A DNA stretch of 64,000 bases from Pseudomonas fragi (lineage in GTDB: Bacteria > Pseudomonadota > Gammaproteobacteria > Pseudomonadales > Pseudomonadaceae), in assembly GCF_002269505.1 (NCBI RefSeq), contig NZ_NQKQ01000001.1, positions 248,001-312,000 on the forward strand, in the 5' to 3' direction. The stretch's first letter is position 1. Each line of letters opens with the position of its first letter. Positions 1 to 64,000 of this stretch are shown piece after piece. Both the position numbers and the translations under genes were made by a program. Below the pieces are notes generated by a model. It saw only the letters and a program-made list of their open reading frames with translations, was not told where the DNA came from and did no database searches.

Positions 1-685
1 TGCGTTTTTTAAGCTCACCCGGCAAGGCCGCTAGCGCTTTGAGGCTGCGGTCCACGCCCTTGGTCTTGAAGCCCGAGCCGATCTGCACCAGCAGCAAGTC
101 GTCGTCTGCCAGATTGAATTCACGCCGGAACTCGGCACGAATCTCGGCCGCATTGGCCGGCGCCCGTCGATCCAGGGCAATGCCCGGCGGCAACAGGTGG
201 AAACGCTCGAGCGGGGTGTCGTAGTGCTTGATGAACAGCGGCTGCTGAACTTCGGAAATCATCAGGATTTCAGTTTTGGCATCCTTGGCGAACACTGCAC
301 GCTCGTACTCGGCAAAGTGCTTGTAGCGCTTGAAGAAGCGATAAAACGAATGACGCAGGTTTTGCGCCTTGTCTTCAAAGCAGCCGTCCGCCGCGTAGTA
401 CACGTCCAGCCCGGGCATCTTGTTAAAGCCGATCAGGCGATCCACCGGACGCTTGGCCAGATCGGCCTGCATCCAGGCAAGCATTTTTTCGTTGCGGGTG
501 TGGTTATGGAACGCCTTGACCGGCGCCACCAGCACTTCGAATCCGGGTGGAATGTCGCCTTCCCAGATCATGGTGTAGACGCGGATTTGATGGCCGCGCT
601 TCTGGCATTCCAGCGCAATGCGCATGAAATCCCGTTGCAGCCCGCCAAACGGAAAGTATTTGTACAGCACAAAAGCCAGTTGCAT
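1..685 (-). CDS. waaG: LPS core glucosyltransferase WaaG (5' part; runs off the window)
   Basis: The minus strand reads from an ATG at 685 to the window edge, about 228 residues of a GT-B (family 4) glycosyltransferase. The N-terminus MQLAFVLYKYFPFGGLQRD carries the glycine-rich acceptor loop typical of WaaG, and a later GFNKMPGLDVYYAADGCF stretch also fits. WaaG adds the first outer-core sugar to the heptose II unit of lipid A-core at the cytoplasmic face of the inner membrane. The start ATG overlaps the waaC stop TGA (ATGA), so translation is probably coupled. The 3' end and the C-terminal nucleotide-sugar domain lie outside the window. Confidence 0.93.
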   Translation of the reverse strand, partial: MQLAFVLYKYFPFGGLQRDFMRIALECQKRGHQIRVYTMIWEGDIPPGFEVLVAPVKAFHNHTRNEKMLAWMQADLAKRPVDRLIGFNKMPGLDVYYAADGCFEDKAQNLRHSFYRFFKRYKHFAEYERAVFAKDAKTEILMISEVQQPLFIKHYDTPLERFHLLPPGIALDRRAPANAAEIRAEFRREFNLADDDLLLVQIGSGFKTKGVDRSLKALAALPGELKKR

Positions 686-1746
686 CAGCGCAGTTCCTCA
701 GCCAGTAACAACGTGCTTAATCGACTCGCGACACGCTCAGGGTTCAAACGGGTGAAGCACAGTGGCCACTCGTTTTTCAGATCAAACCGCTGCTGGTCCT
801 GTGCAGTCGGAGTGTAGGTGCATTTTTTCTGCAGGCATGGCGCACACGGAAAATCGCTGGCCAGGTGGATTTGCACCTTGCCATACGCACCGGTCAGGCC
901 CGGATTGGTAGGCCCGAACAGGGAAATGGTCGGCACATCCAGTGCGGCAGCCAAATGCCCCAGCCCGGTATCGACCGCCACGCAGGCACTGGCACTGGCC
1001 AAAACCTTGGCGACACCGGCCAGATTCAATTTGGGCAGTACCACGGCATTATTCAAGCCATTGGCAATGCGTTCGGCCCGGGCTTTTTCAGCAGGATTAC
1101 CCCATGGCAGGCGCACTTCGACACCCAGATGGCCCATGCGTTGGGCCAGATCGCGCCAGTAGACTTCAGGCCAGTGCTTGGTGTCCCAGGTGGTGCCGTG
1201 CAAAAACAGCACGAAGGGTTTTTTGCGCGGCAGCTCGACCAGTTTTTCGACATCCAGGCCGTAATCGCCCAGCCCTTTGGGCAGGTCGTAGCCCAGCGCG
1301 ACCGCGAACAACTGACGCAGACGCTCAACCGCATGCTGCCCACGGGCCACCGCCAGGCGGCGCTGATAAAAGCGGCTGGCCAACGGTTCACGGGCAGAGT
1401 CTTTATCCAGGCCGGCAACCGGGGCTTTTACGTAACGGGTCAGCCAGGCACTCTTGACCAGGCCCTGTGCGTCGATCACCAGGTCGTATTTTTCGGCGCG
1501 CAGGCTCTGCTTGAAACGGCTCCACTCGCCGCTTTTGATGGTCTGCCAGATGTTTTTGCGCCAGCGGCGTATCGCCACCGGAATCACCTTGCCCACCGCC
1601 GGGTGCCAGGTCGGGATTTCGGCAAAGCCCTCCTCCACAACCCAGTCAAAGGTGATGCCCGGGATCGCCCGCGCCGCATCGGTCAGTGCCGGCAAGGCAT
1701 GGATCACATCCCCGAGGGATGAGGTTTTGACCAACAGAACTCGCAC
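685..1746 (-). CDS. waaC: ADP-heptose:LPS heptosyltransferase I WaaC
   Basis: A 353-residue GT9-family protein, full length for WaaC. The N-terminal Rossmann half begins RVLLVKTSSLGDVIHALPAL. The C-terminal half carries the ADP-heptose-binding DTGLGHLAAALDVP segment followed by SLFGPTNPGLTGAYG. It transfers the first L-glycero-D-manno-heptose to Kdo2-lipid A in the cytoplasm. The start is GTG at 1746, immediately after the waaF TAG (no spacer), and the stop overlaps the waaG start. The order waaF-waaC-waaG is the usual Pseudomonas inner-core operon, so the assignment rests on both motif and context. Confidence 0.96.
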   Translation of the reverse strand: MRVLLVKTSSLGDVIHALPALTDAARAIPGITFDWVVEEGFAEIPTWHPAVGKVIPVAIRRWRKNIWQTIKSGEWSRFKQSLRAEKYDLVIDAQGLVKSAWLTRYVKAPVAGLDKDSAREPLASRFYQRRLAVARGQHAVERLRQLFAVALGYDLPKGLGDYGLDVEKLVELPRKKPFVLFLHGTTWDTKHWPEVYWRDLAQRMGHLGVEVRLPWGNPAEKARAERIANGLNNAVVLPKLNLAGVAKVLASASACVAVDTGLGHLAAALDVPTISLFGPTNPGLTGAYGKVQIHLASDFPCAPCLQKKCTYTPTAQDQQRFDLKNEWPLCFTRLNPERVASRLSTLLLAEELR

Positions 1747-2781
1747 CTAGTTAACCTCGACCGGTGAACCCTGCAAGCGCTGCAAGGCTTCAACCACCGG
1801 CTGCGGCATCAGCTCGCGCAAGCAGTTGTAGTGGCCAAAACGGCAGGTGCGGTCAAAACAGGGGCTGCAATCGAGGCCCAGGCGCACGATTTCCACCTTA
1901 TCCGCCAAGGGCGGGGTAAAACCGGGTGACGTGGAGCCGTAAACGGCCACCAGCGGGCGGTTCAGTGCAGCGGCGACGTGCATCAGCCCCGAGTCGTTGG
2001 ACACCACGGCATCGGCGCACGACAACAGGTCGATGGCCTCGGCCAGCGAGGTCTCGCCGCTCAGGTTGACCGACTCTTCGCGCAGCCCGGGGATCAGGCG
2101 CGAGCGGATATCTTCGCCCACCGCGTGATCGTTTTTGGAGCCGAACAACCACACTTGCCAACCTTCGCGGATCTTCTGCTCGGCGACTTTGGCGTAGTGC
2201 TCGGACGGCCAGCGCTTGGACTCGCCGAATTCGGCGCCCGGGCACAGCGCCAGCACCGGACGATCCAGCTCCAGACCAAACTTGGCCAGGGCGCCGGCAC
2301 GGCTTTGCGGGTCAATCTGCAAATCCGGGCGCGGGTACGGTTTGGGCAGGTCAGCCCCCGGCTCATAGGCCAGTGCCATGAATCGCTCGATCATCAACGG
2401 ATAACGTTGTTTGTCGAGCTTGCGCACATCGTTAAGCAAGCCGTAGCGAAACTCGCCGCGCCAGCCGGTGCGTTTGCGGATGCCCGCAAAAAACGGCACC
2501 AGGGCCGACTTCAGCGAGTTGGGCAACAAAATTGCCTGATCGTATTGGCCCTTGAGGGACTTGCCGATCTTGCGTCGCGTGGCCAGTTCGAGCGCGCCGT
2601 GGCCGAGCGGAAAGCTCAAGGCCTTGCGAACTTCAGGCATGCGTTCAAGGATGGGCCGGCTCCACTCAGGGGCCAGCACATCGATTTCGCACTGCGGGTG
2701 GCGCTGCTTGAGGCACTGGAACAGTGTCTGCGCCATCACCATGTCACCGACCCAGCTGGGCCCAACGATCAAAATATTCAT
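1747..2781 (-). CDS. waaF: ADP-heptose:LPS heptosyltransferase II WaaF
   Basis: 344 residues, GT9 family. It starts MNILIVGPSWVGDMVMAQ, and the C-terminal half has SNDSGLMHVAAALNRPLVAV followed by GSTSPGFTPPL, the donor-binding region. It adds the second heptose to the LPS inner core. The start ATG at 2781 sits just below a perfect hairpin (2801-2820) that separates it from ilvE. It is distinguished from WaaC by the N-terminal GPSWVGDMVMAQ signature and by position. It ends TAG, directly abutting the GTG of waaC, so the two heptosyltransferases are probably made together. Confidence 0.96.
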   Translation of the reverse strand: MNILIVGPSWVGDMVMAQTLFQCLKQRHPQCEIDVLAPEWSRPILERMPEVRKALSFPLGHGALELATRRKIGKSLKGQYDQAILLPNSLKSALVPFFAGIRKRTGWRGEFRYGLLNDVRKLDKQRYPLMIERFMALAYEPGADLPKPYPRPDLQIDPQSRAGALAKFGLELDRPVLALCPGAEFGESKRWPSEHYAKVAEQKIREGWQVWLFGSKNDHAVGEDIRSRLIPGLREESVNLSGETSLAEAIDLLSCADAVVSNDSGLMHVAAALNRPLVAVYGSTSPGFTPPLADKVEIVRLGLDCSPCFDRTCRFGHYNCLRELMPQPVVEALQRLQGSPVEVN

Positions 2782-2800
2782 AAGTTTCCATAAACAAGCA

Positions 2801-2820
2801 AGGGAGGCATTCGCCTCCCT
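2801..2820 (-). terminator. Hairpin between ilvE and waaF
   Basis: A perfect 8-bp stem (AGGGAGGC / GCCTCCCT) with loop ATTC lies 20 bases after the ilvE stop. On the minus strand it is followed by TGCTTGTTTA, only a weak U-rich tail, so it may be a leaky terminator or attenuator allowing some read-through into the waa genes. Confidence 0.5.
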
Positions 2821-2839
2821 GCTGTAGTGCCATATCGCT

Positions 2840-3763
2840 TTATTTGACCAGTGTACGCCACTCTGGGTGATCCGTTGTCTTGCCGGTCACCAGGTCGAAA
2901 TAGGCTTTTTGCAGTTTTTCGGTGATCGGGCCACGGCGGCCGATCCCGATATGACGCCCGTCGACTTCGCGAATCGGCGTCACTTCAGCGGCAGTGCCGG
3001 TGAAGAACGCTTCGTCGGCGATATACACCTCGTCGCGGGTAATGCGTTTTTCAACAAACTTGTAACCCAGCTCGGTGGCCAGAGTCAGGATCGTGCTGCG
3101 GGTGATGCCGTTCAGGCAGGCCGTCACGTCCGGGGTATAGATCACGCCATCCTTGACCAGGAACACGTTCTCGCCCGAGCCTTCGGCCACAAAACCTTCC
3201 GGATCCAGCAACAGCGCTTCGTCGGCACCGCCGGAAATGGCTTCCTGCAGGGCCAGCATCGAGTTGATGTAATGACCGTTGGCCTTGGCCCGGGTCATGG
3301 AAATGTTCACATGATGGCGGGTAAAGGAGCTGGTTCGCACCTTGATCCCGACTTCCAGGGCTTCGGCGCCCATATAGGCACCCCAGCTCCACGGTGCAAT
3401 TATCACGTGCACCTTGAGGCCGGTGGCACGCAGGCCCATGGCTTCGGAACCGTAGAACACCATCGGGCGGATGTAGGCGCTGTCGAGGTTGTTTTCACGC
3501 ACCGCTACGCGGGTCGCTTCATTGATTTCGTCTTTGCTGAACGGGATCTTCATGCCCATGATGTGGGCCGAATCGAACAGGCGGTCAGTGTGCGCCTGCA
3601 AGCGGAAAATCGCCGCGCCCTGCGGAGTTTCGTATGCGCGCACACCTTCAAACACGCCCATGCCGTAGTGCAATGTATGGGTCAGCACATGGGTGGTGGC
3701 ATCACGCCACGGCACCAGCTTGCCGTCATACCAGATCACACCATCACGATCAGCCATCGACAT
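2840..3763 (-). CDS. ilvE: Branched-chain amino acid aminotransferase
   Basis: 307 residues from the chosen start, the usual Pseudomonas IlvE length. Fold-type IV PLP aminotransferase; it interconverts Leu, Ile and Val with their 2-oxo acids using glutamate/2-oxoglutarate. Visible features are the N-terminal HTLHYGMGVFEGVRAYET segment, SFTRHHVNISMTRAKANGHY with the PLP lysine region, EGSGENVF, and the C-terminal DEAFFTGTAAEVTPI. The Shine-Dalgarno GAGGAG (3776-3771) lies 7 bases from the ATG at 3763 and 4 from the adjacent ATG at 3766. An upstream in-frame extension to 3799 lacks such a site. It lies between glnE and the waa genes in one orientation. Confidence 0.95.
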   Translation of the reverse strand: MSMADRDGVIWYDGKLVPWRDATTHVLTHTLHYGMGVFEGVRAYETPQGAAIFRLQAHTDRLFDSAHIMGMKIPFSKDEINEATRVAVRENNLDSAYIRPMVFYGSEAMGLRATGLKVHVIIAPWSWGAYMGAEALEVGIKVRTSSFTRHHVNISMTRAKANGHYINSMLALQEAISGGADEALLLDPEGFVAEGSGENVFLVKDGVIYTPDVTACLNGITRSTILTLATELGYKFVEKRITRDEVYIADEAFFTGTAAEVTPIREVDGRHIGIGRRGPITEKLQKAYFDLVTGKTTDHPEWRTLVK

Positions 3764-3881
3764 CATTACGCTCCTCAAAGAATCCAGCACCCGCACCACG
3801 AGGCGTCAGGCAAATTGGACGGGGCTTATGGACCCGCCGGATACGTTCTTACAGCTTTAACTCTGTGTGTGAGCCAGCAAC

Positions 3882-6824
3882 CTAGCTCAATCCTAGCTCG
3901 GACCAGATGCGTCGCACGTGTTGACGCTCGACGACAAATTGATCCCCCGTGACCACCCCGGCCTCCTTTTGCAAGGCTTGGCGGTGGGCGACGGCGCGAA
4001 AGGCCTTGTAAGCCTCACGCAACAGGCTGGCATCGGTGGCGGGCATCAGCCCGACCTGCTCCAGCCCTTCCAGAATGCGGATATTGTCGGTGTAGCGCAG
4101 TAACGCCGGGTGTTCCCTGGACCACGCCAGGGCCGCGTATTGCACCATAAATTCAATATCGACGATACCTCCGGCGTCCTGCTTAAGGTCGAATGGCACA
4201 GTGGCCTCATAGGCATTTTCGGCAGTGCCTGCGGCGGTTATCCGCGTGCCAAGGTTGTCCCGCATCTTGGCCCGCATCTCGCTGACCTCCTGGCGCAAGG
4301 TCGGCAAATCCCGCTCGCGGCCCAATACGCTGGCACGCACCTGCTCAAACGCCGCGCCTACTTGTTTGCAGCCCACCAGCACGCGGGCGCGCACCAGTGC
4401 CTGATGCTCCCAGGTCCAGGCTTCGTTTTCCTGATAACGCTCAAAAGCCCCGAGCGAGCTGACCAGCAACCCCGAAGCGCCTGACGGGCGCAGACGCATA
4501 TCGACCTCATACAGTTGCCCGGAGTTGGTCTGCGCCGTGAGCAAATGGATGATCCTTTGACCCAGGCGGGTAAAAAACTGCGCGCCGTCGATGGGCTTGG
4601 CGCCATCGGTTTCGGCATTCGGGTCACCATCGTGGATAAACACCAGATCCAGATCCGAGCCATGCCCCAGCTCGATGCCGCCGACTTTGCCGTAACCCAC
4701 AATAATAAAGCCGGGGTCACACAGGCTGCCGTCGGTACGCTGCGGTGTGCCGTACTTGGCCACGGTCTGGCGCCAGGCCAGTGCCAGCACTTGCTCCAGA
4801 ATCGCCTCGGCCAGCCAGGTCAGGTAATCGCTGACTTTCATAAGAGGCAAGCTACCGGCGATTTCGGACGCAGCGACTCGCAGGCGGTGGGCCAGCTTGA
4901 AGTTTCGCAAGGCCTCCATCTGCTGCTCCAGGTCATCCTCGGGGATGCGCGTCAGGCGCTCACGCAACTCGGCGGCCAGCTCAGGGGCCAGCGGCGGCTT
5001 GAACAAACGGCGCTCGTTGAGCAACTCGTCGAGCAGCAACGGGAAACGGGTGATCTGCTCGGCGATCCACGGGCTGGCCGCACAGAGCGTCAGCAAACGG
5101 CGCAGGGCGTCAGGGTTTTCGGTGAGCAACACTAAATAAGCAGAACGCCGGGCCACCGCCTCGACCAGCGGCAACACGCGCTCAAGCACCAGATCGGGGT
5201 TGGCGTGCTCAACGGCCTGGGCCAGCAATCTCGGGATAAAGGCGTCCAGACGCTCGCGCCCCAAGCGCTGCATGGAGCGCAGCTGCGGGCTTGAACGCAG
5301 GGCGGCCAGTTGTTTCAGGGCTTTGGGCGCGTCGACAAATCCGGCCTCTTCAAGCTGGACACAGGCTGCAGCATCGTCCTGGACCTCTTCCCACAGCGGC
5401 AACCACTCACCGCCGACAATCAGCTCGCCTTCGTCGATGACCTCTTCTTCATCAGGGTCGGCAATGACCTGGCGGAAATGCCAGTCGATACGCCCACGCC
5501 ACGCCATCAATTGCTCATGGAATGCCGCCCAGTTGTCAAAACCCATCATAAAAGCGATGCGGGCCTGATCCTGCGGGGTATCGGGCAGCATTTGGGTCTG
5601 CCGGTCGGCAATGGCCTGGATCGCATGCTCGGTGTAACGCAGAAATTCATACCCTTCGCGCAGCTCGCTGACCACCTCTACAGGCAAATAACCCTGGCCT
5701 TCCAGAATGGTCAGGACTTTGAGCAGCGGTCGTTGTTGCAGGCTGAGGTCACGGCCGCCGTGAATCAGTTGAAAGGCCTGGGCGATGAACTCGACTTCAC
5801 GAATCCCGCCTGCCCCCAGCTTGATGTTGTCGGCCATGCCTTTGCGTCGCACTTCCTGCTGGATCAGCTGTTTCATGGTGCGCAGTGCTTCAATCGCCGA
5901 GAAATCGAGATAGCGACGATACACAAACGGACGCAACAGGCTGAGCAACTGTGCGCCCATCACCTGATCACCGGCCACGACCCGGGCCTTGATCATCGCG
6001 TAACGCTCCCAGTCGCGCCCCTGATCCTGGTAATACTGCTCCAGCGCGTTGAAGCTCAACACCAGCGCACCGGATGAGCCATAAGGGCGCAGACGCATGT
6101 CGACGCGAAACACAAAACCGTCGACGGTCATCGGGTCCAGTGCCTTGATCAGGCGCTGGCCCAGGCGGATAAAGAACTCCTGATTGTCCAGCGGGCGCTT
6201 GGCCCCCACGGTTTCGCCGCCCTCGGGGTAGGCAAAGATCAGATCGATGTCCGAGGACAGGTTCAGCTCTACAGCGCCGAGCTTGCCCATGCCCAGGATC
6301 ACCATTTCCTGTGGCTCGCCACTGCGGTTGCCCACGGGGGTGCCAAACTGCTGGCAATGCCGTTGATACAACCAGCGGTAGGCCTGATCGATGCTGGCAT
6401 CGGCCATGTCCGACAGGTCGCGACAGGTTTCGATCAGGTCGGCCTGACGATTGATATCGCGCCAGATAATCCGCACTTGCTGCCGGGTACGCTGACGGCG
6501 CAGTGCGCGGCCCAGTTCGTCATCACTGGTTGCGGCCTGCGCCGCAGCAGCAATCTGCCCACACAACTCGCCGGGGGCGAAGGTGCAGTCCAGCTCACCT
6601 GAGCGCGCCAGCTCGAGCAACATCAAAGGGTCACGCAAAGACTGTTCTATAAAGAAGTCGCTGGCCGCACTGACCCGGCTGAACGCCGACCAGCGCTCGG
6701 GCGACCAGTCATCGAGCCCGTACCCGCCCTCTAGCCCGGCGACTGCCGCGCGCCACGACTGCTCGGCACGGCTGGCCAGTGGCTGTAAAAGACCGGGAAT
6801 TGGAGCTAGCGACGGGAGGCTCAT
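3882..6824 (-). CDS. glnE: Bifunctional glutamine synthetase adenylyltransferase/deadenylase
   Basis: 980 residues, normal for GlnE. Two nucleotidyltransferase cores are visible. The N-terminal one (about residue 175) has GMGKLGAVELNLSSDIDLIF, the deadenylylating domain. The C-terminal one (about residue 705) has GYGKVGGIELGHGSDLDLVF, the adenylylating domain. Each has the G-x-G-x(2)-G and S-D-x-D metal site. The enzyme modifies glutamine synthetase in response to PII protein and glutamine, setting nitrogen assimilation. It starts at the ATG at 6824, preceded by a 383-bp gap shared with divergent aceE. ilvE follows 118 bases downstream on the same strand. Confidence 0.97.
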   Translation of the reverse strand: MSLPSLAPIPGLLQPLASRAEQSWRAAVAGLEGGYGLDDWSPERWSAFSRVSAASDFFIEQSLRDPLMLLELARSGELDCTFAPGELCGQIAAAAQAATSDDELGRALRRQRTRQQVRIIWRDINRQADLIETCRDLSDMADASIDQAYRWLYQRHCQQFGTPVGNRSGEPQEMVILGMGKLGAVELNLSSDIDLIFAYPEGGETVGAKRPLDNQEFFIRLGQRLIKALDPMTVDGFVFRVDMRLRPYGSSGALVLSFNALEQYYQDQGRDWERYAMIKARVVAGDQVMGAQLLSLLRPFVYRRYLDFSAIEALRTMKQLIQQEVRRKGMADNIKLGAGGIREVEFIAQAFQLIHGGRDLSLQQRPLLKVLTILEGQGYLPVEVVSELREGYEFLRYTEHAIQAIADRQTQMLPDTPQDQARIAFMMGFDNWAAFHEQLMAWRGRIDWHFRQVIADPDEEEVIDEGELIVGGEWLPLWEEVQDDAAACVQLEEAGFVDAPKALKQLAALRSSPQLRSMQRLGRERLDAFIPRLLAQAVEHANPDLVLERVLPLVEAVARRSAYLVLLTENPDALRRLLTLCAASPWIAEQITRFPLLLDELLNERRLFKPPLAPELAAELRERLTRIPEDDLEQQMEALRNFKLAHRLRVAASEIAGSLPLMKVSDYLTWLAEAILEQVLALAWRQTVAKYGTPQRTDGSLCDPGFIIVGYGKVGGIELGHGSDLDLVFIHDGDPNAETDGAKPIDGAQFFTRLGQRIIHLLTAQTNSGQLYEVDMRLRPSGASGLLVSSLGAFERYQENEAWTWEHQALVRARVLVGCKQVGAAFEQVRASVLGRERDLPTLRQEVSEMRAKMRDNLGTRITAAGTAENAYEATVPFDLKQDAGGIVDIEFMVQYAALAWSREHPALLRYTDNIRILEGLEQVGLMPATDASLLREAYKAFRAVAHRQALQKEAGVVTGDQFVVERQHVRRIWSELGLS

Positions 6825-7030
6825 GGTCTATCCTTGATCGGCTATGGTGTTGCCGAGTACGGTGACAGGAAGAAACAGCGGTTTAATCCGACTGTCGAAC
6901 AAAGGTTATAAATAGCTGCAAGATCATTTTGTTTAGCATAAAGCCTGCTAAATACCGACTGCCTGCAGATAAAAGCACCAACAATATCGATTTTTCGCAC
7001 AACGAAACAGGTGGCCATCAGGACCATTCC

Positions 7031-7045
7031 TGTAGTTTTACTACT
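7031..7045. promoter_or_regulatory. Palindromic operator upstream of aceE, copy 1
   Basis: TGTAGTTTTACTACT is a near-perfect 6-3-6 palindrome (last base mismatched). Its core TAGTNNNACTA fits the TNGTNNNACNA pattern known for FadR/PdhR-type GntR regulators. It lies 163 bases before the aceE ATG. Confidence 0.6.
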
Positions 7046-7082
7046 GCATGACACACTCGAAAGGCTGAAATGGCCGACGATT

Positions 7083-7097
7083 TGTAGTAAAACTACA
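7083..7097. promoter_or_regulatory. Palindromic operator upstream of aceE, copy 2
   Basis: TGTAGTAAAACTACA is a perfect 6-3-6 palindrome, the same element as at 7031 with an AAA centre. Centre-to-centre distance is 52 bp, about five helical turns, as expected for two dimers on one DNA face. A pyruvate-responsive PdhR-like repressor is the obvious candidate ligand; this is inferred. Confidence 0.65.
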
Positions 7098-7207
7098 CGC
7101 CGCTGGAATCAACCTCCGGCCATCCAAGAATTTATGTCGTCTGCCCACAAGGCCAGTCGCAAACTCAGGCAACCGATTCTGGAAGCCTATCCGCCCTGGA
7201 GCAAGCC

Positions 7208-9850
7208 ATGCAAGACCTCGATCCCGTCGAAACCCAGGAATGGTTGGACGCCCTGGAATCGGTTCTCGACAAAGAAGGCGAAGACCGCGCTCACTATCTG
7301 ATGACCCGTATGGGTGAGCTCGCTACCCGCACCGGTTCGCAGCTGCCGTATGCCATCACCACGCCTTATCGCAACACGATTCCCGTAACCCACGAAGCAC
7401 GCATGCCTGGCGACCTGTTCATGGAACGCCGCATTCGCTCGCTGGTTCGCTGGAACGCCATGGCCATGGTGATGCGCACGAACTTGAAAGATTCGGACCT
7501 GGGCGGTCACATTTCCAGCTTCGCATCCAGTGCCACCTTGTATGACATCGGCTTCAACTACTTCTTCCAGGCCCCAACCGACGCACACGGCGGCGACCTG
7601 ATCTACTTCCAGGGTCACACCTCGCCAGGCGTTTACGCCCGTGCGTTCATGGAAGGTCGCATCAGCGAAGAACAAATGAACAACTTCCGCCAGGAAGTGG
7701 ACGGTCAGGGCCTGTCGTCCTACCCGCACCCTTGGCTGATGCCTGATTTCTGGCAGTTCCCGACTGTATCGATGGGCCTTGGCCCGATCCAGGCGATCTA
7801 CCAGGCGCGCTTCATGAAGTACCTGGAAGCCCGTGGCTACATCCCTGCAGGCCAGAAAGTCTGGTGCTTCCTGGGCGACGGCGAGTGTGACGAGCCGGAA
7901 TCCCTGGGCGCAATCTCCCTGGCAGGCCGTGAAAACCTCGACAACCTGATCTTTGTCATCAACTGCAACCTGCAGCGCCTCGACGGCCCGGTTCGCGGCA
8001 ACGGCAAGATCATCCAGGAACTCGAAGGCGTGTTCCGCGGTGCTCAGTGGAACGTGACCAAAGTCATCTGGGGCCGTTTCTGGGACCCGCTTCTGGCCAA
8101 GGACGTCGACGGCATCCTGCAACGTCGCATGGACGAAGTCATCGACGGCGAGTACCAGAACTACAAAGCCAAAGACGGCGCATTCGTGCGTGAACACTTC
8201 TTCAACTCGCCAGAACTCAAGGCGATGGTTGCCGATCTATCCGACGACGAGATCTGGAAACTCAACCGTGGCGGCCACGACCCGTACAAGGTCTACGCGG
8301 CTTACCACGAAGCGGTCAACCACAAAGACCAGCCAACCGTTATCCTGGCCAAGACCATCAAGGGTTATGGCACCGGCGCCGGCGAAGCGAAAAACACCGC
8401 GCATAACACCAAGAAGGTTGATGTTGAAAGCCTGAAGCTGTTCCGCGATCGTTTCGACATCCCGGTCAAAGACGACGAAATCGAAAACCTGCCATTCTTC
8501 AAACCGGAAGTAGGCAGCGCAGAAGCCCGCTACCTGAGCGAGCGTCGTGCTGCACTGGGCGGCTTCGTTCCTCAGCGTCGTGCTCTGAGCACCAGCATTC
8601 CGACCCCGCCACTGGAAACCCTCAAGGCAATCCTTGACGGCTCCGGCGACCGTGAAATTTCCACCACCATGGCTTTCGTGCGCATCCTGGCGCAGCTGGT
8701 CAAGGACAAGGAAATCGGCCCGCGCATCGTTCCGATCATCCCGGACGAAGCCCGTACCTTCGGTATGGAAGGCATGTTCCGCCAGCTGGGCATCTACTCC
8801 TCCGTCGGCCAGCTCTACGAGCCAGTCGATAAAGACCAGGTGATGTTCTACCGCGAAGACAAAAAAGGTCAGATCCTCGAAGAAGGCATCAACGAAGCAG
8901 GCGCCATGAGCTCCTTCATCGCCGCCGGTACTTCGTACTCCAACCACAACCAGCCGATGCTGCCGTTCTACATCTTCTACTCGATGTTCGGCTTCCAGCG
9001 TATCGGCGACCTGGCCTGGGCCGCTGGCGACAGTCGCACCCGTGGCTTCCTGATCGGCGGCACCGCCGGGCGTACCACGCTCAACGGTGAAGGCCTGCAG
9101 CACGAAGACGGTCACAGCCACATCCTGGCCGGCACCATCCCGAACTGCCGCACCTTTGATCCGACCTACGGCTATGAGCTGGCGGTGATCATTCAGGACG
9201 GCATGAAGAAGATGACCGAAGAGCAACAGGACGTCTTCTACTACATCACCGTGATGAACGAGTCTTACCAGCAGCCAGCCATGCCGGCCGGTGTCGAGGA
9301 AGGCATCGTCAAGGGCATGTACCTGCTCGAGGAAGACACCAAGGAAGCGGCTCACCACGTTCAGCTGATGGGCTCCGGCACCATCCTGCGTGAAGTCCGT
9401 GAAGCGGCGATCATCCTGCGTGAACAGTTCAACATCGGCGCTGACGTATGGAGCGTTACCAGCTTCAACGAACTGCGTCGCGACGGCCTGGCCGTTGAAC
9501 GCAGCAACCGTCTGCACCCGGGCCAGAAGCCTAAGCTGAGCTACGTTGAAGAGTGCCTGACTGGCCGTAAAGGTCCGGTTATTGCCTCTACCGACTACAT
9601 GAAGCTGTTCGCCGAACAGATTCGCCAGTGGGTACCGGTCAAGGAATTCAAAGTGCTGGGCACTGACGGTTTCGGCCGCAGCGACAGCCGCAAAAAACTG
9701 CGTCACTTCTTTGAAGTAGACCGTCACTTCGTGGTGTTGGCAGCCCTGGAAGCACTGGCTGACCGTGGCGATATCGAACCTAAGGTGGTGGCAGAAGCCA
9801 TCGCCAAGTTCGGTATCAACCCGGAAAAACGCAACCCACTGGACTGCTGA
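7208..9850 (+). CDS. aceE: Pyruvate dehydrogenase E1 component (homodimeric)
   Basis: 880 residues, full length for the gamma-proteobacterial homodimeric E1. It decarboxylates pyruvate with thiamine diphosphate and reductively acetylates the lipoyl groups of E2. The ThDP/Mg site GDGECDEPESLGAISLAGR is present near residue 222, followed by the NLIFVINCN segment. The N-terminus MQDLDPVETQEWLDALESV is the E2-docking region. The start ATG at 7208 has TGGAG 8 bases upstream. aceF follows after 11 bases with its own GAGGAG site, so the two form an operon. Dihydrolipoamide dehydrogenase (lpd) is not in this window, as usual for Pseudomonas. Confidence 0.98.
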   Translation: MQDLDPVETQEWLDALESVLDKEGEDRAHYLMTRMGELATRTGSQLPYAITTPYRNTIPVTHEARMPGDLFMERRIRSLVRWNAMAMVMRTNLKDSDLGGHISSFASSATLYDIGFNYFFQAPTDAHGGDLIYFQGHTSPGVYARAFMEGRISEEQMNNFRQEVDGQGLSSYPHPWLMPDFWQFPTVSMGLGPIQAIYQARFMKYLEARGYIPAGQKVWCFLGDGECDEPESLGAISLAGRENLDNLIFVINCNLQRLDGPVRGNGKIIQELEGVFRGAQWNVTKVIWGRFWDPLLAKDVDGILQRRMDEVIDGEYQNYKAKDGAFVREHFFNSPELKAMVADLSDDEIWKLNRGGHDPYKVYAAYHEAVNHKDQPTVILAKTIKGYGTGAGEAKNTAHNTKKVDVESLKLFRDRFDIPVKDDEIENLPFFKPEVGSAEARYLSERRAALGGFVPQRRALSTSIPTPPLETLKAILDGSGDREISTTMAFVRILAQLVKDKEIGPRIVPIIPDEARTFGMEGMFRQLGIYSSVGQLYEPVDKDQVMFYREDKKGQILEEGINEAGAMSSFIAAGTSYSNHNQPMLPFYIFYSMFGFQRIGDLAWAAGDSRTRGFLIGGTAGRTTLNGEGLQHEDGHSHILAGTIPNCRTFDPTYGYELAVIIQDGMKKMTEEQQDVFYYITVMNESYQQPAMPAGVEEGIVKGMYLLEEDTKEAAHHVQLMGSGTILREVREAAIILREQFNIGADVWSVTSFNELRRDGLAVERSNRLHPGQKPKLSYVEECLTGRKGPVIASTDYMKLFAEQIRQWVPVKEFKVLGTDGFGRSDSRKKLRHFFEVDRHFVVLAALEALADRGDIEPKVVAEAIAKFGINPEKRNPLDC

Positions 9851-9861
9851 GGAGAATATTT

Positions 9862-11490
9862 GTGAGCGAACTCATTCGAGTACCTGACATCGGCAGCGGC
9901 GACGGTGAAGTCATCGAGCTGTTTGTAAAAGTCGGCGACCGTATCGAAGCCGATCAGAGCATCCTGACCCTGGAATCGGACAAGGCGAGCATGGAAATCC
10001 CTGCTCCCAAGGCCGGTATCGTCAAGAGTCTGAAGGTCAAGCTGGGCGACCGCCTGAAAGAAGGCGACGAATTGCTGGAACTGGAAGTCGAGGGCGCCGC
10101 TGCGGCGCCTGAAGCTGCAGCCCCTGCGGCTGCCCCGGCCGCGGCTGAAAAGCCAGCTGCCGCCCCTGCTGCCGAGGCCCCGGCTGCACCTGCCGCTGCC
10201 ACCGTCCAGGACATTCACGTCCCGGATATCGGCTCGTCGGGCAAAGCCAAAATCATCGAAATCCTGGTCAAGGCCGGCGATACCGTTGAGGCTGATCAAT
10301 CCTTGATCACCCTCGAATCCGACAAGGCCAGCATGGAAATTCCATCGCCAGCCGCCGGTGTGGTTGAGAGCATTTCGGTCAAGCTGGATGACGAAGTCGG
10401 CACTGGCGACTTTATCCTCAAGCTCAAGGTTCAAGGCGCTGCTGCACCTGCTGCTCCTGCTCAAGCCGCTGCTGCTCCAGCACCGGCCAAAGCTGAAGCA
10501 CCAGCCGCTGCTCCTGCGCCAGCCGCCAAAGCCGAGGCAGCACCTGCCCCGGCTGCCGCGCCTGCGCCAAAGGGTGGCAAAGTTCACGCAGGCCCGGCCG
10601 TGCGTCAACTGGCCCGCGAATTCGGCGTCGAGCTGAGCGCGGTTACCCCGAGCGGCCCGCATGGCCGTATCATCAAGGAAGACGTGCAGGCGCACGTCAA
10701 AGCCATGATGCAGAAGGCCAAGGAAGCACCGGCCGCCGGCGCAACCGGTGGTGCTGGCATCCCGCCAATTCCTGCTGTCGACTTCAGCCGTTTCGGTGAA
10801 GTTGAAGAAGTGGCCATGACCCGCCTGATGCAAATCGGCGCGTCGAGCCTGCACCGCAGCTGGCTGAACATTCCTCACGTGACTCAGTTCGACCAGGCTG
10901 ACATCACCGAGCTGGAAGCCTTCCGCGTCGCGCAAAAAGCCGTCGCAGAAAAAGCCGGTGTGAAACTGACCGTACTGCCTCTGCTGCTCAAGTCCTGCGC
11001 CCACCTGCTCAAGGAAATGCCGGACTTCAACAGCTCGCTGGCGCCAAGCGGCAAAGCGATCATCCGCAAGAAGTACGTCAACATCGGCTTCGCCGTTGAC
11101 ACCCCGGATGGCCTGCTGGTGCCTGTGATCAAGAACGTTGATCAGAAGAGCCTGCTGCAACTGGCTGCTGAAGCGGCTGCACTGGCTGCCAAGGCCCGTG
11201 ACAAGAAGCTCACCGCAGACGACATGCAAGGCGCGTGCTTCACCATTTCCAGCCTCGGTCACATTGGCGGCACCGGCTTCACGCCGATCGTCAACGCACC
11301 GGAAGTGGCGATCCTCGGCGTTTCCAAGGCAACCATCCAGCCTGTCTGGGACGGTAAAGCCTTCCAGCCAAAACTGATGTTGCCACTGTCGCTGTCCTAC
11401 GATCACCGTGTGATCAACGGCGCTGCTGCTGCACGCTTCACCCAGCGTCTGAGCCAGTTGCTGGGCGATATCCGCACTATCCTGTTGTAA
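9862..11490 (+). CDS. aceF: Pyruvate dehydrogenase E2, dihydrolipoamide acetyltransferase
   Basis: 542 residues from a GTG start preceded by GAGGAG. Domain order: lipoyl domain 1 (residues 1-76, lipoylated Lys 41 in ESDKASMEIP), an Ala/Pro linker, lipoyl domain 2 (about 116-192, Lys 155 in the same motif), a second Ala/Pro-rich linker, a peripheral subunit-binding domain (about 238-275, GPAVRQLAREFGVELSAV), and the catalytic acetyltransferase core to the C-terminus with the SYDHRVINGAAAARF active-site motif. It transfers the acetyl group to CoA and forms the core of the complex. It has two lipoyl domains, as in other Pseudomonas, against three in E. coli. Confidence 0.98.
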   Translation: MSELIRVPDIGSGDGEVIELFVKVGDRIEADQSILTLESDKASMEIPAPKAGIVKSLKVKLGDRLKEGDELLELEVEGAAAAPEAAAPAAAPAAAEKPAAAPAAEAPAAPAAATVQDIHVPDIGSSGKAKIIEILVKAGDTVEADQSLITLESDKASMEIPSPAAGVVESISVKLDDEVGTGDFILKLKVQGAAAPAAPAQAAAAPAPAKAEAPAAAPAPAAKAEAAPAPAAAPAPKGGKVHAGPAVRQLAREFGVELSAVTPSGPHGRIIKEDVQAHVKAMMQKAKEAPAAGATGGAGIPPIPAVDFSRFGEVEEVAMTRLMQIGASSLHRSWLNIPHVTQFDQADITELEAFRVAQKAVAEKAGVKLTVLPLLLKSCAHLLKEMPDFNSSLAPSGKAIIRKKYVNIGFAVDTPDGLLVPVIKNVDQKSLLQLAAEAAALAAKARDKKLTADDMQGACFTISSLGHIGGTGFTPIVNAPEVAILGVSKATIQPVWDGKAFQPKLMLPLSLSYDHRVINGAAAARFTQRLSQLLGDIRTILL

Positions 11491-11497
11491 GCCACAT

Positions 11498-11523
11498 CCC
11501 GGCCTTCTTCACCGAAGGCCGGG
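11498..11523 (+). terminator. Perfect 10-bp hairpin just after aceF
   Basis: CCCGGCCTTC / GAAGGCCGGG with a 6-base loop, starting 8 bases after the aceF stop and without a T run. It may stabilise the 3' end of the aceEF mRNA ahead of the stronger terminator downstream. Confidence 0.55.
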
Positions 11524-11562
11524 GTAGCGCACTGTTTTCCGAGCGCCACGCTCGTACCTCAA

Positions 11563-11589
11563 CCCCGCCATTTGGCGGGGCTTTTTTTT
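11563..11589 (+). terminator. Rho-independent terminator of aceEF
   Basis: CCCCGCC-ATTT-GGCGGGG stem-loop (11563-11580) followed by C and eight T residues. This is a textbook intrinsic terminator about 75 bases after the aceF stop. Confidence 0.93.
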
Positions 11590-11607
11590 GCCTGCGATTT
11601 GAAGACC

Positions 11608-11641
11608 CCCTCACCCCAACACACTCCCGGAGGGAGAGGGG
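11608..11641. repeat. Solo copy of the CCCTCACCC...GGGAGAGGGG intergenic repeat
   Basis: A CCCTCACCCCAACACACTCCC arm followed by GGAGGGAGAGGGG, forming a short hairpin around CTCCCGGAGGGAG. It is the single-arm form of the paired element at 41725-41829 and shares most of its sequence. Here it lies harmlessly between the aceF terminator and the next gene. Confidence 0.7.
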
Positions 11642-11783
11642 CTTTTCTCACACCCATTGCCCGTCAAGCACTACAACCAGCGCTGAATCCATGAATGGGT
11701 CACCCGCCCGGCCACTTCTACCGTTAACCAAAGGAGTTGAACCACGCGATTGTCATCGCCCAAACACCAGAAAGGATTTCGAT

Positions 11784-13169
11784 ATGATCTCACCTACAGT
11801 TGGCCCGATAGTGGGCTTTACCACCTCACGGCACGCGCGCATTTTTGTGCGCGGCGAAGCCGACAAAAATGGCGCCGTATTCGCCGGCATCCGGCACCGC
11901 AAAGCCGGTGACAGCCAATGGTCTGCCGGTGTGTTTTCCAGGCTGAGCCCTGAATTCGACATGTCCGACACGCTGATCTTGAATAACCTGCTCAACGATA
12001 CCCACTACGAATACCAGGCAGGCTGGTTCACCACCTCAAGCCCGGGGCATACGCCTGAAACAGTCAAACAGATTGCACTGCAATGGCCAGCCACGGTTTA
12101 CACCTTCAAGACCGACTCAACCACGCGCAACCGCACCCGCCGGTACGTCATAGGATCCTGTCGCTACCTCAGGCTCACGGCAGGCATTCCTTCGGCTCCG
12201 CACCTGGGTGATGAAATTTTCGCCAGCATCCACGCCCTGGCCCGCAAGCAAGGCCTTGATGCCGTGGTCATGACCGGTGACCAGGTGTATGTCGACGACC
12301 TGAATATTGTCGCCCCGGACAGCGACTACCCGGCCATCACCCGAAAATATCGCGCGGCCTTCGGGCAACCCAATATCCGCTCACTCATGGCCCGCACGCC
12401 GACGTATATGATCCTCGACGACCACGAGATCGAAGATAACTGGCCAGCCAATCGCGGCAATGGCGACAGGGCGCTCTACAACAACGCCATGCGCGCTTAT
12501 GAGGCTTACCAGTGCAGCCACGGCCCGGCTCACGAATTACAGCCAGACGGGCGTATCAATCGTAACTTGACCCGCTATTGGTACACCTTTGCCAACGCTG
12601 ATATCGACTGGTTTGTCATGGACTGTCGCACCGAACGGATCCTGTCCGGGGGCGACAAACGCATGATCGGCGTCGCTCAGGAACAGGCATTGCTCAAATG
12701 GCTGGTCAACAGTTCGGCCAAGGTCAAATTCATTGTCAGCAGCGTTATGTTCATGCCTGATCAACAGCGTGACACTGACGGCTGGAAAGCATTCACGGCA
12801 CAGCGCAACCGGATCCTCGAGACCATTCGCTCCAACGCCATCAAAAACGTGGTGTTCGTGTCTGGCGATATTCATGGTTCGCTCTGCTGCCATCTGACCC
12901 ACGACATGAGCCCGGACTTTATCGTACACAGCGTGGTGTCTTCACCCCTGTGCAATACCCGACTGCTGCCGTACGCGAACGTCAGGGACCTGATCGTCAA
13001 CGCCCCCCTCACCAGCGTTGGTGCAGGTACTTATTCGCTCCAGCTCGACAGTCGAGTGGTCAGCGAAGACAACTTTGCATGCCTGACCATTACCGGCCAA
13101 CAGCTCAAGGTCGATTTTCACAACAACAAGGGTCGTATCATCGAGTCAGCAACTATTGCGCTTAAATAA
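11784..13169 (+). CDS. PhoD-like metallophosphatase (alkaline phosphatase D family)
   Basis: 461 residues from the chosen ATG, which has AAAGGA about 8 bases upstream; an in-frame extension to 11691 runs back towards the repeat region and looks non-coding. An N-terminal beta-sandwich-like region (about 1-110) precedes a calcineurin-like metal site: GSCRYL, MTGDQVYVDD, ILDDHEIEDNW and VFVSGDIHGSLC supply the Asp/His ligands of PhoD-type phosphatases. No signal peptide is visible, so it is predicted cytoplasmic, unlike secreted PhoD. The substrate is unknown (phosphodiester or phosphomonoester). It is flanked by a terminator upstream and dipA downstream and is probably monocistronic. I do not recall a PAO1 counterpart at this position, so it may be a lineage-specific insertion. 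Confidence 0.8.
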   Translation: MISPTVGPIVGFTTSRHARIFVRGEADKNGAVFAGIRHRKAGDSQWSAGVFSRLSPEFDMSDTLILNNLLNDTHYEYQAGWFTTSSPGHTPETVKQIALQWPATVYTFKTDSTTRNRTRRYVIGSCRYLRLTAGIPSAPHLGDEIFASIHALARKQGLDAVVMTGDQVYVDDLNIVAPDSDYPAITRKYRAAFGQPNIRSLMARTPTYMILDDHEIEDNWPANRGNGDRALYNNAMRAYEAYQCSHGPAHELQPDGRINRNLTRYWYTFANADIDWFVMDCRTERILSGGDKRMIGVAQEQALLKWLVNSSAKVKFIVSSVMFMPDQQRDTDGWKAFTAQRNRILETIRSNAIKNVVFVSGDIHGSLCCHLTHDMSPDFIVHSVVSSPLCNTRLLPYANVRDLIVNAPLTSVGAGTYSLQLDSRVVSEDNFACLTITGQQLKVDFHNNKGRIIESATIALK

Positions 13170-13174
13170 GCTCC

Positions 13175-13225
13175 AAAGCTTATCCATCGGCCTGCAGATA
13201 TTCGCCGACCGGCCGATAAGCCCTT
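13175..13225 (+). terminator. Imperfect hairpin after the PhoD-like gene
   Basis: GCTTATC-CAT-CGGCC pairs with GGCCGATAAGC with a 3-base bulge, just after the stop codon. There is no clear T run, so this is only a possible terminator. The rest of the 175-bp gap before dipA shows nothing recognisable. Confidence 0.35.
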
Positions 13226-13344
13226 ATAGCACTTAGCCTTTATGTTCACTTGTCAGCACGCTGAGCATGATGCAACCTTGCCGCAAACCACAGAAACAGG
13301 GTGATAGCCCGTGCGCAATCCGCATTTGTGAAGCGAGTGCCCTA

Positions 13345-16038
13345 ATGAAAAGCCAGCCTGATGCTGCCCCGCGTATGGCAGCCGAGGTCGTGACCCAGCT
13401 CCCCGTGCCTTCCAGGCTCGGTATGCTGCGTTTCGAACGGCTTAATGAAGCCAGCTGGGCCATGCTTTATCTCGACCCTCACTGCGAGCGCCAATTTGGC
13501 ATGCCCGCTGCGGACTTGTGCGCTCTGGTTGGCTCGCCTTACGCCAGCCTGATGGAACCCCGGGAACGCTATCGCCTGCACGATGCGATCGAGCATCAAC
13601 TCAGGACCAGCCACCACTACGTTGTGCATTACACCCTGCACACCGCCATGGGTCCGCTGAACCTGATGGAGCTGGGCGAAGCCTACAAGCAGCACAATCG
13701 TCATTTTTTGCGCGGTTACCTGTTGGCCATTGAAGACAGCGCTGCCAGCCCTTCGCCCGCCCCGGTGGCCGAACTTGAAACACAAAACAGCCGCCTGCAG
13801 ATCGCCCTGGCACTCAACCAGCGCACTCAGGCGGATCAACTTCAACATCTGGAGCGCGTGCGTGCCCAGCAGGACCTGATCCTGCGCCTGGCCCGCCATC
13901 GCTACAGCCAGCACAATTCGCTGCAAGAAGCCGCCGAGCTGATCACCCGCAGCGCCTGCGATATCTATCAAATCGATGGTGCCAGCCTGTGGAACCTTGA
14001 AGGCAACCAGTTGCTGCCGGTTTCGGCCTTTGAGCGCGAAACCCAGGCCCATGTCGCGCAGGACATCTTCGATGCCAGCCTTTTTCCGGACTACCTGGAA
14101 GCCCTGCACACCAGTCGCTCGATCGACGCGCCAAACGCCACTCGCGACCCGCGCACCCGCGAGCTGGTGGCCAGCCTGGGACGCCACGAAGCCAATGCCA
14201 TGCTCGACGCAGGGATTCGTATCGACGGCCAGGTCGTTGGCGTGCTGTGCCTGGAGCAAGTCGGTAAAACCCGAGCCTGGCAGGCGGATGAAATCGCCTT
14301 TGCCGGCGAGCTGGCCGACCAGTTTGCCCAGGTCATCAACAACCACAACCGCCGCGCTGCCACCAACGCCCTGCACCTGTTCCAACGTGCAGTCGAGCAA
14401 AGCGCCAACGCTTTTTTGCTGGTCAATTGCGACGGTGTGGTGGAATACGTAAACCCCAGTTTCACCGCTATCACCCAATACAGCACCGAAGAAGTACAGG
14501 GCCATAAACTGTCCGAACTGCCAGCACTGGAAAATCTCAGCGAGCTGCTGTTCGACGCCCACTCAAGCCTGAGCAAGGGCAACAGTTGGCAAGGCGAATT
14601 CAAGAGCAGGCGTAAAAACCTGGAACCCTACTGGGGCCAGATGTCGATTTCCAAGGTGTATGGCGACAACCGCGAGTTGACCCACTACATCGGCATCTAC
14701 GAAGACATCACCGAATCCAAGCTGGCGCAGCAGCGCATTGAGCGCCTGGCCTACACTGACAACCTGACCAATCTGGGTAACCGCCCGGCCTTTATCCGCA
14801 ACCTCGATGAGCGCTTCGCCCGCAACAGCAACACGCCGGTTTGCCTGTTGCTGGTAGACATCGACAACTTCAAGCGCATCAATGACAGCCTCGGCCACCA
14901 GACCGGCGACAAGCTGCTGATCAGCCTGGCCCGACGCCTGCGCAACAGCCTGAGTGCCAGCGATGGCCTGGCACGTTTTGCCAGCAACGAATTCGCAGTC
15001 TTGCTCGACGACACTGACCTGGCGACAGGGCAACAAATTGCCAGCCAGTTGTTGATGACTCTCGATAAACCGATGTTCGTCGACAACCAGTTGATCAGCG
15101 TCACGGGCTCCGTCGGGGTGGCCTGCGCGCCGTTGCATGGCCGGGATCCGCAAACCCTGATGCGCAACGCAGGCCTGGCGCTGCACAAGGCCAAGGCCTG
15201 CGGCAAGCATCAGGTGCAGGTATTCACTGAAGCCCTGAATGCCGAGGCCAGCTACAAGCTGTTTGTCGAAAACAACTTGCGCCGCGCCCTGACTCAAAAC
15301 GAACTCGAAGTCTTCTATCAGCCCAAGCTGTGTCTGCGCACCGGGCGACTGCTGGGCATGGAAGCGCTGTTGCGCTGGAACCACCCGAAAAACGGGATGA
15401 TCCGCCCCGACCAGTTCATCAGCGTTGCCGAAGAAACCGGACTGATTATCCCCATCGGCAAATGGGTTGCGCGCCAGGCCTGCCGCATGAGCCGGCAACT
15501 GAGCCTGGCCGGGCTGGGCAATCTGCAAGTGGCGATCAACGTGTCGCCCAAGCAGTTTTCCGATCCGGATCTGGTTGCATCGATTGCCAGCATTCTCAAG
15601 GAAGAACAGCTACCTGCTGCGCTACTGGAACTGGAACTGACCGAAGGCTTGCTGCTGGAAGCCACCGACGACACCCGCCTGCAGCTCGACCAGCTGAAAA
15701 AACTGGGCCTGACCCTGGCCATGGACGACTTCGGCACTGGCTACTCATCGCTCAGCTACTTGAAAAAATTCCCGATCGACATCATCAAGATCGACCGCAG
15801 CTTTATCAAAGACATCCCCGACAACCAGAACGACATGGAAATCACCTCCGCCGTGATTGCCATGGCCCACAACCTCAAGCTCAAAGTGGTTGCCGAGGGT
15901 ATTGAAACCGCTGCACAGTTGGCATTCCTGCGCCGCCATCGCTGTGATGTGGGCCAGGGTTATCTGTTCGACCGACCTATCCCCGGCAGCGAACTGATAG
16001 AAAAGCTCAAACGCTACCCGCGTGGCCCACTGGCCTGA
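13345..16038 (+). CDS. dipA: Cyclic-di-GMP phosphodiesterase, DipA-like (PAS-GAF-PAS-GGDEF-EAL)
   Basis: 897 residues from the ATG at 13345; DipA of P. aeruginosa, as I recall, is about 899 and starts the same way. A 26-residue upstream in-frame extension is possible, and no strong ribosome site marks either start. Order: N-terminal PAS-like domain, coiled coil (about 145-190), GAF (about 190-335), PAS (about 345-460), GGDEF (about 465-620), EAL (about 630-890). The GGDEF site is degenerate (ASNEF, 546-550), so no cyclase activity is expected. The EAL site is complete: EALLR (673-677), INVSP, ELTEG, MDDFGTGYSS, KIDRSF, AEGIE. It should hydrolyse c-di-GMP and promote dispersal. Position between aceF and msrA supports orthology. 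Confidence 0.88.
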   Translation: MKSQPDAAPRMAAEVVTQLPVPSRLGMLRFERLNEASWAMLYLDPHCERQFGMPAADLCALVGSPYASLMEPRERYRLHDAIEHQLRTSHHYVVHYTLHTAMGPLNLMELGEAYKQHNRHFLRGYLLAIEDSAASPSPAPVAELETQNSRLQIALALNQRTQADQLQHLERVRAQQDLILRLARHRYSQHNSLQEAAELITRSACDIYQIDGASLWNLEGNQLLPVSAFERETQAHVAQDIFDASLFPDYLEALHTSRSIDAPNATRDPRTRELVASLGRHEANAMLDAGIRIDGQVVGVLCLEQVGKTRAWQADEIAFAGELADQFAQVINNHNRRAATNALHLFQRAVEQSANAFLLVNCDGVVEYVNPSFTAITQYSTEEVQGHKLSELPALENLSELLFDAHSSLSKGNSWQGEFKSRRKNLEPYWGQMSISKVYGDNRELTHYIGIYEDITESKLAQQRIERLAYTDNLTNLGNRPAFIRNLDERFARNSNTPVCLLLVDIDNFKRINDSLGHQTGDKLLISLARRLRNSLSASDGLARFASNEFAVLLDDTDLATGQQIASQLLMTLDKPMFVDNQLISVTGSVGVACAPLHGRDPQTLMRNAGLALHKAKACGKHQVQVFTEALNAEASYKLFVENNLRRALTQNELEVFYQPKLCLRTGRLLGMEALLRWNHPKNGMIRPDQFISVAEETGLIIPIGKWVARQACRMSRQLSLAGLGNLQVAINVSPKQFSDPDLVASIASILKEEQLPAALLELELTEGLLLEATDDTRLQLDQLKKLGLTLAMDDFGTGYSSLSYLKKFPIDIIKIDRSFIKDIPDNQNDMEITSAVIAMAHNLKLKVVAEGIETAAQLAFLRRHRCDVGQGYLFDRPIPGSELIEKLKRYPRGPLA

Positions 16039-16105
16039 CAGCGCTGCAACACTCGGGCACACTAGCAGCCTGACTTCCTACACTCTGACTGAGAGGACAT
16101 GACAC

Positions 16106-16753
16106 ATGGTCTTGCGCTCGGAAATCCTGGTGAATAAAAACGTGCTACCCACTAAAGAACAAGCCCTGCCCGGCCGCGACACTCACGTACAACTGCCGGA
16201 AACCCACTACGTCACCGGCCAGCCGCTACTGGGCCCGTTCCCGATGAACGTGGACTTTGCGATTTTTGGCCTGGGTTGTTTCTGGGGCGCAGAACGCAAG
16301 TTCTGGGAGCGTGAAGGCGTAGTCAGCACCGTGGTGGGCTATGCAGGCGGTTACACACCCAACCCGACTTACGAAGAAGTCTGCTCGGGCCTGACCGGTC
16401 ACACCGAAGTGGTGCTGGTGGTCTACGAGCCGGAAGTCGTGAGCTACAAGCAATTGCTGGCCATGTTCTGGGAACTGCACAACCCGACTCAGGGCATGCG
16501 CCAGGGCAACGACATCGGCACTCAGTACCGCTCGGTGATCTACTGCACCACCCCTGAACAGCTTGAGCAGGCTCTGGAAAGCAAGAAGGTATTCCAGGCT
16601 GAACTGGACAAGGCCGGGCTGGGCACCATCACCACCGAAATCGACCAGGCACCAACGGTGTACTTCGCCGAGGCATACCACCAGCAGTACCTGGCGAAAA
16701 ACCCGCAGGGCTACTGCGGCATTGGCGGCACCGGCGTGACGTGCCCGATTTGA
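16106..16753 (+). CDS. msrA: Peptide methionine sulfoxide reductase A
   Basis: 215 residues, the long MsrA form. The catalytic motif [11 protein letters not shown] places the nucleophilic Cys at 58, and the C-terminal [14 protein letters not shown] holds the resolving cysteines. It reduces methionine-S-sulfoxide in proteins using thioredoxin. The start ATG at 16106 follows GAGAGGA by 8 bases. The gene ends just before a large inverted repeat shared with the convergent rlmJ. Confidence 0.97.
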
Positions 16754-16766
16754 TGTACACCTGCTT

Positions 16767-16871
16767 GTAGTCGCTGACGAGGCACGAGGCTGCGAAAAGG
16801 GCCGAAGGACCTTCAGAAAGCCCGGGCTGCTGCGCAGCCCATCGCAGCCTTCGTACCTCGTCAGCGACTAC
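16767..16871. repeat. 105-bp inverted repeat between msrA and rlmJ
   Basis: The left arm GTAGTCGCTGACGAGG (16767 onward, 29 bases) pairs with a right arm ending at 16871, with one substitution and one single-base indel. Inside are two smaller hairpins, GAAGGACCTTC and GGGCTGC-TGC-GCAGCCC. Transcribed from either side it folds into a long cruciform, so it probably ends both convergent transcripts. The design resembles dispersed Pseudomonas intergenic repeats. Confidence 0.85.
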
Positions 16872-16874
16872 GGT

Positions 16875-17711
16875 TTACTCAGCGATCAACCATTCCATCT
16901 GCCAGCCACCCTGGGTTTGCCCCAGTTTCTTGGCCAGCCACGGCAGCAGTTCACGCAGTTCTTCTTCCAGCCCCCAAGGCGGGTTGGCAATGGCCAGACC
17001 CGAGCCATTGAGACTGTTAGGCGTGTCCAGCGGATGCACGAACAACTCCACCTGGAGCAACTTCGGTGCACCTGAACCTGCCAGATCCTGATAGAAGCGG
17101 CGCAGCTGGCGTTTGTCCTTGATCGGATACCAGATCGCTACCACGGTCTGGCGCATGCGGCTGATCGCGTCTTTCAACGATTCAGCGCAGCGCTTCATTT
17201 CGTCGAGTTTCTCGAACGGCGGGTCGATCAGCATCAAGCCACGCTTTTCAGCCACCGGCAGCAAAGCACGCGGCACATGCCAGCCTTCGCCCAAATGCAC
17301 CGCTACGCGGCGGTCACCCTTCATGTTGTCTTTGAGCAACACGCCGTCTTCGGGGTGTTTTTCGTTCAACAGCACGCGGTCCTGGGAACGGGTCAAGCGC
17401 CGCGTCCACTCCGGCGAGCCCGGGTAATAGCGCAACTCGCCATCCGGGTTCATCTTGTGCAGCACTTGCATGTAGTCATCAGTCACTGCAGGCAGGTCTT
17501 TCTGCCCCCACAACCGTGCAATGCCTTCCAGGTACTCGCCCGTGCGGTTGGCCTGATCGCCCTTGAGGTCGTACAGACCAATACCGGCGTGGGTATCGAG
17601 GTAAGCAAAAGGCTGCTCTTTGCGCGACATCAGGGCGATGAGGCGGGTCAAGACGATATGTTTGAAGACGTCGGCATGGTTGCCGGCGTGGAAGGCGTGA
17701 CGATAGTTCAT
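16875..17711 (-). CDS. rlmJ: 23S rRNA (adenine-2030-N6)-methyltransferase RlmJ
   Basis: 278 residues, full length. The N-terminus MNYRHAFHAGNHADVFKHIV is characteristic of RlmJ, and the catalytic DPPF motif is at 163-166. It methylates A2030 of 23S rRNA before ribosome assembly, using S-adenosylmethionine. The start ATG at 17711 has AGGAG 6 bases upstream. It converges on msrA across the 105-bp inverted repeat. Confidence 0.95.
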   Translation of the reverse strand: MNYRHAFHAGNHADVFKHIVLTRLIALMSRKEQPFAYLDTHAGIGLYDLKGDQANRTGEYLEGIARLWGQKDLPAVTDDYMQVLHKMNPDGELRYYPGSPEWTRRLTRSQDRVLLNEKHPEDGVLLKDNMKGDRRVAVHLGEGWHVPRALLPVAEKRGLMLIDPPFEKLDEMKRCAESLKDAISRMRQTVVAIWYPIKDKRQLRRFYQDLAGSGAPKLLQVELFVHPLDTPNSLNGSGLAIANPPWGLEEELRELLPWLAKKLGQTQGGWQMEWLIAE

Positions 17712-17806
17712 GGTTGCTCCTGCGCAGGAGCCGAAGTTTACCTTGTACGCAACCTGACGTCAGGTGGCGGGCGGTTTTTCCGAGATACGGTGAGCAACAC
17801 CCAGGC

Positions 17807-17842
17807 AAAAAAAAACGGCCCGTCTCACCTGGAGACGGGCCG
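17807..17842 (-). terminator. Rho-independent terminator of putP
   Basis: On the minus strand an 11-bp perfect stem (CGGCCCGTCTC / GAGACGGGCCG, loop of 5) is followed by nine U residues (plus-strand A run 17807-17815). It begins about 40 bases after the putP stop. Confidence 0.93.
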
Positions 17843-17881
17843 CTTCTGAACACTTCAGGGTCAGCGCATGCGCTTGCCCGA

Positions 17882-19369
17882 TCAGTGGTTTTGCTGGAAG
17901 TCTTTCTCAGCAGCGTCGAAACGCTCGATCATGCCCTTGCTTGGGCCTTTGCCTGCAAGGCTTGCGAGCACGATGGCCAGGCTACCCAGGATAAAGCCCG
18001 GGATGATTTCGTACAGACCGAACAGGGCGAAATGCTTCCACACGATCACGGTAATGGCACCGACCAGGATACCGGCCAACGCACCATTACGGGTCATGCC
18101 TTTCCACAGTACCGAGATAAGAACAACCGGACCGAACGCAGCACCGAAGCCTGCCCATGCGTAGCTCACCAGACCCAGCACACGGTTCTCAGGGTTGGAG
18201 GCCAGTGCGATGGCGATCAGTGCAACCACCAGCACCATGATCCGGCCAACCCATACCAGCTCCAGCTGGGAGGCATTTTTACGCAGGAAGGATTTGTAGA
18301 AGTCTTCAGTCAGGGCACTGGAGCACACCAGCAACTGGCAGCTCAGGGTACTCATGACCGCAGCCAGAATGGCCGACAGCAGGACACCGGCAATCCACGG
18401 ATTGAACAGCAGCTTGGCCAGTTCGATGAACACGCGTTCCGGGTTTTCGGTCACAGGCCCGGCCACTTCAGGGTGTGCCGAGAAGTACGCGATACCGAAG
18501 AAACCTACAGCCACCGTACCGGCCAGGCACAGGATCATCCACGTCATGGAGATGCGACGCGCCTTGGCGATCGACTTGACCGAATCAGCGGCCATGAAAC
18601 GCGCCAGGATGTGCGGCTGGCCGAAGTAACCCAGGCCCCAGCCCATCAACGAGATGATACCGATAAAGGACGTACCCTTGAGCATGTCGAAGTTGCTAGG
18701 GTCGTTGGCCTCGATGGCCAGGAACGTGGTGTCCACGCCGCCAGTGGCCAGCAGCACGATGATTGGCGTCAGGATCAGCGCGAAAATCATCAGGGTGGCC
18801 TGCACGGTGTCAGTCCAGCTCACGGCCAGGAAGCCGCCGATAAAGGTGTAGGCAATGGTCGCAGCAGCGCCGGCCCAGAGAGCGGACTCATAAGACATGC
18901 CGAAGGTGCTTTCGAACAGACGGGCACCGGCCACGATGCCGGATGCACAGTAGATGGTGAAGAACACCAGAATCACGATGGCCGAGATGATTCGCAGCAA
19001 ACCGCTTTTGTCTTCAAAACGGCTGGAGAAGTAATCCGGCAAGGTCAGTGCATCACCGTTGTGCTCGGTCTGCACCCGCAGGCGACCGGCAACAAACAGC
19101 CAGTTCAGGTAAGCACCGGTCACCAGACCGATGGCGATCCAGCTTTCCGACAGACCGGACATGTAGATCGCGCCCGGCAAACCCATCAACAACCAGCCGC
19201 TCATGTCGGAGGCGCCAGCGGACAATGCAGTTACAACGCTGCCCAGGCTACGGCCACCGAGAATATAGTCAGAAAGGTTGTTGGTGGAGCGATAAGCCAT
19301 CAGGCCAATCAGCACCATTGCCGCGATATAGATCACGAACGTGATCAGAGTTGGGTTACTAACACTCAT
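17882..19369 (-). CDS. putP: Sodium/proline symporter PutP
   Basis: 495 residues, solute:sodium symporter family with about 13 membrane helices. The N-terminal region has SDYILGGRSLGSVVTALSAG followed by ASDMSGWLLMGLPGA, the Na+ and proline site of PutP, then ALTLPDYFSSRF. It imports proline with Na+ across the inner membrane. It is transcribed away from putA, with a 460-bp control region between them containing PutA-type operators, and ends at a strong terminator. Divergent putP-putA is the classic arrangement for proline use as carbon and nitrogen source. Confidence 0.97.
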   Translation of the reverse strand: MSVSNPTLITFVIYIAAMVLIGLMAYRSTNNLSDYILGGRSLGSVVTALSAGASDMSGWLLMGLPGAIYMSGLSESWIAIGLVTGAYLNWLFVAGRLRVQTEHNGDALTLPDYFSSRFEDKSGLLRIISAIVILVFFTIYCASGIVAGARLFESTFGMSYESALWAGAAATIAYTFIGGFLAVSWTDTVQATLMIFALILTPIIVLLATGGVDTTFLAIEANDPSNFDMLKGTSFIGIISLMGWGLGYFGQPHILARFMAADSVKSIAKARRISMTWMILCLAGTVAVGFFGIAYFSAHPEVAGPVTENPERVFIELAKLLFNPWIAGVLLSAILAAVMSTLSCQLLVCSSALTEDFYKSFLRKNASQLELVWVGRIMVLVVALIAIALASNPENRVLGLVSYAWAGFGAAFGPVVLISVLWKGMTRNGALAGILVGAITVIVWKHFALFGLYEIIPGFILGSLAIVLASLAGKGPSKGMIERFDAAEKDFQQNH

Positions 19370-19829
19370 TGATAAAGCCCTGGCATTGTTTTTATGTTTA
19401 GCGGCGGTCTGGCCGTACGCTCACAAACGTCCTGTTTGAGACGATTAACCTTGCCGCGCATTTATGACTGATGTTTCCCCAGGAAATCCATCAGCCGATG
19501 AACCAATCTTCTGTAGGAGGTTGCACCTTGGGCGCGAATGCTATGCAACAAAGCAAATCAGGTGCAACCAGTTTCTGCGAGCCAAGTTGCACCTTGTCGC
19601 CTTTTCGTCTCAATTCGGAGTTTTTGCGCCTTTTCGGAGCAAAGACCCGACCAAACCAAAGAAAAAGCACCACAGCAGCGCACTGATTTCACCCCGCCGG
19701 AATATTCCTGACGAAGCGTCGACCAATCGACAAAAAAACGGGTTGCACCTAGTTGCACCCGTTTCTGCGCAGCGCTAATCTGGCCGCCAGCTGCTGCCAC
19801 GCAAATGTGGCACCCATGAGGATAAAAAA
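19370..19829. promoter_or_regulatory. putP-putA divergent control region with six GTTGCA operators
   Basis: GTTGCA or its complement TGCAAC occurs at 19520, 19544, 19563, 19586, 19742 and 19752. Five of the six fit the longer form (G/A)GTTGCACC or its complement. GTTGCA is the known recognition core of the PutA ribbon-helix-helix repressor. Four sites form a left cluster spaced about 19-24 bp apart, and two sit 10 bp apart as a right pair about 70 bp before putA. PutA bound here would repress both genes without proline. No open frame in this gap looks real. Confidence 0.75.
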
Positions 19830-22800
19830 ATGGCTACCACCACCCTTGGGGTCAAACTTGATGACCCGACCCGCGAGCGCCTCAAGGCCGCCGCGACCTC
19901 GATTGATCGCACGCCACACTGGCTGATCAAGCAGGCAATCTTCAATTACCTGGAAAAACTCGAGGGTGGTGCAACCCTGACCGAGTTGAGCGGCATCCCT
20001 GGCACTGCCAGTGATGACGCCGACGAAGTACACGCCGACCACGCGCATCAATGCTTCCTGGAGTTTGCCGAAAGCATCCTGCCGCAATCCGTACTGCGCG
20101 CTGCCATCACTTCGGCGTACCGTCGCCCGGAACCCGAAGTAGTGCCCATGCTGCTGGAGCAGGCTCGCCTGCCGGCCCCGATGGCCGAAGCCACGCAAGC
20201 CCTGGCTGCCTCGATTGCCGAAAAACTGCGCAATCAGAAGAGCGCCGGTGGCCGTGCCGGTATCGTGCAAGGCCTGCTGCAGGAGTTCTCCCTGTCGTCC
20301 CAGGAAGGCGTGGCACTGATGTGCCTGGCCGAAGCGCTGCTGCGTATCCCGGACAAAGGCACCCGCGACGCCCTGATCCGCGACAAGATCAGTACCGGCA
20401 ACTGGCACCCGCACCTGGGCAACAGTCCGTCGCTGTTCGTCAACGCCGCGACCTGGGGCCTGCTGCTGACCGGCAAGCTGGTCTCGACGCACAACGAAGC
20501 AGGCCTGACCTCCTCCCTGAGCCGCATTATCGGCAAAAGCGGCGAGCCGATGATCCGCAAGGGCGTCGACATGGCCATGCGCCTGATGGGCGAGCAGTTT
20601 GTCACCGGCGAAACCATCGCCGAAGCCCTGGCCAACGCCACGCGCTTTGAAGCCAAGGGCTTTCGTTATTCCTACGACATGCTCGGCGAAGCCGCACTGA
20701 CCGAACATGACGCCCAGAAGTACCTTGCGTCCTACGAACAAGCCATCCACTCGATCGGCAAAGCCTCCCACGGTCGCGGTATCTATGAAGGCCCGGGCAT
20801 CTCCATCAAGCTGTCGGCCCTGCACCCGCGTTACAGCCGCGCCCAGTATGAGCGCGTGATGGACGAGCTGTACCCGCGCCTGCTGTCGCTGACCTTGCTG
20901 GCCAAGAAGTACGACATCGGCCTCAACATTGATGCCGAAGAAGCCGATCGCCTGGAAATCTCCCTCGATCTGCTCGAACGCCTGTGCTTCGAGCCGCAAC
21001 TGGCGGGCTGGAACGGCATTGGCTTCGTGATTCAGGCCTATCAGAAACGCTGCCCGTATGTGATCGACTATGTCATCGACCTGGCGCGCCGCAGCCGTCA
21101 TCGCCTGATGATCCGCCTGGTGAAGGGCGCGTACTGGGACAGCGAAATCAAACGCGCCCAAGTAGAAGGCCTGGAAGGCTATCCGGTCTACACCCGCAAG
21201 GTGTACACCGACGTGTCCTACCTTGCTTGCGCGAAAAAGCTGCTGGCCGTGCCAGAAGCCATTTACCCGCAATTCGCCACCCACAATGCCCAAACGTTGT
21301 CGGCGATTTACCACATTGCCGGTCAGAACTACTACCCGGGCCAGTACGAGTTCCAATGCCTGCACGGCATGGGCGAACCCCTCTACGAACAGGTTGTAGG
21401 CAAAGTTTCTGAAGGCAAGTTGAACCGTCCGTGCCGTGTATACGCTCCGGTCGGCACCCACGAAACACTGCTGGCGTACCTGGTTCGCCGTTTGCTGGAA
21501 AACGGCGCGAACACCTCGTTCGTTAACCGTATCGCCGACCACACCATCGCGATCCATGAGCTGGTAGCCGACCCGGTAAGCCAGATAGAGCAAATGGCTA
21601 CGGCCGAAGGCGGCTTCGGCTTGCCGCACCCGCGCATCCCGCTGCCGCGTGACTTGTATGGCAGCGAACGTGCCAACTCCAGCGGCATCGACATGTCCAA
21701 CGAACACCGTTTGGCGTCGTTGTCCTGCGCCTTGCTGGCCACGGCCCACAACGACTGGAAAGCCGCGCCGATGCTCGGTTGCGACTCCAGCAGCGAAACG
21801 CCTGCGGCGGTGCGTAACCCGGCCGACCTGCGTGACGTGGTCGGTTATGTACAAGAAGCCACCGTTGAGGATGCCGACAACGCCATCCAGTGCGCCCTGA
21901 GCGCCGCGCCGATCTGGCAGGCCACTCCGCCCGCCGAGCGCGCAGCGATCCTGGAACGTGCCGCCGACCTGATGGAAGGCGAGATCCAGCCACTGATGGG
22001 CCTGCTGGCCCGTGAAGCCGGCAAGACCTTCGCCAACGCTATCGCCGAAGTGCGCGAAGCCGTCGACTTCCTGCGTTACTACGCGGTACAGGCCCGCAAC
22101 GACTTCACCAACGATGCCCACCGTCCGTTGGGCCCGGTGGTCTGCATCAGCCCGTGGAACTTCCCGCTGGCAATCTTCAGCGGCCAGGTAGCTGCAGCAT
22201 TGGCTGCCGGCAACCCGGTACTGGCCAAGCCTGCCGAGCAAACACCGCTGGTAGCTGCCCAAGCCGTACGCATTCTGCTCGAAGCCGGCATCCCGCAAGG
22301 CGTGCTGCAATTGCTGCCGGGCCGTGGCGAAACCGTCGGTGCACGCCTGGTGGGCGATGATCGCGTCAAAGGCGTGATGTTCACCGGCTCCACCGAAGTT
22401 GCACGGTTGCTTCAACGCAACGTGGCAGGCCGCCTGGATGCTCAGGGCCGTCCTATCCCGCTGATCGCCGAAACTGGCGGCCAGAACGCCATGATCGTCG
22501 ACTCTTCGGCGCTGACCGAGCAAGTGGTTATCGACGTTGTGTCTTCGGCGTTCGACAGCGCCGGTCAACGCTGCTCGGCTCTACGCGTACTGTGCCTGCA
22601 GGAAGATTCGGCAGACCGCGTCATCGAAATGCTCAAAGGTGCCATGGCCGAGTCGCGCATGGGCAACCCTGAGCGCCTGAACGTGGATATTGGCCCGGTG
22701 ATTGACGCCGAAGCCAAAGCCGGGATCGAGCAACACATCCAGGGCATGCGCGACAAGGGCCGTACTGTTTACCAAATGGCCATTGCCGATATCGAAGAAT

Positions 22801-23783
22801 GCAAACGCGGCACCTTCGTCATGCCGACCCTGATTGAACTGGAAAGCTTTGACGAGCTGGAACGGGAAATCTTCGGGCCGGTGCTGCACGTGGTTCGCTA
22901 CAAGCGTAAAGACATCGACCAGTTGATCGCTCAGATCAACGCTTCGGGTTATGGCCTGACGCTGGGCGTGCATACCCGTATCGACGAAACCATCGCCAAG
23001 GTGGTCAACAACGTCAACGCCGGTAACGTCTACGTCAACCGCAACATCGTGGGTGCCGTGGTCGGCGTGCAACCCTTTGGCGGCGAAGGCTTGTCAGGTA
23101 CCGGCCCGAAAGCCGGTGGCCCGCTGTACCTGTACCGCCTGCTGTCGACCCGCCCCGGCAATGCAATCGAGCAATCGTTCGCCAAGGTCGATGCTGTGAC
23201 CGCACCGGACACCCAGGCCCGCGAAGCCATGAGCAAACCGCTTACCGCCCTGCAAGCCTGGGCAACCAGCAACCAGCAGCCAGCGCTGGCCGAACTGTGC
23301 AGCGAATACGCCGCACATTCGCAAAGCGGCATCACGCGCTTGCTCAACGGCCCGACCGGCGAGCGCAACAGCTACGCCATCCTGCCGCGCGAACATGTGC
23401 TGTGCCTGGCCGAGGTTGAAAGCGACCTGTTGATCCAACTGGCTGCCGTTCTGGCCGTGGGCAGCTCGGCTGTTCTGCCGCAAAGCGAACTGGCCAAGGC
23501 CCTGCTGGCACGTCTGCCAAAAGAGGTGCAAGCACGCACCACTCTGGTGGCGGACTGGACCAAGGACGATGTGATCTTCGACGCCGTCCTGCACCACGGC
23601 GACTGCGACCAGTTGCGTGATGTGTGTCAGCAAGTGGCGCAACGCGCAGGCGCTATCGTTGGCGTGCAGGGCCTGTCCCAGGGCGAAACCAACATTGCCC
23701 TGGAACGCTTGGTGATCGAGCGCGCACTGAGCGTCAACACCGCTGCTGCGGGTGGCAACGCAAGCCTGATGACCATCGGTTGA
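19830..23783 (+). CDS. putA: Trifunctional PutA: repressor, proline dehydrogenase, P5C dehydrogenase
   Basis: 1317 residues, the long three-function form. Order: ribbon-helix-helix DNA-binding domain (1-47, TTLGVKLDDPTRERLKAAA), linker arm, FAD-dependent proline dehydrogenase barrel (about 260-570), NAD-dependent glutamate-semialdehyde dehydrogenase (about 650-1130, catalytic Cys 915 in SAGQRCSALRV), and a C-terminal domain that closes the substrate tunnel. It oxidises proline to glutamate in two steps at the inner membrane and, when proline is absent, represses putA and putP. The start ATG lies 10 bases after TGAGGAT. A bidirectional terminator follows. Confidence 0.98.
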   Translation: MATTTLGVKLDDPTRERLKAAATSIDRTPHWLIKQAIFNYLEKLEGGATLTELSGIPGTASDDADEVHADHAHQCFLEFAESILPQSVLRAAITSAYRRPEPEVVPMLLEQARLPAPMAEATQALAASIAEKLRNQKSAGGRAGIVQGLLQEFSLSSQEGVALMCLAEALLRIPDKGTRDALIRDKISTGNWHPHLGNSPSLFVNAATWGLLLTGKLVSTHNEAGLTSSLSRIIGKSGEPMIRKGVDMAMRLMGEQFVTGETIAEALANATRFEAKGFRYSYDMLGEAALTEHDAQKYLASYEQAIHSIGKASHGRGIYEGPGISIKLSALHPRYSRAQYERVMDELYPRLLSLTLLAKKYDIGLNIDAEEADRLEISLDLLERLCFEPQLAGWNGIGFVIQAYQKRCPYVIDYVIDLARRSRHRLMIRLVKGAYWDSEIKRAQVEGLEGYPVYTRKVYTDVSYLACAKKLLAVPEAIYPQFATHNAQTLSAIYHIAGQNYYPGQYEFQCLHGMGEPLYEQVVGKVSEGKLNRPCRVYAPVGTHETLLAYLVRRLLENGANTSFVNRIADHTIAIHELVADPVSQIEQMATAEGGFGLPHPRIPLPRDLYGSERANSSGIDMSNEHRLASLSCALLATAHNDWKAAPMLGCDSSSETPAAVRNPADLRDVVGYVQEATVEDADNAIQCALSAAPIWQATPPAERAAILERAADLMEGEIQPLMGLLAREAGKTFANAIAEVREAVDFLRYYAVQARNDFTNDAHRPLGPVVCISPWNFPLAIFSGQVAAALAAGNPVLAKPAEQTPLVAAQAVRILLEAGIPQGVLQLLPGRGETVGARLVGDDRVKGVMFTGSTEVARLLQRNVAGRLDAQGRPIPLIAETGGQNAMIVDSSALTEQVVIDVVSSAFDSAGQRCSALRVLCLQEDSADRVIEMLKGAMAESRMGNPERLNVDIGPVIDAEAKAGIEQHIQGMRDKGRTVYQMAIADIEECKRGTFVMPTLIELESFDELEREIFGPVLHVVRYKRKDIDQLIAQINASGYGLTLGVHTRIDETIAKVVNNVNAGNVYVNRNIVGAVVGVQPFGGEGLSGTGPKAGGPLYLYRLLSTRPGNAIEQSFAKVDAVTAPDTQAREAMSKPLTALQAWATSNQQPALAELCSEYAAHSQSGITRLLNGPTGERNSYAILPREHVLCLAEVESDLLIQLAAVLAVGSSAVLPQSELAKALLARLPKEVQARTTLVADWTKDDVIFDAVLHHGDCDQLRDVCQQVAQRAGAIVGVQGLSQGETNIALERLVIERALSVNTAAAGGNASLMTIG

Positions 23784-23800
23784 TGGTGTGACAGGGCAAT

Positions 23801-23838
23801 AAAAAACCGGGCACCCGAAAGGTTTGCCCGGTTTTTTT
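23801..23838. terminator. Bidirectional terminator after putA
   Basis: CCGGGCA / TGCCCGG stem flanked by A6 on the left and T7 on the right. It can end putA on the plus strand and the convergent membrane-protein gene on the minus strand. Confidence 0.88.
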
Positions 23839-23849
23839 ACGCCATGAAG

Positions 23850-24431
23850 TCAGCGCTGGATCGTGCACTCGATATAGGCAACGATGGCCATCAACAGCGT
23901 GCCGGCCACCATCCAGGCAAAATTGGCGTAGCTCAGGGCCTTGTTAACGCTGCCCTGCGGGTCACCCGCCAGCATATTGATTGCACGCTGGGCCGCCACC
24001 AACATGGCACAACAACCGGCAATCAGCACCGCATTGGTGAACAGCACATAGACAGCATCCGAGGGTCGGGTAAAAAGCGTGGACACCAGCACCGAGAACA
24101 TGACCAGTAGCATGATGAGCAGGCCTCTGGTCTCGGGCTGCCAAAAAAAGCAACGCCCTGTTCTGTCGAGACCGTTCTGAACCACTTCAAACAGCGGCAG
24201 GATAAAGAACGGCCAGAGCGCAGCGCGCATCACCGGCGTGATTTGCACCCCGGTTACCGCTTTGTAGGACGCCCAGTTGCGATATGACCAGTAGACCATG
24301 TATCCACCTGCCGTAAGCCCATACAGCAGCAGAAACTTGCTGACAGACACGACATAGAGATCGATTCGTTTGTCGTCACAAGACAATGTTGTCTTCGATA
24401 GCCTGTTGCCAGCCTCAGTAGCAGGGTTCAT
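23850..24431 (-). CDS. Membrane protein of unknown function
   Basis: 193 residues from the ATG at 24431; an in-frame extension to 24485 exists, and neither start has a strong ribosome site. Four hydrophobic stretches are visible: around FLLLYGLTAGGYMVYW, then AALWPFFILPLFEVV, then LIMLLVMFSVLVSTLF running into the next, and a C-terminal FAWMVAGTLLMAIVAYIEC. The N-terminal 35 residues are polar with one CDDK motif. I do not recognise the family; it resembles small DUF-type inner-membrane proteins. It converges on putA and diverges from the antiporter gene at 24675. Confidence 0.6.
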   Translation of the reverse strand: MNPATEAGNRLSKTTLSCDDKRIDLYVVSVSKFLLLYGLTAGGYMVYWSYRNWASYKAVTGVQITPVMRAALWPFFILPLFEVVQNGLDRTGRCFFWQPETRGLLIMLLVMFSVLVSTLFTRPSDAVYVLFTNAVLIAGCCAMLVAAQRAINMLAGDPQGSVNKALSYANFAWMVAGTLLMAIVAYIECTIQR

Positions 24432-24579
24432 ATCAAGTCCGTGCGTAAGTGTGAGGCCGCAGTACACACAATTTACCTGATACAAAAATGCAGTAAAAAT
24501 CCCATAATTTTGTAAGAAAGACCTTCAGTCCTACTAGGCAGACACAAACACCCCCAGGGTGTAAAACATTCAAACCTTT

Positions 24580-24610
24580 TTGACAGCCCGCCAATAGCGC
24601 AGGTTAGAAT
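24580..24610 (+). promoter_or_regulatory. Candidate sigma-70 promoter of the NhaP2-like antiporter
   Basis: TTGACA (24580-24585) is a perfect -35. TAGAAT (24605-24610) matches the -10 at five of six, but the 19-bp spacer is long. Transcription would begin near 24617, leaving a leader of about 58 bases. Confidence 0.5.
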
Positions 24611-24674
24611 CGATGGCACGCAGACTGCATGCCAGGCCTGCACCCTGTCTTTTGAGCTTTCTGGAGTACTGCCT

Positions 24675-26417
24675 TTGAATGCGACGACCATCAACAGCCT
24701 GTTCTTGATCGGCGCGTTGCTGGTAGGTGCAAGCATCCTGGTAAGTTCTCTGTCTTCGCGCCTTGGCATCCCGATACTCGTCATCATCCTTGCGGTAGGC
24801 ATGACGGCGGGGGTCGATGGCGGCGGCATCATTTTTGACAACTACCCCACGGCCTATCTGGTGGGCAACCTTGCCCTGGCGGTGATTTTGCTCGATGGCG
24901 GCTTGCGCACCCGGGTTTCCAGTTTTCGCGTGGCGTTATGGCCCGCGTTATCGCTGGCCACGGTGGGGGTGATGATCACCACGGGGTTGACCGGCTTGAT
25001 GGCCGCCTGGCTGTTCAATCTCAACTTGATCCAGGGCTTGCTGGTCGGCGCCATTGTCGGCTCCACCGATGCCGCCGCAGTGTTCTCGCTACTGGGCGGC
25101 AAGGGCCTGAACGAACGGGTTTCAGCCAGCCTCGAGATCGAGTCCGGCAGCAACGATCCTATGGCGGTGTTCCTCACCGTTACCCTGATCGACATGCTCG
25201 CCAGTGGCGAAACCGGCCTGCACTGGAGCCTGTTACTCAATTTGCTGAGTGAGTTTGCCATCGGCGGCACGGTCGGCCTGGCAGGTGGCTGGCTGATGCT
25301 GCAGATGGTCAACCGTATCAATCTGGCCAACGGCCTGTACCCGATTCTGGTGATCGCAGGCGGGCTGGTGGTGTTCTCCCTGACCAACGCCCTGCACGGC
25401 AGCGGCTTCCTCGCGGTCTACCTGTGCGGCCTGGTAATCGGCAACAGCCCGATCCGCAGCCGTCATGGCATTTTGCATATGCTCGACGGCATGGCCTGGC
25501 TGGCCCAGATCGGCATGTTCCTGGTGCTGGGCTTACTGGTCACGCCACACGATCTGCTGCCCATCGCCATTCCGGCCCTGGCACTGGCCCTGTGGATGAT
25601 TCTGTTCGCCCGTCCGCTGTCGGTAATGGTGGGCCTGCTACCCTTCAAAGCCTTCCATGGACGCGAAAAAGCCTTTATCTCGTGGGTTGGCCTGCGTGGA
25701 GCGGTGCCGATCATTCTGGCCGTGTTTCCGTTGATGGCAGGGCTGCCCAATGCCCAGCTGTATTTCAACCTGGCGTTCTTTATCGTGCTGGTATCTCTTC
25801 TGGTGCAAGGTACCAGCCTGCCGTGGGTCGCCAAGCTGCTCAAGGTGACCGTGCCGCCTGATCTGGCCCCTGTATCCCGCTCAGCCCTTGAAGTCCATGT
25901 CACCAGCGAGTGGGAGCTCTTTGTTTATCGCCTCGACGCACAAAATTGGTGCATCGGTGCGGCCCTGCGTGAACTGAAAATGCCCGACGGCACTCGTATC
26001 GCAGCCCTGTTTCGCGATAAAAAACTGCTCCACCCGTCGGGTAGTACCACTCTTGAAGTGGGTGATCTGCTCTGCGTCATCGGCCACGAACACGACTTGC
26101 CTGCCTTGGGCAAACTGTTCAGCCAGCCTCCGAGCCGTGGCCTGGACTTGCGCTTCTTCGGCGACTTCGTGCTCGAAGGCGACGCTCAGCTGGGCGCTGT
26201 AGCCGCCTTGTACGGCCTGAAGCTGGACGGCATCGACCCGGACACCTCGCTGAGCAGCTTCATTGCCCACAAGGTCGGCGGCGCGCCGGTGGTCGGCGAC
26301 CAGGTGGAGTGGAACAACACCATCTGGACGGTCGCGATGATGGAAGGGAACAAGATCGCCAAAGTGGGCGTCAGATTCCCCGAAGGAAGTACCCCGGGCC
26401 CGGGGCTGTTCCTCTAA
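24675..26417 (+). CDS. Potassium/proton antiporter, NhaP2/CvrA type
   Basis: 580 residues from a TTG start preceded by CTGGAG. The first ~390 residues form the CPA1 membrane domain with about 12 helices: [14 protein letters not shown] and [20 protein letters not shown] carry the Asp residues of the ion path, and [14 protein letters not shown] is the conserved late helix. The C-terminal ~190 residues are cytosolic: an RCK_C/TrkA-C-like domain (about 400-485) then a CorC/HlyC-type domain. This arrangement marks the NhaP2/CvrA K+/H+ antiporters used for cytoplasmic potassium and volume control. mscK follows after 35 bases, grouping two osmotic-stress functions. Confidence 0.88.
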
Positions 26418-26452
26418 ACTCCAACTTTCTGACCTTTGTCTGACCGGTATCT

Positions 26453-29400
26453 ATGCCAACTCTGCGCACGTTCATCGCAACCGTCCTGCTCGGCCTGAGC
26501 CTTTGTGTCGGCACACTCCAGGCTGCCGAGCCGCCTACCGCCGAAGCGGTGCAGCAAAGCCTGGACAAAATTGCCGAGCGCAAACTGCCGGACGCCGACC
26601 AAAAAACCCTGCAGGCGGTGCTCCAGCAGACCCTGACCCTGCTCGACAACAAGGCTGACTACGAACAACGCCTGAACGACGTCAAGCAACAGCTCAGCAA
26701 CGCACCGCGCCAGACGAGCGAAAACCAGCGCGAACTGGCCCGGCTCAAGGCCAGCAAAGCCATACCCGTAGCCCAACGCTACAGCGACCTGTCCGTGCAG
26801 CAGCTGGAACAGCTACTGGCTGAACGCACCACGCAACAGGGCGAACTGCAAAAAGCCCTGGCTATCGCCAACAGCCAAAGCATTGCCGCGCAGACCCGTC
26901 CAGAACGGGCCCAGGCCGAAATCAGCAATAGCCAGACACGTATCCAGCAGATCAACAACATCCTGAAAACAGGGCGCGACAATGGCAAATTGCTCACCCC
27001 TGATCAACGCAACCAGCTCAATGCCGAAGCCGCCTCGCTCACCGCACTGATAGCTCTGCGCCGCCAGGAACTGGCTGGCAACAGCCTGCTGCAAGACCTC
27101 AGTGGCAGCCAGCACGACCTGCTGCTGGAAAAAACCACGCGCCAGGATCAGGAAATCCAGGATCTGCAAACCCTGATCAACCAGAAGCGCCTGGCCCAGT
27201 CGCAGCAGACCGTGACCGAACAATCCATCGAGGCAAAAAAATCTGGCAGCAGCAGCCTGCTGGCGACCGAAAGCGCGATCAACCTCAAGCTCTCCGACTA
27301 CCTGTTGCGCAGCACCGACCGCCTTAACGAAGTCACCCAGCAAAACCTCGAAACCAAGCAACAACTGGACAACGTCACCCAGAGTGACCAGGCGCTGGAT
27401 GAGCAAATCAACGTGCTCAAGGGCAGTTTGCTGCTGTCCAAGATTCTGTATAAACAAAAACAGGCTCTGCCGCGCCTGCAAAAAATGGACAAGAACCTGG
27501 CGGACGAAATCGCCGATATCCGTCTGTACCAGTTTGAAATCAACCAGCAGCGCGAGCTGATCAGCAACCCCACGACCTACGTCGATAACCTGCTATCAAC
27601 CCAGCCCGCCGATCAGGTCACCCCGCAACTGCGCAAAACCTTGCTTGAACTGGTCAATACCCGCAGCGACCTGCTGGATCGCCTGAACCGCGAGTTAAGC
27701 TCGCTGCTCAACGAGTCGATCACCCTGCAACTGAACCAGAAGCAACTGCTGAGCACCGCCCAAAGCTTACGGGCGACGCTGGATGAGCAGATGTTCTGGA
27801 TCCCCAGCAACAAGCCGCTGGATCTGGAGTGGCTGGAAACGGCCCCGCGCCAGCTGGAACAGCAAATCACCACCCTGCCCTGGGGCTCCAGCGTTACCGA
27901 GCTGGCAGAAGGCCTGGTGCAACGCCCACTGCTGTTCTTGCCGTTTTTGCTGGTGGTGGTAGCCCTGCTCTGGAAGCGCCGCTATCTCTACAGCAAATTG
28001 AACAAGATCCATCAGGACATCGGTCACTTCAAGCGTGACAGCCAATGGCACACGCCGCTGGCGATCCTGATCAATATCCTGCTGGCGATGCCGATTTCAT
28101 TAGCGCTGGCCCTGTGCGGCTACGCCCTGCAAACCGATGCCCGGGGCATGAACGCCAATACGGGCGCTGCCCTTATCCAGATGGCCGAGGCCTGGCTGGT
28201 GTTCTACACCGCTTATCGGATTCTGGCCCCGGGTGGCGTGGCCGAACTGCATTTCCGCTGGGAAAAACCGCTGGTCGCGTTCCTGCAAAACTGGATTCGC
28301 AAACTCGGTTTTGTGGTGCTGGCCCTGGTGGCAGTGGTCGCCTTTGCCGAGCAGCAACCGGCAGCGCTGGCCGACGATGTACTGGGTATCCTCGTTGTGC
28401 TCAGTTGCTATGCGGCCATGGCCTGGCTGTTGTGCCGCCTGTTGCTCAACGACTTTGAAACAGCAACAAAAGCCTATCGCCTGCGCAAGCTGCTCGGTTT
28501 TGCCTTCGCCCTGCTGCCTCTGGCGCTGTTTGTGGCGGTGTGTTTTGGCTACTACTACACCGCGCTCAAGCTCAGCGACCGCCTGATCAACACCCTCTAT
28601 CTGCTGATGCTCTGGCTGGTGGTCGAAGCGGCGTTTGTCCGTGGTCTGGCAGTGGCCGCACGGCGCCTGGCCTACCAGCGTGCACTAGCAAAACGCCAGG
28701 CCGCCAAGGAAGCAGGCGAAGGCAACGATACGATTATCGAAGAGCCGACCCTGGACATCGAACAGGTCAACCAACAGTCCCTGCGCCTGATCCGCCTGGC
28801 CCTGCTGGCAGGCTTTATCGGCATTCTATATTGGGTGTGGGCTGACTTGATCTCGGTTTTCTCCTACCTCGACAACATCACCCTGTACGAATACACCAGC
28901 GGCACCGGCGCCAACATGAGCATGGTGCCCATCAGTATCGGCGACGTAATCGGAGCGCTGGTCATCATCGGCATCAGCATCGCGCTGGCGCGCAACCTGC
29001 CCGGCCTGCTGGAGGTGCTGGTGCTGTCGCGCCTTGATCTGGGCCAGGGCAGTGCTTATGCCACTACGACCCTGCTGACCTACGTGATCATCGGTATCGG
29101 CTTTGTCTCCACCCTGTCGACACTGGGCGTGAGCTGGGACAAGTTGCAATGGCTGGTTGCGGCGCTGTCGGTAGGCCTGGGCTTCGGCATGCAGGAAATC
29201 TTCGCCAACTTTATTTCCGGGATCATGATCCTGTTCGAACGCCCGGTACGGATCGGCGACACCATTACCATCGGCAACCTGTCGGGCACTGTGAGCAAGA
29301 TCCGCATCCGGGCCACCACCATCACCGACTTCGACCGCAAAGACATCATCGTCCCGAACAAGACATTTATTACCGGGCAACTGATCAACTGGTCGCTGAC

Positions 29401-29800
29401 CGATACCATCACCCGCGTGACCCTCAAGCTGGGGGTCGATTACGGCTCCGACCTCGATCTGGTCAAACACCTGCTGCTCAAGGCCGCGCAAGAGAACCCG
29501 CGGGTGCTGAAAGATCCGGAGCCTCACGTGTACTTCCTCAACTTCGGCCAAAGCACCCTCGATCACGAACTGCGCATGCATGTGCGTGACCTGGGCGACC
29601 GCAACCCGGTGATCGACGAGGTCAACCGCTTTATCAACCGCGAGTTCAAAAACCACCACATCAACATCTCGTTCCAGCAGATGGAGGTGTACCTCAAGAA
29701 CTTGCAGGGTCAGGAATACAAGCTGGTGCCCGTAGGGCCGGAAGTCCCGCCCGAGCCGACACCACCCGCGCAAAAGCCGCAGTTGGGCAAGCTCGACTGA
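26453..29800 (+). CDS. mscK: MscK/KefA-like mechanosensitive channel
   Basis: 1115 residues. Signal peptide 1-24 (cleavage TLQA-AE), then a large Gln/Leu-rich helical periplasmic domain (about 25-480), several membrane helices (about 490-860), and a C-terminal MscS module (about 860-1080). The pore helix and following beta domain are clear: ALSVGLGFGMQEIFANFISG, then ERPVRIGDTITIGNLSG and IIVPNKTFITGQLINWS. MscK-type channels open on membrane tension and are modulated by external K+, releasing solutes on hypo-osmotic shock. The C-terminal PPEPTPPAQKP tail is proline-rich. It lies 35 bases after the antiporter gene. Confidence 0.88.
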   Translation: MPTLRTFIATVLLGLSLCVGTLQAAEPPTAEAVQQSLDKIAERKLPDADQKTLQAVLQQTLTLLDNKADYEQRLNDVKQQLSNAPRQTSENQRELARLKASKAIPVAQRYSDLSVQQLEQLLAERTTQQGELQKALAIANSQSIAAQTRPERAQAEISNSQTRIQQINNILKTGRDNGKLLTPDQRNQLNAEAASLTALIALRRQELAGNSLLQDLSGSQHDLLLEKTTRQDQEIQDLQTLINQKRLAQSQQTVTEQSIEAKKSGSSSLLATESAINLKLSDYLLRSTDRLNEVTQQNLETKQQLDNVTQSDQALDEQINVLKGSLLLSKILYKQKQALPRLQKMDKNLADEIADIRLYQFEINQQRELISNPTTYVDNLLSTQPADQVTPQLRKTLLELVNTRSDLLDRLNRELSSLLNESITLQLNQKQLLSTAQSLRATLDEQMFWIPSNKPLDLEWLETAPRQLEQQITTLPWGSSVTELAEGLVQRPLLFLPFLLVVVALLWKRRYLYSKLNKIHQDIGHFKRDSQWHTPLAILINILLAMPISLALALCGYALQTDARGMNANTGAALIQMAEAWLVFYTAYRILAPGGVAELHFRWEKPLVAFLQNWIRKLGFVVLALVAVVAFAEQQPAALADDVLGILVVLSCYAAMAWLLCRLLLNDFETATKAYRLRKLLGFAFALLPLALFVAVCFGYYYTALKLSDRLINTLYLLMLWLVVEAAFVRGLAVAARRLAYQRALAKRQAAKEAGEGNDTIIEEPTLDIEQVNQQSLRLIRLALLAGFIGILYWVWADLISVFSYLDNITLYEYTSGTGANMSMVPISIGDVIGALVIIGISIALARNLPGLLEVLVLSRLDLGQGSAYATTTLLTYVIIGIGFVSTLSTLGVSWDKLQWLVAALSVGLGFGMQEIFANFISGIMILFERPVRIGDTITIGNLSGTVSKIRIRATTITDFDRKDIIVPNKTFITGQLINWSLTDTITRVTLKLGVDYGSDLDLVKHLLLKAAQENPRVLKDPEPHVYFLNFGQSTLDHELRMHVRDLGDRNPVIDEVNRFINREFKNHHINISFQQMEVYLKNLQGQEYKLVPVGPEVPPEPTPPAQKPQLGKLD

Positions 29801-29820
29801 CTCAAGGCTGATACAACTTC

Positions 29821-31398
<1,578 letters not shown>

Positions 31399-31407
31399 TG
31401 TGAAGCC

Positions 31408-31809
31408 TCAGATAAACATATCCACAGGCACTTTGAAGTAATCCGCCAGCCAACGAATCTGCCGAACGTTGAGTTGGCGCTTGCCGCTGAGGATTTCGCT
31501 CACTACCGACTGGGTACCCACACCCGGCAAATCGCTCTGGGTCAGCCCGTGCTCCTGCATTACCGAGCGCAGTACATCTACACCACTGGCCTTGGGTATT
31601 GGTCGATGCTCAAGGTCATAGGCTTCAACCCAGTCACCAAGAATGTCCACCAGGCTCATCAAGGGATGGCTTTCATCGTCACCGATCAAGTCGGTCAACT
31701 GATCGAGGGCTGCGACCAGCTCATCGTAATCGGTTTCGGTTTTCGGTTTGCGCAGCAGGGGCGCCACGAACTTCCAGTGCTCTGCCGCTTGTGTGATCAA
31801 AGCGTTCAT
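31408..31809 (-). CDS. higA: HigA-type antitoxin
   Basis: 133 residues from the ATG at 31809, which has AAGGAG 8 bases upstream; a 6-residue extension lacks this. The N-terminal half is acidic and helical. The C-terminal half is an XRE-type helix-turn-helix (VLRSVMQEHGLTQSDLPGVG, then SGKRQLNVRQIRWLADYF). It should neutralise the toxin encoded just upstream and repress the pair by binding the palindromes at 32114 and 32153. Toxin-first order with a 5-base gap is typical of hig loci. Confidence 0.88.
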   Translation of the reverse strand: MNALITQAAEHWKFVAPLLRKPKTETDYDELVAALDQLTDLIGDDESHPLMSLVDILGDWVEAYDLEHRPIPKASGVDVLRSVMQEHGLTQSDLPGVGTQSVVSEILSGKRQLNVRQIRWLADYFKVPVDMFI

Positions 31810-31814
31810 TGTGC

Positions 31815-32102
31815 TTACTCCTTCCATTTGCCCTTGTCATAGTCACGGTGATCCAGCACATGACGGATGTAGAGGCGCTGTACCCGGTAACGGACCACGG
31901 CAATCAGCCGCAGCTTGTTACCGCCTATGTTGAAAACGTGAAACGAACCGACCTTGTCGGCAGTCGGGAAAAACGCCCTTAACGCGGCAAAGTCCTGAGG
32001 GTTGAGGATCTTGATCTTGCGATACCACTCATCAAGTGCGCTGGCCGAATGCGGCCATTGGTCTTTCGCTTCCCAAATTCGTTTTGCTGTTATTAGTCGC
32101 AT
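31815..32102 (-). CDS. higB: HigB-type toxin (mRNA interferase)
   Basis: 95 residues, HigB_toxin family. Basic residues are spread through the sequence (RLITAKRIWEAKDQWPHSAS, NKLRLIAVVRYRVQRLYIR, DHRDYDKGKWKE). The C-terminal HVLDHRDYDKGKW is the family signature. HigB toxins cut mRNA on the ribosome. The ATG at 32102 is 12 bases from the nearer operator palindrome. The pair sits at the left edge of the accessory block and is probably a stabilising addiction module. Confidence 0.88.
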   Translation of the reverse strand: MRLITAKRIWEAKDQWPHSASALDEWYRKIKILNPQDFAALRAFFPTADKVGSFHVFNIGGNKLRLIAVVRYRVQRLYIRHVLDHRDYDKGKWKE

Positions 32103-32113
32103 GCAATGTCCCT

Positions 32114-32128
32114 ATCGCATCTTGCTAT
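32114..32128. promoter_or_regulatory. higBA operator, copy 1 (imperfect)
   Basis: ATCGCATCTTGCTAT matches the perfect palindrome at 32153-32167 at 13 of 15 positions and lies just before the higB start. A HigA dimer binding here would block transcription. Confidence 0.65.
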
Positions 32129-32152
32129 GAAGGCTAAACCCGGATCAGGATC

Positions 32153-32167
32153 ATCGCAACTTGCGAT
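32153..32167. promoter_or_regulatory. higBA operator, copy 2 (perfect palindrome)
   Basis: ATCGCAACTTGCGAT is a perfect 7-1-7 palindrome 51 bases upstream of higB. Its centre is 39 bp from copy 1. Confidence 0.72.
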
Positions 32168-32366
32168 ATTTTGCGCCTGACCAGTGGCATAAAGCCCGAA
32201 GGGTTTTCACAGCCTAGATAGAGACCTGCGAATCGGTTTCGGCACATTGTGAGCAGATACGTCACGACGGGTGGCGGCCCGGGTGATCATCTGCTGAACT
32301 GCACGCCATCAATCTGCAGTCACTGCTGCAAACGGCGATAAAGACCCATTTTCAAGGAGTTCCCCT

Positions 32367-32807
32367 ATGACCGAACCGCTGCTGATCCCCTGCCCCCATT
32401 GCAACGGTCTTAACCGAATCCCCAGCGATCGCCTGGGCGAACACCCCAAGTGCGGGCGCTGCAAAAATGAAGTGCTAAAGGCCAGACCCTTTGATTTGCA
32501 GCAAACCGACTACGCCAGCCAGATCAAAGGCGATCTGCCGTTATTGGTGGATGTGTGGGCCGAATGGTGCGGGCCGTGCAAAGCCTTTGCTCCGGTGTTT
32601 GAGCAGGCTGCCAGCCAACTGCTGGGCAAATGCCGTCTGGCCAAGCTCGACAGCGAGGCCAACCAACAACTGGCCGGGCAACTGGGCATTCGCTCGATCC
32701 CCAGCCTGATCCTGTTTAAAAACGGCCGAGAAGTTGCTCGCCAGAGCGGTGCGTTGCCTTTGCAGCAACTTAACGCCTGGCTGCGCAGCCAAGGAATCAG
32801 CGCTTAA
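32367..32807 (+). CDS. trxC: Thioredoxin 2 (TrxC)
   Basis: 146 residues. The N-terminal zinc module has CPHC (Cys 9, 12) and CGRC (Cys 29, 32). The thioredoxin fold carries the redox motif WCGPC (Cys 68, 71) and the cis-proline segment RSIPSLILF. TrxC is an oxidative-stress thioredoxin whose zinc site is redox-responsive. The start ATG follows AAGGAG by 8 bases. Its stop overlaps the stop of the convergent ParA gene by 4 bases. Confidence 0.96.
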
Positions 32808-33577
32808 GCGTTCTGATCCAGATAATCGTGCAACTCCACAAACTGCTGTGTCAGTTTGTGCCGGGGGTCGAAGTGGATCAAAGGCTGGCACGCCTGATGC
32901 GACTCGCGCATGCGCACGGAGCTGCTCAGGTACATCGGTAGCACCGGCAGCCCCTCGGCAATCAACTCATCGAGCATTTGCTGGGGCAGGCTGGCCCGCG
33001 CCTGGAACTGATTGACCACAATGCCTTCAATCAGCAGGTCTTCGTTGTGGTCTTCTCTCAGATCAGCGATCTCGGACAACAGACCGTACAGCGCCTGTCG
33101 GGAAAAACTGTCGCAATCAAACGGGATCAGTACACGATCACAGGCAATCAGTGCCGATACGGCGTAAAAGTTCAGTGCAGGCGGGGTATCGACGTAAATA
33201 CGGTCGTAGTCTTCAGCCAACTCATCAAGCAACTTGCGCAGCTTGTTGATCTTATGTTTTGCCTCAAGCTTTGGCTGCAAATCGGCCAGTTCGCCGGTGG
33301 CGGTAATGACATGCAAGTTTTCGAAGGGCGTTTCGTAAATATCGACCCGATTCTTCTTCGAGCCGACCCCGGCTGACAAGCTGTGCTTGAAGAAATCGGC
33401 AATCCCCATCGGGATATCGTCGCCCGTCAGGCCGGTCAGGTATTGAGTGGAGTTGGCCTGGGCATCCAGATCCACCAACAATGTGCGATACCCCTCGCTG
33501 GCACTGACCGCAGCCAGGTTACACGCGATGCTGGACTTGCCCACACCGCCTTTCTGGTTAAACACCACGCGACGCAT
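32804..33577 (-). CDS. ParA/MinD-type ATPase without a ParB partner
   Basis: 257 residues from the ATG at 33577, which has GGAGG 6 bases upstream; an extension to 33598 lacks a site. It has a deviant Walker A KGGVGKSS (from residue 9), switch [11 protein letters not shown], and Walker [11 protein letters not shown]. ParA ATPases position DNA or protein cargo on the nucleoid or membrane. No ParB-like gene or parS-like site is seen nearby, so the cargo is unknown. It may serve a chromosomal positioning role; Pseudomonas genomes carry several such orphans. It converges with trxC and diverges from the pigment operon across 304 bases. Confidence 0.85.
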
Positions 33578-33881
33578 TTCAAAACCTCCGTGTACCAATG
33601 AGTACCCGAGTGTAGATGCCCTTTGCGCGGCTTAGCTACCTTGCAACGAAATGAACTACAGCCATTGGGCGCTTATCCACGAAAACTAATAAACGCCCCT
33701 CACACATAAATTGCATTGGTCCGATTTTTTTCAAATCACAGACAAAACATACTTCAAGTGTAAGCAAAATTTGCTACGAACCAACTGCACCGGGATAATG
33801 TCGCCATTCTGTATCAAGTGCGGCGTCGATCGGTGCCCGCTTTCGCATCAAGGAAGCCTGCAAAGGCGGGATGAAACTCCA
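33578..33881. promoter_or_regulatory. Upstream region of the aryl polyene operon
   Basis: A 304-bp gap between the divergent ParA gene and the first pigment gene. The middle part (about 33680-33790) is noticeably AT-rich. It contains the promoter listed at 33771-33799. Upstream of that I see only a weak GGGCG...CGCCC inverted pair and no regulator gene or clear operator. Confidence 0.5.
33771..33799 (+). promoter_or_regulatory. Candidate sigma-70 promoter of the aryl polyene operon
   Basis: TTGCTA (33771-33776), a 17-bp spacer and GATAAT (33794-33799; five of six to the -10 consensus). Transcription would start near 33806, leaving a leader of about 75 bases to the GTG at 33882 and excluding the earlier in-frame ATG at 33798. 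Confidence 0.5.
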
Positions 33882-34601
33882 GTGATCAATTTCAATATCG
33901 CCGCGTGGCGTGCCTGGGCTCCGGGCCTCGACAGCGTGGCCGATTGGCAGGCCTGGAGCCAGCGCCCCTGCGTACTTGCCGCCAGCAACTCAGCACCCGA
34001 CGTGTCGTTTTTGCCCGCGATGCAACGCCGCCGCCTCAGTCGCCTTGCGCGCATGGCGTTCAGCGTCGGCTGGCCGCTAGCCGAAGGCCATGAAGCACTG
34101 CCACTGGTGTTTGCCTCGCGCCACGGCGAAACCCCGCGCACATTCGACATCCTCAGCGACCTGGCGGCCGAGCAGCCCCTGTCCCCTACCCAGTTCAGCC
34201 TCTCGGTGCATAACGCAGTCATTGGCCTGTGGTCGATCATGCGCGGTGAAACCAGCGAAATGACCGCCATCGCTGCTGCCGGGGATGGCCTGGAACACGG
34301 CCTGATCGAAGCCTGTGCCCTGCTCAACGAAGGCGCGCGCGCAGTGTTGCTGATCATCACCGAAGAGCAACCGCCACATGCCTACGCAAGCTGGATTGAT
34401 GATGTGCCCTTTCCTTATGCCGTTGGCCTGCTGCTGACACCGGGTGAGCAATGGCATGTTACGCTCGCAACAGGACCTGCCGATACCGTAAAAGCCCCTT
34501 GGCCCCATGCCCTGAACCTGTTGCGCCATCTGCTCGATGAGCAGGCGTCATTCCAACACGCCTGGAAAAACCGCGTATGGAACTGGCAACGCAGACTGTG
34601 A
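33882..34601 (+). CDS. Ketosynthase-like chain length factor of aryl polyene synthase
   Basis: 239 residues from GTG 33882, preceded by AAGGCGGG; the frame is open back to 33711, but that part lies upstream of the predicted transcript start. The sequence NFNIAAWRAWAPGLDSVADW opens a Ketoacyl-synt_2 type domain: an N-terminal ketosynthase half without an active-site Cys in the usual context (SLSVHNAVIGLW). In APE systems this partner (ApeC in E. coli, as I recall) pairs with a full ketosynthase to set polyene length. It is the first gene of the operon and overlaps the acyltransferase gene by 25 bases. Confidence 0.78.
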   Translation: MINFNIAAWRAWAPGLDSVADWQAWSQRPCVLAASNSAPDVSFLPAMQRRRLSRLARMAFSVGWPLAEGHEALPLVFASRHGETPRTFDILSDLAAEQPLSPTQFSLSVHNAVIGLWSIMRGETSEMTAIAAAGDGLEHGLIEACALLNEGARAVLLIITEEQPPHAYASWIDDVPFPYAVGLLLTPGEQWHVTLATGPADTVKAPWPHALNLLRHLLDEQASFQHAWKNRVWNWQRRL

Positions 34602-35389
34602 GTAACCGTCGCGATGCTTATTTTTGGCGTTTGATCGCCACCGCCATCAGCTTTGCGCTGTTCGGCATGGGTTGCCTGTGCCTGCGGCTGGTGATTTTCC
34701 CGGTGCTGAGCTGGCTGCCGGGAGACGCCATTCGGCACCGCGAGCGCGCACGCGCAACCGTCAGCCGACTGTTCTGGCTGTTTATCCGCACGATGGCACG
34801 CATGGGTGTTTTAACCTACGAGGTGCAAGGCGCAGAACGGCTTGGCCGCCCCGGGCAGATGATCATCGCCAACCACCCGTCGCTTATCGATGTGGTTTTT
34901 TTGATCGGCCTGGTGAGAAACGCCAATTGCGTGGTCAAACAAAGCCTTTGGCAAAACCCGTTTACCCGCAGCCCCGTGCGTGCCACGCAGTACATCAGCA
35001 ATGATGGCAGCGTGGACATGCTCGATAATGCTGCGCAGGCGTTGCAGCAAGGTCAGACCCTGATCGTTTTTCCGGAGGGCACCCGCACCCGGCCCGGCCA
35101 ACCGCCGGCCTTTCATCGGGGTGCAGCAGCCATTGCCCTGCGGGGTGCGAAGATCCTCACCCCGGTGGTGATCAAGGTCAGCCCCACCACGCTGACCAAA
35201 GCCGAACCCTGGTATCGAATACCCGATCGACGCGTGCACTTCAGTTTTCGTGTAGGTGCCGATATAGATCCACACACGTTTGCCGCGCTTGGGCCGCCGC
35301 CCAAGGCCTCGCGCCTGCTCAATGACTTCGTGCATGACTACTTCATTAAGGAGCTCGCCACAGATGAGCGATCTGAAAAGCGACATTAA
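34577..35389 (+). CDS. 1-acylglycerol-3-phosphate-type acyltransferase
   Basis: 270 residues (PlsC-like) with the catalytic NHPSLID (His 100, Asp 105) and the FPEGTRT phosphate-binding motif. An N-terminal hydrophobic stretch (about 17-48) anchors it in the inner membrane. It probably acylates a glycerol-type acceptor so that the polyene becomes lipid-linked. Start choice is open: ATG 34577, or GTG 34598, which overlaps the upstream TGA and would remove seven residues. It ends 26 bases inside the first carrier-protein gene. Confidence 0.85.
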   Translation: MELATQTVSNRRDAYFWRLIATAISFALFGMGCLCLRLVIFPVLSWLPGDAIRHRERARATVSRLFWLFIRTMARMGVLTYEVQGAERLGRPGQMIIANHPSLIDVVFLIGLVRNANCVVKQSLWQNPFTRSPVRATQYISNDGSVDMLDNAAQALQQGQTLIVFPEGTRTRPGQPPAFHRGAAAIALRGAKILTPVVIKVSPTTLTKAEPWYRIPDRRVHFSFRVGADIDPHTFAALGPPPKASRLLNDFVHDYFIKELATDERSEKRH

Positions 35390-35624
35390 ACAGCTGATCA
35401 TCGATGCACTGGGCCTCGAGGACATCAGCATCAGCGACATTGGCGACGAGCAAACCCTGTTTGGCGATGGCCTGGGGCTGGATTCGGTCGACGCGCTTGA
35501 ACTGGGCCTGGCGATTCAAAAAACCTACGGCATCAAAATAGACGCCGACGCCAAAGACACGCGCAATCACTTTTCCAACGTGGCCAGCCTTGCGGCTTTT
35601 GTCACCGCCAAACAGGCAGCCTGA
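35364..35624 (+). CDS. Acyl carrier protein 1 of the polyene system
   Basis: 86 residues. The phosphopantetheine site is Ser 41 in GLGLDSVDALELGL. AAGGAG lies about 10 bases before the ATG, inside the acyltransferase gene. It carries the growing aryl-polyene chain. It and the next gene correspond in number and order to the paired ACPs (ApeE/ApeF) described in E. coli APE clusters. Which one takes the aryl starter cannot be told from sequence. Confidence 0.93.
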   Translation: MSDLKSDIKQLIIDALGLEDISISDIGDEQTLFGDGLGLDSVDALELGLAIQKTYGIKIDADAKDTRNHFSNVASLAAFVTAKQAA

Positions 35625-35633
35625 GACCGAACC

Positions 35634-35888
35634 ATGCAAAACCGTGACGATATTTTCAACACCCTGCGCGACGCACTGGTCGAACTCTTTGAACTGGAAC
35701 CCGAGCGCGTCACCCTGGATGCCAACCTGTATCAGGATCTGGAGATCGACAGCATCGACGCCGTGGACCTGATCGACCACATCAAGCGCAAGACCGGCAA
35801 ACGGATCGCCGCTGAAGAATTCAAATCGGTGCGAACCGTCAATGACGTGGTCGAGGCGGTTTACCGTCTGGTTCACGCTGACGCATGA
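35634..35888 (+). CDS. Acyl carrier protein 2 of the polyene system
   Basis: 84 residues with the prosthetic-group Ser 40 in DLEIDSIDAVDL. It has limited similarity to the first carrier protein, so they are not a recent duplication. It starts 9 bases after the upstream stop and overlaps the next gene by 4 bases (ATGA). Two dedicated carrier proteins would let starter loading and chain extension or transfer proceed on different carriers. Confidence 0.93.
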   Translation: MQNRDDIFNTLRDALVELFELEPERVTLDANLYQDLEIDSIDAVDLIDHIKRKTGKRIAAEEFKSVRTVNDVVEAVYRLVHADA

Positions 35889-36430
35889 GTCGCCTGATTG
35901 GCCTCGGCCTGTTGCTGGCCGGGCTGATGTACCCCTTTGCGGTGTATTTCGGCATGGCTCATTTCGCGCCGTGGCAGTTTGCGTTGTTGTTGGGCAGCCT
36001 GTGGCTGGCCCGCGCCCTGACCGGCGAGCGCCGCCCCGGCAGTGTGTGGATGGCGGTAGTTGCACTGGTATTCTGCGCACTGCTGGGGCTGTTCAACAGC
36101 CCGGCACTGCTGCGCTGGTACCCGGTGCTGGTCAGCACCTTCATGCTTTGCCTGTTCGGCCTGAGCCTGAAGTTCGGGCCACCGATGATCGAGCGACTGG
36201 CACGTTTGCGCGAGCCGATGCTGCCCGACATCGCAATTGGTTACACGCGGCAGGTCACCAAGGTCTGGTGCCTGTTTTTCATGCTCAACGGGTTAATCGC
36301 AGCCGCCCTGACGCTGTGGGCGCCGCTGAGCTGGTGGACGTTGTACAACGGCCTGATCGCCTACGGGCTGATGGGGCTGCTGTTTGCCATTGAATGGCTG
36401 ATACGACAAAAGGTAAGAGGCCGGGCATGA
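35885..36430 (+). CDS. Small inner-membrane protein of the polyene cluster
   Basis: 181 residues with about six hydrophobic helices ([20 protein letters not shown] at the start, WCLFFMLNGLIAAALTLWAP near the end). The motif MLPDIAIGYTRQVTKVW in the fourth cytoplasmic or periplasmic loop is polar and probably functional. Membrane proteins of this size and position recur in APE clusters (COG4648, by memory) without a known role; scaffolding of the synthase or lipid-linked intermediate handling is possible. It overlaps both neighbours by ATGA. Confidence 0.75.
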   Translation: MSRLIGLGLLLAGLMYPFAVYFGMAHFAPWQFALLLGSLWLARALTGERRPGSVWMAVVALVFCALLGLFNSPALLRWYPVLVSTFMLCLFGLSLKFGPPMIERLARLREPMLPDIAIGYTRQVTKVWCLFFMLNGLIAAALTLWAPLSWWTLYNGLIAYGLMGLLFAIEWLIRQKVRGRA

Positions 36431-38097
36431 ATTGGATAAAACTTGAGCAGCTGTTGCTCAAGGGGTACGCAGATCGCCGGGTCACCGTTGACCCCGAACT
36501 GAACCACGACACCCTGCGCGAACAGGCCCTGCGTTTGGCGGGCGGCCTGCAACAGCGCGGCGTGCAGCGCATTGCCGTACACCTTGAAGACGCTGCCGAA
36601 CTGGCCGTGGCCCTGCTTGGAGCCTGGCGGGCCGGGGTCAGTGTGCTGTTGCCCGCCGACCTGCAAGCGCAAACCCGTCTGCGCTGGGACAGTCAGGTTG
36701 ACCTGTGGATAACTCAAAACGATGAGTTGCGGGGCATTTTCGCCGCCCCGCTGCCTGCCGCTCAGCTGGATCTGGACCAGTGTCAACTGAGCCTGTGCAC
36801 CTCGGGTTCCAGCGGCGAGCCCAAACGCATCGATAAAAGCCTGCGCCAGATGGCCAACGAAGTTCAGGCACTGGAGCAACTGTGGGGCGCTGATCTGGGT
36901 GATGCGTGCATTATCGCCAGTGTGGCGGCGCAGCACATCTATGGGCTGTTGTTCCGTGTGCTGTGGCCACTGTGCGCAGGTCGCAGCTTTGTACGTACAC
37001 AACTGGCCTTCCCTGAAGACATGCAACGGGCCAGCCGCGAACACGCTGCTTTTGCCTGGATCGCCAGCCCGGCCTTGCTCAAGCGCATGGCCGACAACCT
37101 CGACTGGCCAGCGCTAAGCCCGGTCCGCCGAGTGTTTTCCTCAGGTGGAGCCCTGCCGCAAGAGGCGGCGCAAGCCCTGTACGAACGCTTGGGCCAGTGG
37201 CCGACCGAGATCCTCGGCAGCTCGGAAACCGGCGGCATCGCCTGGCGCCAGGGGCAGAACCTGTGGCAGCCCTTTGCCGATGTGCAATTGAGCCAGAGTG
37301 AAGACGGCGCCTTGATCATCGCCTCTGCCTACTTGCCCACGGGTCATGTCGAACACACGGCTGATGCGGCCCGCATTGGAGCAGACGGTCGTTTTGAGCT
37401 GCTCGGGCGACTGGATCGCATTGTCAAACTGGAAGAAAAGCGCATCTCGCTGCCCATGCTGGAACAGGCCCTGGTCAAGCATGACTGGGTCGCGGAAGCC
37501 CGTCTGGGCGTAGTCAGCGAAGGCCGCGCATCGCTGGGCGCCTTGCTGGTGCTCACTGACAGCGGGATGTATGCCCTGCGCGAACAGGGCCGTCGCGCCC
37601 TGACCCAAACCCTGCGCCAACACTTGAGCCAACACTGCGAAGCACTGGCCTTGCCGCGTCGCTGGCGTTTACTGCGCCAACTGCCACTCAACAGCCAGGG
37701 CAAGCTGCCGCAGTCCCAGGTCGATGCATTACTGCTGGCCGCTCGGCCGAAAACCCCCGAAGTACTGAGCCAGAGCGAAAGTGACGGCCAATGGACGCTG
37801 AATCTGTCGATCCCGCCGGATCTGGCGTACTTCAGCGGTCACTTCCCCAAAACCCCGGTACTGCCGGGCGTGGTGCAAGTGGACTGGGCAATGGCACTGG
37901 GTCAGCAACTGCTCGACCTGCCGCCGCGTTTTGCTGGGATGGAAGTGCTCAAGTTCCAGCAACTGGTGCGCCCCGGCGACGCCATTGAACTGACCCTGCG
38001 TTTTGACCGAGAGCGTAGCAAGTTGCACTTCGCCTACCGCAACGCCACAGCGCCCTGCTCCAGTGGCCGCATCGTGCTGGAGGCCGCCCATGCATAA
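36427..38097 (+). CDS. Aryl/acyl-ACP synthetase fused to a 3-hydroxyacyl-ACP dehydratase
   Basis: 556 residues. Residues 1 to about 440 form an AMP-binding adenylate-forming enzyme with P-loop [11 protein letters not shown] (124-134), [14 protein letters not shown], and the late lysine motif NSQGKLPQ. Residues about 450-556 are a hotdog dehydratase with catalytic His 472 in [15 protein letters not shown]. In E. coli these are, as I recall, separate proteins (ApeH and ApeI). The first half would activate an aryl acid and load it onto an ACP; the second would dehydrate 3-hydroxyacyl-ACP intermediates. It starts at an ATGA overlap. Confidence 0.87.
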
Positions 38098-38824
38098 CCC
38101 CTGCGCCGTAATCCCGGTGTACAACCACGAAACCGCCGTGCCGGCCGTGGTCGACGCCCTGCTCGCCGCCGGTTTGCCCTGCGTGCTGGTCGACGATGCC
38201 AGCAGCCCCGCCTGCGCCGCCGTCCTCGGTGAGCTGGCCCGTGGCGAAAACGTCTTCCTGATCCGCCTTGCCGTCAATCAGGGCAAGGGCGGCGCGGTCA
38301 TGGCCGGCCTGCGTGAAGCCGCGCAACTGGGCTTCACCCATGCCCTGCAAGTGGATGCCGACGGCCAGCATGACCTGCGCGACGTCGCCACATTCATGCA
38401 GGTTTCCCGGCAAAATCCCGAAGCGCTGATCTGCGGTTATCCACAGTACGACGCCAGCGTGCCCAAGGGCCGCCTGTATGCGCGCTACCTGACCCATGTA
38501 TGGGTGTGGATCAACAGCCTGTCTCTGCAGATTCCCGACTCGATGTGCGGTTTTCGGGTCTACCCGCTGGCACCGACCCTGGCGCTGATCAATTCGGTAA
38601 AGCTGGGCAAACGCATGGATTTCGACCCCGAGATTCTGGTGCGCCTGGCGTGGCGCAACCAGCCCATGCGCTGGCTGCCGACCCAGGTCCACTACCCGCA
38701 GGACGGCCTGTCGCACTTTCGCCTGTTCCATGACAATGCGCTGATTTCATCGATGCACACCAAGCTGTTTTTCGGCATGTTGATACGCCTGCCGGGCTTT
38801 CTGTGGAGGCGCTGCAAAGCATGA
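38090..38824 (+). CDS. Family 2 glycosyltransferase
   Basis: 244 residues from ATG 38090 (GGAGG 6 bases upstream), overlapping the synthetase-dehydratase gene by 8 bases. It is a GT-A fold with CAVIPVYNHE at the N-terminus, a VDDASSP nucleotide-binding loop, and the metal-binding QVDADGQHD. The C-terminal region has no membrane helix. Glycosyltransferases of this type are constant members of APE clusters and probably add a sugar to the aryl head or lipid anchor; donor and acceptor are unknown. Confidence 0.88.
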   Translation: MHNPCAVIPVYNHETAVPAVVDALLAAGLPCVLVDDASSPACAAVLGELARGENVFLIRLAVNQGKGGAVMAGLREAAQLGFTHALQVDADGQHDLRDVATFMQVSRQNPEALICGYPQYDASVPKGRLYARYLTHVWVWINSLSLQIPDSMCGFRVYPLAPTLALINSVKLGKRMDFDPEILVRLAWRNQPMRWLPTQVHYPQDGLSHFRLFHDNALISSMHTKLFFGMLIRLPGFLWRRCKA

Positions 38825-39759
38825 GCGAACCTCAGCAGCATTGGGCCGACCACAAGGAGCGCGGCAGCTTCCGGCTGATGAAGCTCACCGCTCTGGGCGT
38901 CAAGTTACTCGGTCGACGCGTGCTCAGCCCGGTGCTGTACGCCATCGTGCTGTACTTCTTTTTGTTCGGTGCCCGCGCCCGGCGCAGCATCTGGCTGTAT
39001 CAGCAGCGGCTGGCCGAGTGGAGCGGCCGGGACGAACTGCGCCCCACCCGCTGGCGGGTGTTCGGGCAATTCATGGCGTTCGCCGATGCCCTGCTCGACA
39101 AACTCGACGTATGGAACGGCCGCCTCAAGATCGAAGACATCGAAATCGTCGACCCCGCCCAGTTGCGTAATCAACTGCGCGGCGAGCGCGGGCAAATGCT
39201 GGTAGGCGCTCACCTGGGCAACCTTGAGGTTTGCCGTGCGCTCGCCGAACTGGGCGAGCAAGTGACCATGAACGTGCTGGTGCACACCAGGCACGCCGAG
39301 CAATTCAACCGCCTGCTGGGCGAAGCCGGCGCCAGCCACTTGCGCCTGATTCAGGTCAGCGAGCTCAACCCGGCGGTCATGCTGCAACTCAACCAGCGCC
39401 TGGAGAACGGCGAATGGCTGGCGATTGCCGGTGACCGCGTGCCGCTGCATGGCGGACGCAATGTCGAGGTCGACTTCCTTGGCCATCCGGCGCTCTTTCC
39501 ACAAGGCCCGTGGCTATTGGCCGGGTTGCTCAAGTGCCCGGTCAACCTGATGTTTTGCCTCAAACATGAAGGGCGTTACCGGGTGATCCTCGAACCCTTC
39601 ACCGACGCCGTAATCTGGCGGCGCAGCGACCGCGAGCAGGTGATCGCCCATTGGGCCACGCGCTACGCCGAACGCCTGGGGCACTACTGCCTTGAAGCGC
39701 CGCAACAATGGTTCAATTTTTACCCATTCTGGAAGACCGATGACGACGCATCCGCATGA
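38821..39759 (+). CDS. LpxL/HtrB-like lipid acyltransferase
   Basis: 312 residues from ATG 38821 (ATGA overlap). It has one N-terminal membrane helix (about 30-52, LSPVLYAIVLYFFLF), then a lysophospholipid/lipid A acyltransferase domain with the HX4(D/E)-type motif GAHLGNLEV and a later AGDRVPLHGGRNVEVDFLG. It would join an acyl or polyenoyl chain to a lipid-linked acceptor at the cytoplasmic face of the inner membrane. Together with the PlsC-like enzyme it supports a lipid-anchored final product. It overlaps the lyase gene by 20 bases. Confidence 0.85.
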   Translation: MSEPQQHWADHKERGSFRLMKLTALGVKLLGRRVLSPVLYAIVLYFFLFGARARRSIWLYQQRLAEWSGRDELRPTRWRVFGQFMAFADALLDKLDVWNGRLKIEDIEIVDPAQLRNQLRGERGQMLVGAHLGNLEVCRALAELGEQVTMNVLVHTRHAEQFNRLLGEAGASHLRLIQVSELNPAVMLQLNQRLENGEWLAIAGDRVPLHGGRNVEVDFLGHPALFPQGPWLLAGLLKCPVNLMFCLKHEGRYRVILEPFTDAVIWRRSDREQVIAHWATRYAERLGHYCLEAPQQWFNFYPFWKTDDDASA

Positions 39760-41284
39760 GCCAGTAACCTTCGGCCAAACCCCGTTGCGCATTGAAGACG
39801 TGCTGGCCCTGGCCAATCGTCAGGCGCCAACCCGGCTGCAGGACGACCCCGACTATCGCGAGCGCATCGCCAAGGGCGCACGTTTTCTCGATTCGCTGCT
39901 GGACAAGGAAGGCGTGATCTACGGCGTAACCACCGGCTATGGCGACTCCTGCGTGGTGGCTGTGCCGCTGGAACACGTCGAAGCCTTGCCGCGCCACCTC
40001 TACACCTTCCACGGTTGCGGACTGGGCAAGTTGCTCGACGCCCAGGCCACCCGCGCTGTGCTGGCGGCACGCTTGCAGTCGCTGTGCCACGGCGTGTCGG
40101 GGGTGCGCATTGAGTTGCTGGAGCGGTTGCAGGCCTTTATTGCCCACGACATCCTGCCCCTGATCCCCGAAGAAGGCTCGGTGGGCGCCAGTGGCGACCT
40201 GACGCCACTGTCTTACGTGGCCGCCACCCTGTCGGGCGAGCGCGAAGTGCTGTTCAAGAGCGAGCGCCGCCTTGCCGCAGATGTGCACCGGGAACTGGGC
40301 TGGGCACCGCTGGTACTGCGGCCCAAGGAAGCGCTGGCACTGATGAACGGCACCGCCGTAATGACCGGCCTGGCGTGCCTGGCCTATGCCCGCGCCGACT
40401 ACCTGCTCAAACTGGCCACGCGCATCACCGCCCTCAACGTGGTGGCGCTGCAAGGCAACCCCGAGCACTTTGACGAGCGCCTGTTCGCCGCCAAGCCGCA
40501 CCCGGGGCAAATGCAGATTGCGGCGTGGATCCGCCAGGACCTCGCCATCGACGCCCCGACCGCGCCGCTGCACCGTCTGCAAGACCGTTACTCGCTGCGT
40601 TGTGCGCCCCATGTGCTGGGCGTGCTGGCAGACAGCCTGAACTGGCTGCGCGGCTTTATCGAGATCGAACTCAATAGCGCCAACGACAACCCGATCATCG
40701 ACGCTGAAGAGGAGCGTGTGCTGCACGGCGGGCACTTCTATGGTGGTCATATCGCCTTTGCGATGGACAGCCTCAAGACCCTGGTCGCCAACGTTGCCGA
40801 CCTGCTGGACCGCCAGCTCGCCCTGTTGGTGGACGTGCGCTACAACCACGGCCTGCCGAGCAACCTGTCGGGTGCCAGTGCAGAACGGGCCATACTCAAC
40901 CACGGCTTTAAGGCGGTGCAAATCGGTACCAGCGCCTGGACCGCCGAAGCGTTGAAAAACACCATGCCGGCCAGCGTGTTCTCCCGCTCCACCGAGTGCC
41001 ACAACCAGGACAAAGTCAGCATGGGCACCATCGCTGCTCGCGATGCGATCCGTGTGCTGGAACTGACCGAGCAAGTCGCCGCAGCCACTTTGCTGGCTGC
41101 CAACCAGGGCGTATGGCTGCGCAGCCGTGCCGAAGACGCCCGCCCGCTGCCGCCGGCACTGGCGCACATGCATGCCGAACTGGCCAAGGACTTCCCCCCG
41201 GTGGTTGAAGACCGCGCCCTGGAAGCCGAACTGCGCTTGTGCTTGAGCCGTATTGCCCAACAACACTGGAGGCTGCATGCGTAG
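39740..41284 (+). CDS. Aromatic amino acid ammonia-lyase (MIO family; tyrosine or histidine)
   Basis: 514 residues. The MIO prosthetic group forms from Ala-Ser-Gly 150-152 in EEGSVGASGDLTPLSY. The catalytic Tyr 61 lies in GVIYGVTTGYG, and ELNSANDNPIID is conserved. The substrate-selectivity pair is Phe 90-His 91 (LYTFHGCG), where histidine lyases have Ser-His and tyrosine lyases carry His. In this setting a tyrosine ammonia-lyase making 4-coumarate as an aryl precursor is more sensible than histidine breakdown: no other hut gene is present. It starts inside the acyltransferase 3' end and is followed by a thioesterase. Confidence 0.85.
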   Translation: MTTHPHEPVTFGQTPLRIEDVLALANRQAPTRLQDDPDYRERIAKGARFLDSLLDKEGVIYGVTTGYGDSCVVAVPLEHVEALPRHLYTFHGCGLGKLLDAQATRAVLAARLQSLCHGVSGVRIELLERLQAFIAHDILPLIPEEGSVGASGDLTPLSYVAATLSGEREVLFKSERRLAADVHRELGWAPLVLRPKEALALMNGTAVMTGLACLAYARADYLLKLATRITALNVVALQGNPEHFDERLFAAKPHPGQMQIAAWIRQDLAIDAPTAPLHRLQDRYSLRCAPHVLGVLADSLNWLRGFIEIELNSANDNPIIDAEEERVLHGGHFYGGHIAFAMDSLKTLVANVADLLDRQLALLVDVRYNHGLPSNLSGASAERAILNHGFKAVQIGTSAWTAEALKNTMPASVFSRSTECHNQDKVSMGTIAARDAIRVLELTEQVAAATLLAANQGVWLRSRAEDARPLPPALAHMHAELAKDFPPVVEDRALEAELRLCLSRIAQQHWRLHA

Positions 41285-41702
41285 CAAAGGGGTTTTGCAC
41301 GTTGATACCGAAGTGTTGGTGCCGTTTTTCGACATCGACACGATGCAGGTGGTGTGGCACGGCCACTACGTCAAATACCTTGAAGTGGCCCGCTGCGCGC
41401 TGCTCGACCATATCGGCCACAACTACACCCACATGCTCGATGCCGGCTATGCGTGGCCGGTGATCGACATGCAGTTGCGCTATGTCCGCGGGGCCACGTT
41501 TGGCCAGCGGATCAACGTGCGCGCCAGCCTGGTGGAGTGGGAAAACCGCTTGAAGGTCAATTACCTGATTACCGACCTGGCTACCGGCGAACGGTTGACC
41601 CGGGCCGTGACCGTGCAAGTGGCCGTCGAGATTGCCAGCAAGGAGATGCAACTAGTCTCGCCCAGGTGCTTTACCGAGGCGGTGGCGAGGGTGCTGGCAT
41701 GA
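41277..41702 (+). CDS. 4-hydroxybenzoyl-CoA-type thioesterase
   Basis: 141 residues, hotdog fold. FFDIDTMQVVWHGHYVKYLE places Asp 21 at the position of the catalytic acid of 4HBT thioesterases. GGAGG lies 4 bases before the ATG, and the gene overlaps the lyase stop. It probably releases stalled or finished acyl chains from ACP or CoA. It ends ATGA into the LolA-like gene. Confidence 0.88.
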   Translation: MRSKGVLHVDTEVLVPFFDIDTMQVVWHGHYVKYLEVARCALLDHIGHNYTHMLDAGYAWPVIDMQLRYVRGATFGQRINVRASLVEWENRLKVNYLITDLATGERLTRAVTVQVAVEIASKEMQLVSPRCFTEAVARVLA

Positions 41703-42433
41703 CACTCTTTTTCAGATCAAAAGCCCCTCACCCTAGCCCTCTCCCGGAGGGAGAGGGGACTGACCGAGGCGATCTCAAGCACAACACCAATCAGCACCCT
41801 CTCCCTTTGGGAGAGGGTTGGGGTGAGGGCAAAGGCCGCACGCGCATTTGCATTCTGTTCGCTGCATTGTTTGCCTTTTCACCCCTGGCCCACGCCTTCG
41901 ACCTGCAACAACTCAGCGAGCAGTTGGCCAAACCCCAGGTAATCCACGGTGACTTCATCCAGGAAAAACACCTGCGTGCCCTGCCCAAGCCGCTGACCAG
42001 TACCGGTACCTTTGTGCTTGCCAAGAACCACGGCCTGCTCTGGCAACTCAAGACCCCGTTACAGCAGGACTACCGCATCAACGCCCAGGGCATCGCCCGC
42101 CGTGACGGCACCCGTTGGCAAATGCTCCCCGGCAAAAGCGCCGGTGCCGAGCAGAACCGTTTGTTTCTCGCCGTGCTGCAAGGCGACAGCAGTGGCCTGC
42201 AACGGGACTTCGATCTGCAACTGCAAGGCACACCCGATCACTGGACGTTGACGCTGACCCCACGCTCCCTGCTGCTCAAGCAAGTGTTCAACCAGATCAA
42301 TATTGAAGGCGGCGAGTTGGTGCAACGCATCGAGCTGCAAGAAGCCCAGGGCGACAGCACGCAGCTGTTGATGCAAAACAGCGTCAGCAATCAACCCTTG
42401 AACGAAGCGGAGCAGCACGATTTTGCGCAGTGA
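41699..42433 (+). CDS. LolA-like periplasmic carrier with repeat-derived N-terminal extension
   Basis: 244 residues from the ATG overlapping the thioesterase stop. Residues about 10-43 are encoded by the inverted repeat at 41725-41829 and read PHPSPLPEGEG...HPLPLGEGWGEGK. After this comes a normal signal peptide (about 45-66, RTRICILFAALFAFSPLAHA) and a LolA-type domain (HGDFIQEKHLRALPKPLTST onward). The original start region thus seems split from the signal peptide. A TTG at 41807 inside the repeat could start a shorter precursor with a conventional signal peptide. The product should carry a lipidic intermediate or lipoprotein across the periplasm. Confidence 0.82.
   Translation: MTLFFRSKAPHPSPLPEGEGTDRGDLKHNTNQHPLPLGEGWGEGKGRTRICILFAALFAFSPLAHAFDLQQLSEQLAKPQVIHGDFIQEKHLRALPKPLTSTGTFVLAKNHGLLWQLKTPLQQDYRINAQGIARRDGTRWQMLPGKSAGAEQNRLFLAVLQGDSSGLQRDFDLQLQGTPDHWTLTLTPRSLLLKQVFNQINIEGGELVQRIELQEAQGDSTQLLMQNSVSNQPLNEAEQHDFAQ
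41725..41829. repeat. 105-bp inverted repeat lying inside a coding region
   Basis: The left arm CCCTCACCCTAGCCCTCTCCC (21 bases) and the right arm 41809-41829 are complementary with two mismatches. Each arm ends in its own hairpin, CCCTCTCCC-GGA-GGGAGAGGG and CCCTCTCCC-TTT-GGGAGAGGG. It is the paired form of the solo repeat at 11608-11641. It is open in the frame of the LolA-like gene. Confidence 0.88.
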
Positions 42434-44738
42434 ACGCTGGTTGCCCCGTGGCTTTTTGATCTTGCTGCTGGTCATGCTGGCACTCGCCGGCTGGCAGTGG
42501 CGCCACGGCGCACCGCTGTCGGCCAACCTGATGGATCTGGTGCCCGGTGACTCGCCGGACGCACTGGAGCTAATCGCAGAACAGCGTATGCAAGAGCCGC
42601 TGAACCGCGAGATGCTGGTACTGGTCGGCAACGCCGATCGCCAGCAAGCGATTGCCATGGCCCAACAACTGGGCGAGCAATGGCAGGCCAGCGGCCTGTT
42701 CGAAAAGGTCCAGTGGACCCTGCAAGCCGATCTTCCAGCCCTGCGCGAGCAGTTGCTGCGCGGGCGCTTGGCGATGCTGTCGGCAGCTGACCGCGCACAG
42801 CTGATCGAGCACCCCGATGCCTTTATCCAGCAACGGGTTCAAGCGTTGTTCGACCCCTTCACCGGGTTCAGCCTGGTACCCAGCCAGGATGACTGGCTGG
42901 GCCTGACCGGGCGTATTCAGAACAGCCAGCCGCAACGCGGCGCGGTGCAACTGGACATCGGCAGCGGCGCGCTGATCGCCGAAGCTGACGGCAAAAACTG
43001 GGTATTGCTGCGCGCCCGGACCCAAGGCAATGCGTTCGATATGAAGCTGGCGCTGAAGGTCGCTAAGCTGCTCGAAAACAGCCGTGCGCAAGCGGCAACA
43101 CAGGATGTGCAATTGCTCGCCGCCAGCGGCCTGCTCTACGCCGCCAGCGGCCAGCAACAGGCCACGCGGGAAATCACCTGGGTCGGTGGCGGCGCCACTG
43201 TGGGTATTCTGTTGCTGTTGTTGCTGGCCTTTCGCCGCTGGCGCGTACTGCTGGCGTTCGTGCCCGTGCTGGTAGGCATGCTGTTTGGCGCCGTGGCCTG
43301 TGTCGCGTTCTTTGGCAGCATGCATGTGATGACGCTGGTACTGGGCTCCAGCCTGATCGGCGTGGCGGTGGATTACCCGCTGCATTACCTGTCCAAAAGC
43401 TGGAGCCTCAAACCCTGGCGCAGCTGGCCCGCCCTGCGCCTGACCTTGCCGGGGCTGAGCCTGAGCCTTGCCACCAGTTGCATCGGTTATCTGGCACTGG
43501 CCTTTACACCTTTTCCAGCGCTGACCCAAATCGCCATATTCTCTGCCGCTGGCCTGGTCGGCGCCTACTTGAGCGCGGTCTGCCTGCTGCCTGCCCTGCT
43601 CAAGGGCGTGGATCTGCGCCCAGCGCAATGGCCGCTGCGTGTCGCGCAAACCCTGCTGGCGGTGCGTGAGGCGCTGCTGAAGAAAATCCCGACTCCCGCA
43701 TTGCTGGCGCTGCTATTGGCGTTTTGTGCCGCCGGTGTGTGGCAACTGACCAGCAAAAATGACATTCGCCAATGGGTCAGCGCGCCTCCACAACTGCTGA
43801 CCGAAGCCCAGGCCATTGCCCGGATCACCGGCTATCAGCCCACCAGCCAGTTCTTCCTGGTACGCGCCGACAACGAACAGCAATTGCTGGAGCGGCAAAG
43901 CGCCCTCAGCGAGCGCCTGGAGCAGTTGATCGGGCTGGGCAAACTGCAGGGCTTTCTGGCCCTCGACCAGTTGGTCAGCCTGCCCGCTGAGCAAGAGCAA
44001 TTGCGCGCAGCCCTCAGCGCCTTGCCACAGCATTGGCAGCCGCTGCTGGCGCTCGGCGTGCCCGAAAGCGCCTTGCAAAACGAACTGGCGCAACTGCAGG
44101 CCTTGCCCGAGCAGTCCATCGATGCCGCCCTGAGCGGCCCGCTGGCCGAACCATGGCGCCCGTTGTGGCTGGGCAAAAACCCTGAAGGCGTAGCCGCAAT
44201 GGTCAGCCTGCAAGGTTTGAGCAACGCCAGCCTGCTGCGGGTACAAGCCCTGGACTTGCCCGGGGTGAAACTGGTGGATCGCCTGGGTGACTTGAACAAC
44301 CTGTTCGCCGCCACACAAATCAGCGCCGCCGAGTTGAAGCTGTTGTCCTGTGTTCTGATCGTGTTGCTGTTGATTGCACCGTTTGGTTTTGGCGGGGCGC
44401 TGCGCATTGTCGCGCTGCCGTTGCTCGCCGCCCTGTGCAGCCTCGCCAGTCTTGGCTGGCTGGGTCAGCCGCTGACCTTGTTCAGCCTGTTCGGTTTGTT
44501 GCTGGTGACCGCCATCAGCGTCGATTACGCAATCCTCATGCGCGAGCAAATCGGCGGTGCCGCCGTCAGCCTGCTCGGCACTTTGCTCGCAGCGCTGACC
44601 ACCTGGCTGTCGTTTGGCCTGTTGGCCGTGTCGGGCACGCCTGCGGTGAGCAACTTCGGCCTGTCGGTAAGCCTGGGGCTGGCGTTCAGCTTTATCCTGG
44701 CCCCGTGGGCGGGCAAGCAGGAGCACAAGGCATGCTGA
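42423..44738 (+). CDS. MMPL/RND-family lipid exporter
   Basis: 771 residues from a TTG start that overlaps the LolA-like gene by 11 bases. Two RND halves are visible, each with a large periplasmic loop and a membrane bundle. The proton-relay-like motifs GVAVDYPLHYLSKSW (first half) and TAISVDYAILMREQ (second half) are MMPL signatures. It has about 11-12 helices in all. Related exporters move hopanoids and mycolic lipids. Here it should pass the lipid-linked pigment from the inner membrane to the LolA-like carrier. Confidence 0.9.
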   Translation: MRSERWLPRGFLILLLVMLALAGWQWRHGAPLSANLMDLVPGDSPDALELIAEQRMQEPLNREMLVLVGNADRQQAIAMAQQLGEQWQASGLFEKVQWTLQADLPALREQLLRGRLAMLSAADRAQLIEHPDAFIQQRVQALFDPFTGFSLVPSQDDWLGLTGRIQNSQPQRGAVQLDIGSGALIAEADGKNWVLLRARTQGNAFDMKLALKVAKLLENSRAQAATQDVQLLAASGLLYAASGQQQATREITWVGGGATVGILLLLLLAFRRWRVLLAFVPVLVGMLFGAVACVAFFGSMHVMTLVLGSSLIGVAVDYPLHYLSKSWSLKPWRSWPALRLTLPGLSLSLATSCIGYLALAFTPFPALTQIAIFSAAGLVGAYLSAVCLLPALLKGVDLRPAQWPLRVAQTLLAVREALLKKIPTPALLALLLAFCAAGVWQLTSKNDIRQWVSAPPQLLTEAQAIARITGYQPTSQFFLVRADNEQQLLERQSALSERLEQLIGLGKLQGFLALDQLVSLPAEQEQLRAALSALPQHWQPLLALGVPESALQNELAQLQALPEQSIDAALSGPLAEPWRPLWLGKNPEGVAAMVSLQGLSNASLLRVQALDLPGVKLVDRLGDLNNLFAATQISAAELKLLSCVLIVLLLIAPFGFGGALRIVALPLLAALCSLASLGWLGQPLTLFSLFGLLLVTAISVDYAILMREQIGGAAVSLLGTLLAALTTWLSFGLLAVSGTPAVSNFGLSVSLGLAFSFILAPWAGKQEHKAC

Positions 44739-45895
44739 CCGGGCTGTTCTGGCTGCTGGCACTGGCCCTGTTTGCCGTGGCAACCCGCGTGGGTCGGCAT
44801 TTTCGCATGATCCCGATTGTCAGCCAGTTGCTGTTGGCGTCCATCGGCTTACCGTTGCTGATGCTGTTCTGGGTCGAGCCGCACTGGCAGCTCAGCGGTG
44901 CACAACTGGTGGCGCCGGTCTGGCTCAAAAGCCTCTACAGCCTGAGCTTCGCCCTGTTACTGGGGACGATTTTGAGCGATGTGATCGATCTGCGTCTCGA
45001 TCGCCAGAGCCTGAAAATCGCTCTGCCCAGCTTTCTCGTGCCGTTCGCCTGCGGAGTGGCCTGTGCGGTATGGCTGCTACCGGCACAACCGTGGATCAGT
45101 TCACTGGCCATCGGACTGGTGTTTGCCATCACCGCCATCCCGGTGCTGTACCTGTACCTGCGTCATATCGACTACCCGCCTGCCGCCACACGCCGTCTGG
45201 TGCAAAGTGCAATCGTGATCGACCTGACCTGCTGGAGCCTGTTTGGCCTGGCCCAAGGCAGCCTGGACCTGAGCAGCCTGCTGTTGCCGCTGGCCGCAGC
45301 CCTGGTGCCCTTGCTATTGCGCGCCCTGCGGATTCGTCAGCCGCTGTGCTACAGCCTGAGCTTTTTTGCGCTGCTGGTGGTGGCCGAACATTACCGCTTC
45401 AATGCGCTGATTTTCGGCGTCGGCTATCTGCTCTGCATGGCTTGGCTCAAGGTCGCGCTGGTCATGCCGTTAAACGCTGCATGGCTGGAACGTTTGCAAA
45501 CCACCCTGGCGATCCCGCTGATCCTCACCTTCGGCATTGTGCAGATCGATGTGCACAGCGCCCTGAGCGAAATCAGCCTGCTGCAACTGAGTGCACTTTT
45601 ACTGCTGCCGATGCTCAGCAAACTGCTGGGCAACTGGCTCGGGCTGAGTTGGGCTACACCGTCGTTCGCTGGCGCCAGCAAATGGCGAGAAAGCCTGTTA
45701 CTGAATATTCGCGGCTTGAGCGAGATCGTCTTTCTCAACCTGCTGCTGCAACAACAGCTGATCAGCCCTGCGCTGTACTTCGCGCTGATGCTGATGAGCC
45801 TGGTCGCCACGCTGTTACCGGCGCTGGCGGGCATGAGTAAACCCCCTTTGAAGTCTGCCGTAGTACCCGGCAAGGAGCGCCTGTGTCAGGAATAG
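44732..45895 (+). CDS. CPA2-like sodium/proton exchanger-type membrane protein
   Basis: 387 residues, about 12 hydrophobic helices. The segment FAITAIPVLYLYLRHIDYP matches the conserved helix of CPA2 exchangers, and SAIVIDLTCWSLFGLA is a plausible ion-path helix with an Asp. There is no C-terminal RCK/TrkA-N domain. Such a gene is not part of the E. coli APE set as I remember it. It could power or balance the MMPL exporter through the proton gradient, or be a structural relic. It starts at an ATG that overlaps the exporter stop and ends 13 bases inside the next gene. Confidence 0.72.
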   Translation: MLTGLFWLLALALFAVATRVGRHFRMIPIVSQLLLASIGLPLLMLFWVEPHWQLSGAQLVAPVWLKSLYSLSFALLLGTILSDVIDLRLDRQSLKIALPSFLVPFACGVACAVWLLPAQPWISSLAIGLVFAITAIPVLYLYLRHIDYPPAATRRLVQSAIVIDLTCWSLFGLAQGSLDLSSLLLPLAAALVPLLLRALRIRQPLCYSLSFFALLVVAEHYRFNALIFGVGYLLCMAWLKVALVMPLNAAWLERLQTTLAIPLILTFGIVQIDVHSALSEISLLQLSALLLLPMLSKLLGNWLGLSWATPSFAGASKWRESLLLNIRGLSEIVFLNLLLQQQLISPALYFALMLMSLVATLLPALAGMSKPPLKSAVVPGKERLCQE

Positions 45896-47130
45896 AAATG
45901 GAACGTCGCCAGGTCGTGGTGATCGGTGCAGGGCCGTCCGGCGCCATCGCCTCGGCCTTGCTCAAACGCAAGGGCCACGATGTGTTGATCATCGAGCGCC
46001 AGCACTTCCCGCGTTTTTCGATTGGCGAAAGCCTGCTCTCGCATTGCATCGACTTCATCGAAGAAGCGGGCATGCTGGACGCGGTACAAGCCGCCGGCTT
46101 CCAGTTGAAAAACGGCGCGGCTTTCGCCTGGGGCGAGCAATACAGCGCCTTCGATTTTGGTGAAACGTTCAGCAACGGTAAACCCACGACCTTTCAGGTC
46201 CAACGTGCTGATTTCGACAAGCTACTGGCCGATCAGGCGGCGTTGCAGGGCGTCGAGATCCGTTACGGCGAAACCGTAATTGCCACGGATGTAGAGCGGG
46301 CCAAACCACTGCTGGAAGTTGAGCGCGAAGACGGCAGCCGCTATCAGCTTGAAGCCGAGTTCATTCTCGACGCCAGCGGTTATGGGCGCGTCCTGCCGCG
46401 TTTGCTCGACCTGGAAGCACCGTCGAACTTTCCGCTGCGCCAGGCGGTGTTTACCCACGTTGAAGACCGCATTGATTGCGAGCGCTTTGATCGCAACAAA
46501 ATCCTTGTCACCACCCACCCGACCCGGCGCGACATCTGGTTCTGGAGCATCCCGTTCAGCAATGGCCGCACATCGGTGGGCGTGGTGGCGGCGGCAGACC
46601 ATTTCGCAGGTCGCAGCGAAAACCTCGACCAGTGCCTGCGTAGCTTTATCGATGAAACCCCCAGCCTGCAACGCGTGCTGGCCAACGCTGTATGGGACAC
46701 CCCGGCCCGCACCCTGGGCGGCTACTCGGCCAACGTCAAAACCCTGCATGGCCCCGGCTTTGCACTGTTGGGCAACGCCGCCGAGTTCCTCGATCCGGTG
46801 TTCTCCTCGGGCGTAACCATCGCCATGCGTTCAGCGAGCATGGCGGCGGGCGTGTTGCACCGCCAATTGCAAGGCGAAACGGTGAACTGGCAAAGCGAGT
46901 TTGCCGAACCGCTCAAGCGCGGGGTCGACACCTTCCGCTGCTACGTCGAAGGCTGGTACGCCGGTACCTTCCAGGACGTGATCTTCCACCCCGGCAGCCA
47001 GCCACATATTCGCAGCATGATCTGCTCTATCCTGGCGGGCTATGCCTGGGATGAAAACAACCCCTTTGTCAGCGAATCCAGGCGCCGTTTGCGCATGCTG
47101 TCGGATGTCTGTGCCACGGAGCCCGCATGA
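45883..47130 (+). CDS. FAD-dependent monooxygenase/halogenase-like enzyme
   Basis: 415 residues from GTG 45883 (AAGGAG upstream). FAD site VVVIGAGPSGAIASALL at the N-terminus. FPRFSIGESLL is shared with phenol- and pyrrole-type flavin halogenases. WFWSIP (219-224) matches the WxWxIP halogenase signature. Lys 76 (GFQLKNGAAFAWG) is placed like the catalytic lysine of those enzymes. Similar genes in pigment clusters are often called tryptophan halogenase or FAD oxidoreductase. It may halogenate or hydroxylate the aryl head group (xanthomonadins are brominated); which of these is unproven. No flavin reductase is encoded nearby. Confidence 0.8.
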   Translation: MSGIEMERRQVVVIGAGPSGAIASALLKRKGHDVLIIERQHFPRFSIGESLLSHCIDFIEEAGMLDAVQAAGFQLKNGAAFAWGEQYSAFDFGETFSNGKPTTFQVQRADFDKLLADQAALQGVEIRYGETVIATDVERAKPLLEVEREDGSRYQLEAEFILDASGYGRVLPRLLDLEAPSNFPLRQAVFTHVEDRIDCERFDRNKILVTTHPTRRDIWFWSIPFSNGRTSVGVVAAADHFAGRSENLDQCLRSFIDETPSLQRVLANAVWDTPARTLGGYSANVKTLHGPGFALLGNAAEFLDPVFSSGVTIAMRSASMAAGVLHRQLQGETVNWQSEFAEPLKRGVDTFRCYVEGWYAGTFQDVIFHPGSQPHIRSMICSILAGYAWDENNPFVSESRRRLRMLSDVCATEPA

Positions 47131-47882
47131 AACCTCTGAGCGATACCTACGTTGAAGAAACCCGCATCGGGTTCTGGTTCTTGCGCAGCCACACCTGGCA
47201 GCACCATGTGCTGCGGGTGGCCATCAATGACCTGCGCAGCCTGTTCAGTGAAGCGCTGCCAGCCGCACCGGTGATCCTCGATGCCGGCTGTGGCCAGGGC
47301 AAATCGTTCCAGTACCTGTACAAAACCTTCGCCCCGCAGCGCCTGATTGGCCTGGATGCCGACCCCCTGAGCCTGCAATTGAGCGGCCAGGAGGCTCAGC
47401 GCCAGGGCTTTGATGTGGAGCTGATCGGCAGCGATTGCGCCGAACTTGATGTGCCGGATGCCAGCGTCGACATCCTGTTCTGCCACCAGACTTTCCACCA
47501 CCTGGTACAACAGGACCGGGCGCTGGCCGAGTTTTACCGGGTGCTCAAGCCCGGTGGTTACTTGCTGTTTGCCGAGTCTACCGAAGCCTATATCGATACC
47601 TGGGTGATCCGCTGGTTGTTCCGCCACCCTATGCACGTGCAGAAAAGCGCGGCGCAATACCTGGAAATGATCCGCGACCAGGGCTTTGAATTCGAGTCGA
47701 AAAACGTCTCGTATCCCTACCTGTGGTGGAGCCGCTCCAAGGACTTCGGCCTGCTGGAGCGGGTTGGCCTGTTCAAGCCAAAACCGGTCGGCCAACGCGA
47801 AGAAACCCTGGTCAACGTCGTGGCACGCAAGCCCCTGACTCCTGTGGGAGCGGGTTTGCCCGCGATAGGATCGCTGCGGTGA
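47127..47882 (+). CDS. Class I SAM-dependent methyltransferase with REP-derived tail
   Basis: 251 residues. SAM motif I is ILDAGCGQGKS (50-60); GLDADPLSLQL and DILFCHQTFHHL follow as motifs II and III, and then VLKPGGYLLFAE. It probably O-methylates the aryl hydroxyl or C-methylates the ring. The last ~13 residues (TPVGAGLPAIGSLR region) are read from the left arm of the REP pair at 47843, so the native C-terminus has been replaced or extended. ATGA overlap upstream. Confidence 0.87.
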   Translation: MKPLSDTYVEETRIGFWFLRSHTWQHHVLRVAINDLRSLFSEALPAAPVILDAGCGQGKSFQYLYKTFAPQRLIGLDADPLSLQLSGQEAQRQGFDVELIGSDCAELDVPDASVDILFCHQTFHHLVQQDRALAEFYRVLKPGGYLLFAESTEAYIDTWVIRWLFRHPMHVQKSAAQYLEMIRDQGFEFESKNVSYPYLWWSRSKDFGLLERVGLFKPKPVGQREETLVNVVARKPLTPVGAGLPAIGSLR

Positions 47883-47929
47883 ATCATTCGAACCGAGTTG
47901 CCTGTATCGCGAGCAAGCCCGCTTCCACA
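47843..47929. repeat. REP pair (REPIN) at the methyltransferase-lipoprotein junction
   Basis: TGTGGGAGCGGGTTTGCCCGCGAT (left) and its inverted partner ending GCTTCCACA. The left arm is translated as the methyltransferase tail; the right arm lies directly before the lipoprotein start. It is the only REP pair inside the otherwise tightly packed pigment operon. Confidence 0.88.
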
Positions 47930-47935
47930 CGGATA

Positions 47936-48406
47936 ATGTTTGTGTGGCTATTGATGTGCATGCTGCTCAGTAGCTGCACCAGCTTGCCGCTGCCCAGGAA
48001 AATGCCAACCCTGGCCTTGCCGATGCAATTGCATATCCAGCGCGAACAGGCCGATCAGCGTCAGGACTGGTTGCTGGTGATCCAGCAACAAGACACCGCG
48101 TTGCGCTGGTCCCTGATGGACCCGCTGGGCATTCCGCTGGCGCGCCAGTTGCTTCAGGACGGCACCTGGCATGCCGACGGTCTGTTACCGCCCAACCCCG
48201 AAGCCCGCGAGCTATTCGCCGCGCTATTGTTTGCACTCACACCGGCAACTGAGCTGGCGGATAATTATCCACAGGCCAAAACGGCGCCTGACATGCGGTT
48301 CATGGAACAGCGCTGGCAAGTGCACTACCCGCAACCCGAGGTATTTCGCATCGATATGAAGGGCGATCTGCATTACACCGTCAGCCCTCTGGCAAGCACG
48401 CCATGA
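47936..48406 (+). CDS. Lipoprotein of the polyene cluster (DUF3261-like)
   Basis: 156 residues from ATG 47936. FVWLLMCMLLSSC ends in a lipobox with the lipidated Cys at 14, then a soluble domain resembling the DUF3261 lipoproteins found in APE clusters (LPMQLHIQREQADQRQDW and following). The short signal lacks a basic n-region. A GTG at 47879, overlapping the methyltransferase stop as GTGA, would add 19 REP-encoded residues with two Arg and a Lys and give a more normal signal. The protein is likely anchored in the outer membrane and may receive the pigment from the LolA-like carrier. Confidence 0.75.
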   Translation: MFVWLLMCMLLSSCTSLPLPRKMPTLALPMQLHIQREQADQRQDWLLVIQQQDTALRWSLMDPLGIPLARQLLQDGTWHADGLLPPNPEARELFAALLFALTPATELADNYPQAKTAPDMRFMEQRWQVHYPQPEVFRIDMKGDLHYTVSPLASTP

Positions 48407-49590
48407 CGGCTTATCTGAATGCCTTGGGGCTGGTGTGTTCGCTCGGCAGCGGCAAACAAGCAGTCGCCCGCAAACTGTTTGCCGGGGACTGCTCAGGCAT
48501 GCAGCGGCAAAGCGGCTGGGTGCCCGAGCGTGCCCTGACCATTGGTGCGGTACACGGTGAGCTGGCCGCAATCCCGGCCGGGCTCCAGCAGCAAGGCAGC
48601 CGCAATAACCAGTTATTGCTGCAAGCCGCGTTGCAGATCCAGAACGAAATAGATCAGGCGATTCAGACCTTCGGCCGCGACCGCATCGCCATCGTGCTGG
48701 GCACCAGCACCTCTGGCATTGATGAGGCCAGCCAGGGCATTGCCCACTATCTGCAGCATCAACAGTTCCCCGCTGATTACACCTATCAGCAACAAGAATT
48801 GAGCGCACCGGCCACCTTCCTGGCCGACTGGCTGGACATCAGTGGCCCGGCCTATGTGATATCCACCGCCTGCACCTCCAGCGCCCGCGCCCTGATGAGC
48901 GCGCAACGGCTGCTGGACATGAACCTGTGCGACGTGGTGCTGTGCGGCGGCGTCGACACACTGTGCAAATTGACGCTCAACGGCTTTTCGGCACTGGAAG
49001 CCGTGTCGCAAGAGCGCTGCAATCCCTTTTCGGTGAACCGCCACGGCATCAATATCGGCGAAGCAGCGGTGCTCTTTGTGATGAGTCGGCAACCTGCCGC
49101 TGACCACGCCATCGCATTGCTCGGCGCGGGGGCCAGCAGCGATGCACACCATATTTCCGCCCCAGAGCCTGGCGGGCGCGGCGCCGTTCAAGCCATGCAA
49201 CGAGCCCTGCACCGCGCAGGCCTGCAAGCGGACCAAATCGGCTACCTGAACCTGCACGGCACCGCCACCCAGCACAACGATGCGATGGAAAGCCACGCCG
49301 TGGCCCAGGTATTCCCCGATGGCGTACCGTGTTCGTCGACCAAACCCATGACCGGCCACACCTTGGGTGCAGCTGGCGCGCTGGAAGCTGCCTTCTGCTG
49401 GCTGAGCCTGAACCACGACGGTGCCTTGGCGCCCCACGTCTGGGACGGCCACGGCGACCCGGCGCTGCCTGCCCTGAACTGGGTAACCGCTGGCCAGACC
49501 CTCGCCCCCGCCCCACAACGCTGCCTGATGAGCAACTCGTTTGCCTTCGGCGGCAATAACGTCAGCCTGATTATCGGAGAGGCCCCATGA
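48403..49590 (+). CDS. Beta-ketoacyl-ACP synthase 1 of the polyene system
   Basis: 395 residues, FabF-like. Catalytic triad Cys 157 (STACTSSA), His 285 (NLHGTAT), His 319 (MTGHTLGAAG); C-terminal SFAFGGNN. It extends the aryl chain by malonyl units. It is probably one of the two full ketosynthases of APE systems (ApeO-like or ApeR-like); sequence alone does not settle which one pairs with the chain length factor at 33882. ATGA overlap with the lipoprotein gene and with the dehydratase downstream. Confidence 0.93.
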   Translation: MTAYLNALGLVCSLGSGKQAVARKLFAGDCSGMQRQSGWVPERALTIGAVHGELAAIPAGLQQQGSRNNQLLLQAALQIQNEIDQAIQTFGRDRIAIVLGTSTSGIDEASQGIAHYLQHQQFPADYTYQQQELSAPATFLADWLDISGPAYVISTACTSSARALMSAQRLLDMNLCDVVLCGGVDTLCKLTLNGFSALEAVSQERCNPFSVNRHGINIGEAAVLFVMSRQPAADHAIALLGAGASSDAHHISAPEPGGRGAVQAMQRALHRAGLQADQIGYLNLHGTATQHNDAMESHAVAQVFPDGVPCSSTKPMTGHTLGAAGALEAAFCWLSLNHDGALAPHVWDGHGDPALPALNWVTAGQTLAPAPQRCLMSNSFAFGGNNVSLIIGEAP

Positions 49591-50054
49591 TTGACTGGCC
49601 ACTCGCCGAATTGCTGCCCCACGCTGGAGACATGATCCTGATCGATCAGATCCTGGCGTTTGATGAAGAGCAGATCGAAACCCGCCTGAGCGTCAAAGCC
49701 GGCGGCCTGTTCAACCGCGAAGACGGCAGCCTGCCCGCCTGGGTAGGCATTGAGTTGATGGCGCAAAGTGTCGCGGCCTACGCCGGTTGCCGCGCCCGCC
49801 TGGAGGGACGCGCCGTGGCACTGGGCTTTTTGCTCGGCACACGTAAATTTGAATGCAACGTCGAACATTTCCCGCTCGGCGCGCAGCTACATATCCACGC
49901 CCTGCGCTCTCTGGAAGACGACAACGGCATGGGCGTGTTCGAGTGTCACCTCACCGGCCCCGGCATTCATGCCAGCGCCCGCCTGAACGTGTTCCGCCCG
50001 CCCCAGGCTGACACCTACCTTGCTCAAACACCCCGGGAGACCCGCCATGACTGA
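49587..50054 (+). CDS. 3-hydroxyacyl-ACP dehydratase, hotdog fold
   Basis: 155 residues. It starts MIDWPLAELLPHAGDMILID, with His 12 in the FabZ-like position, and contains WVGIELMAQSVAAYAG, the central hotdog helix. It would dehydrate 3-hydroxyacyl-ACP to the conjugated double bond. It corresponds to ApeP, which in E. coli works as a heterodimer with ApeI; here the ApeI counterpart is fused to the synthetase at 36427. GGAGAGG precedes the ATG. No enoyl reductase exists in the cluster, consistent with a fully conjugated product. Confidence 0.9.
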   Translation: MIDWPLAELLPHAGDMILIDQILAFDEEQIETRLSVKAGGLFNREDGSLPAWVGIELMAQSVAAYAGCRARLEGRAVALGFLLGTRKFECNVEHFPLGAQLHIHALRSLEDDNGMGVFECHLTGPGIHASARLNVFRPPQADTYLAQTPRETRHD

Positions 50055-50775
50055 GTCCATTCTGGTCACAGGTTCCAGCCGTGGCATTGGCCGCGCCATC
50101 GCCTTGCGCCTGGCCCATGCCGGTTTTGATCTGGTGCTGCATTGCCGTAGCGGCCGCAGCGAAGCCGATGCCGTCATGGCCGAAGTACACGCCTTGGGTC
50201 GCAGTGCCCGGGTGTTGCAATTCGACGTATCGGAGCGCGCCCAATGCAAAGCCATCCTGGAAGCCGACGTTGAGACTCACGGCGCCTATTACGGCGTAGT
50301 GCTCAACGCCGGTCTGACTCGCGACGGGGCCTTCCCGGCGCTGAGCGAAGACGATTGGGACGTGGTGATGCGTACCAACCTCGACGGCTTTTACAACGTG
50401 CTGCACCCGGTGATGATGCCGATGATCCGCCGCCGCGCAGCCGGACGCATTGTCTGTATCACCTCGGTTTCGGGGCTGATCGGCAACCGCGGGCAAGTCA
50501 ATTACAGCGCCTCCAAGGCCGGCTTGATCGGCGCCGCCAAGGCTCTGGCCATCGAGCTGGGCAAACGAAAAATCAGCGTCAACTGCGTCGCGCCAGGGCT
50601 GATCGACACCGCCATGCTTGACGAAAACGTACCGGTAGAAGAACTGATGAAAATGATCCCCGCCCAACGCATGGGCACCCCGGAAGAAGTCGCGGGGGCG
50701 GTCAACTTTTTGATGTCGGCCGAAGCAGGCTACATCACCCGCCAGGTACTGGCCGTCAACGGGGGGTTGTGCTGA
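50047..50775 (+). CDS. 3-ketoacyl-ACP reductase (FabG-like)
   Basis: 242 residues from ATG 50047 (GGGAG upstream), overlapping the dehydratase gene by 8 bases. It is a classical short-chain dehydrogenase: TGSSRGIGRAIAL for NADPH, NAG, and catalytic Ser 140, Tyr 153, Lys 157 (NYSASKAG). It reduces the 3-keto group after each extension and is the ApeQ-type reductase. It ends TGATG into the second ketosynthase gene. Confidence 0.95.
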   Translation: MTESILVTGSSRGIGRAIALRLAHAGFDLVLHCRSGRSEADAVMAEVHALGRSARVLQFDVSERAQCKAILEADVETHGAYYGVVLNAGLTRDGAFPALSEDDWDVVMRTNLDGFYNVLHPVMMPMIRRRAAGRIVCITSVSGLIGNRGQVNYSASKAGLIGAAKALAIELGKRKISVNCVAPGLIDTAMLDENVPVEELMKMIPAQRMGTPEEVAGAVNFLMSAEAGYITRQVLAVNGGLC

Positions 50776-52001
50776 TGAAACGCGTCGTTGTCACCGGCAT
50801 GGCCGGTATCACCTCACTGGGCAGTGACTGGGCCAGCATCGAGGCCAATTTTGTGGCCGGGCGCAGCGGCATCCGGCGCATGGACGAGTGGGACCGCTTC
50901 ACCGAACTCAACACTCGTCTGGCTGGCCCGATCGATGATTTTGCCGTGCCCGCCCACTGGACCCGCAAGCAACTGCGCAGTATGGGCCGCGTGTCGCGCC
51001 TGGCCGTCGGCGCTGCAGAACAGGCCTTGCAGGACGCCGGCCTGCTCGGCAACCCGATCATTCGCGATGGCCGCATGGGCGTGGCCTGCGGTTCATCCAC
51101 CGGCAGCACCGACGAGATCAAGGCGTTCGGCAATATGCTGCTCAACTCGGTGGCAGACGGCCTGAATGCCAACAGCTACGTACGGATGATGCCGCACACT
51201 ACGGCGGCCAATATCAGCATTTTCTTTGGCCTGACCGGGCGCCTGATCCCGACCTCCAGTGCCTGCACCAGCGGCAGCCAGGGCATCGGCTATGCCTACG
51301 AGGCCATCAAGTTCGGCCGCCTGCCGCTGATGCTCGCCGGCGGCGCCGAAGAACTGTGCCCAACCGAAGCGATGGTGTTTGACGCGCTGTACGCCACCAG
51401 CCTGAAAAACGACGCCCCGCACACCAGCCCACGCCCCTACGACAACGGTCGTGATGGCCTGGTGATCGGTGAAGGCGGTGGCATGCTGGTGCTTGAAGAG
51501 CTGGAGCACGCCCTGGCCCGTGGCGCGCACATTCATGCGGAGATCGTCGGTTTTGGCAGCAATGCCGACGGCCAGCACACCACCCGCCCGGAAGTCGGCA
51601 CCATGCGCCGGGCCATGGAACTGGCACTGGAAGATGCAGGCATTGGCGCGGATGCCATCGGCTATGTAAATGGCCACGGCACTGCTACCGAACAGGGCGA
51701 CATCGCCGAGACCCTGGCCACCAGCGAGCTGTTCGGCAAACACATGCCCATCAGCTCGCAGAAGAGCTTTTTAGGCCACACCCTGGGTGCCTGCGGGGCG
51801 CTGGAGTCCTGGTTCAGCATCGAGATGATGAACCTTGACCGCTATGTACCCACGCTCAACCTCGATGAAGTCGACCCCCGCTGCGGTGAACTCGACTACC
51901 TGCGCGGCGAGTTTCGCGTCATGCATAACGACTACGTGATGAACAACAACTTTGCCTTCGGCGGGGTCAACACATCGTTGATCTTCCGTCGTTGGTCCTG
52001 A
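50775..52001 (+). CDS. Beta-ketoacyl-ACP synthase 2 of the polyene system
   Basis: 408 residues from ATG 50775 (TGATG overlap); a GTG at 50769 is also in frame. FabF-like triad: Cys 164 (SSACTSGSQ), His 301 (NGHGTAT), His 335 (FLGHTLGACG), with NNNFAFGGVNTS at the end. It is about as similar to general FabF as to the other cluster ketosynthase and is probably responsible for starter condensation or for pairing with the chain length factor. It is the last biosynthetic gene; two exported proteins follow. Confidence 0.94.
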   Translation: MKRVVVTGMAGITSLGSDWASIEANFVAGRSGIRRMDEWDRFTELNTRLAGPIDDFAVPAHWTRKQLRSMGRVSRLAVGAAEQALQDAGLLGNPIIRDGRMGVACGSSTGSTDEIKAFGNMLLNSVADGLNANSYVRMMPHTTAANISIFFGLTGRLIPTSSACTSGSQGIGYAYEAIKFGRLPLMLAGGAEELCPTEAMVFDALYATSLKNDAPHTSPRPYDNGRDGLVIGEGGGMLVLEELEHALARGAHIHAEIVGFGSNADGQHTTRPEVGTMRRAMELALEDAGIGADAIGYVNGHGTATEQGDIAETLATSELFGKHMPISSQKSFLGHTLGACGALESWFSIEMMNLDRYVPTLNLDEVDPRCGELDYLRGEFRVMHNDYVMNNNFAFGGVNTSLIFRRWS

Positions 52002-52020
52002 GATTTCTGGAGCCCACGCA

Positions 52021-52461
52021 ATGACTTACCTGCTGCGCATCACCCTGATTGCACTGGCCCTGCTGACCACCGTGTCCTGCACCAGCAAACGCATGCTGAC
52101 CCCCGATCGCACGTTGCACGCCTCGATCCACAGTGACCGGGCGCAGATGCAGCAAGCCATCGTCAAGGCGCTGGTAGGGCGTGGCTGGACGGTGCAAAAA
52201 ATCACCCCGCAGCTGGTGCAGGCGCAGATCACCGTGCGTGGGCAATACCACGCCGAAATCGACATTCCGTACAGCGCCGACCACTACCGTATTCAGTACC
52301 GCGACAGCAGCGGCCTGGACTACAAGGACGGCAAGATCCACAAAAACTACATTCGCTGGGTCCGCCTGCTAGACCGCGATATCGTGCGCGACCTCAAGGA
52401 CAACCAGAACGAAAGCACGGCCAAACAGCTGTCTGAAGCGGCGCTGGTAAAACCGTTGTAA
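52021..52461 (+). CDS. Lipoprotein, unknown function
   Basis: 146 residues. Signal with lipobox LLTTVSC, Cys 20; start ATG with GGAG 10 bases upstream. The mature part has a mixed alpha/beta pattern (VKALVGRGWTVQKITPQLVQ) like small periplasmic dimer-forming domains, and ends in a charged helix. It lies 19 bases after the last ketosynthase, so it is probably in the pigment operon. Role unknown; it could help anchor or distribute the pigment in the outer membrane. Confidence 0.78.
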   Translation: MTYLLRITLIALALLTTVSCTSKRMLTPDRTLHASIHSDRAQMQQAIVKALVGRGWTVQKITPQLVQAQITVRGQYHAEIDIPYSADHYRIQYRDSSGLDYKDGKIHKNYIRWVRLLDRDIVRDLKDNQNESTAKQLSEAALVKPL

Positions 52462-52495
52462 CTCTGCATTTTTCATCGTCAAGGAGACTACCCCC

Positions 52496-52942
52496 ATGCA
52501 CTTCAAAACCCTGGCTGCTGCCACCACGATGCTGCTCTGCACCCTGCCGAGCGTGAGCCAGGCCCGTGACAGCGCGCTGTACCTGCCGTTTGATCAGGTC
52601 GTCAACGAAGCCATCAGCTCCGGCAAGATCGACGGCAGCGTCAAGTTCTACCTGGCGGGTAATACGCCGCACGGCAAGGTCTCGGTGCTCAGCCCCGGCG
52701 CCGTGACCAACAAAAAGACCAATGCGTTTAACAAGACCGATTACGAAGCCTGCTCCTGGGCGCTGCAATCGGCGCTGATCACCCTGCATGAAGCGGCGAA
52801 AAAAGTCGGCGCCAATGCGGTGACCGATATCGCCAGCTTCTACAAACGCAACGAACGCAAAGACCCGAAAACCTACGAGTGCCACGCCGGTGCAGTGATC
52901 GCAGGTGTCGCCTTGAAGGGAGATTTGTCGAAGGTGAATTGA
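52496..52942 (+). CDS. Exported protein of unknown function
   Basis: 148 residues. Signal peptide 1-23 (TMLLCTLPSVSQA-RD). The mature domain contains a buried-looking WALQSALITLHEAAKKVGA helix, a VTDIASFYKRNE strand and two Cys (EAC, YEC), which could form a disulfide. It resembles YbjQ-like small domains in layout, and similar proteins are sometimes misnamed excinuclease subunits. AAGGAG lies 9 bases upstream. It is the last gene in the plus-strand run; a GC-rich hairpin follows. Confidence 0.72.
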   Translation: MHFKTLAAATTMLLCTLPSVSQARDSALYLPFDQVVNEAISSGKIDGSVKFYLAGNTPHGKVSVLSPGAVTNKKTNAFNKTDYEACSWALQSALITLHEAAKKVGANAVTDIASFYKRNERKDPKTYECHAGAVIAGVALKGDLSKVN

Positions 52943-52976
52943 AAGCCGCAGTAATGGCTTGACCCCAGACATGACA

Positions 52977-52996
52977 AAGGCGCCTTTCGGCGCCTT
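52977..52996. terminator. Hairpin ending the pigment operon
   Basis: AAGGCGCC-TTTC-GGCGCCTT, a perfect 8-bp stem between the convergent pigment operon and the toxin-antitoxin pair. U tracts are short on both strands, so termination may be only moderate. Confidence 0.6.
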
Positions 52997-53017
52997 ATTC
53001 ACAAACAGACGGGCTTG

Positions 53018-53224
53018 TCATCGCACTGTGTCTGTCCGGCTCTGCGATGGCTGGTTGCCCAGGACCCTCAGAGTCTCGCGCGCCTTGGTAACCCTGCCAA
53101 GGGCTTTAGCGATGAAGGCCGGATCACCTCCAGCTTCGTCCCTGCTTGCTTCAAGGTAGTGCCGGATATCTTCCTCCGTCTTGAGGAATTCGGAACTGTC
53201 CCAACGCGTGAATGTTTCAATCAC
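53018..53224 (-). CDS. Truncated antitoxin of a RelE-type pair (HTH missing)
   Basis: 68 residues from GTG 53224, overlapping the toxin stop (GTGA), with AAGGAGAG upstream. Residues 1-48 (FTRWDSSEFLKTEEDIRHYL to ALGRVTKAR) match the dimerisation/toxin-binding half of HigA-like addiction-module antitoxins of about 100 residues. The expected helix-turn-helix afterwards (GMTQ-type) is absent: the last 20 residues are unrelated. The other two frames do not restore it. The protein may still bind toxin but should not autoregulate. Confidence 0.7.
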   Translation of the reverse strand: MIETFTRWDSSEFLKTEEDIRHYLEASRDEAGGDPAFIAKALGRVTKARETLRVLGNQPSQSRTDTVR

Positions 53225-53526
53225 CTCTCACTCTCCTTAAATGCTTTGGCAATCAACCGGGCTTGCTTGATATCGCGGATTTGACTGTTCTTATCTCCAG
53301 CGCACAATAAAACGATCCATTGATGACTATGCTTCATTAAGTACAATCGGTAGCCAGGGCCGTAATCGATTCGCGCTTCGCTTAACCCCGCACCCAGTGA
53401 TTTGGTGTCACCCAAATGGCCTTCAGCAATTCGATCAATCCTGACCGCAATTCGCGCTCGGGCACGACTGTCGGGCAAGTTTGAAAGCCAGCGTGAAAAG
53501 GTAGAACTGCGAATAATTTCAATCAT
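53221..53526 (-). CDS. RelE/ParE-superfamily toxin
   Basis: 101 residues. The RelE-type fold is suggested by FSRWLSNLPDSRARARIAVR, GDTKSLGAGLSEARIDYGPG, YRLYLMKHSHQWIVLLCAGD and KNSQIRDIKQARLIAKAF, in the order seen in the addiction-module killer family. It probably acts as a ribosome-dependent mRNA endonuclease. Starts at ATG 53526 or TTG 53532; neither has a clear ribosome site. Toxin precedes antitoxin. It is located at the right edge of the accessory block. Confidence 0.82.
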   Translation of the reverse strand: MIEIIRSSTFSRWLSNLPDSRARARIAVRIDRIAEGHLGDTKSLGAGLSEARIDYGPGYRLYLMKHSHQWIVLLCAGDKNSQIRDIKQARLIAKAFKESER

Positions 53527-53660
53527 TCGCAAAAGGTAAACTTAAGGCTACACCTGAAGAATCAGCCCATTACACTCCCTTTCGTCTGAAATAGCAGTTT
53601 GTTGATTCAGTCATCGGCGGCCATGTACAAGCACGGTCCCTGTCATTCGCAGGACGATTC

Positions 53661-54560
53661 CTAGACCCTGGCCACGGTCTTGCGCGTCAGCAACTGCGCA
53701 AACGCATTCGCCATCGGCGAGTTGCTGCCCTTGCGCTGCACCAGCCACACGGCGGTGTTAGCGTCCGGGTCCAGCAACGGCCGATAGACCACGCCCTTGA
53801 TGCGCATATGCTGGAATGACGCCGGCAGCACCGACACCCCCAACCCCGCCGACACCAGCCCGATAATGGTCATGGCCTCCCCCGCTTCCTGGGAAAAGTG
53901 CGGACTGAACCCCGCCTGTCGCGCTAGGCTGAGCAATTGCGCATATAAGCCGCTGCCATAACTGCGCGGGAAAAACACAAAGGGTTCGTCGGCCAATGCC
54001 GCCAGTTGCAAGCCATCTTCGCTGCCTTCTGCCAGAGGATGGTCAGCACGGATGACCGCTACCAACGGCTCACGAAACAGCTCCACGGTGCTCAAGGAAT
54101 CAGGCAACGCCAGCGGGCGCATGATGCCGACTTCGATGGACTCGTCCACCAACCCCTCGGCCACCTCGCGACTGCTCATTTCCTTGAGGTCCAGATGCAC
54201 CGCCGGGAATGTCTGGCGAAAGGCAAAAATGGCCTGGGGGATGCTGGAGTTGAACGGCGCCGACGAGGTAAAGCCAATCTTCAGTTCGCCCAGCTCACCC
54301 AACTGCGCACGCCGGGCCACGTCGGCGGCCTTGTCGACCTGGGCCAGCACCCGCCGTGCTTCTTCAAGAAAAAGCCGACCGGCTTCGCTGAGCGCTACCC
54401 GACGGTTGGTGCGATCGAACAAACGCGCCCCCAGTTCCTGCTCCAGCGCCTGGATTTGCTGGCTTAGCGGTGGCTGGGAAATACCCAGCACCTGCGCCGC
54501 CCGGCCAAAGTGCAGCTCTTCGGCAACGGCAATGAAATAGCGCAAATGGCGAAGTTCCAT
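53661..54560 (-). CDS. LysR-family transcriptional regulator
   Basis: 299 residues. N-terminal winged HTH (1-60, LRHLRYFIAVAEELHFGRAA through LSQQIQALEQELG), then two effector-binding subdomains to the C-terminus. It is divergent from the MFS exporter gene, with 119 bases between the starts, so it probably controls that exporter and itself in response to an unknown small molecule. It is preceded by no strong ribosome site. It could belong to the CbnR/BenM-like subgroup. Confidence 0.93.
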   Translation of the reverse strand: MELRHLRYFIAVAEELHFGRAAQVLGISQPPLSQQIQALEQELGARLFDRTNRRVALSEAGRLFLEEARRVLAQVDKAADVARRAQLGELGELKIGFTSSAPFNSSIPQAIFAFRQTFPAVHLDLKEMSSREVAEGLVDESIEVGIMRPLALPDSLSTVELFREPLVAVIRADHPLAEGSEDGLQLAALADEPFVFFPRSYGSGLYAQLLSLARQAGFSPHFSQEAGEAMTIIGLVSAGLGVSVLPASFQHMRIKGVVYRPLLDPDANTAVWLVQRKGSNSPMANAFAQLLTRKTVARV

Positions 54561-54608
54561 ACAAACTCCATTAAGTCGTAAAACCTCTTAAACAGGTCGA
54601 ACAATATA

Positions 54609-54636
54609 TTGGAAAGAATCGTTAGCCGCCTATATT
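54609..54636 (+). promoter_or_regulatory. Candidate promoter of the MFS exporter
   Basis: TTGGAA (54609-54614), a 16-bp spacer and TATATT (54631-54636, five of six to the -10). It lies in the shared lysR/MFS gap, about 45 bases before the exporter GTG. Confidence 0.5.
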
Positions 54637-54679
54637 CTTTTGTCATTGCCGTTCGGCTTTACCGCAATTTGAGGTCCCC

Positions 54680-55960
54680 GTGAAAACTGCTGCTGCACCC
54701 CTCGCCCACGAGATCCCGCCGTCCGCGCTGGATGATGTTGTTACTCAGCTTAATGATGTGTTTATCGAGAAAGGCACGCCGATGTTCATGCGCACGGTGC
54801 TGGCCCTGTTCTCGGGTGGGTTCGCGACCTTTGCCCTGTTGTACTGCGTGCAACCGATGATGCCGGTGTTGTCCCATGAATACGGGATCAACGCCGCGCA
54901 GAGCAGTCTCATTCTATCCGTGGCCACAGCGATGCTGGCCATTGGTCTGTTGATTACCGGCCCCATTTCCGACGCCTTCGGGCGCAAGCCGGTGATGGTG
55001 TTTGCGCTGTTTTCTGCGGCGCTGTTTACCGTGCTCAGTGCATTGATGCCGAGCTGGGAAGGTGTGCTGATAACCCGCGCATTGGTGGGCCTGTCACTTA
55101 GCGGGTTGGCCGCGGTGGCCATGACCTACCTGAGCGAAGAAATTCACCCGCAACACATCGGCCTGGCGATGGGCCTGTATATCGGCGGCAATGCCATTGG
55201 CGGCATGAGCGGACGGCTGATCAGCGGTGTATTGATCGACTTTGTCAGCTGGCACACAGCGATGCTGGTGATCGGCGGGTTGGCGCTGGCAGCAGCCGTG
55301 GTGTTTGTAAAAATCCTGCCCGAATCGCGTAATTTCCGCCCTCGCTCGATGAATCCGCGCAGCCTGCTCGACGGGTTCACCATGCATTTTCGCGATGCCG
55401 GCCTGCCGTGGCTGTTTCTCGAAGCCTTCCTGCTGATGGGCAGCTTTGTCACGCTGTTCAACTACATCGGCTATCGCCTGCTGGCTGACCCGTACAACAT
55501 GAACCAGGCGCTGGTCGGCCTGCTGTCCATCGTTTATCTGTCGGGCATCTACAGCTCGGCGCAGATTGGCGCACTGGCTGACAAGCTGGGCCGCCGTCGC
55601 GTGCTCTGGGCCGTGATTGTGCTGATGCTGGCCGGTATCGCCCTGACCATGCTCACCCCCATCGCATTTGTGATTATCGGCATGCTGATGTTCACGTTCG
55701 GTTTCTTCGGTGCCCATTCGGTGGCCAGCAGCTGGATCGGCCGCCGGGCGACCAAGGCCAAGGGCCAGGCGTCATCTTTGTATCTGTTCAGCTATTACGC
55801 CGGATCGAGCGTGGCCGGTACCCTGGGTGGTGTGTTCTGGCACCTGGCGGGCTGGAACGGGATCGGCTCGTTTATCATCGGCATGCTGGTGGTTGCGCTG
55901 TTGGTGTCGCTGCATCTGGCCCGGCTGCCGGTGCTGCCAGGGAATGTGAAAAGCGCCTGA
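54680..55960 (+). CDS. MFS drug/metabolite exporter (YnfM-like)
   Basis: 426 residues from GTG 54680 (GAGGT upstream). It has a cytoplasmic N-terminus of about 38 residues, then 12 membrane helices. The MFS loop 2-3 motif GPISDAFGRKPVM and the GALADKLGRRR repeat in the second half identify the family. Inner-membrane proton-driven efflux is expected; the substrate is unknown. It is divergent from the LysR gene, which probably regulates it. A bidirectional terminator separates it from hemE. Confidence 0.92.
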   Translation: MKTAAAPLAHEIPPSALDDVVTQLNDVFIEKGTPMFMRTVLALFSGGFATFALLYCVQPMMPVLSHEYGINAAQSSLILSVATAMLAIGLLITGPISDAFGRKPVMVFALFSAALFTVLSALMPSWEGVLITRALVGLSLSGLAAVAMTYLSEEIHPQHIGLAMGLYIGGNAIGGMSGRLISGVLIDFVSWHTAMLVIGGLALAAAVVFVKILPESRNFRPRSMNPRSLLDGFTMHFRDAGLPWLFLEAFLLMGSFVTLFNYIGYRLLADPYNMNQALVGLLSIVYLSGIYSSAQIGALADKLGRRRVLWAVIVLMLAGIALTMLTPIAFVIIGMLMFTFGFFGAHSVASSWIGRRATKAKGQASSLYLFSYYAGSSVAGTLGGVFWHLAGWNGIGSFIIGMLVVALLVSLHLARLPVLPGNVKSA

Positions 55961-55976
55961 GCCTTGTGCGACGCAC

Positions 55977-56014
55977 AAAAAAGCCCGGTTCCTGAAAAGG
56001 AGCCGGGCTTTTTT
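55977..56014. terminator. Bidirectional terminator between MFS gene and hemE
   Basis: GCCCGGTTCC / GGAGCCGGGC stem (one G-T pair) flanked by A6 and T6. It serves the convergent MFS and hemE transcripts. Confidence 0.92.
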
Positions 56015-56025
56015 AATCCGACGAA

Positions 56026-57093
56026 TTACTGGTGATATTGACCAGAGAATTCATGCACCGCGCTGATAAAGGCACCCGCGTGTTCCGGTTTCACTTCCGG
56101 GGTGATGCCGTGACCCAGGTTGAACACATGGCCCGAACCGTTGCCGTAGCTGGCCAGGATGCGCTTGACCTCAGTGCGGATCGCCTCCGGGTTGGCGTAC
56201 AGCACGGTCGGGTCCATGTTGCCTTGCAGCGCAACCTTGTTGCCGACACGACGGCGGGCTTCGCCCAGGTCGCAGGTCCAGTCCAGGCCCAGTGCATCAG
56301 CGCCAGCATCGGCGATGCTTTCAAGCCACAAGCCACCATTTTTGGTGAACAGGATGACCGGTACTTTGCGGCCTTCGTGTTCGCGGATAAGGCCGCTGAC
56401 GATTTTGCGCATATAGGCCAGGGAAAATTCTTGATAGGCCGCAGCCGACAGGTTGCCGCCCCAGGTATCGAAGATCTGTACAGCCTGTGCGCCCGCCAGG
56501 ATCTGGCCATTGAGGTAAGACGTGACCGACTGCGCCAGCTTGTCGAGCAGCAAGTGCATGGCTTGCGGGGTGTCGTAGAGCATGGCCTTGGTTTTGCGGA
56601 AGTCCTTGGACGAGCCGCCTTCAACCATATAAGTGGCCAGCGTCCACGGGCTGCCGGAGAAGCCGATCAATGGCACACGGCCATTAAGTTCTTTGCGGAT
56701 GGTGCTGACTGCGTTCATCACGTAGCCGAGATCTTTTTGCGGATCAGGGATGGGCAGTGCTTCGATGTCGGCCAGGGTGCTGACGACCTTTTTGAAGCGC
56801 GGGCCTTCACCCGTTTCGAAGTACAGGCCTTGGCCCATGGCATCGGGGATGGTCAGGATGTCCGAAAACAGGATCGCCGCATCCAGCTGCGGGAAGCGGT
56901 CCAGAGGCTGCATGGTGACTTCACAGGCGAATTCGGCGTTCTTGCACAGGCTCATGAAGTCGCCGGCCTTGGCACGGCTGGCGCGGTACTCCGGCAGGTA
57001 GCGACCGGCCTGACGCATCATCCAGACAGGCGTTACGTCTACGGGTTGCTTGAGCAAAGCGCGAAGGAAACGGTCATTCTTGAGAACAGTCAT
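56026..57093 (-). CDS. hemE: Uroporphyrinogen III decarboxylase
   Basis: 355 residues, full length. The N-terminal [20 protein letters not shown] holds the Arg residues that bind the substrate carboxylates. [14 protein letters not shown] carries the active-site Asp, and the GHGI(T)PEV segment sits near the C-terminus. It decarboxylates the four acetate arms of uroporphyrinogen III to methyls, giving coproporphyrinogen III in haem synthesis (cytosolic). It lies downstream of gltBD on the same strand, but behind a strong hairpin and a REP pair, so it is probably transcribed separately. Confidence 0.98.
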
Positions 57094-57140
57094 GTCAGCA
57101 TCCGGAAAAAAAGTGGGGGCATTTTCTCAGAGACGGACGC

Positions 57141-57168
57141 AAAAGGCACGGCAAGTGCCGTGCCTTTT
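57141..57168. terminator. Perfect 13-bp hairpin between gltD and hemE
   Basis: AAAAGGCACGGCA-AG-TGCCGTGCCTTTT. With A4/T4 flanks it works as an intrinsic terminator for transcription arriving from gltD and separates hemE, which starts 48 bases further on. Confidence 0.8.
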
Positions 57169-57226
57169 ATCTATCGGGTCGATTTGTAGCGGTTTAACGC
57201 CTTATTTGGCAACACCGCGAAACAAC

Positions 57227-57316
57227 TGTGGGAGCGAGCTTGCTCGCGATAAGGGCTTCACATTCAGCATCTGCACTGAATGATCTGTCGATATCGCGAG
57301 CAAGCTCGCTCCCACA
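57227..57316. repeat. REP pair (REPIN) between gltD and hemE
   Basis: TGTGGGAGCGAGCTTGCTCGCGAT (left) and its almost exact inverted copy ending GCTCCCACA at 57316. The spacer contains a small ATTCAG...CTGAAT hairpin. It is the most canonical of the three REP pairs here. Confidence 0.93.
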
Positions 57317-57346
57317 TTTTGATCTCATTCCCATTCGGGAAAGTGA

Positions 57347-58798
<1,452 letters not shown>

Positions 58799-61700
58799 TC
58801 ACTGCGGGTTGGCACGGATGCTGGAAAGCAACGATTTCAAGCTGGCAGCCTTGGGCTTGACCATCCAGAAACGACGCAGGTAATCATCGAGGTTTTCCGA
58901 GAGGTTGCGACCCCACTCGCTGTTGGTTTCCTCAACGTATTCGTCCAGCACGTGTTGCAGGTGATTACGGTAGGCCTCCATCGCTTCGCCACTGATCCGC
59001 TGGATTTCCACCAGCTCGTGGTTAACCTTGTCGACGAAGGTGTTGTCCTGATCCAGCACGTAGGCGAAACCGCCGGTCATGCCCGAGCCGAAGTTGTAAC
59101 CGGTTTTACCCAGCACGCAGACAAAACCACCGGTCATGTATTCGCAGCAGTGATCGCCTGTGCCTTCCACCACGGTGTGGGCACCGGAGTTACGCACGGC
59201 GAAACGCTCGCCCGCCGTGCCCGCTGCAAACAGCTTGCCGCCGGTGGCGCCATACAGGCAGGTATTGCCGACAATCGCACTGTCCTGAGTTTTGTAGACG
59301 CTGCCTGCAGGCGGGACAATGACCAGCTTGCCGCCGGTCATGCCTTTACCTACGTAATCGTTGGCATCGCCTTGCAGGTACATGTGCAAACCACCGGCGT
59401 TCCACACACCAAAGCTCTGACCGGCAGTGCCTTTGAAGCGGAAGGTGATAGGCGCCTTGGCCATGCCCTGGTTACCGTGGGTACGGGCGATCTCACCCGA
59501 GATACGGGCACCAATCGAACGGTCGCAGTTGCAGATATCGAGGTCAAACTCGGCACCGCTCATGTCGTTGATCGCCGAGTGCGCCATGTCGAGCATCTGC
59601 TCGGCCAGCAGACCTTTGTCGAACGGCGGGTTGCGGTCTACCTGGCAGAACTGTGGCTTGTCGGCCGGGATATGGTCGCTGCCCAGCAGTGGCGTGAGGT
59701 CCAGGTTATGCTGCTTGGCGGTTTCGCCCTGGAGGATTTCCAGCAGGTCGGTGCGCCCGATCAGCTCTTCCAGGGTGCGCACGCCCAGCTTGGCCAGCCA
59801 CTCACGGGTTTCTTCGGCCACGTAGGTGAAGAAGTTGACCACCATGTCGACAGTGCCGATGTAGTGGTTTTTACGTAGCGATTCGTTTTGCGTCGCAACG
59901 CCGGTTGCACAGTTGTTGAGGTGGCAAATACGCAGGTATTTGCAGCCCAGTGCGATCATTGGCGCGGTGCCGAAGCCGAAGCTTTCAGCGCCCAGGATCG
60001 CGGCCTTGATCACGTCCAGACCGGTTTTCAGGCCGCCGTCGGTTTGCACCCGCACTTTGCCGCGCAGGTCATTGCCGCGCAGGGTCTGGTGGGTTTCAGC
60101 CAGGCCCAGCTCCCACGGTGCACCCGCGTACTTGATGGAGGTCAGCGGCGATGCGCCGGTGCCGCCGTCATAGCCGGAGATGGTGATCAGGTCGGCATAC
60201 GCCTTGGCCACGCCTGCGGCGATGGTGCCTACGCCCGCTTCTGCTACCAGCTTCACCGATACCAGCGCTTTCGGGTTGACTTGTTTCAAGTCAAAGATCA
60301 GCTGCGACAAGTCTTCGATGGAATAGATGTCGTGATGCGGCGGTGGCGAAATCAGGGTGACACCCGGTACGGCGTAACGCAGTTTGGCGATCAGGCCGTT
60401 GACCTTGCCACCCGGCAGTTGCCCGCCTTCGCCCGGCTTGGCGCCTTGCGCAACCTTGATTTGCAGCACTTCGGCATTGACCAGGTATTCCGGCGTCACA
60501 CCGAAACGGCCAGTGGCCACTTGCTTGATTTTCGAGCTGCGGATGGTGCCATAACGCGCCGGGTCTTCGCCGCCTTCACCGGAGTTGGAGCGTGCGCCCA
60601 AGCGGTTCATGGCTTCGGCCAGGGCTTCGTGAGCCTCTGGTGACAAGGCGCCCAGGGAAATACCGGCCGAGTCGAAACGCTTGAGGATCGAGTCCAGCGG
60701 TTCGATATCGTCGATCGACAGTGGTGTGTCGAGGGTCTTGACCTTGAACAGATCGCGGATCATCGACACCGGGCGTTTGTCGACCAGTGCGGTGTATTCC
60801 TTGAACTTGCTGTAGTCGCCCTGTTGCACGGCGGCTTGCAGGGTGGCCACTACATCCGGGTTGTAGGCGTGGTACTCACCACCGTGTACGTACTTGAGCA
60901 GACCGCCTTGCTGGATCGGCTTGCGCGCGCTCCAGGCCTCGGCTGCGAGCAGCTTTTGCTCGGCTTCAAGGTCGACGAAACGTGCGCCCTTGATACGGCT
61001 TGGCACGCCACGGAAGCTCAGTTCGCAAATTTCTTCGGACAGGCCGATGGCTTCGAACAACTGCGCACCACGGTACGAAGCGATGGTCGAGATACCCATT
61101 TTCGACAGGATCTTGAGCAGGCCTTTGGTGATGCCTTTGCGGTAGTTCTTGAACACCTCATAAAGGTCGCCCAGTACTTCACCGGTACGGATCAGGTCGC
61201 CCAGCACTTCGTAGGCCAGGAACGGGTAAACCGCCGAGGCACCGAAGCCGATCAGCACCGCGAAGTGATGCGGGTCACGGGCAGTAGCGGTTTCGACCAG
61301 GATGTTGCTATCGCAACGCAGACCTTTTTCGGTCAGGCGGTGATGCACGGCGCCCACAGCCAAAGAGGCGTGAACCGGCAACTTGCCCGGCGCGATATGA
61401 CGGTCGCTCAGAACGATCTGGGTGCGACCGGCGCGCGCGGCTTCTTCGGCCTGATCGGCGATATTGCGCACGGCCGCTTCCAGGCCAAGGCTCTCGTCGT
61501 AGTTGAGGTCGATGATCTGACGCTCAAAGCCCGGCAGGTCGAGGTTCATCAGCGAACGCCATTTGGCGGGCGAGATAACCGGCGAGCTGAGGATCACACG
61601 GGAAGCGTGCTCCGGGGATTCCTGAAAGATGTTGCGCTCGGCACCGAGGCAGATTTCCAGCGACATCACGATGGCTTCACGCAGCGGGTCGATCGGCGGG

Positions 61701-63247
61701 TTGGTGACCTGCGCGAACTGCTGGCGGAAGTAGTCGTACGGCGTGCGAACACGTTGGGACAGCACGGCCATTGGCGTGTCATCGCCCATCGAACCTACGG
61801 CTTCATAGCCCTGCTCGCCCAACGGGCGCAGCACCTGGTCGCGCTCTTCGAACGTGACCTGATACATCTTCATGTATTGCTTGAGCTGATCGACGTCGTA
61901 AAACGCCGAACCGTGGTCGTTGTCTTCCATCGTCGCCTGAATGCGCAGGGCATTCTTGCGCAGCCACTGCTTGTACGGGTGGCGCGACTTGAGGCGGTTG
62001 TCGATGGAGTCAGTGTCCAGCACCTGACCGGTTTCGGTGTCCACGGCCAGAATCTGGCCCGGGCCGACACGGCCTTTGGCGATCACGTCTTCAGGCTTGT
62101 AGTCCCATACGCCGATTTCCGAGGCGATGGTGATATAGCCGTTGGTGGTGGTCACCCAGCGCGCCGGGCGCAGGCCGTTACGGTCGAGCAGGCAGACCGC
62201 GTAACGACCGTCGGTCATTACCACTCCGGCCGGGCCGTCCCACGGTTCCATGTGCATGGAGTTGTACTCATAGAACGCCCGCAGGTCGGGGTCCATGGTT
62301 TCAACGTTCTGCCACGCCGGTGGAATCAGCATGCGTACGCCACGGAACAGGTCGATGCCGCCGGTGACCATCAACTCCAGCATGTTGTCCATGCTGGAGG
62401 AGTCCGAACCCACGCGGTTGACCAGCGGGCCGAGTTCGTCGAGGTCGCCGATCAGATCGTTGGCGAACTTGGTACGACGGGCCTGGGCCCAGTTGCGGTT
62501 GCCGGTAATGGTATTGATCTCGCCGTTGTGGGCGAGAAAGCGGAATGGCTGAGCCAGCGGCCATTTCGGCAGGGTATTGGTGGAAAAGCGCTGGTGGAAC
62601 ACGCAGATCGCGGTTTGCAGGCGCTCATCACTCAGGTCCGGATAAAAGGCGGTGAGGTCCGCCGGCATCATCAGGCCTTTATAAATGATGGTCTTGTGGG
62701 AAAAGCTGCAGATGTAGTGATCGCTGTCAGCCGCGTTGCTCACCGACGAGCGGCGGCGGGCGCTGAACAATTTGATTGCCATGTCCTGATCGCTCAGGCC
62801 ATCGCCTGCGATAAACACTTGCTCGATCTGCGGCAGACGCTCCAGCGCCAGACGGCCCAGAACGCTGGTGTCGATCGGCACTTTGCGCCAGCCAACCAGT
62901 TGCAGGCCGGCAGCAAGAATCTCGCGATTCATGTTGCTGCGGGCCGCTTCGGCCTTGATCGGGTCCTGGTTGAAAAACACCATGCCGACCGCGTATTGCT
63001 TGGGCAAATCGGTACCGAACTGTTCCTTGGCGGTTGCACGCAGGAACAGGTCAGGCTTTTGAATCAGCAGGCCACAACCGTCACCGGTCTTGCCGTCTGC
63101 GTTGATCCCACCGCGGTGGGTCATACAGGTCAGGGCTTCAATGGCGGTTTGCAGAAGGGTATGACTGGGTTCGCCCTGCATGTGGGCAATCAGGCCGAAA
63201 CCACAGTTATCCTTGAATTCATCGGGGTGGTACAGACCTGCTTTCAT
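58799..63247 (-). CDS. gltB: Glutamate synthase large subunit
   Basis: 1482 residues from ATG 63247 (an in-frame extension to 63304 has no support, and 1482 matches Pseudomonas GltB as I recall it). Class II amidotransferase domain with the N-terminal nucleophile Cys 15 ([11 protein letters not shown]) exposed after removal of a 14-residue propeptide; central domain; FMN-binding synthase barrel ([28 protein letters not shown] with the 3Fe-4S Cys); C-terminal beta-helix ([15 protein letters not shown] onward). It hydrolyses glutamine and channels ammonia to 2-oxoglutarate. It forms an operon with gltD. Confidence 0.98.
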
Positions 63248-63578
63248 AGACACTTTCTCACCAGGCTGCCCCAAAAAGGGGCAAATTTCTTTTAATTCAA
63301 CCACTTGCTCCCGCGCTGAACGTACGCCAGCTTGGCAGGGGCAAAAGGGTGGTCATTCTACACACCGTCACAAAGACCCACAAATTTAGCGGCGATTAAC
63401 CGTAAGTTCGTGTCGCATTTATGAAAGGTTTAAAGCGATTGCTCGTGCTAGTCAAAACATTTTTGATGTCGACTGCTGCGCGGCGCAGACACCACAAGGC
63501 ACACGTCTTGGAAAGCACGTATGCACAAGCAGGGATTTGATGTGCTAGAACGGCGACCTGGGTAAGGTCGCCGGATCA
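63248..63578. promoter_or_regulatory. gltB upstream region
   Basis: 331 bp between gltB and the SPOR-protein gene. A hairpin TGCCCC-TTTTT-GGGGCA (63283-63267, minus) lies 19 bases before the gltB ATG in the leader. A weak minus-strand promoter candidate is TTGACT (63455-63450), 17-bp spacer, TAAACC (63432-63427). A GGCGACC / GGTCGCC hairpin at 63552-63572 may end the SPOR-gene transcript. No gene is apparent. Confidence 0.4.
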
Positions 63579-64000
63579 TCAGCGAGCTGTAGCCAGCTCT
63601 TTTTGAACGCTGGCGACAGTGCGAGGCCAAGGTTTACCAGCCTGAGTCTTCGCTGGCAAGTTCTTGATTGCTGCAGTTGCTGCAGCATGGCTCGGGAAGT
63701 TGCCATAGGTGACGACGTACAGTGGCTTGCCATTCAAGGTTTTCTTGAAGTAACGAGCATCGCCGCCCAGTTCTTTGGCGACATTTTGTGCAGACGCTTC
63801 AGAACTGGTGCCGACGATCTGCACCACATAGTTATTGGCAGGCTGACTGCTGTACCAGCTACCGCCCGGTGCGGCCTTGGCCAGGGTGACTGGCTTCTCG
63901 GCTGGCTTGACCACAGGCTTGGCGGCCGGTGCTGGAGCGGGTTTGGCAACTGGTGCAGGTGCTGGTTTGGCAGTAGCAACGGTTGGAGCCGGTGTCGGGC
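63579..64000 (-). CDS. SPOR-domain protein, C-terminal part (DamX-like)
   Basis: About 140 C-terminal residues; the 5' end lies outside the window. A Pro/Ala/Lys linker (PAPAPVAKPAPAPAAKP) leads into a SPOR domain (YVVQIVGTSSEASAQNVAKE to LYVVTYGNFPSHAAATAAI), which binds denuded septal peptidoglycan. In Pseudomonas the gene between aroB and gltB encodes such a protein with an N-terminal AAA-type ATPase part and a membrane helix. It probably localises at the division site. Confidence 0.85.
   Translation of the reverse strand, partial: PTPAPTVATAKPAPAPVAKPAPAPAAKPVVKPAEKPVTLAKAAPGGSWYSSQPANNYVVQIVGTSSEASAQNVAKELGGDARYFKKTLNGKPLYVVTYGNFPSHAAATAAIKNLPAKTQAGKPWPRTVASVQKELATAR

Follow-up and report, generated by a model that had tools for sequence, protein, structure and literature searches.

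REPs are named for their extragenic location, and one locus in the window (the whole 64-kb stretch of Pseudomonas fragi DNA that was analysed) raises the question of how a doublet of such palindromes can lie inside an open reading frame, close downstream of the codon at which a predicted exported protein starts. Our reading, to which we give a probability of about 85%, is that a REP doublet at a coupled gene junction is translated as an extension of about 35 residues in the signal-peptide n-region, which would be tolerated because it should be cleaved off, and that such insertion has recurred across Pseudomonas.

A REP doublet between a coupled start codon and a predicted signal peptide

The LolA-like precursor gene (41699-42433, plus strand) follows a 4HBT thioesterase gene (41277-41702, plus strand; Pfam 4HBT_2, 1.2e-10). 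Its ATG (41699-41701) shares bases with the thioesterase stop codon TGA (41700-41702) in an ATGA overlap, and the reading frame from this ATG is open for 244 codons. Matches to Pfam LolA_3 (5.3e-11) and LolA (7.8e-10), both above cut-off, begin at residues 64 and 80 of the precursor. Upstream of them, positions 41725-41829 encode about 35 residues (PHPSPLPEGEG...PLPLGEGWGEG), followed by a hydrophobic predicted signal sequence, the remaining signal peptide KGRTRICILFAALFAFSPLAHA (41830-41896, plus strand), which ends in AHA and, judging from sequence and hydrophobicity, would be cut before FDL. The mature LolA-like part (41897-42433, plus strand) is conserved according to relatives and Pfam, and that of P. 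bubulae, the first named relative listed, is 92% identical to it, a degree of identity that puts the genome close to the so-called fragi group. A LolA domain placed after a signal peptide predicted by hydrophobicity is what would be expected of a LolA-like exported protein. The sequence thus bears out the original prediction of an insert of about 35 residues between coupled ATG and signal peptide, encoded by a 105-bp repeat whose length is divisible by 3 and whose frame is open. The description of an intergenic repeat turned into coding sequence was right in essence, except that stop and start codons overlap and so leave no intergenic space at the junction.

Elsewhere in the operon, Pfam matches comprise an aromatic ammonia lyase (Lyase_aromatic) and proteins of the lipid A acyltransferase and tryptophan-halogenase/FAD types; further matches are a methyltransferase, AMP-binding plus ApeI-like dehydratase, a ketosynthase (ketoacyl-synt), Glycos_transf_2, Acyltransferase and PP-binding, and matches to MMPL and DUF3261 fall below cut-off. 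Those to 4HBT, LolA, Lyase_aromatic, ApeI-like, ketoacyl-synt, Glycos_transf_2, Acyltransferase and PP-binding exceed it. This putative aryl polyene operon resembles, in its gene set, an aryl polyene cluster, which contains ketosynthases, ACPs, an ApeI-type dehydratase, an ammonia lyase, a thioesterase, LolA, an exporter and DUF3261.

The insert (41725-41829, plus strand) is classed as a REPIN-like REP doublet lying in frame in the n-region, on the basis of sequence, pattern counts, fold and relatives. It contains two inverted REP palindromes, neither assigned to a strand, with a short spacer between them: CCCTCTCCC-GGA-GGGAGAGGG at 41737-41757 (pattern match G000:C1:289737-289757) and CCCTCTCCC-TTT-GGGAGAGGG at 41797-41817, the loop of which holds the TTG at 41807. 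Copies are dispersed as in REPINs, since the 5.05-Mb genome has 168 instances of the pattern CCCTCTCCC-N2-8-GGGAGAGGG (control pattern, 0), and 13 doublets of two such type-A REPs, that at LolA included, lie in 440 kb of it. Unlike REPINs, which are expected to be extragenic, 41725-41829 lies within an open frame that is kept in relatives. With its flanks the insert folds at -80.8 kcal/mol, compared with -46.2 (s.d. 3.8) for shuffled sequences (z -9.1). The two palindromes and the strong fold fit the two-hairpin repeat that had been described, but the best fold of this segment is a single long hairpin in which the REPs pair with each other.

One Pfam model (Y1_Tnp), applied to the 80-contig assembly, revealed no transposase (RAYT) tied to the type-A REP. 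Its sole match in the genome (G000:C7:98827-99147) is flanked by GTAG-type REPs (GTAGTCGCTGCCGAAGGC) and not by CCCTCTCCC, so we term the type-A element REPIN-like rather than a proven REPIN. The GTAG family of that locus is also the one found at the LolA site of P. fragi D12. Rfam matches (12 at E ≤ 1) were all below the gathering score and were taken as chance, the best, to a eukaryotic microRNA family, reaching 29.9 bits against a gathering score of 74. The window also holds a further REP doublet of the GGGAGCGAGCTTGCTCGCGA type (57224-57319) and a single CCCTCACCCC-type REP (11602-11641) directly past a terminator-like hairpin. In another genome, a regular array of REP doublets, one per about 127 bases, is found at G129:C1:143599-144561.

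Different repeats occupy the LolA site across Pseudomonas

A genus-wide LolA search gave matches in 176 of 199 genomes, some of the weak ones possibly being repeat peptide or distant LolA. The comparison set comprised 209 loci (30 + 100 + 79), that of P. fragi included. The first two groups, 130 loci, were taken from the genus search, with the weaker of the listed matches left out, and 79 came from a search of relatives in which 80 of 141 matches were kept (one locus, L150, had no thioesterase match). These loci reduced to 194 non-redundant junctions, of which 106 carry a repeat-derived extension and 88 do not, as in the junction reading MKRLSVWLLLCCLAPLAQA directly followed by FDL. With 88 junctions unextended and 168 instances of the repeat pattern across the genome, the alternative that all relatives carry the extension, with the repeat absent elsewhere, fails.

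The 106 repeat-bearing loci fall into 13 classes of repeat, phase and orientation, according to our own labels. Type A accounts for 8 loci; the GGGAGC..GCTTGC type occurs in three phases (53, 7 and 3 loci) and once in reversed order; the TAGCAGCTGGCGAAGCC type is present in both orientations (13 and 3 loci) and the GTAGTCGCTGCCG type in 5 loci. The smaller classes are D (6), K (3), E (2), F (1) and M (1), F and M being single loci without tracing to other copies. The labels were partly given by eye (L003, L138 and L139 as decayed type A; L026, L077 and L144 as inverted C; L064 as decayed B), and the 13 classes indicate only approximately how many separate insertions there were; the numbers are of loci and not of independent events. 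Among the nearest relatives alone, three repeat families occupy the same LolA site: type A in P. bubulae, P. saxonica and P. helleri FSL R10-2339, the GTAG type in P. fragi D12, P. psychrophila HA-4 and P. helleri DSM 29165, and the GGGAGC type in P. psychrophila DSM 17535 and P. paraversuta. Two loci (L146 and L151) match twelve relatives in length and flanking sequence and have a different spacer, which would reflect either replacement in place or a second insertion. Event numbers from a gene tree of about 560 nt were discarded, because tree error inflates both the 51 Fitch changes of label (shuffled mean 94.5) and the 27 of presence and absence.

Two loci are unusual in architecture. In Pseudomonas sp. 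dw_612 (L178, positions 607-1200), the repeat-coded n-region and hydrophobic core are tandemly triplicated in frame, the 198-bp units giving a 198-residue stretch ahead of mature LolA. In L017 (G176), one of the 88 junctions without a repeat-derived extension, the end of the thioesterase gene and the signal sequence are locally duplicated in tandem, and the second copy provides the in-frame start.

The repeat is likely translated from the coupled start codon

The distance from coupled start to mature part is at least 100 nt in 107 loci, 106 of which are in frame, the remaining one being L017 without a repeat. In these 106 loci the stretch spans 36-198 residues (median 56) and a coupled in-frame start is kept throughout (97 ATG and 2 GTG at -1, 7 ATG at -4). 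Frame 0 is open in all 106, and the other sense frames in 33 and 17. The extensions have 35 distinct lengths, every one a multiple of 3, and no two of the eight type-A loci agree in length. Shuffling of substitutions within equal-length groups of at least four inserts (41 sequences, 639 substitutions) yielded a mean of 10.1 stop codons and a minimum of 1 in 500 shuffles, against 0 observed. Elsewhere in 440 kb of the P. fragi genome, the other 41 doublets are open in 116 of 246 frames (47%) and type-A doublets in 18 of 72 (25%), and the core-to-core lengths of all 42 doublets modulo 3 number 19, 16 and 7.

Translation could instead begin at the TTG at 41807, as the original prediction had allowed, or at some other codon inside the repeat or beyond it, which would make the repeat an untranslated leader. 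The TTG is in frame, 84 of the 106 loci have some later in-frame ATG, GTG or TTG, and REPs at the 5' end of ORFs in P. putida, C. koseri and S. maltophilia are mostly regarded as possibly non-coding in the part of PMC3733652 that treats them. Against this, 22 of the 106 lack any such codon in the interval that begins at the third codon and stops 16 codons short of the mature part, and these include relatives that share the P. fragi repeat (P. saxonica L002/L134, P. helleri FSL R10-2339 L137 and P. bubulae L131). Moreover, the TTG lies at the loop of a strong hairpin and no Shine-Dalgarno-like stretch precedes it on reading the sequence, and the frame is kept in 106 of 106 loci. We therefore consider a start within or after the repeat improbable. 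The open frames, the lengths in threes and the 22 loci without an alternative codon indicate that the coupled ATG is likely the start and that the repeat is likely coding. The other possibility raised at the outset, a precursor that tolerates a long extension, gains support from the frame and its openness in all 106 loci.

The frame is kept while the inserted peptide is weakly constrained

In six equal-length groups of at least four loci, pN/pS of the insert was 0.87, 0.52, 1.21, 0.80, 1.52 and 0.73, the groups above 1 being mixtures of different inserts. The corresponding values were 0.15, 0.36, 0.63, 0.30, 0.70 and 0.49 for the last 20 signal-peptide codons and 0.06, 0.09, 0.13, 0.07, 0.16 and 0.08 for the first 50 mature codons. 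Codon bootstraps of the insert values, made for three of the six groups, gave 0.62-1.20, 0.35-0.85 and 0.43-1.54; because the second interval excludes 1, weak constraint on the insert is possible. These data indicate that the inserted peptide is weakly constrained. In the three bootstrapped groups the insert diverges less than the synonymous sites of neighbouring sequence, so it is not simply neutral DNA.

An insertion that inactivates the gene, its open frame being due to chance, is very improbable. Decay can occur, as a LolA-like match in G184 has two in-frame TGA codons and the lipoprotein matches in G192 and G120 (the second exported gene, below) have one stop each, and single frames of doublets elsewhere are often open. 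But 106 open frames out of 106 far exceed that background of 47%, or 25% for type A, and the mature part is strongly conserved in the insert-bearing groups (pN/pS 0.06-0.16). The G184 match (G184:C7:106091-106711) may be a decayed copy.

The insertions might also be adaptive, the hairpin or the long n-region tuning translation, export or the expression of the operon further downstream, with repeats gained or kept on that account. In line with this, 106 of the 194 junctions carry a repeat, L146 and L151 hold a different element between the same flanks, and repeats were detected at few operon junctions only (see below). In addition, hairpin-paired columns vary less than unpaired ones in the same three groups (0.136 vs 0.303, 0.140 vs 0.231 and 0.090 vs 0.212), with 12, 11 and 1 cells changed on both hairpin sides. 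However, homogenisation among REP copies would also predict conserved arms; low divergence of paired columns and of the insert is expected if the copies are homogenised or young, or if structure matters. The weak constraint on the peptide, the 88 junctions that lack a repeat, and three loci (L003, L006 and L126) in which the hairpin is largely lost yet the frame is intact also speak against adaptation, which we regard as unlikely.

A second exported gene and a contrasting glycosyltransferase gene

A second REP doublet, of another REP family (47844-47929, no strand assigned), lies at the junction between the methyltransferase gene (47127-47882, plus strand; Pfam Methyltransf_11, 6.1e-24) and a DUF3261-like lipoprotein gene (47879-48406, plus strand; Pfam DUF3261, E 0.00048, 20.4 bits, below the cut-off of 22.3). 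This doublet supplies both the methyltransferase stop codon (47880-47882) and an overlapping GTG at 47879 (GTGA, 47879-47882) in the lipoprotein frame. A start at this GTG would give a repeat-coded n-region, VNHSNRVACIASKPASTRI, ahead of the lipobox signal; the ATG at 47936 is an alternative start.

Of 110 lipoprotein loci, further matches being left out, 93 were used (P. fragi included), 9 were not evaluable and 8 were duplicates. The junction is short in 59 of the 93, all with a coupled start, and long in 34. Among the long junctions, 33 have an open in-frame start at -10 to +2 of the upstream stop codon (open frames, 33 vs 12 and 8), and a recognisable REP core was found in 32, L257 and L335 having none. 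The exception is L289 (G034), a REP-bearing junction of 172 nt with a closed frame and GTGs only at +130 and +133. For L290 the upstream stop is doubtful because the methyltransferase match is partial. The DUF3261-like lipoprotein gene resembles LolA in this respect, with repeats kept in frame behind a coupled start.

A scan of 21 operon loci (the window and 20 genomes) with seven repeat seeds detected repeats at the thioesterase/LolA junction in 14, at dehydratase/glycosyltransferase in 12, at methyltransferase/lipoprotein in 8 and past the last gene in 6, and one weak single core inside an acyltransferase gene; these are undercounts, as the LolA repeats of L235 and L249 and the lipoprotein repeats of L234 and L247 escape the scan. 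With these seeds no repeat was detected at any other junction of the 21 loci, nor before genes judged membrane-looking from their sequence, such as the MMPL-like exporter. In contrast to the two exported genes, the glycosyltransferase (Pfam Glycos_transf_2, 5.7e-14), presumably cytosolic, has its repeats ahead of its conserved ATG, in the gap that follows the stop codon of the preceding gene, and the frame across the repeat is closed in 7 of 12 loci and open in 5.

Proposed origin and maintenance of the extension

From these comparisons we infer translation, export, cleavage, mobility and the cause of recurrence as follows. A REPIN-like, non-autonomous mobile repeat would have entered the junction, at which stop and start codons overlap, immediately after the LolA-like start codon, and translation from the coupled ATG would give a signal-peptide n-region longer by about 35 residues. 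Sec and lipoprotein n-regions probably tolerate such length and composition, and signal peptidase would remove the encoded peptide along with the cleaved signal peptide. Because the extension should leave in this way, the mature protein would be unchanged, and selection would keep frame and openness and hardly the peptide sequence. In an operon poor in spacers, the n-region may be among the few sites where a repeat breaks neither coupling nor protein. Across Pseudomonas, repeats of different families have come to occupy this one LolA site, and insertion has likewise taken place at the second exported gene, that of the lipoprotein.

A broader version, to which we give even odds, is that n-regions in overlapping operons form a protected niche in which signal peptidase erases the insert, so that unrelated repeat families may colonise it, replace one another in place and even rebuild the stop-start coupling out of repeat sequence, as at GTGA 47879-47882. 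Of 59 elements surveyed in 440 kb of the P. fragi genome, 18 fall, by our own criteria, within an ORF and are followed by coding-like sequence, and of these, those at LolA and the lipoprotein alone precede a signal peptide at an operon junction (judged by eye). The other 57 gave no further clear case in the 440 kb, the ORF ones appearing antisense or preceding the gene's own start. A survey of type-B elements covered 90 loci (the first 30 places listed in each of three genomes), which represent 59 distinct elements and partly overlap the same 440 kb. No clear case was found among these 59, the three formal matches being one gene with its own ATG after the repeat and two antisense-looking instances. 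As these limited surveys gave no further clear case, a rule for n-regions in general is unproven.

The large set of relatives permits a frame test, in which REPs are kept in frame in two predicted signal peptides, while a further gene of the operon provides a contrast. The result suggests a rule, simple and open to test, on the places inside genes where small mobile repeats can reside, offers export studies a natural series of signal peptides from about 20 to about 90 residues in length, and calls for caution in start-site annotation.

Comparison with known systems

Among the top literature matches listed (open-licence papers), there was no report of REPs in signal peptides. In inteins and introns, an insertion is hidden since its product is removed by self-splicing. 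The insert described here would likewise be hidden by removal, but by the host signal peptidase, as predicted, and with no self-splicing.

Like the Pseudomonas REPINs and REPs treated by Bertels and Rainey (2011; PMC3116915), the P. fragi element is an inverted doublet with a spacer, high copy number and a hairpin. Their paper describes REPINs as mainly extragenic, since the top 16-mers in SBW25 occur 1,067 times and overlap genes in only 14 instances, whereas the P. fragi repeat is apparently translated, and recurrently so at one spot. Intragenic GTAG/CGTC REPs have been catalogued, some at the NH2 end of ORFs (PMC3733652, section on such REPs), and the present element is likewise a REP within an ORF at that end. 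Most N-terminal REPs of P. putida and two other species are thought there to be perhaps non-coding, while the frame statistics reported here argue for coding, and the n-regions are hit by several families. Rickettsia palindromic elements, as portrayed in PMC10969869 and PMC3733652, are in-frame insertions with a conserved peptide in unrelated genes. Palindromic repeats in frame within genes are common to both systems, but the peptide here depends on the repeat and its phase, and it is predicted to be lost when the signal peptide is cleaved off.
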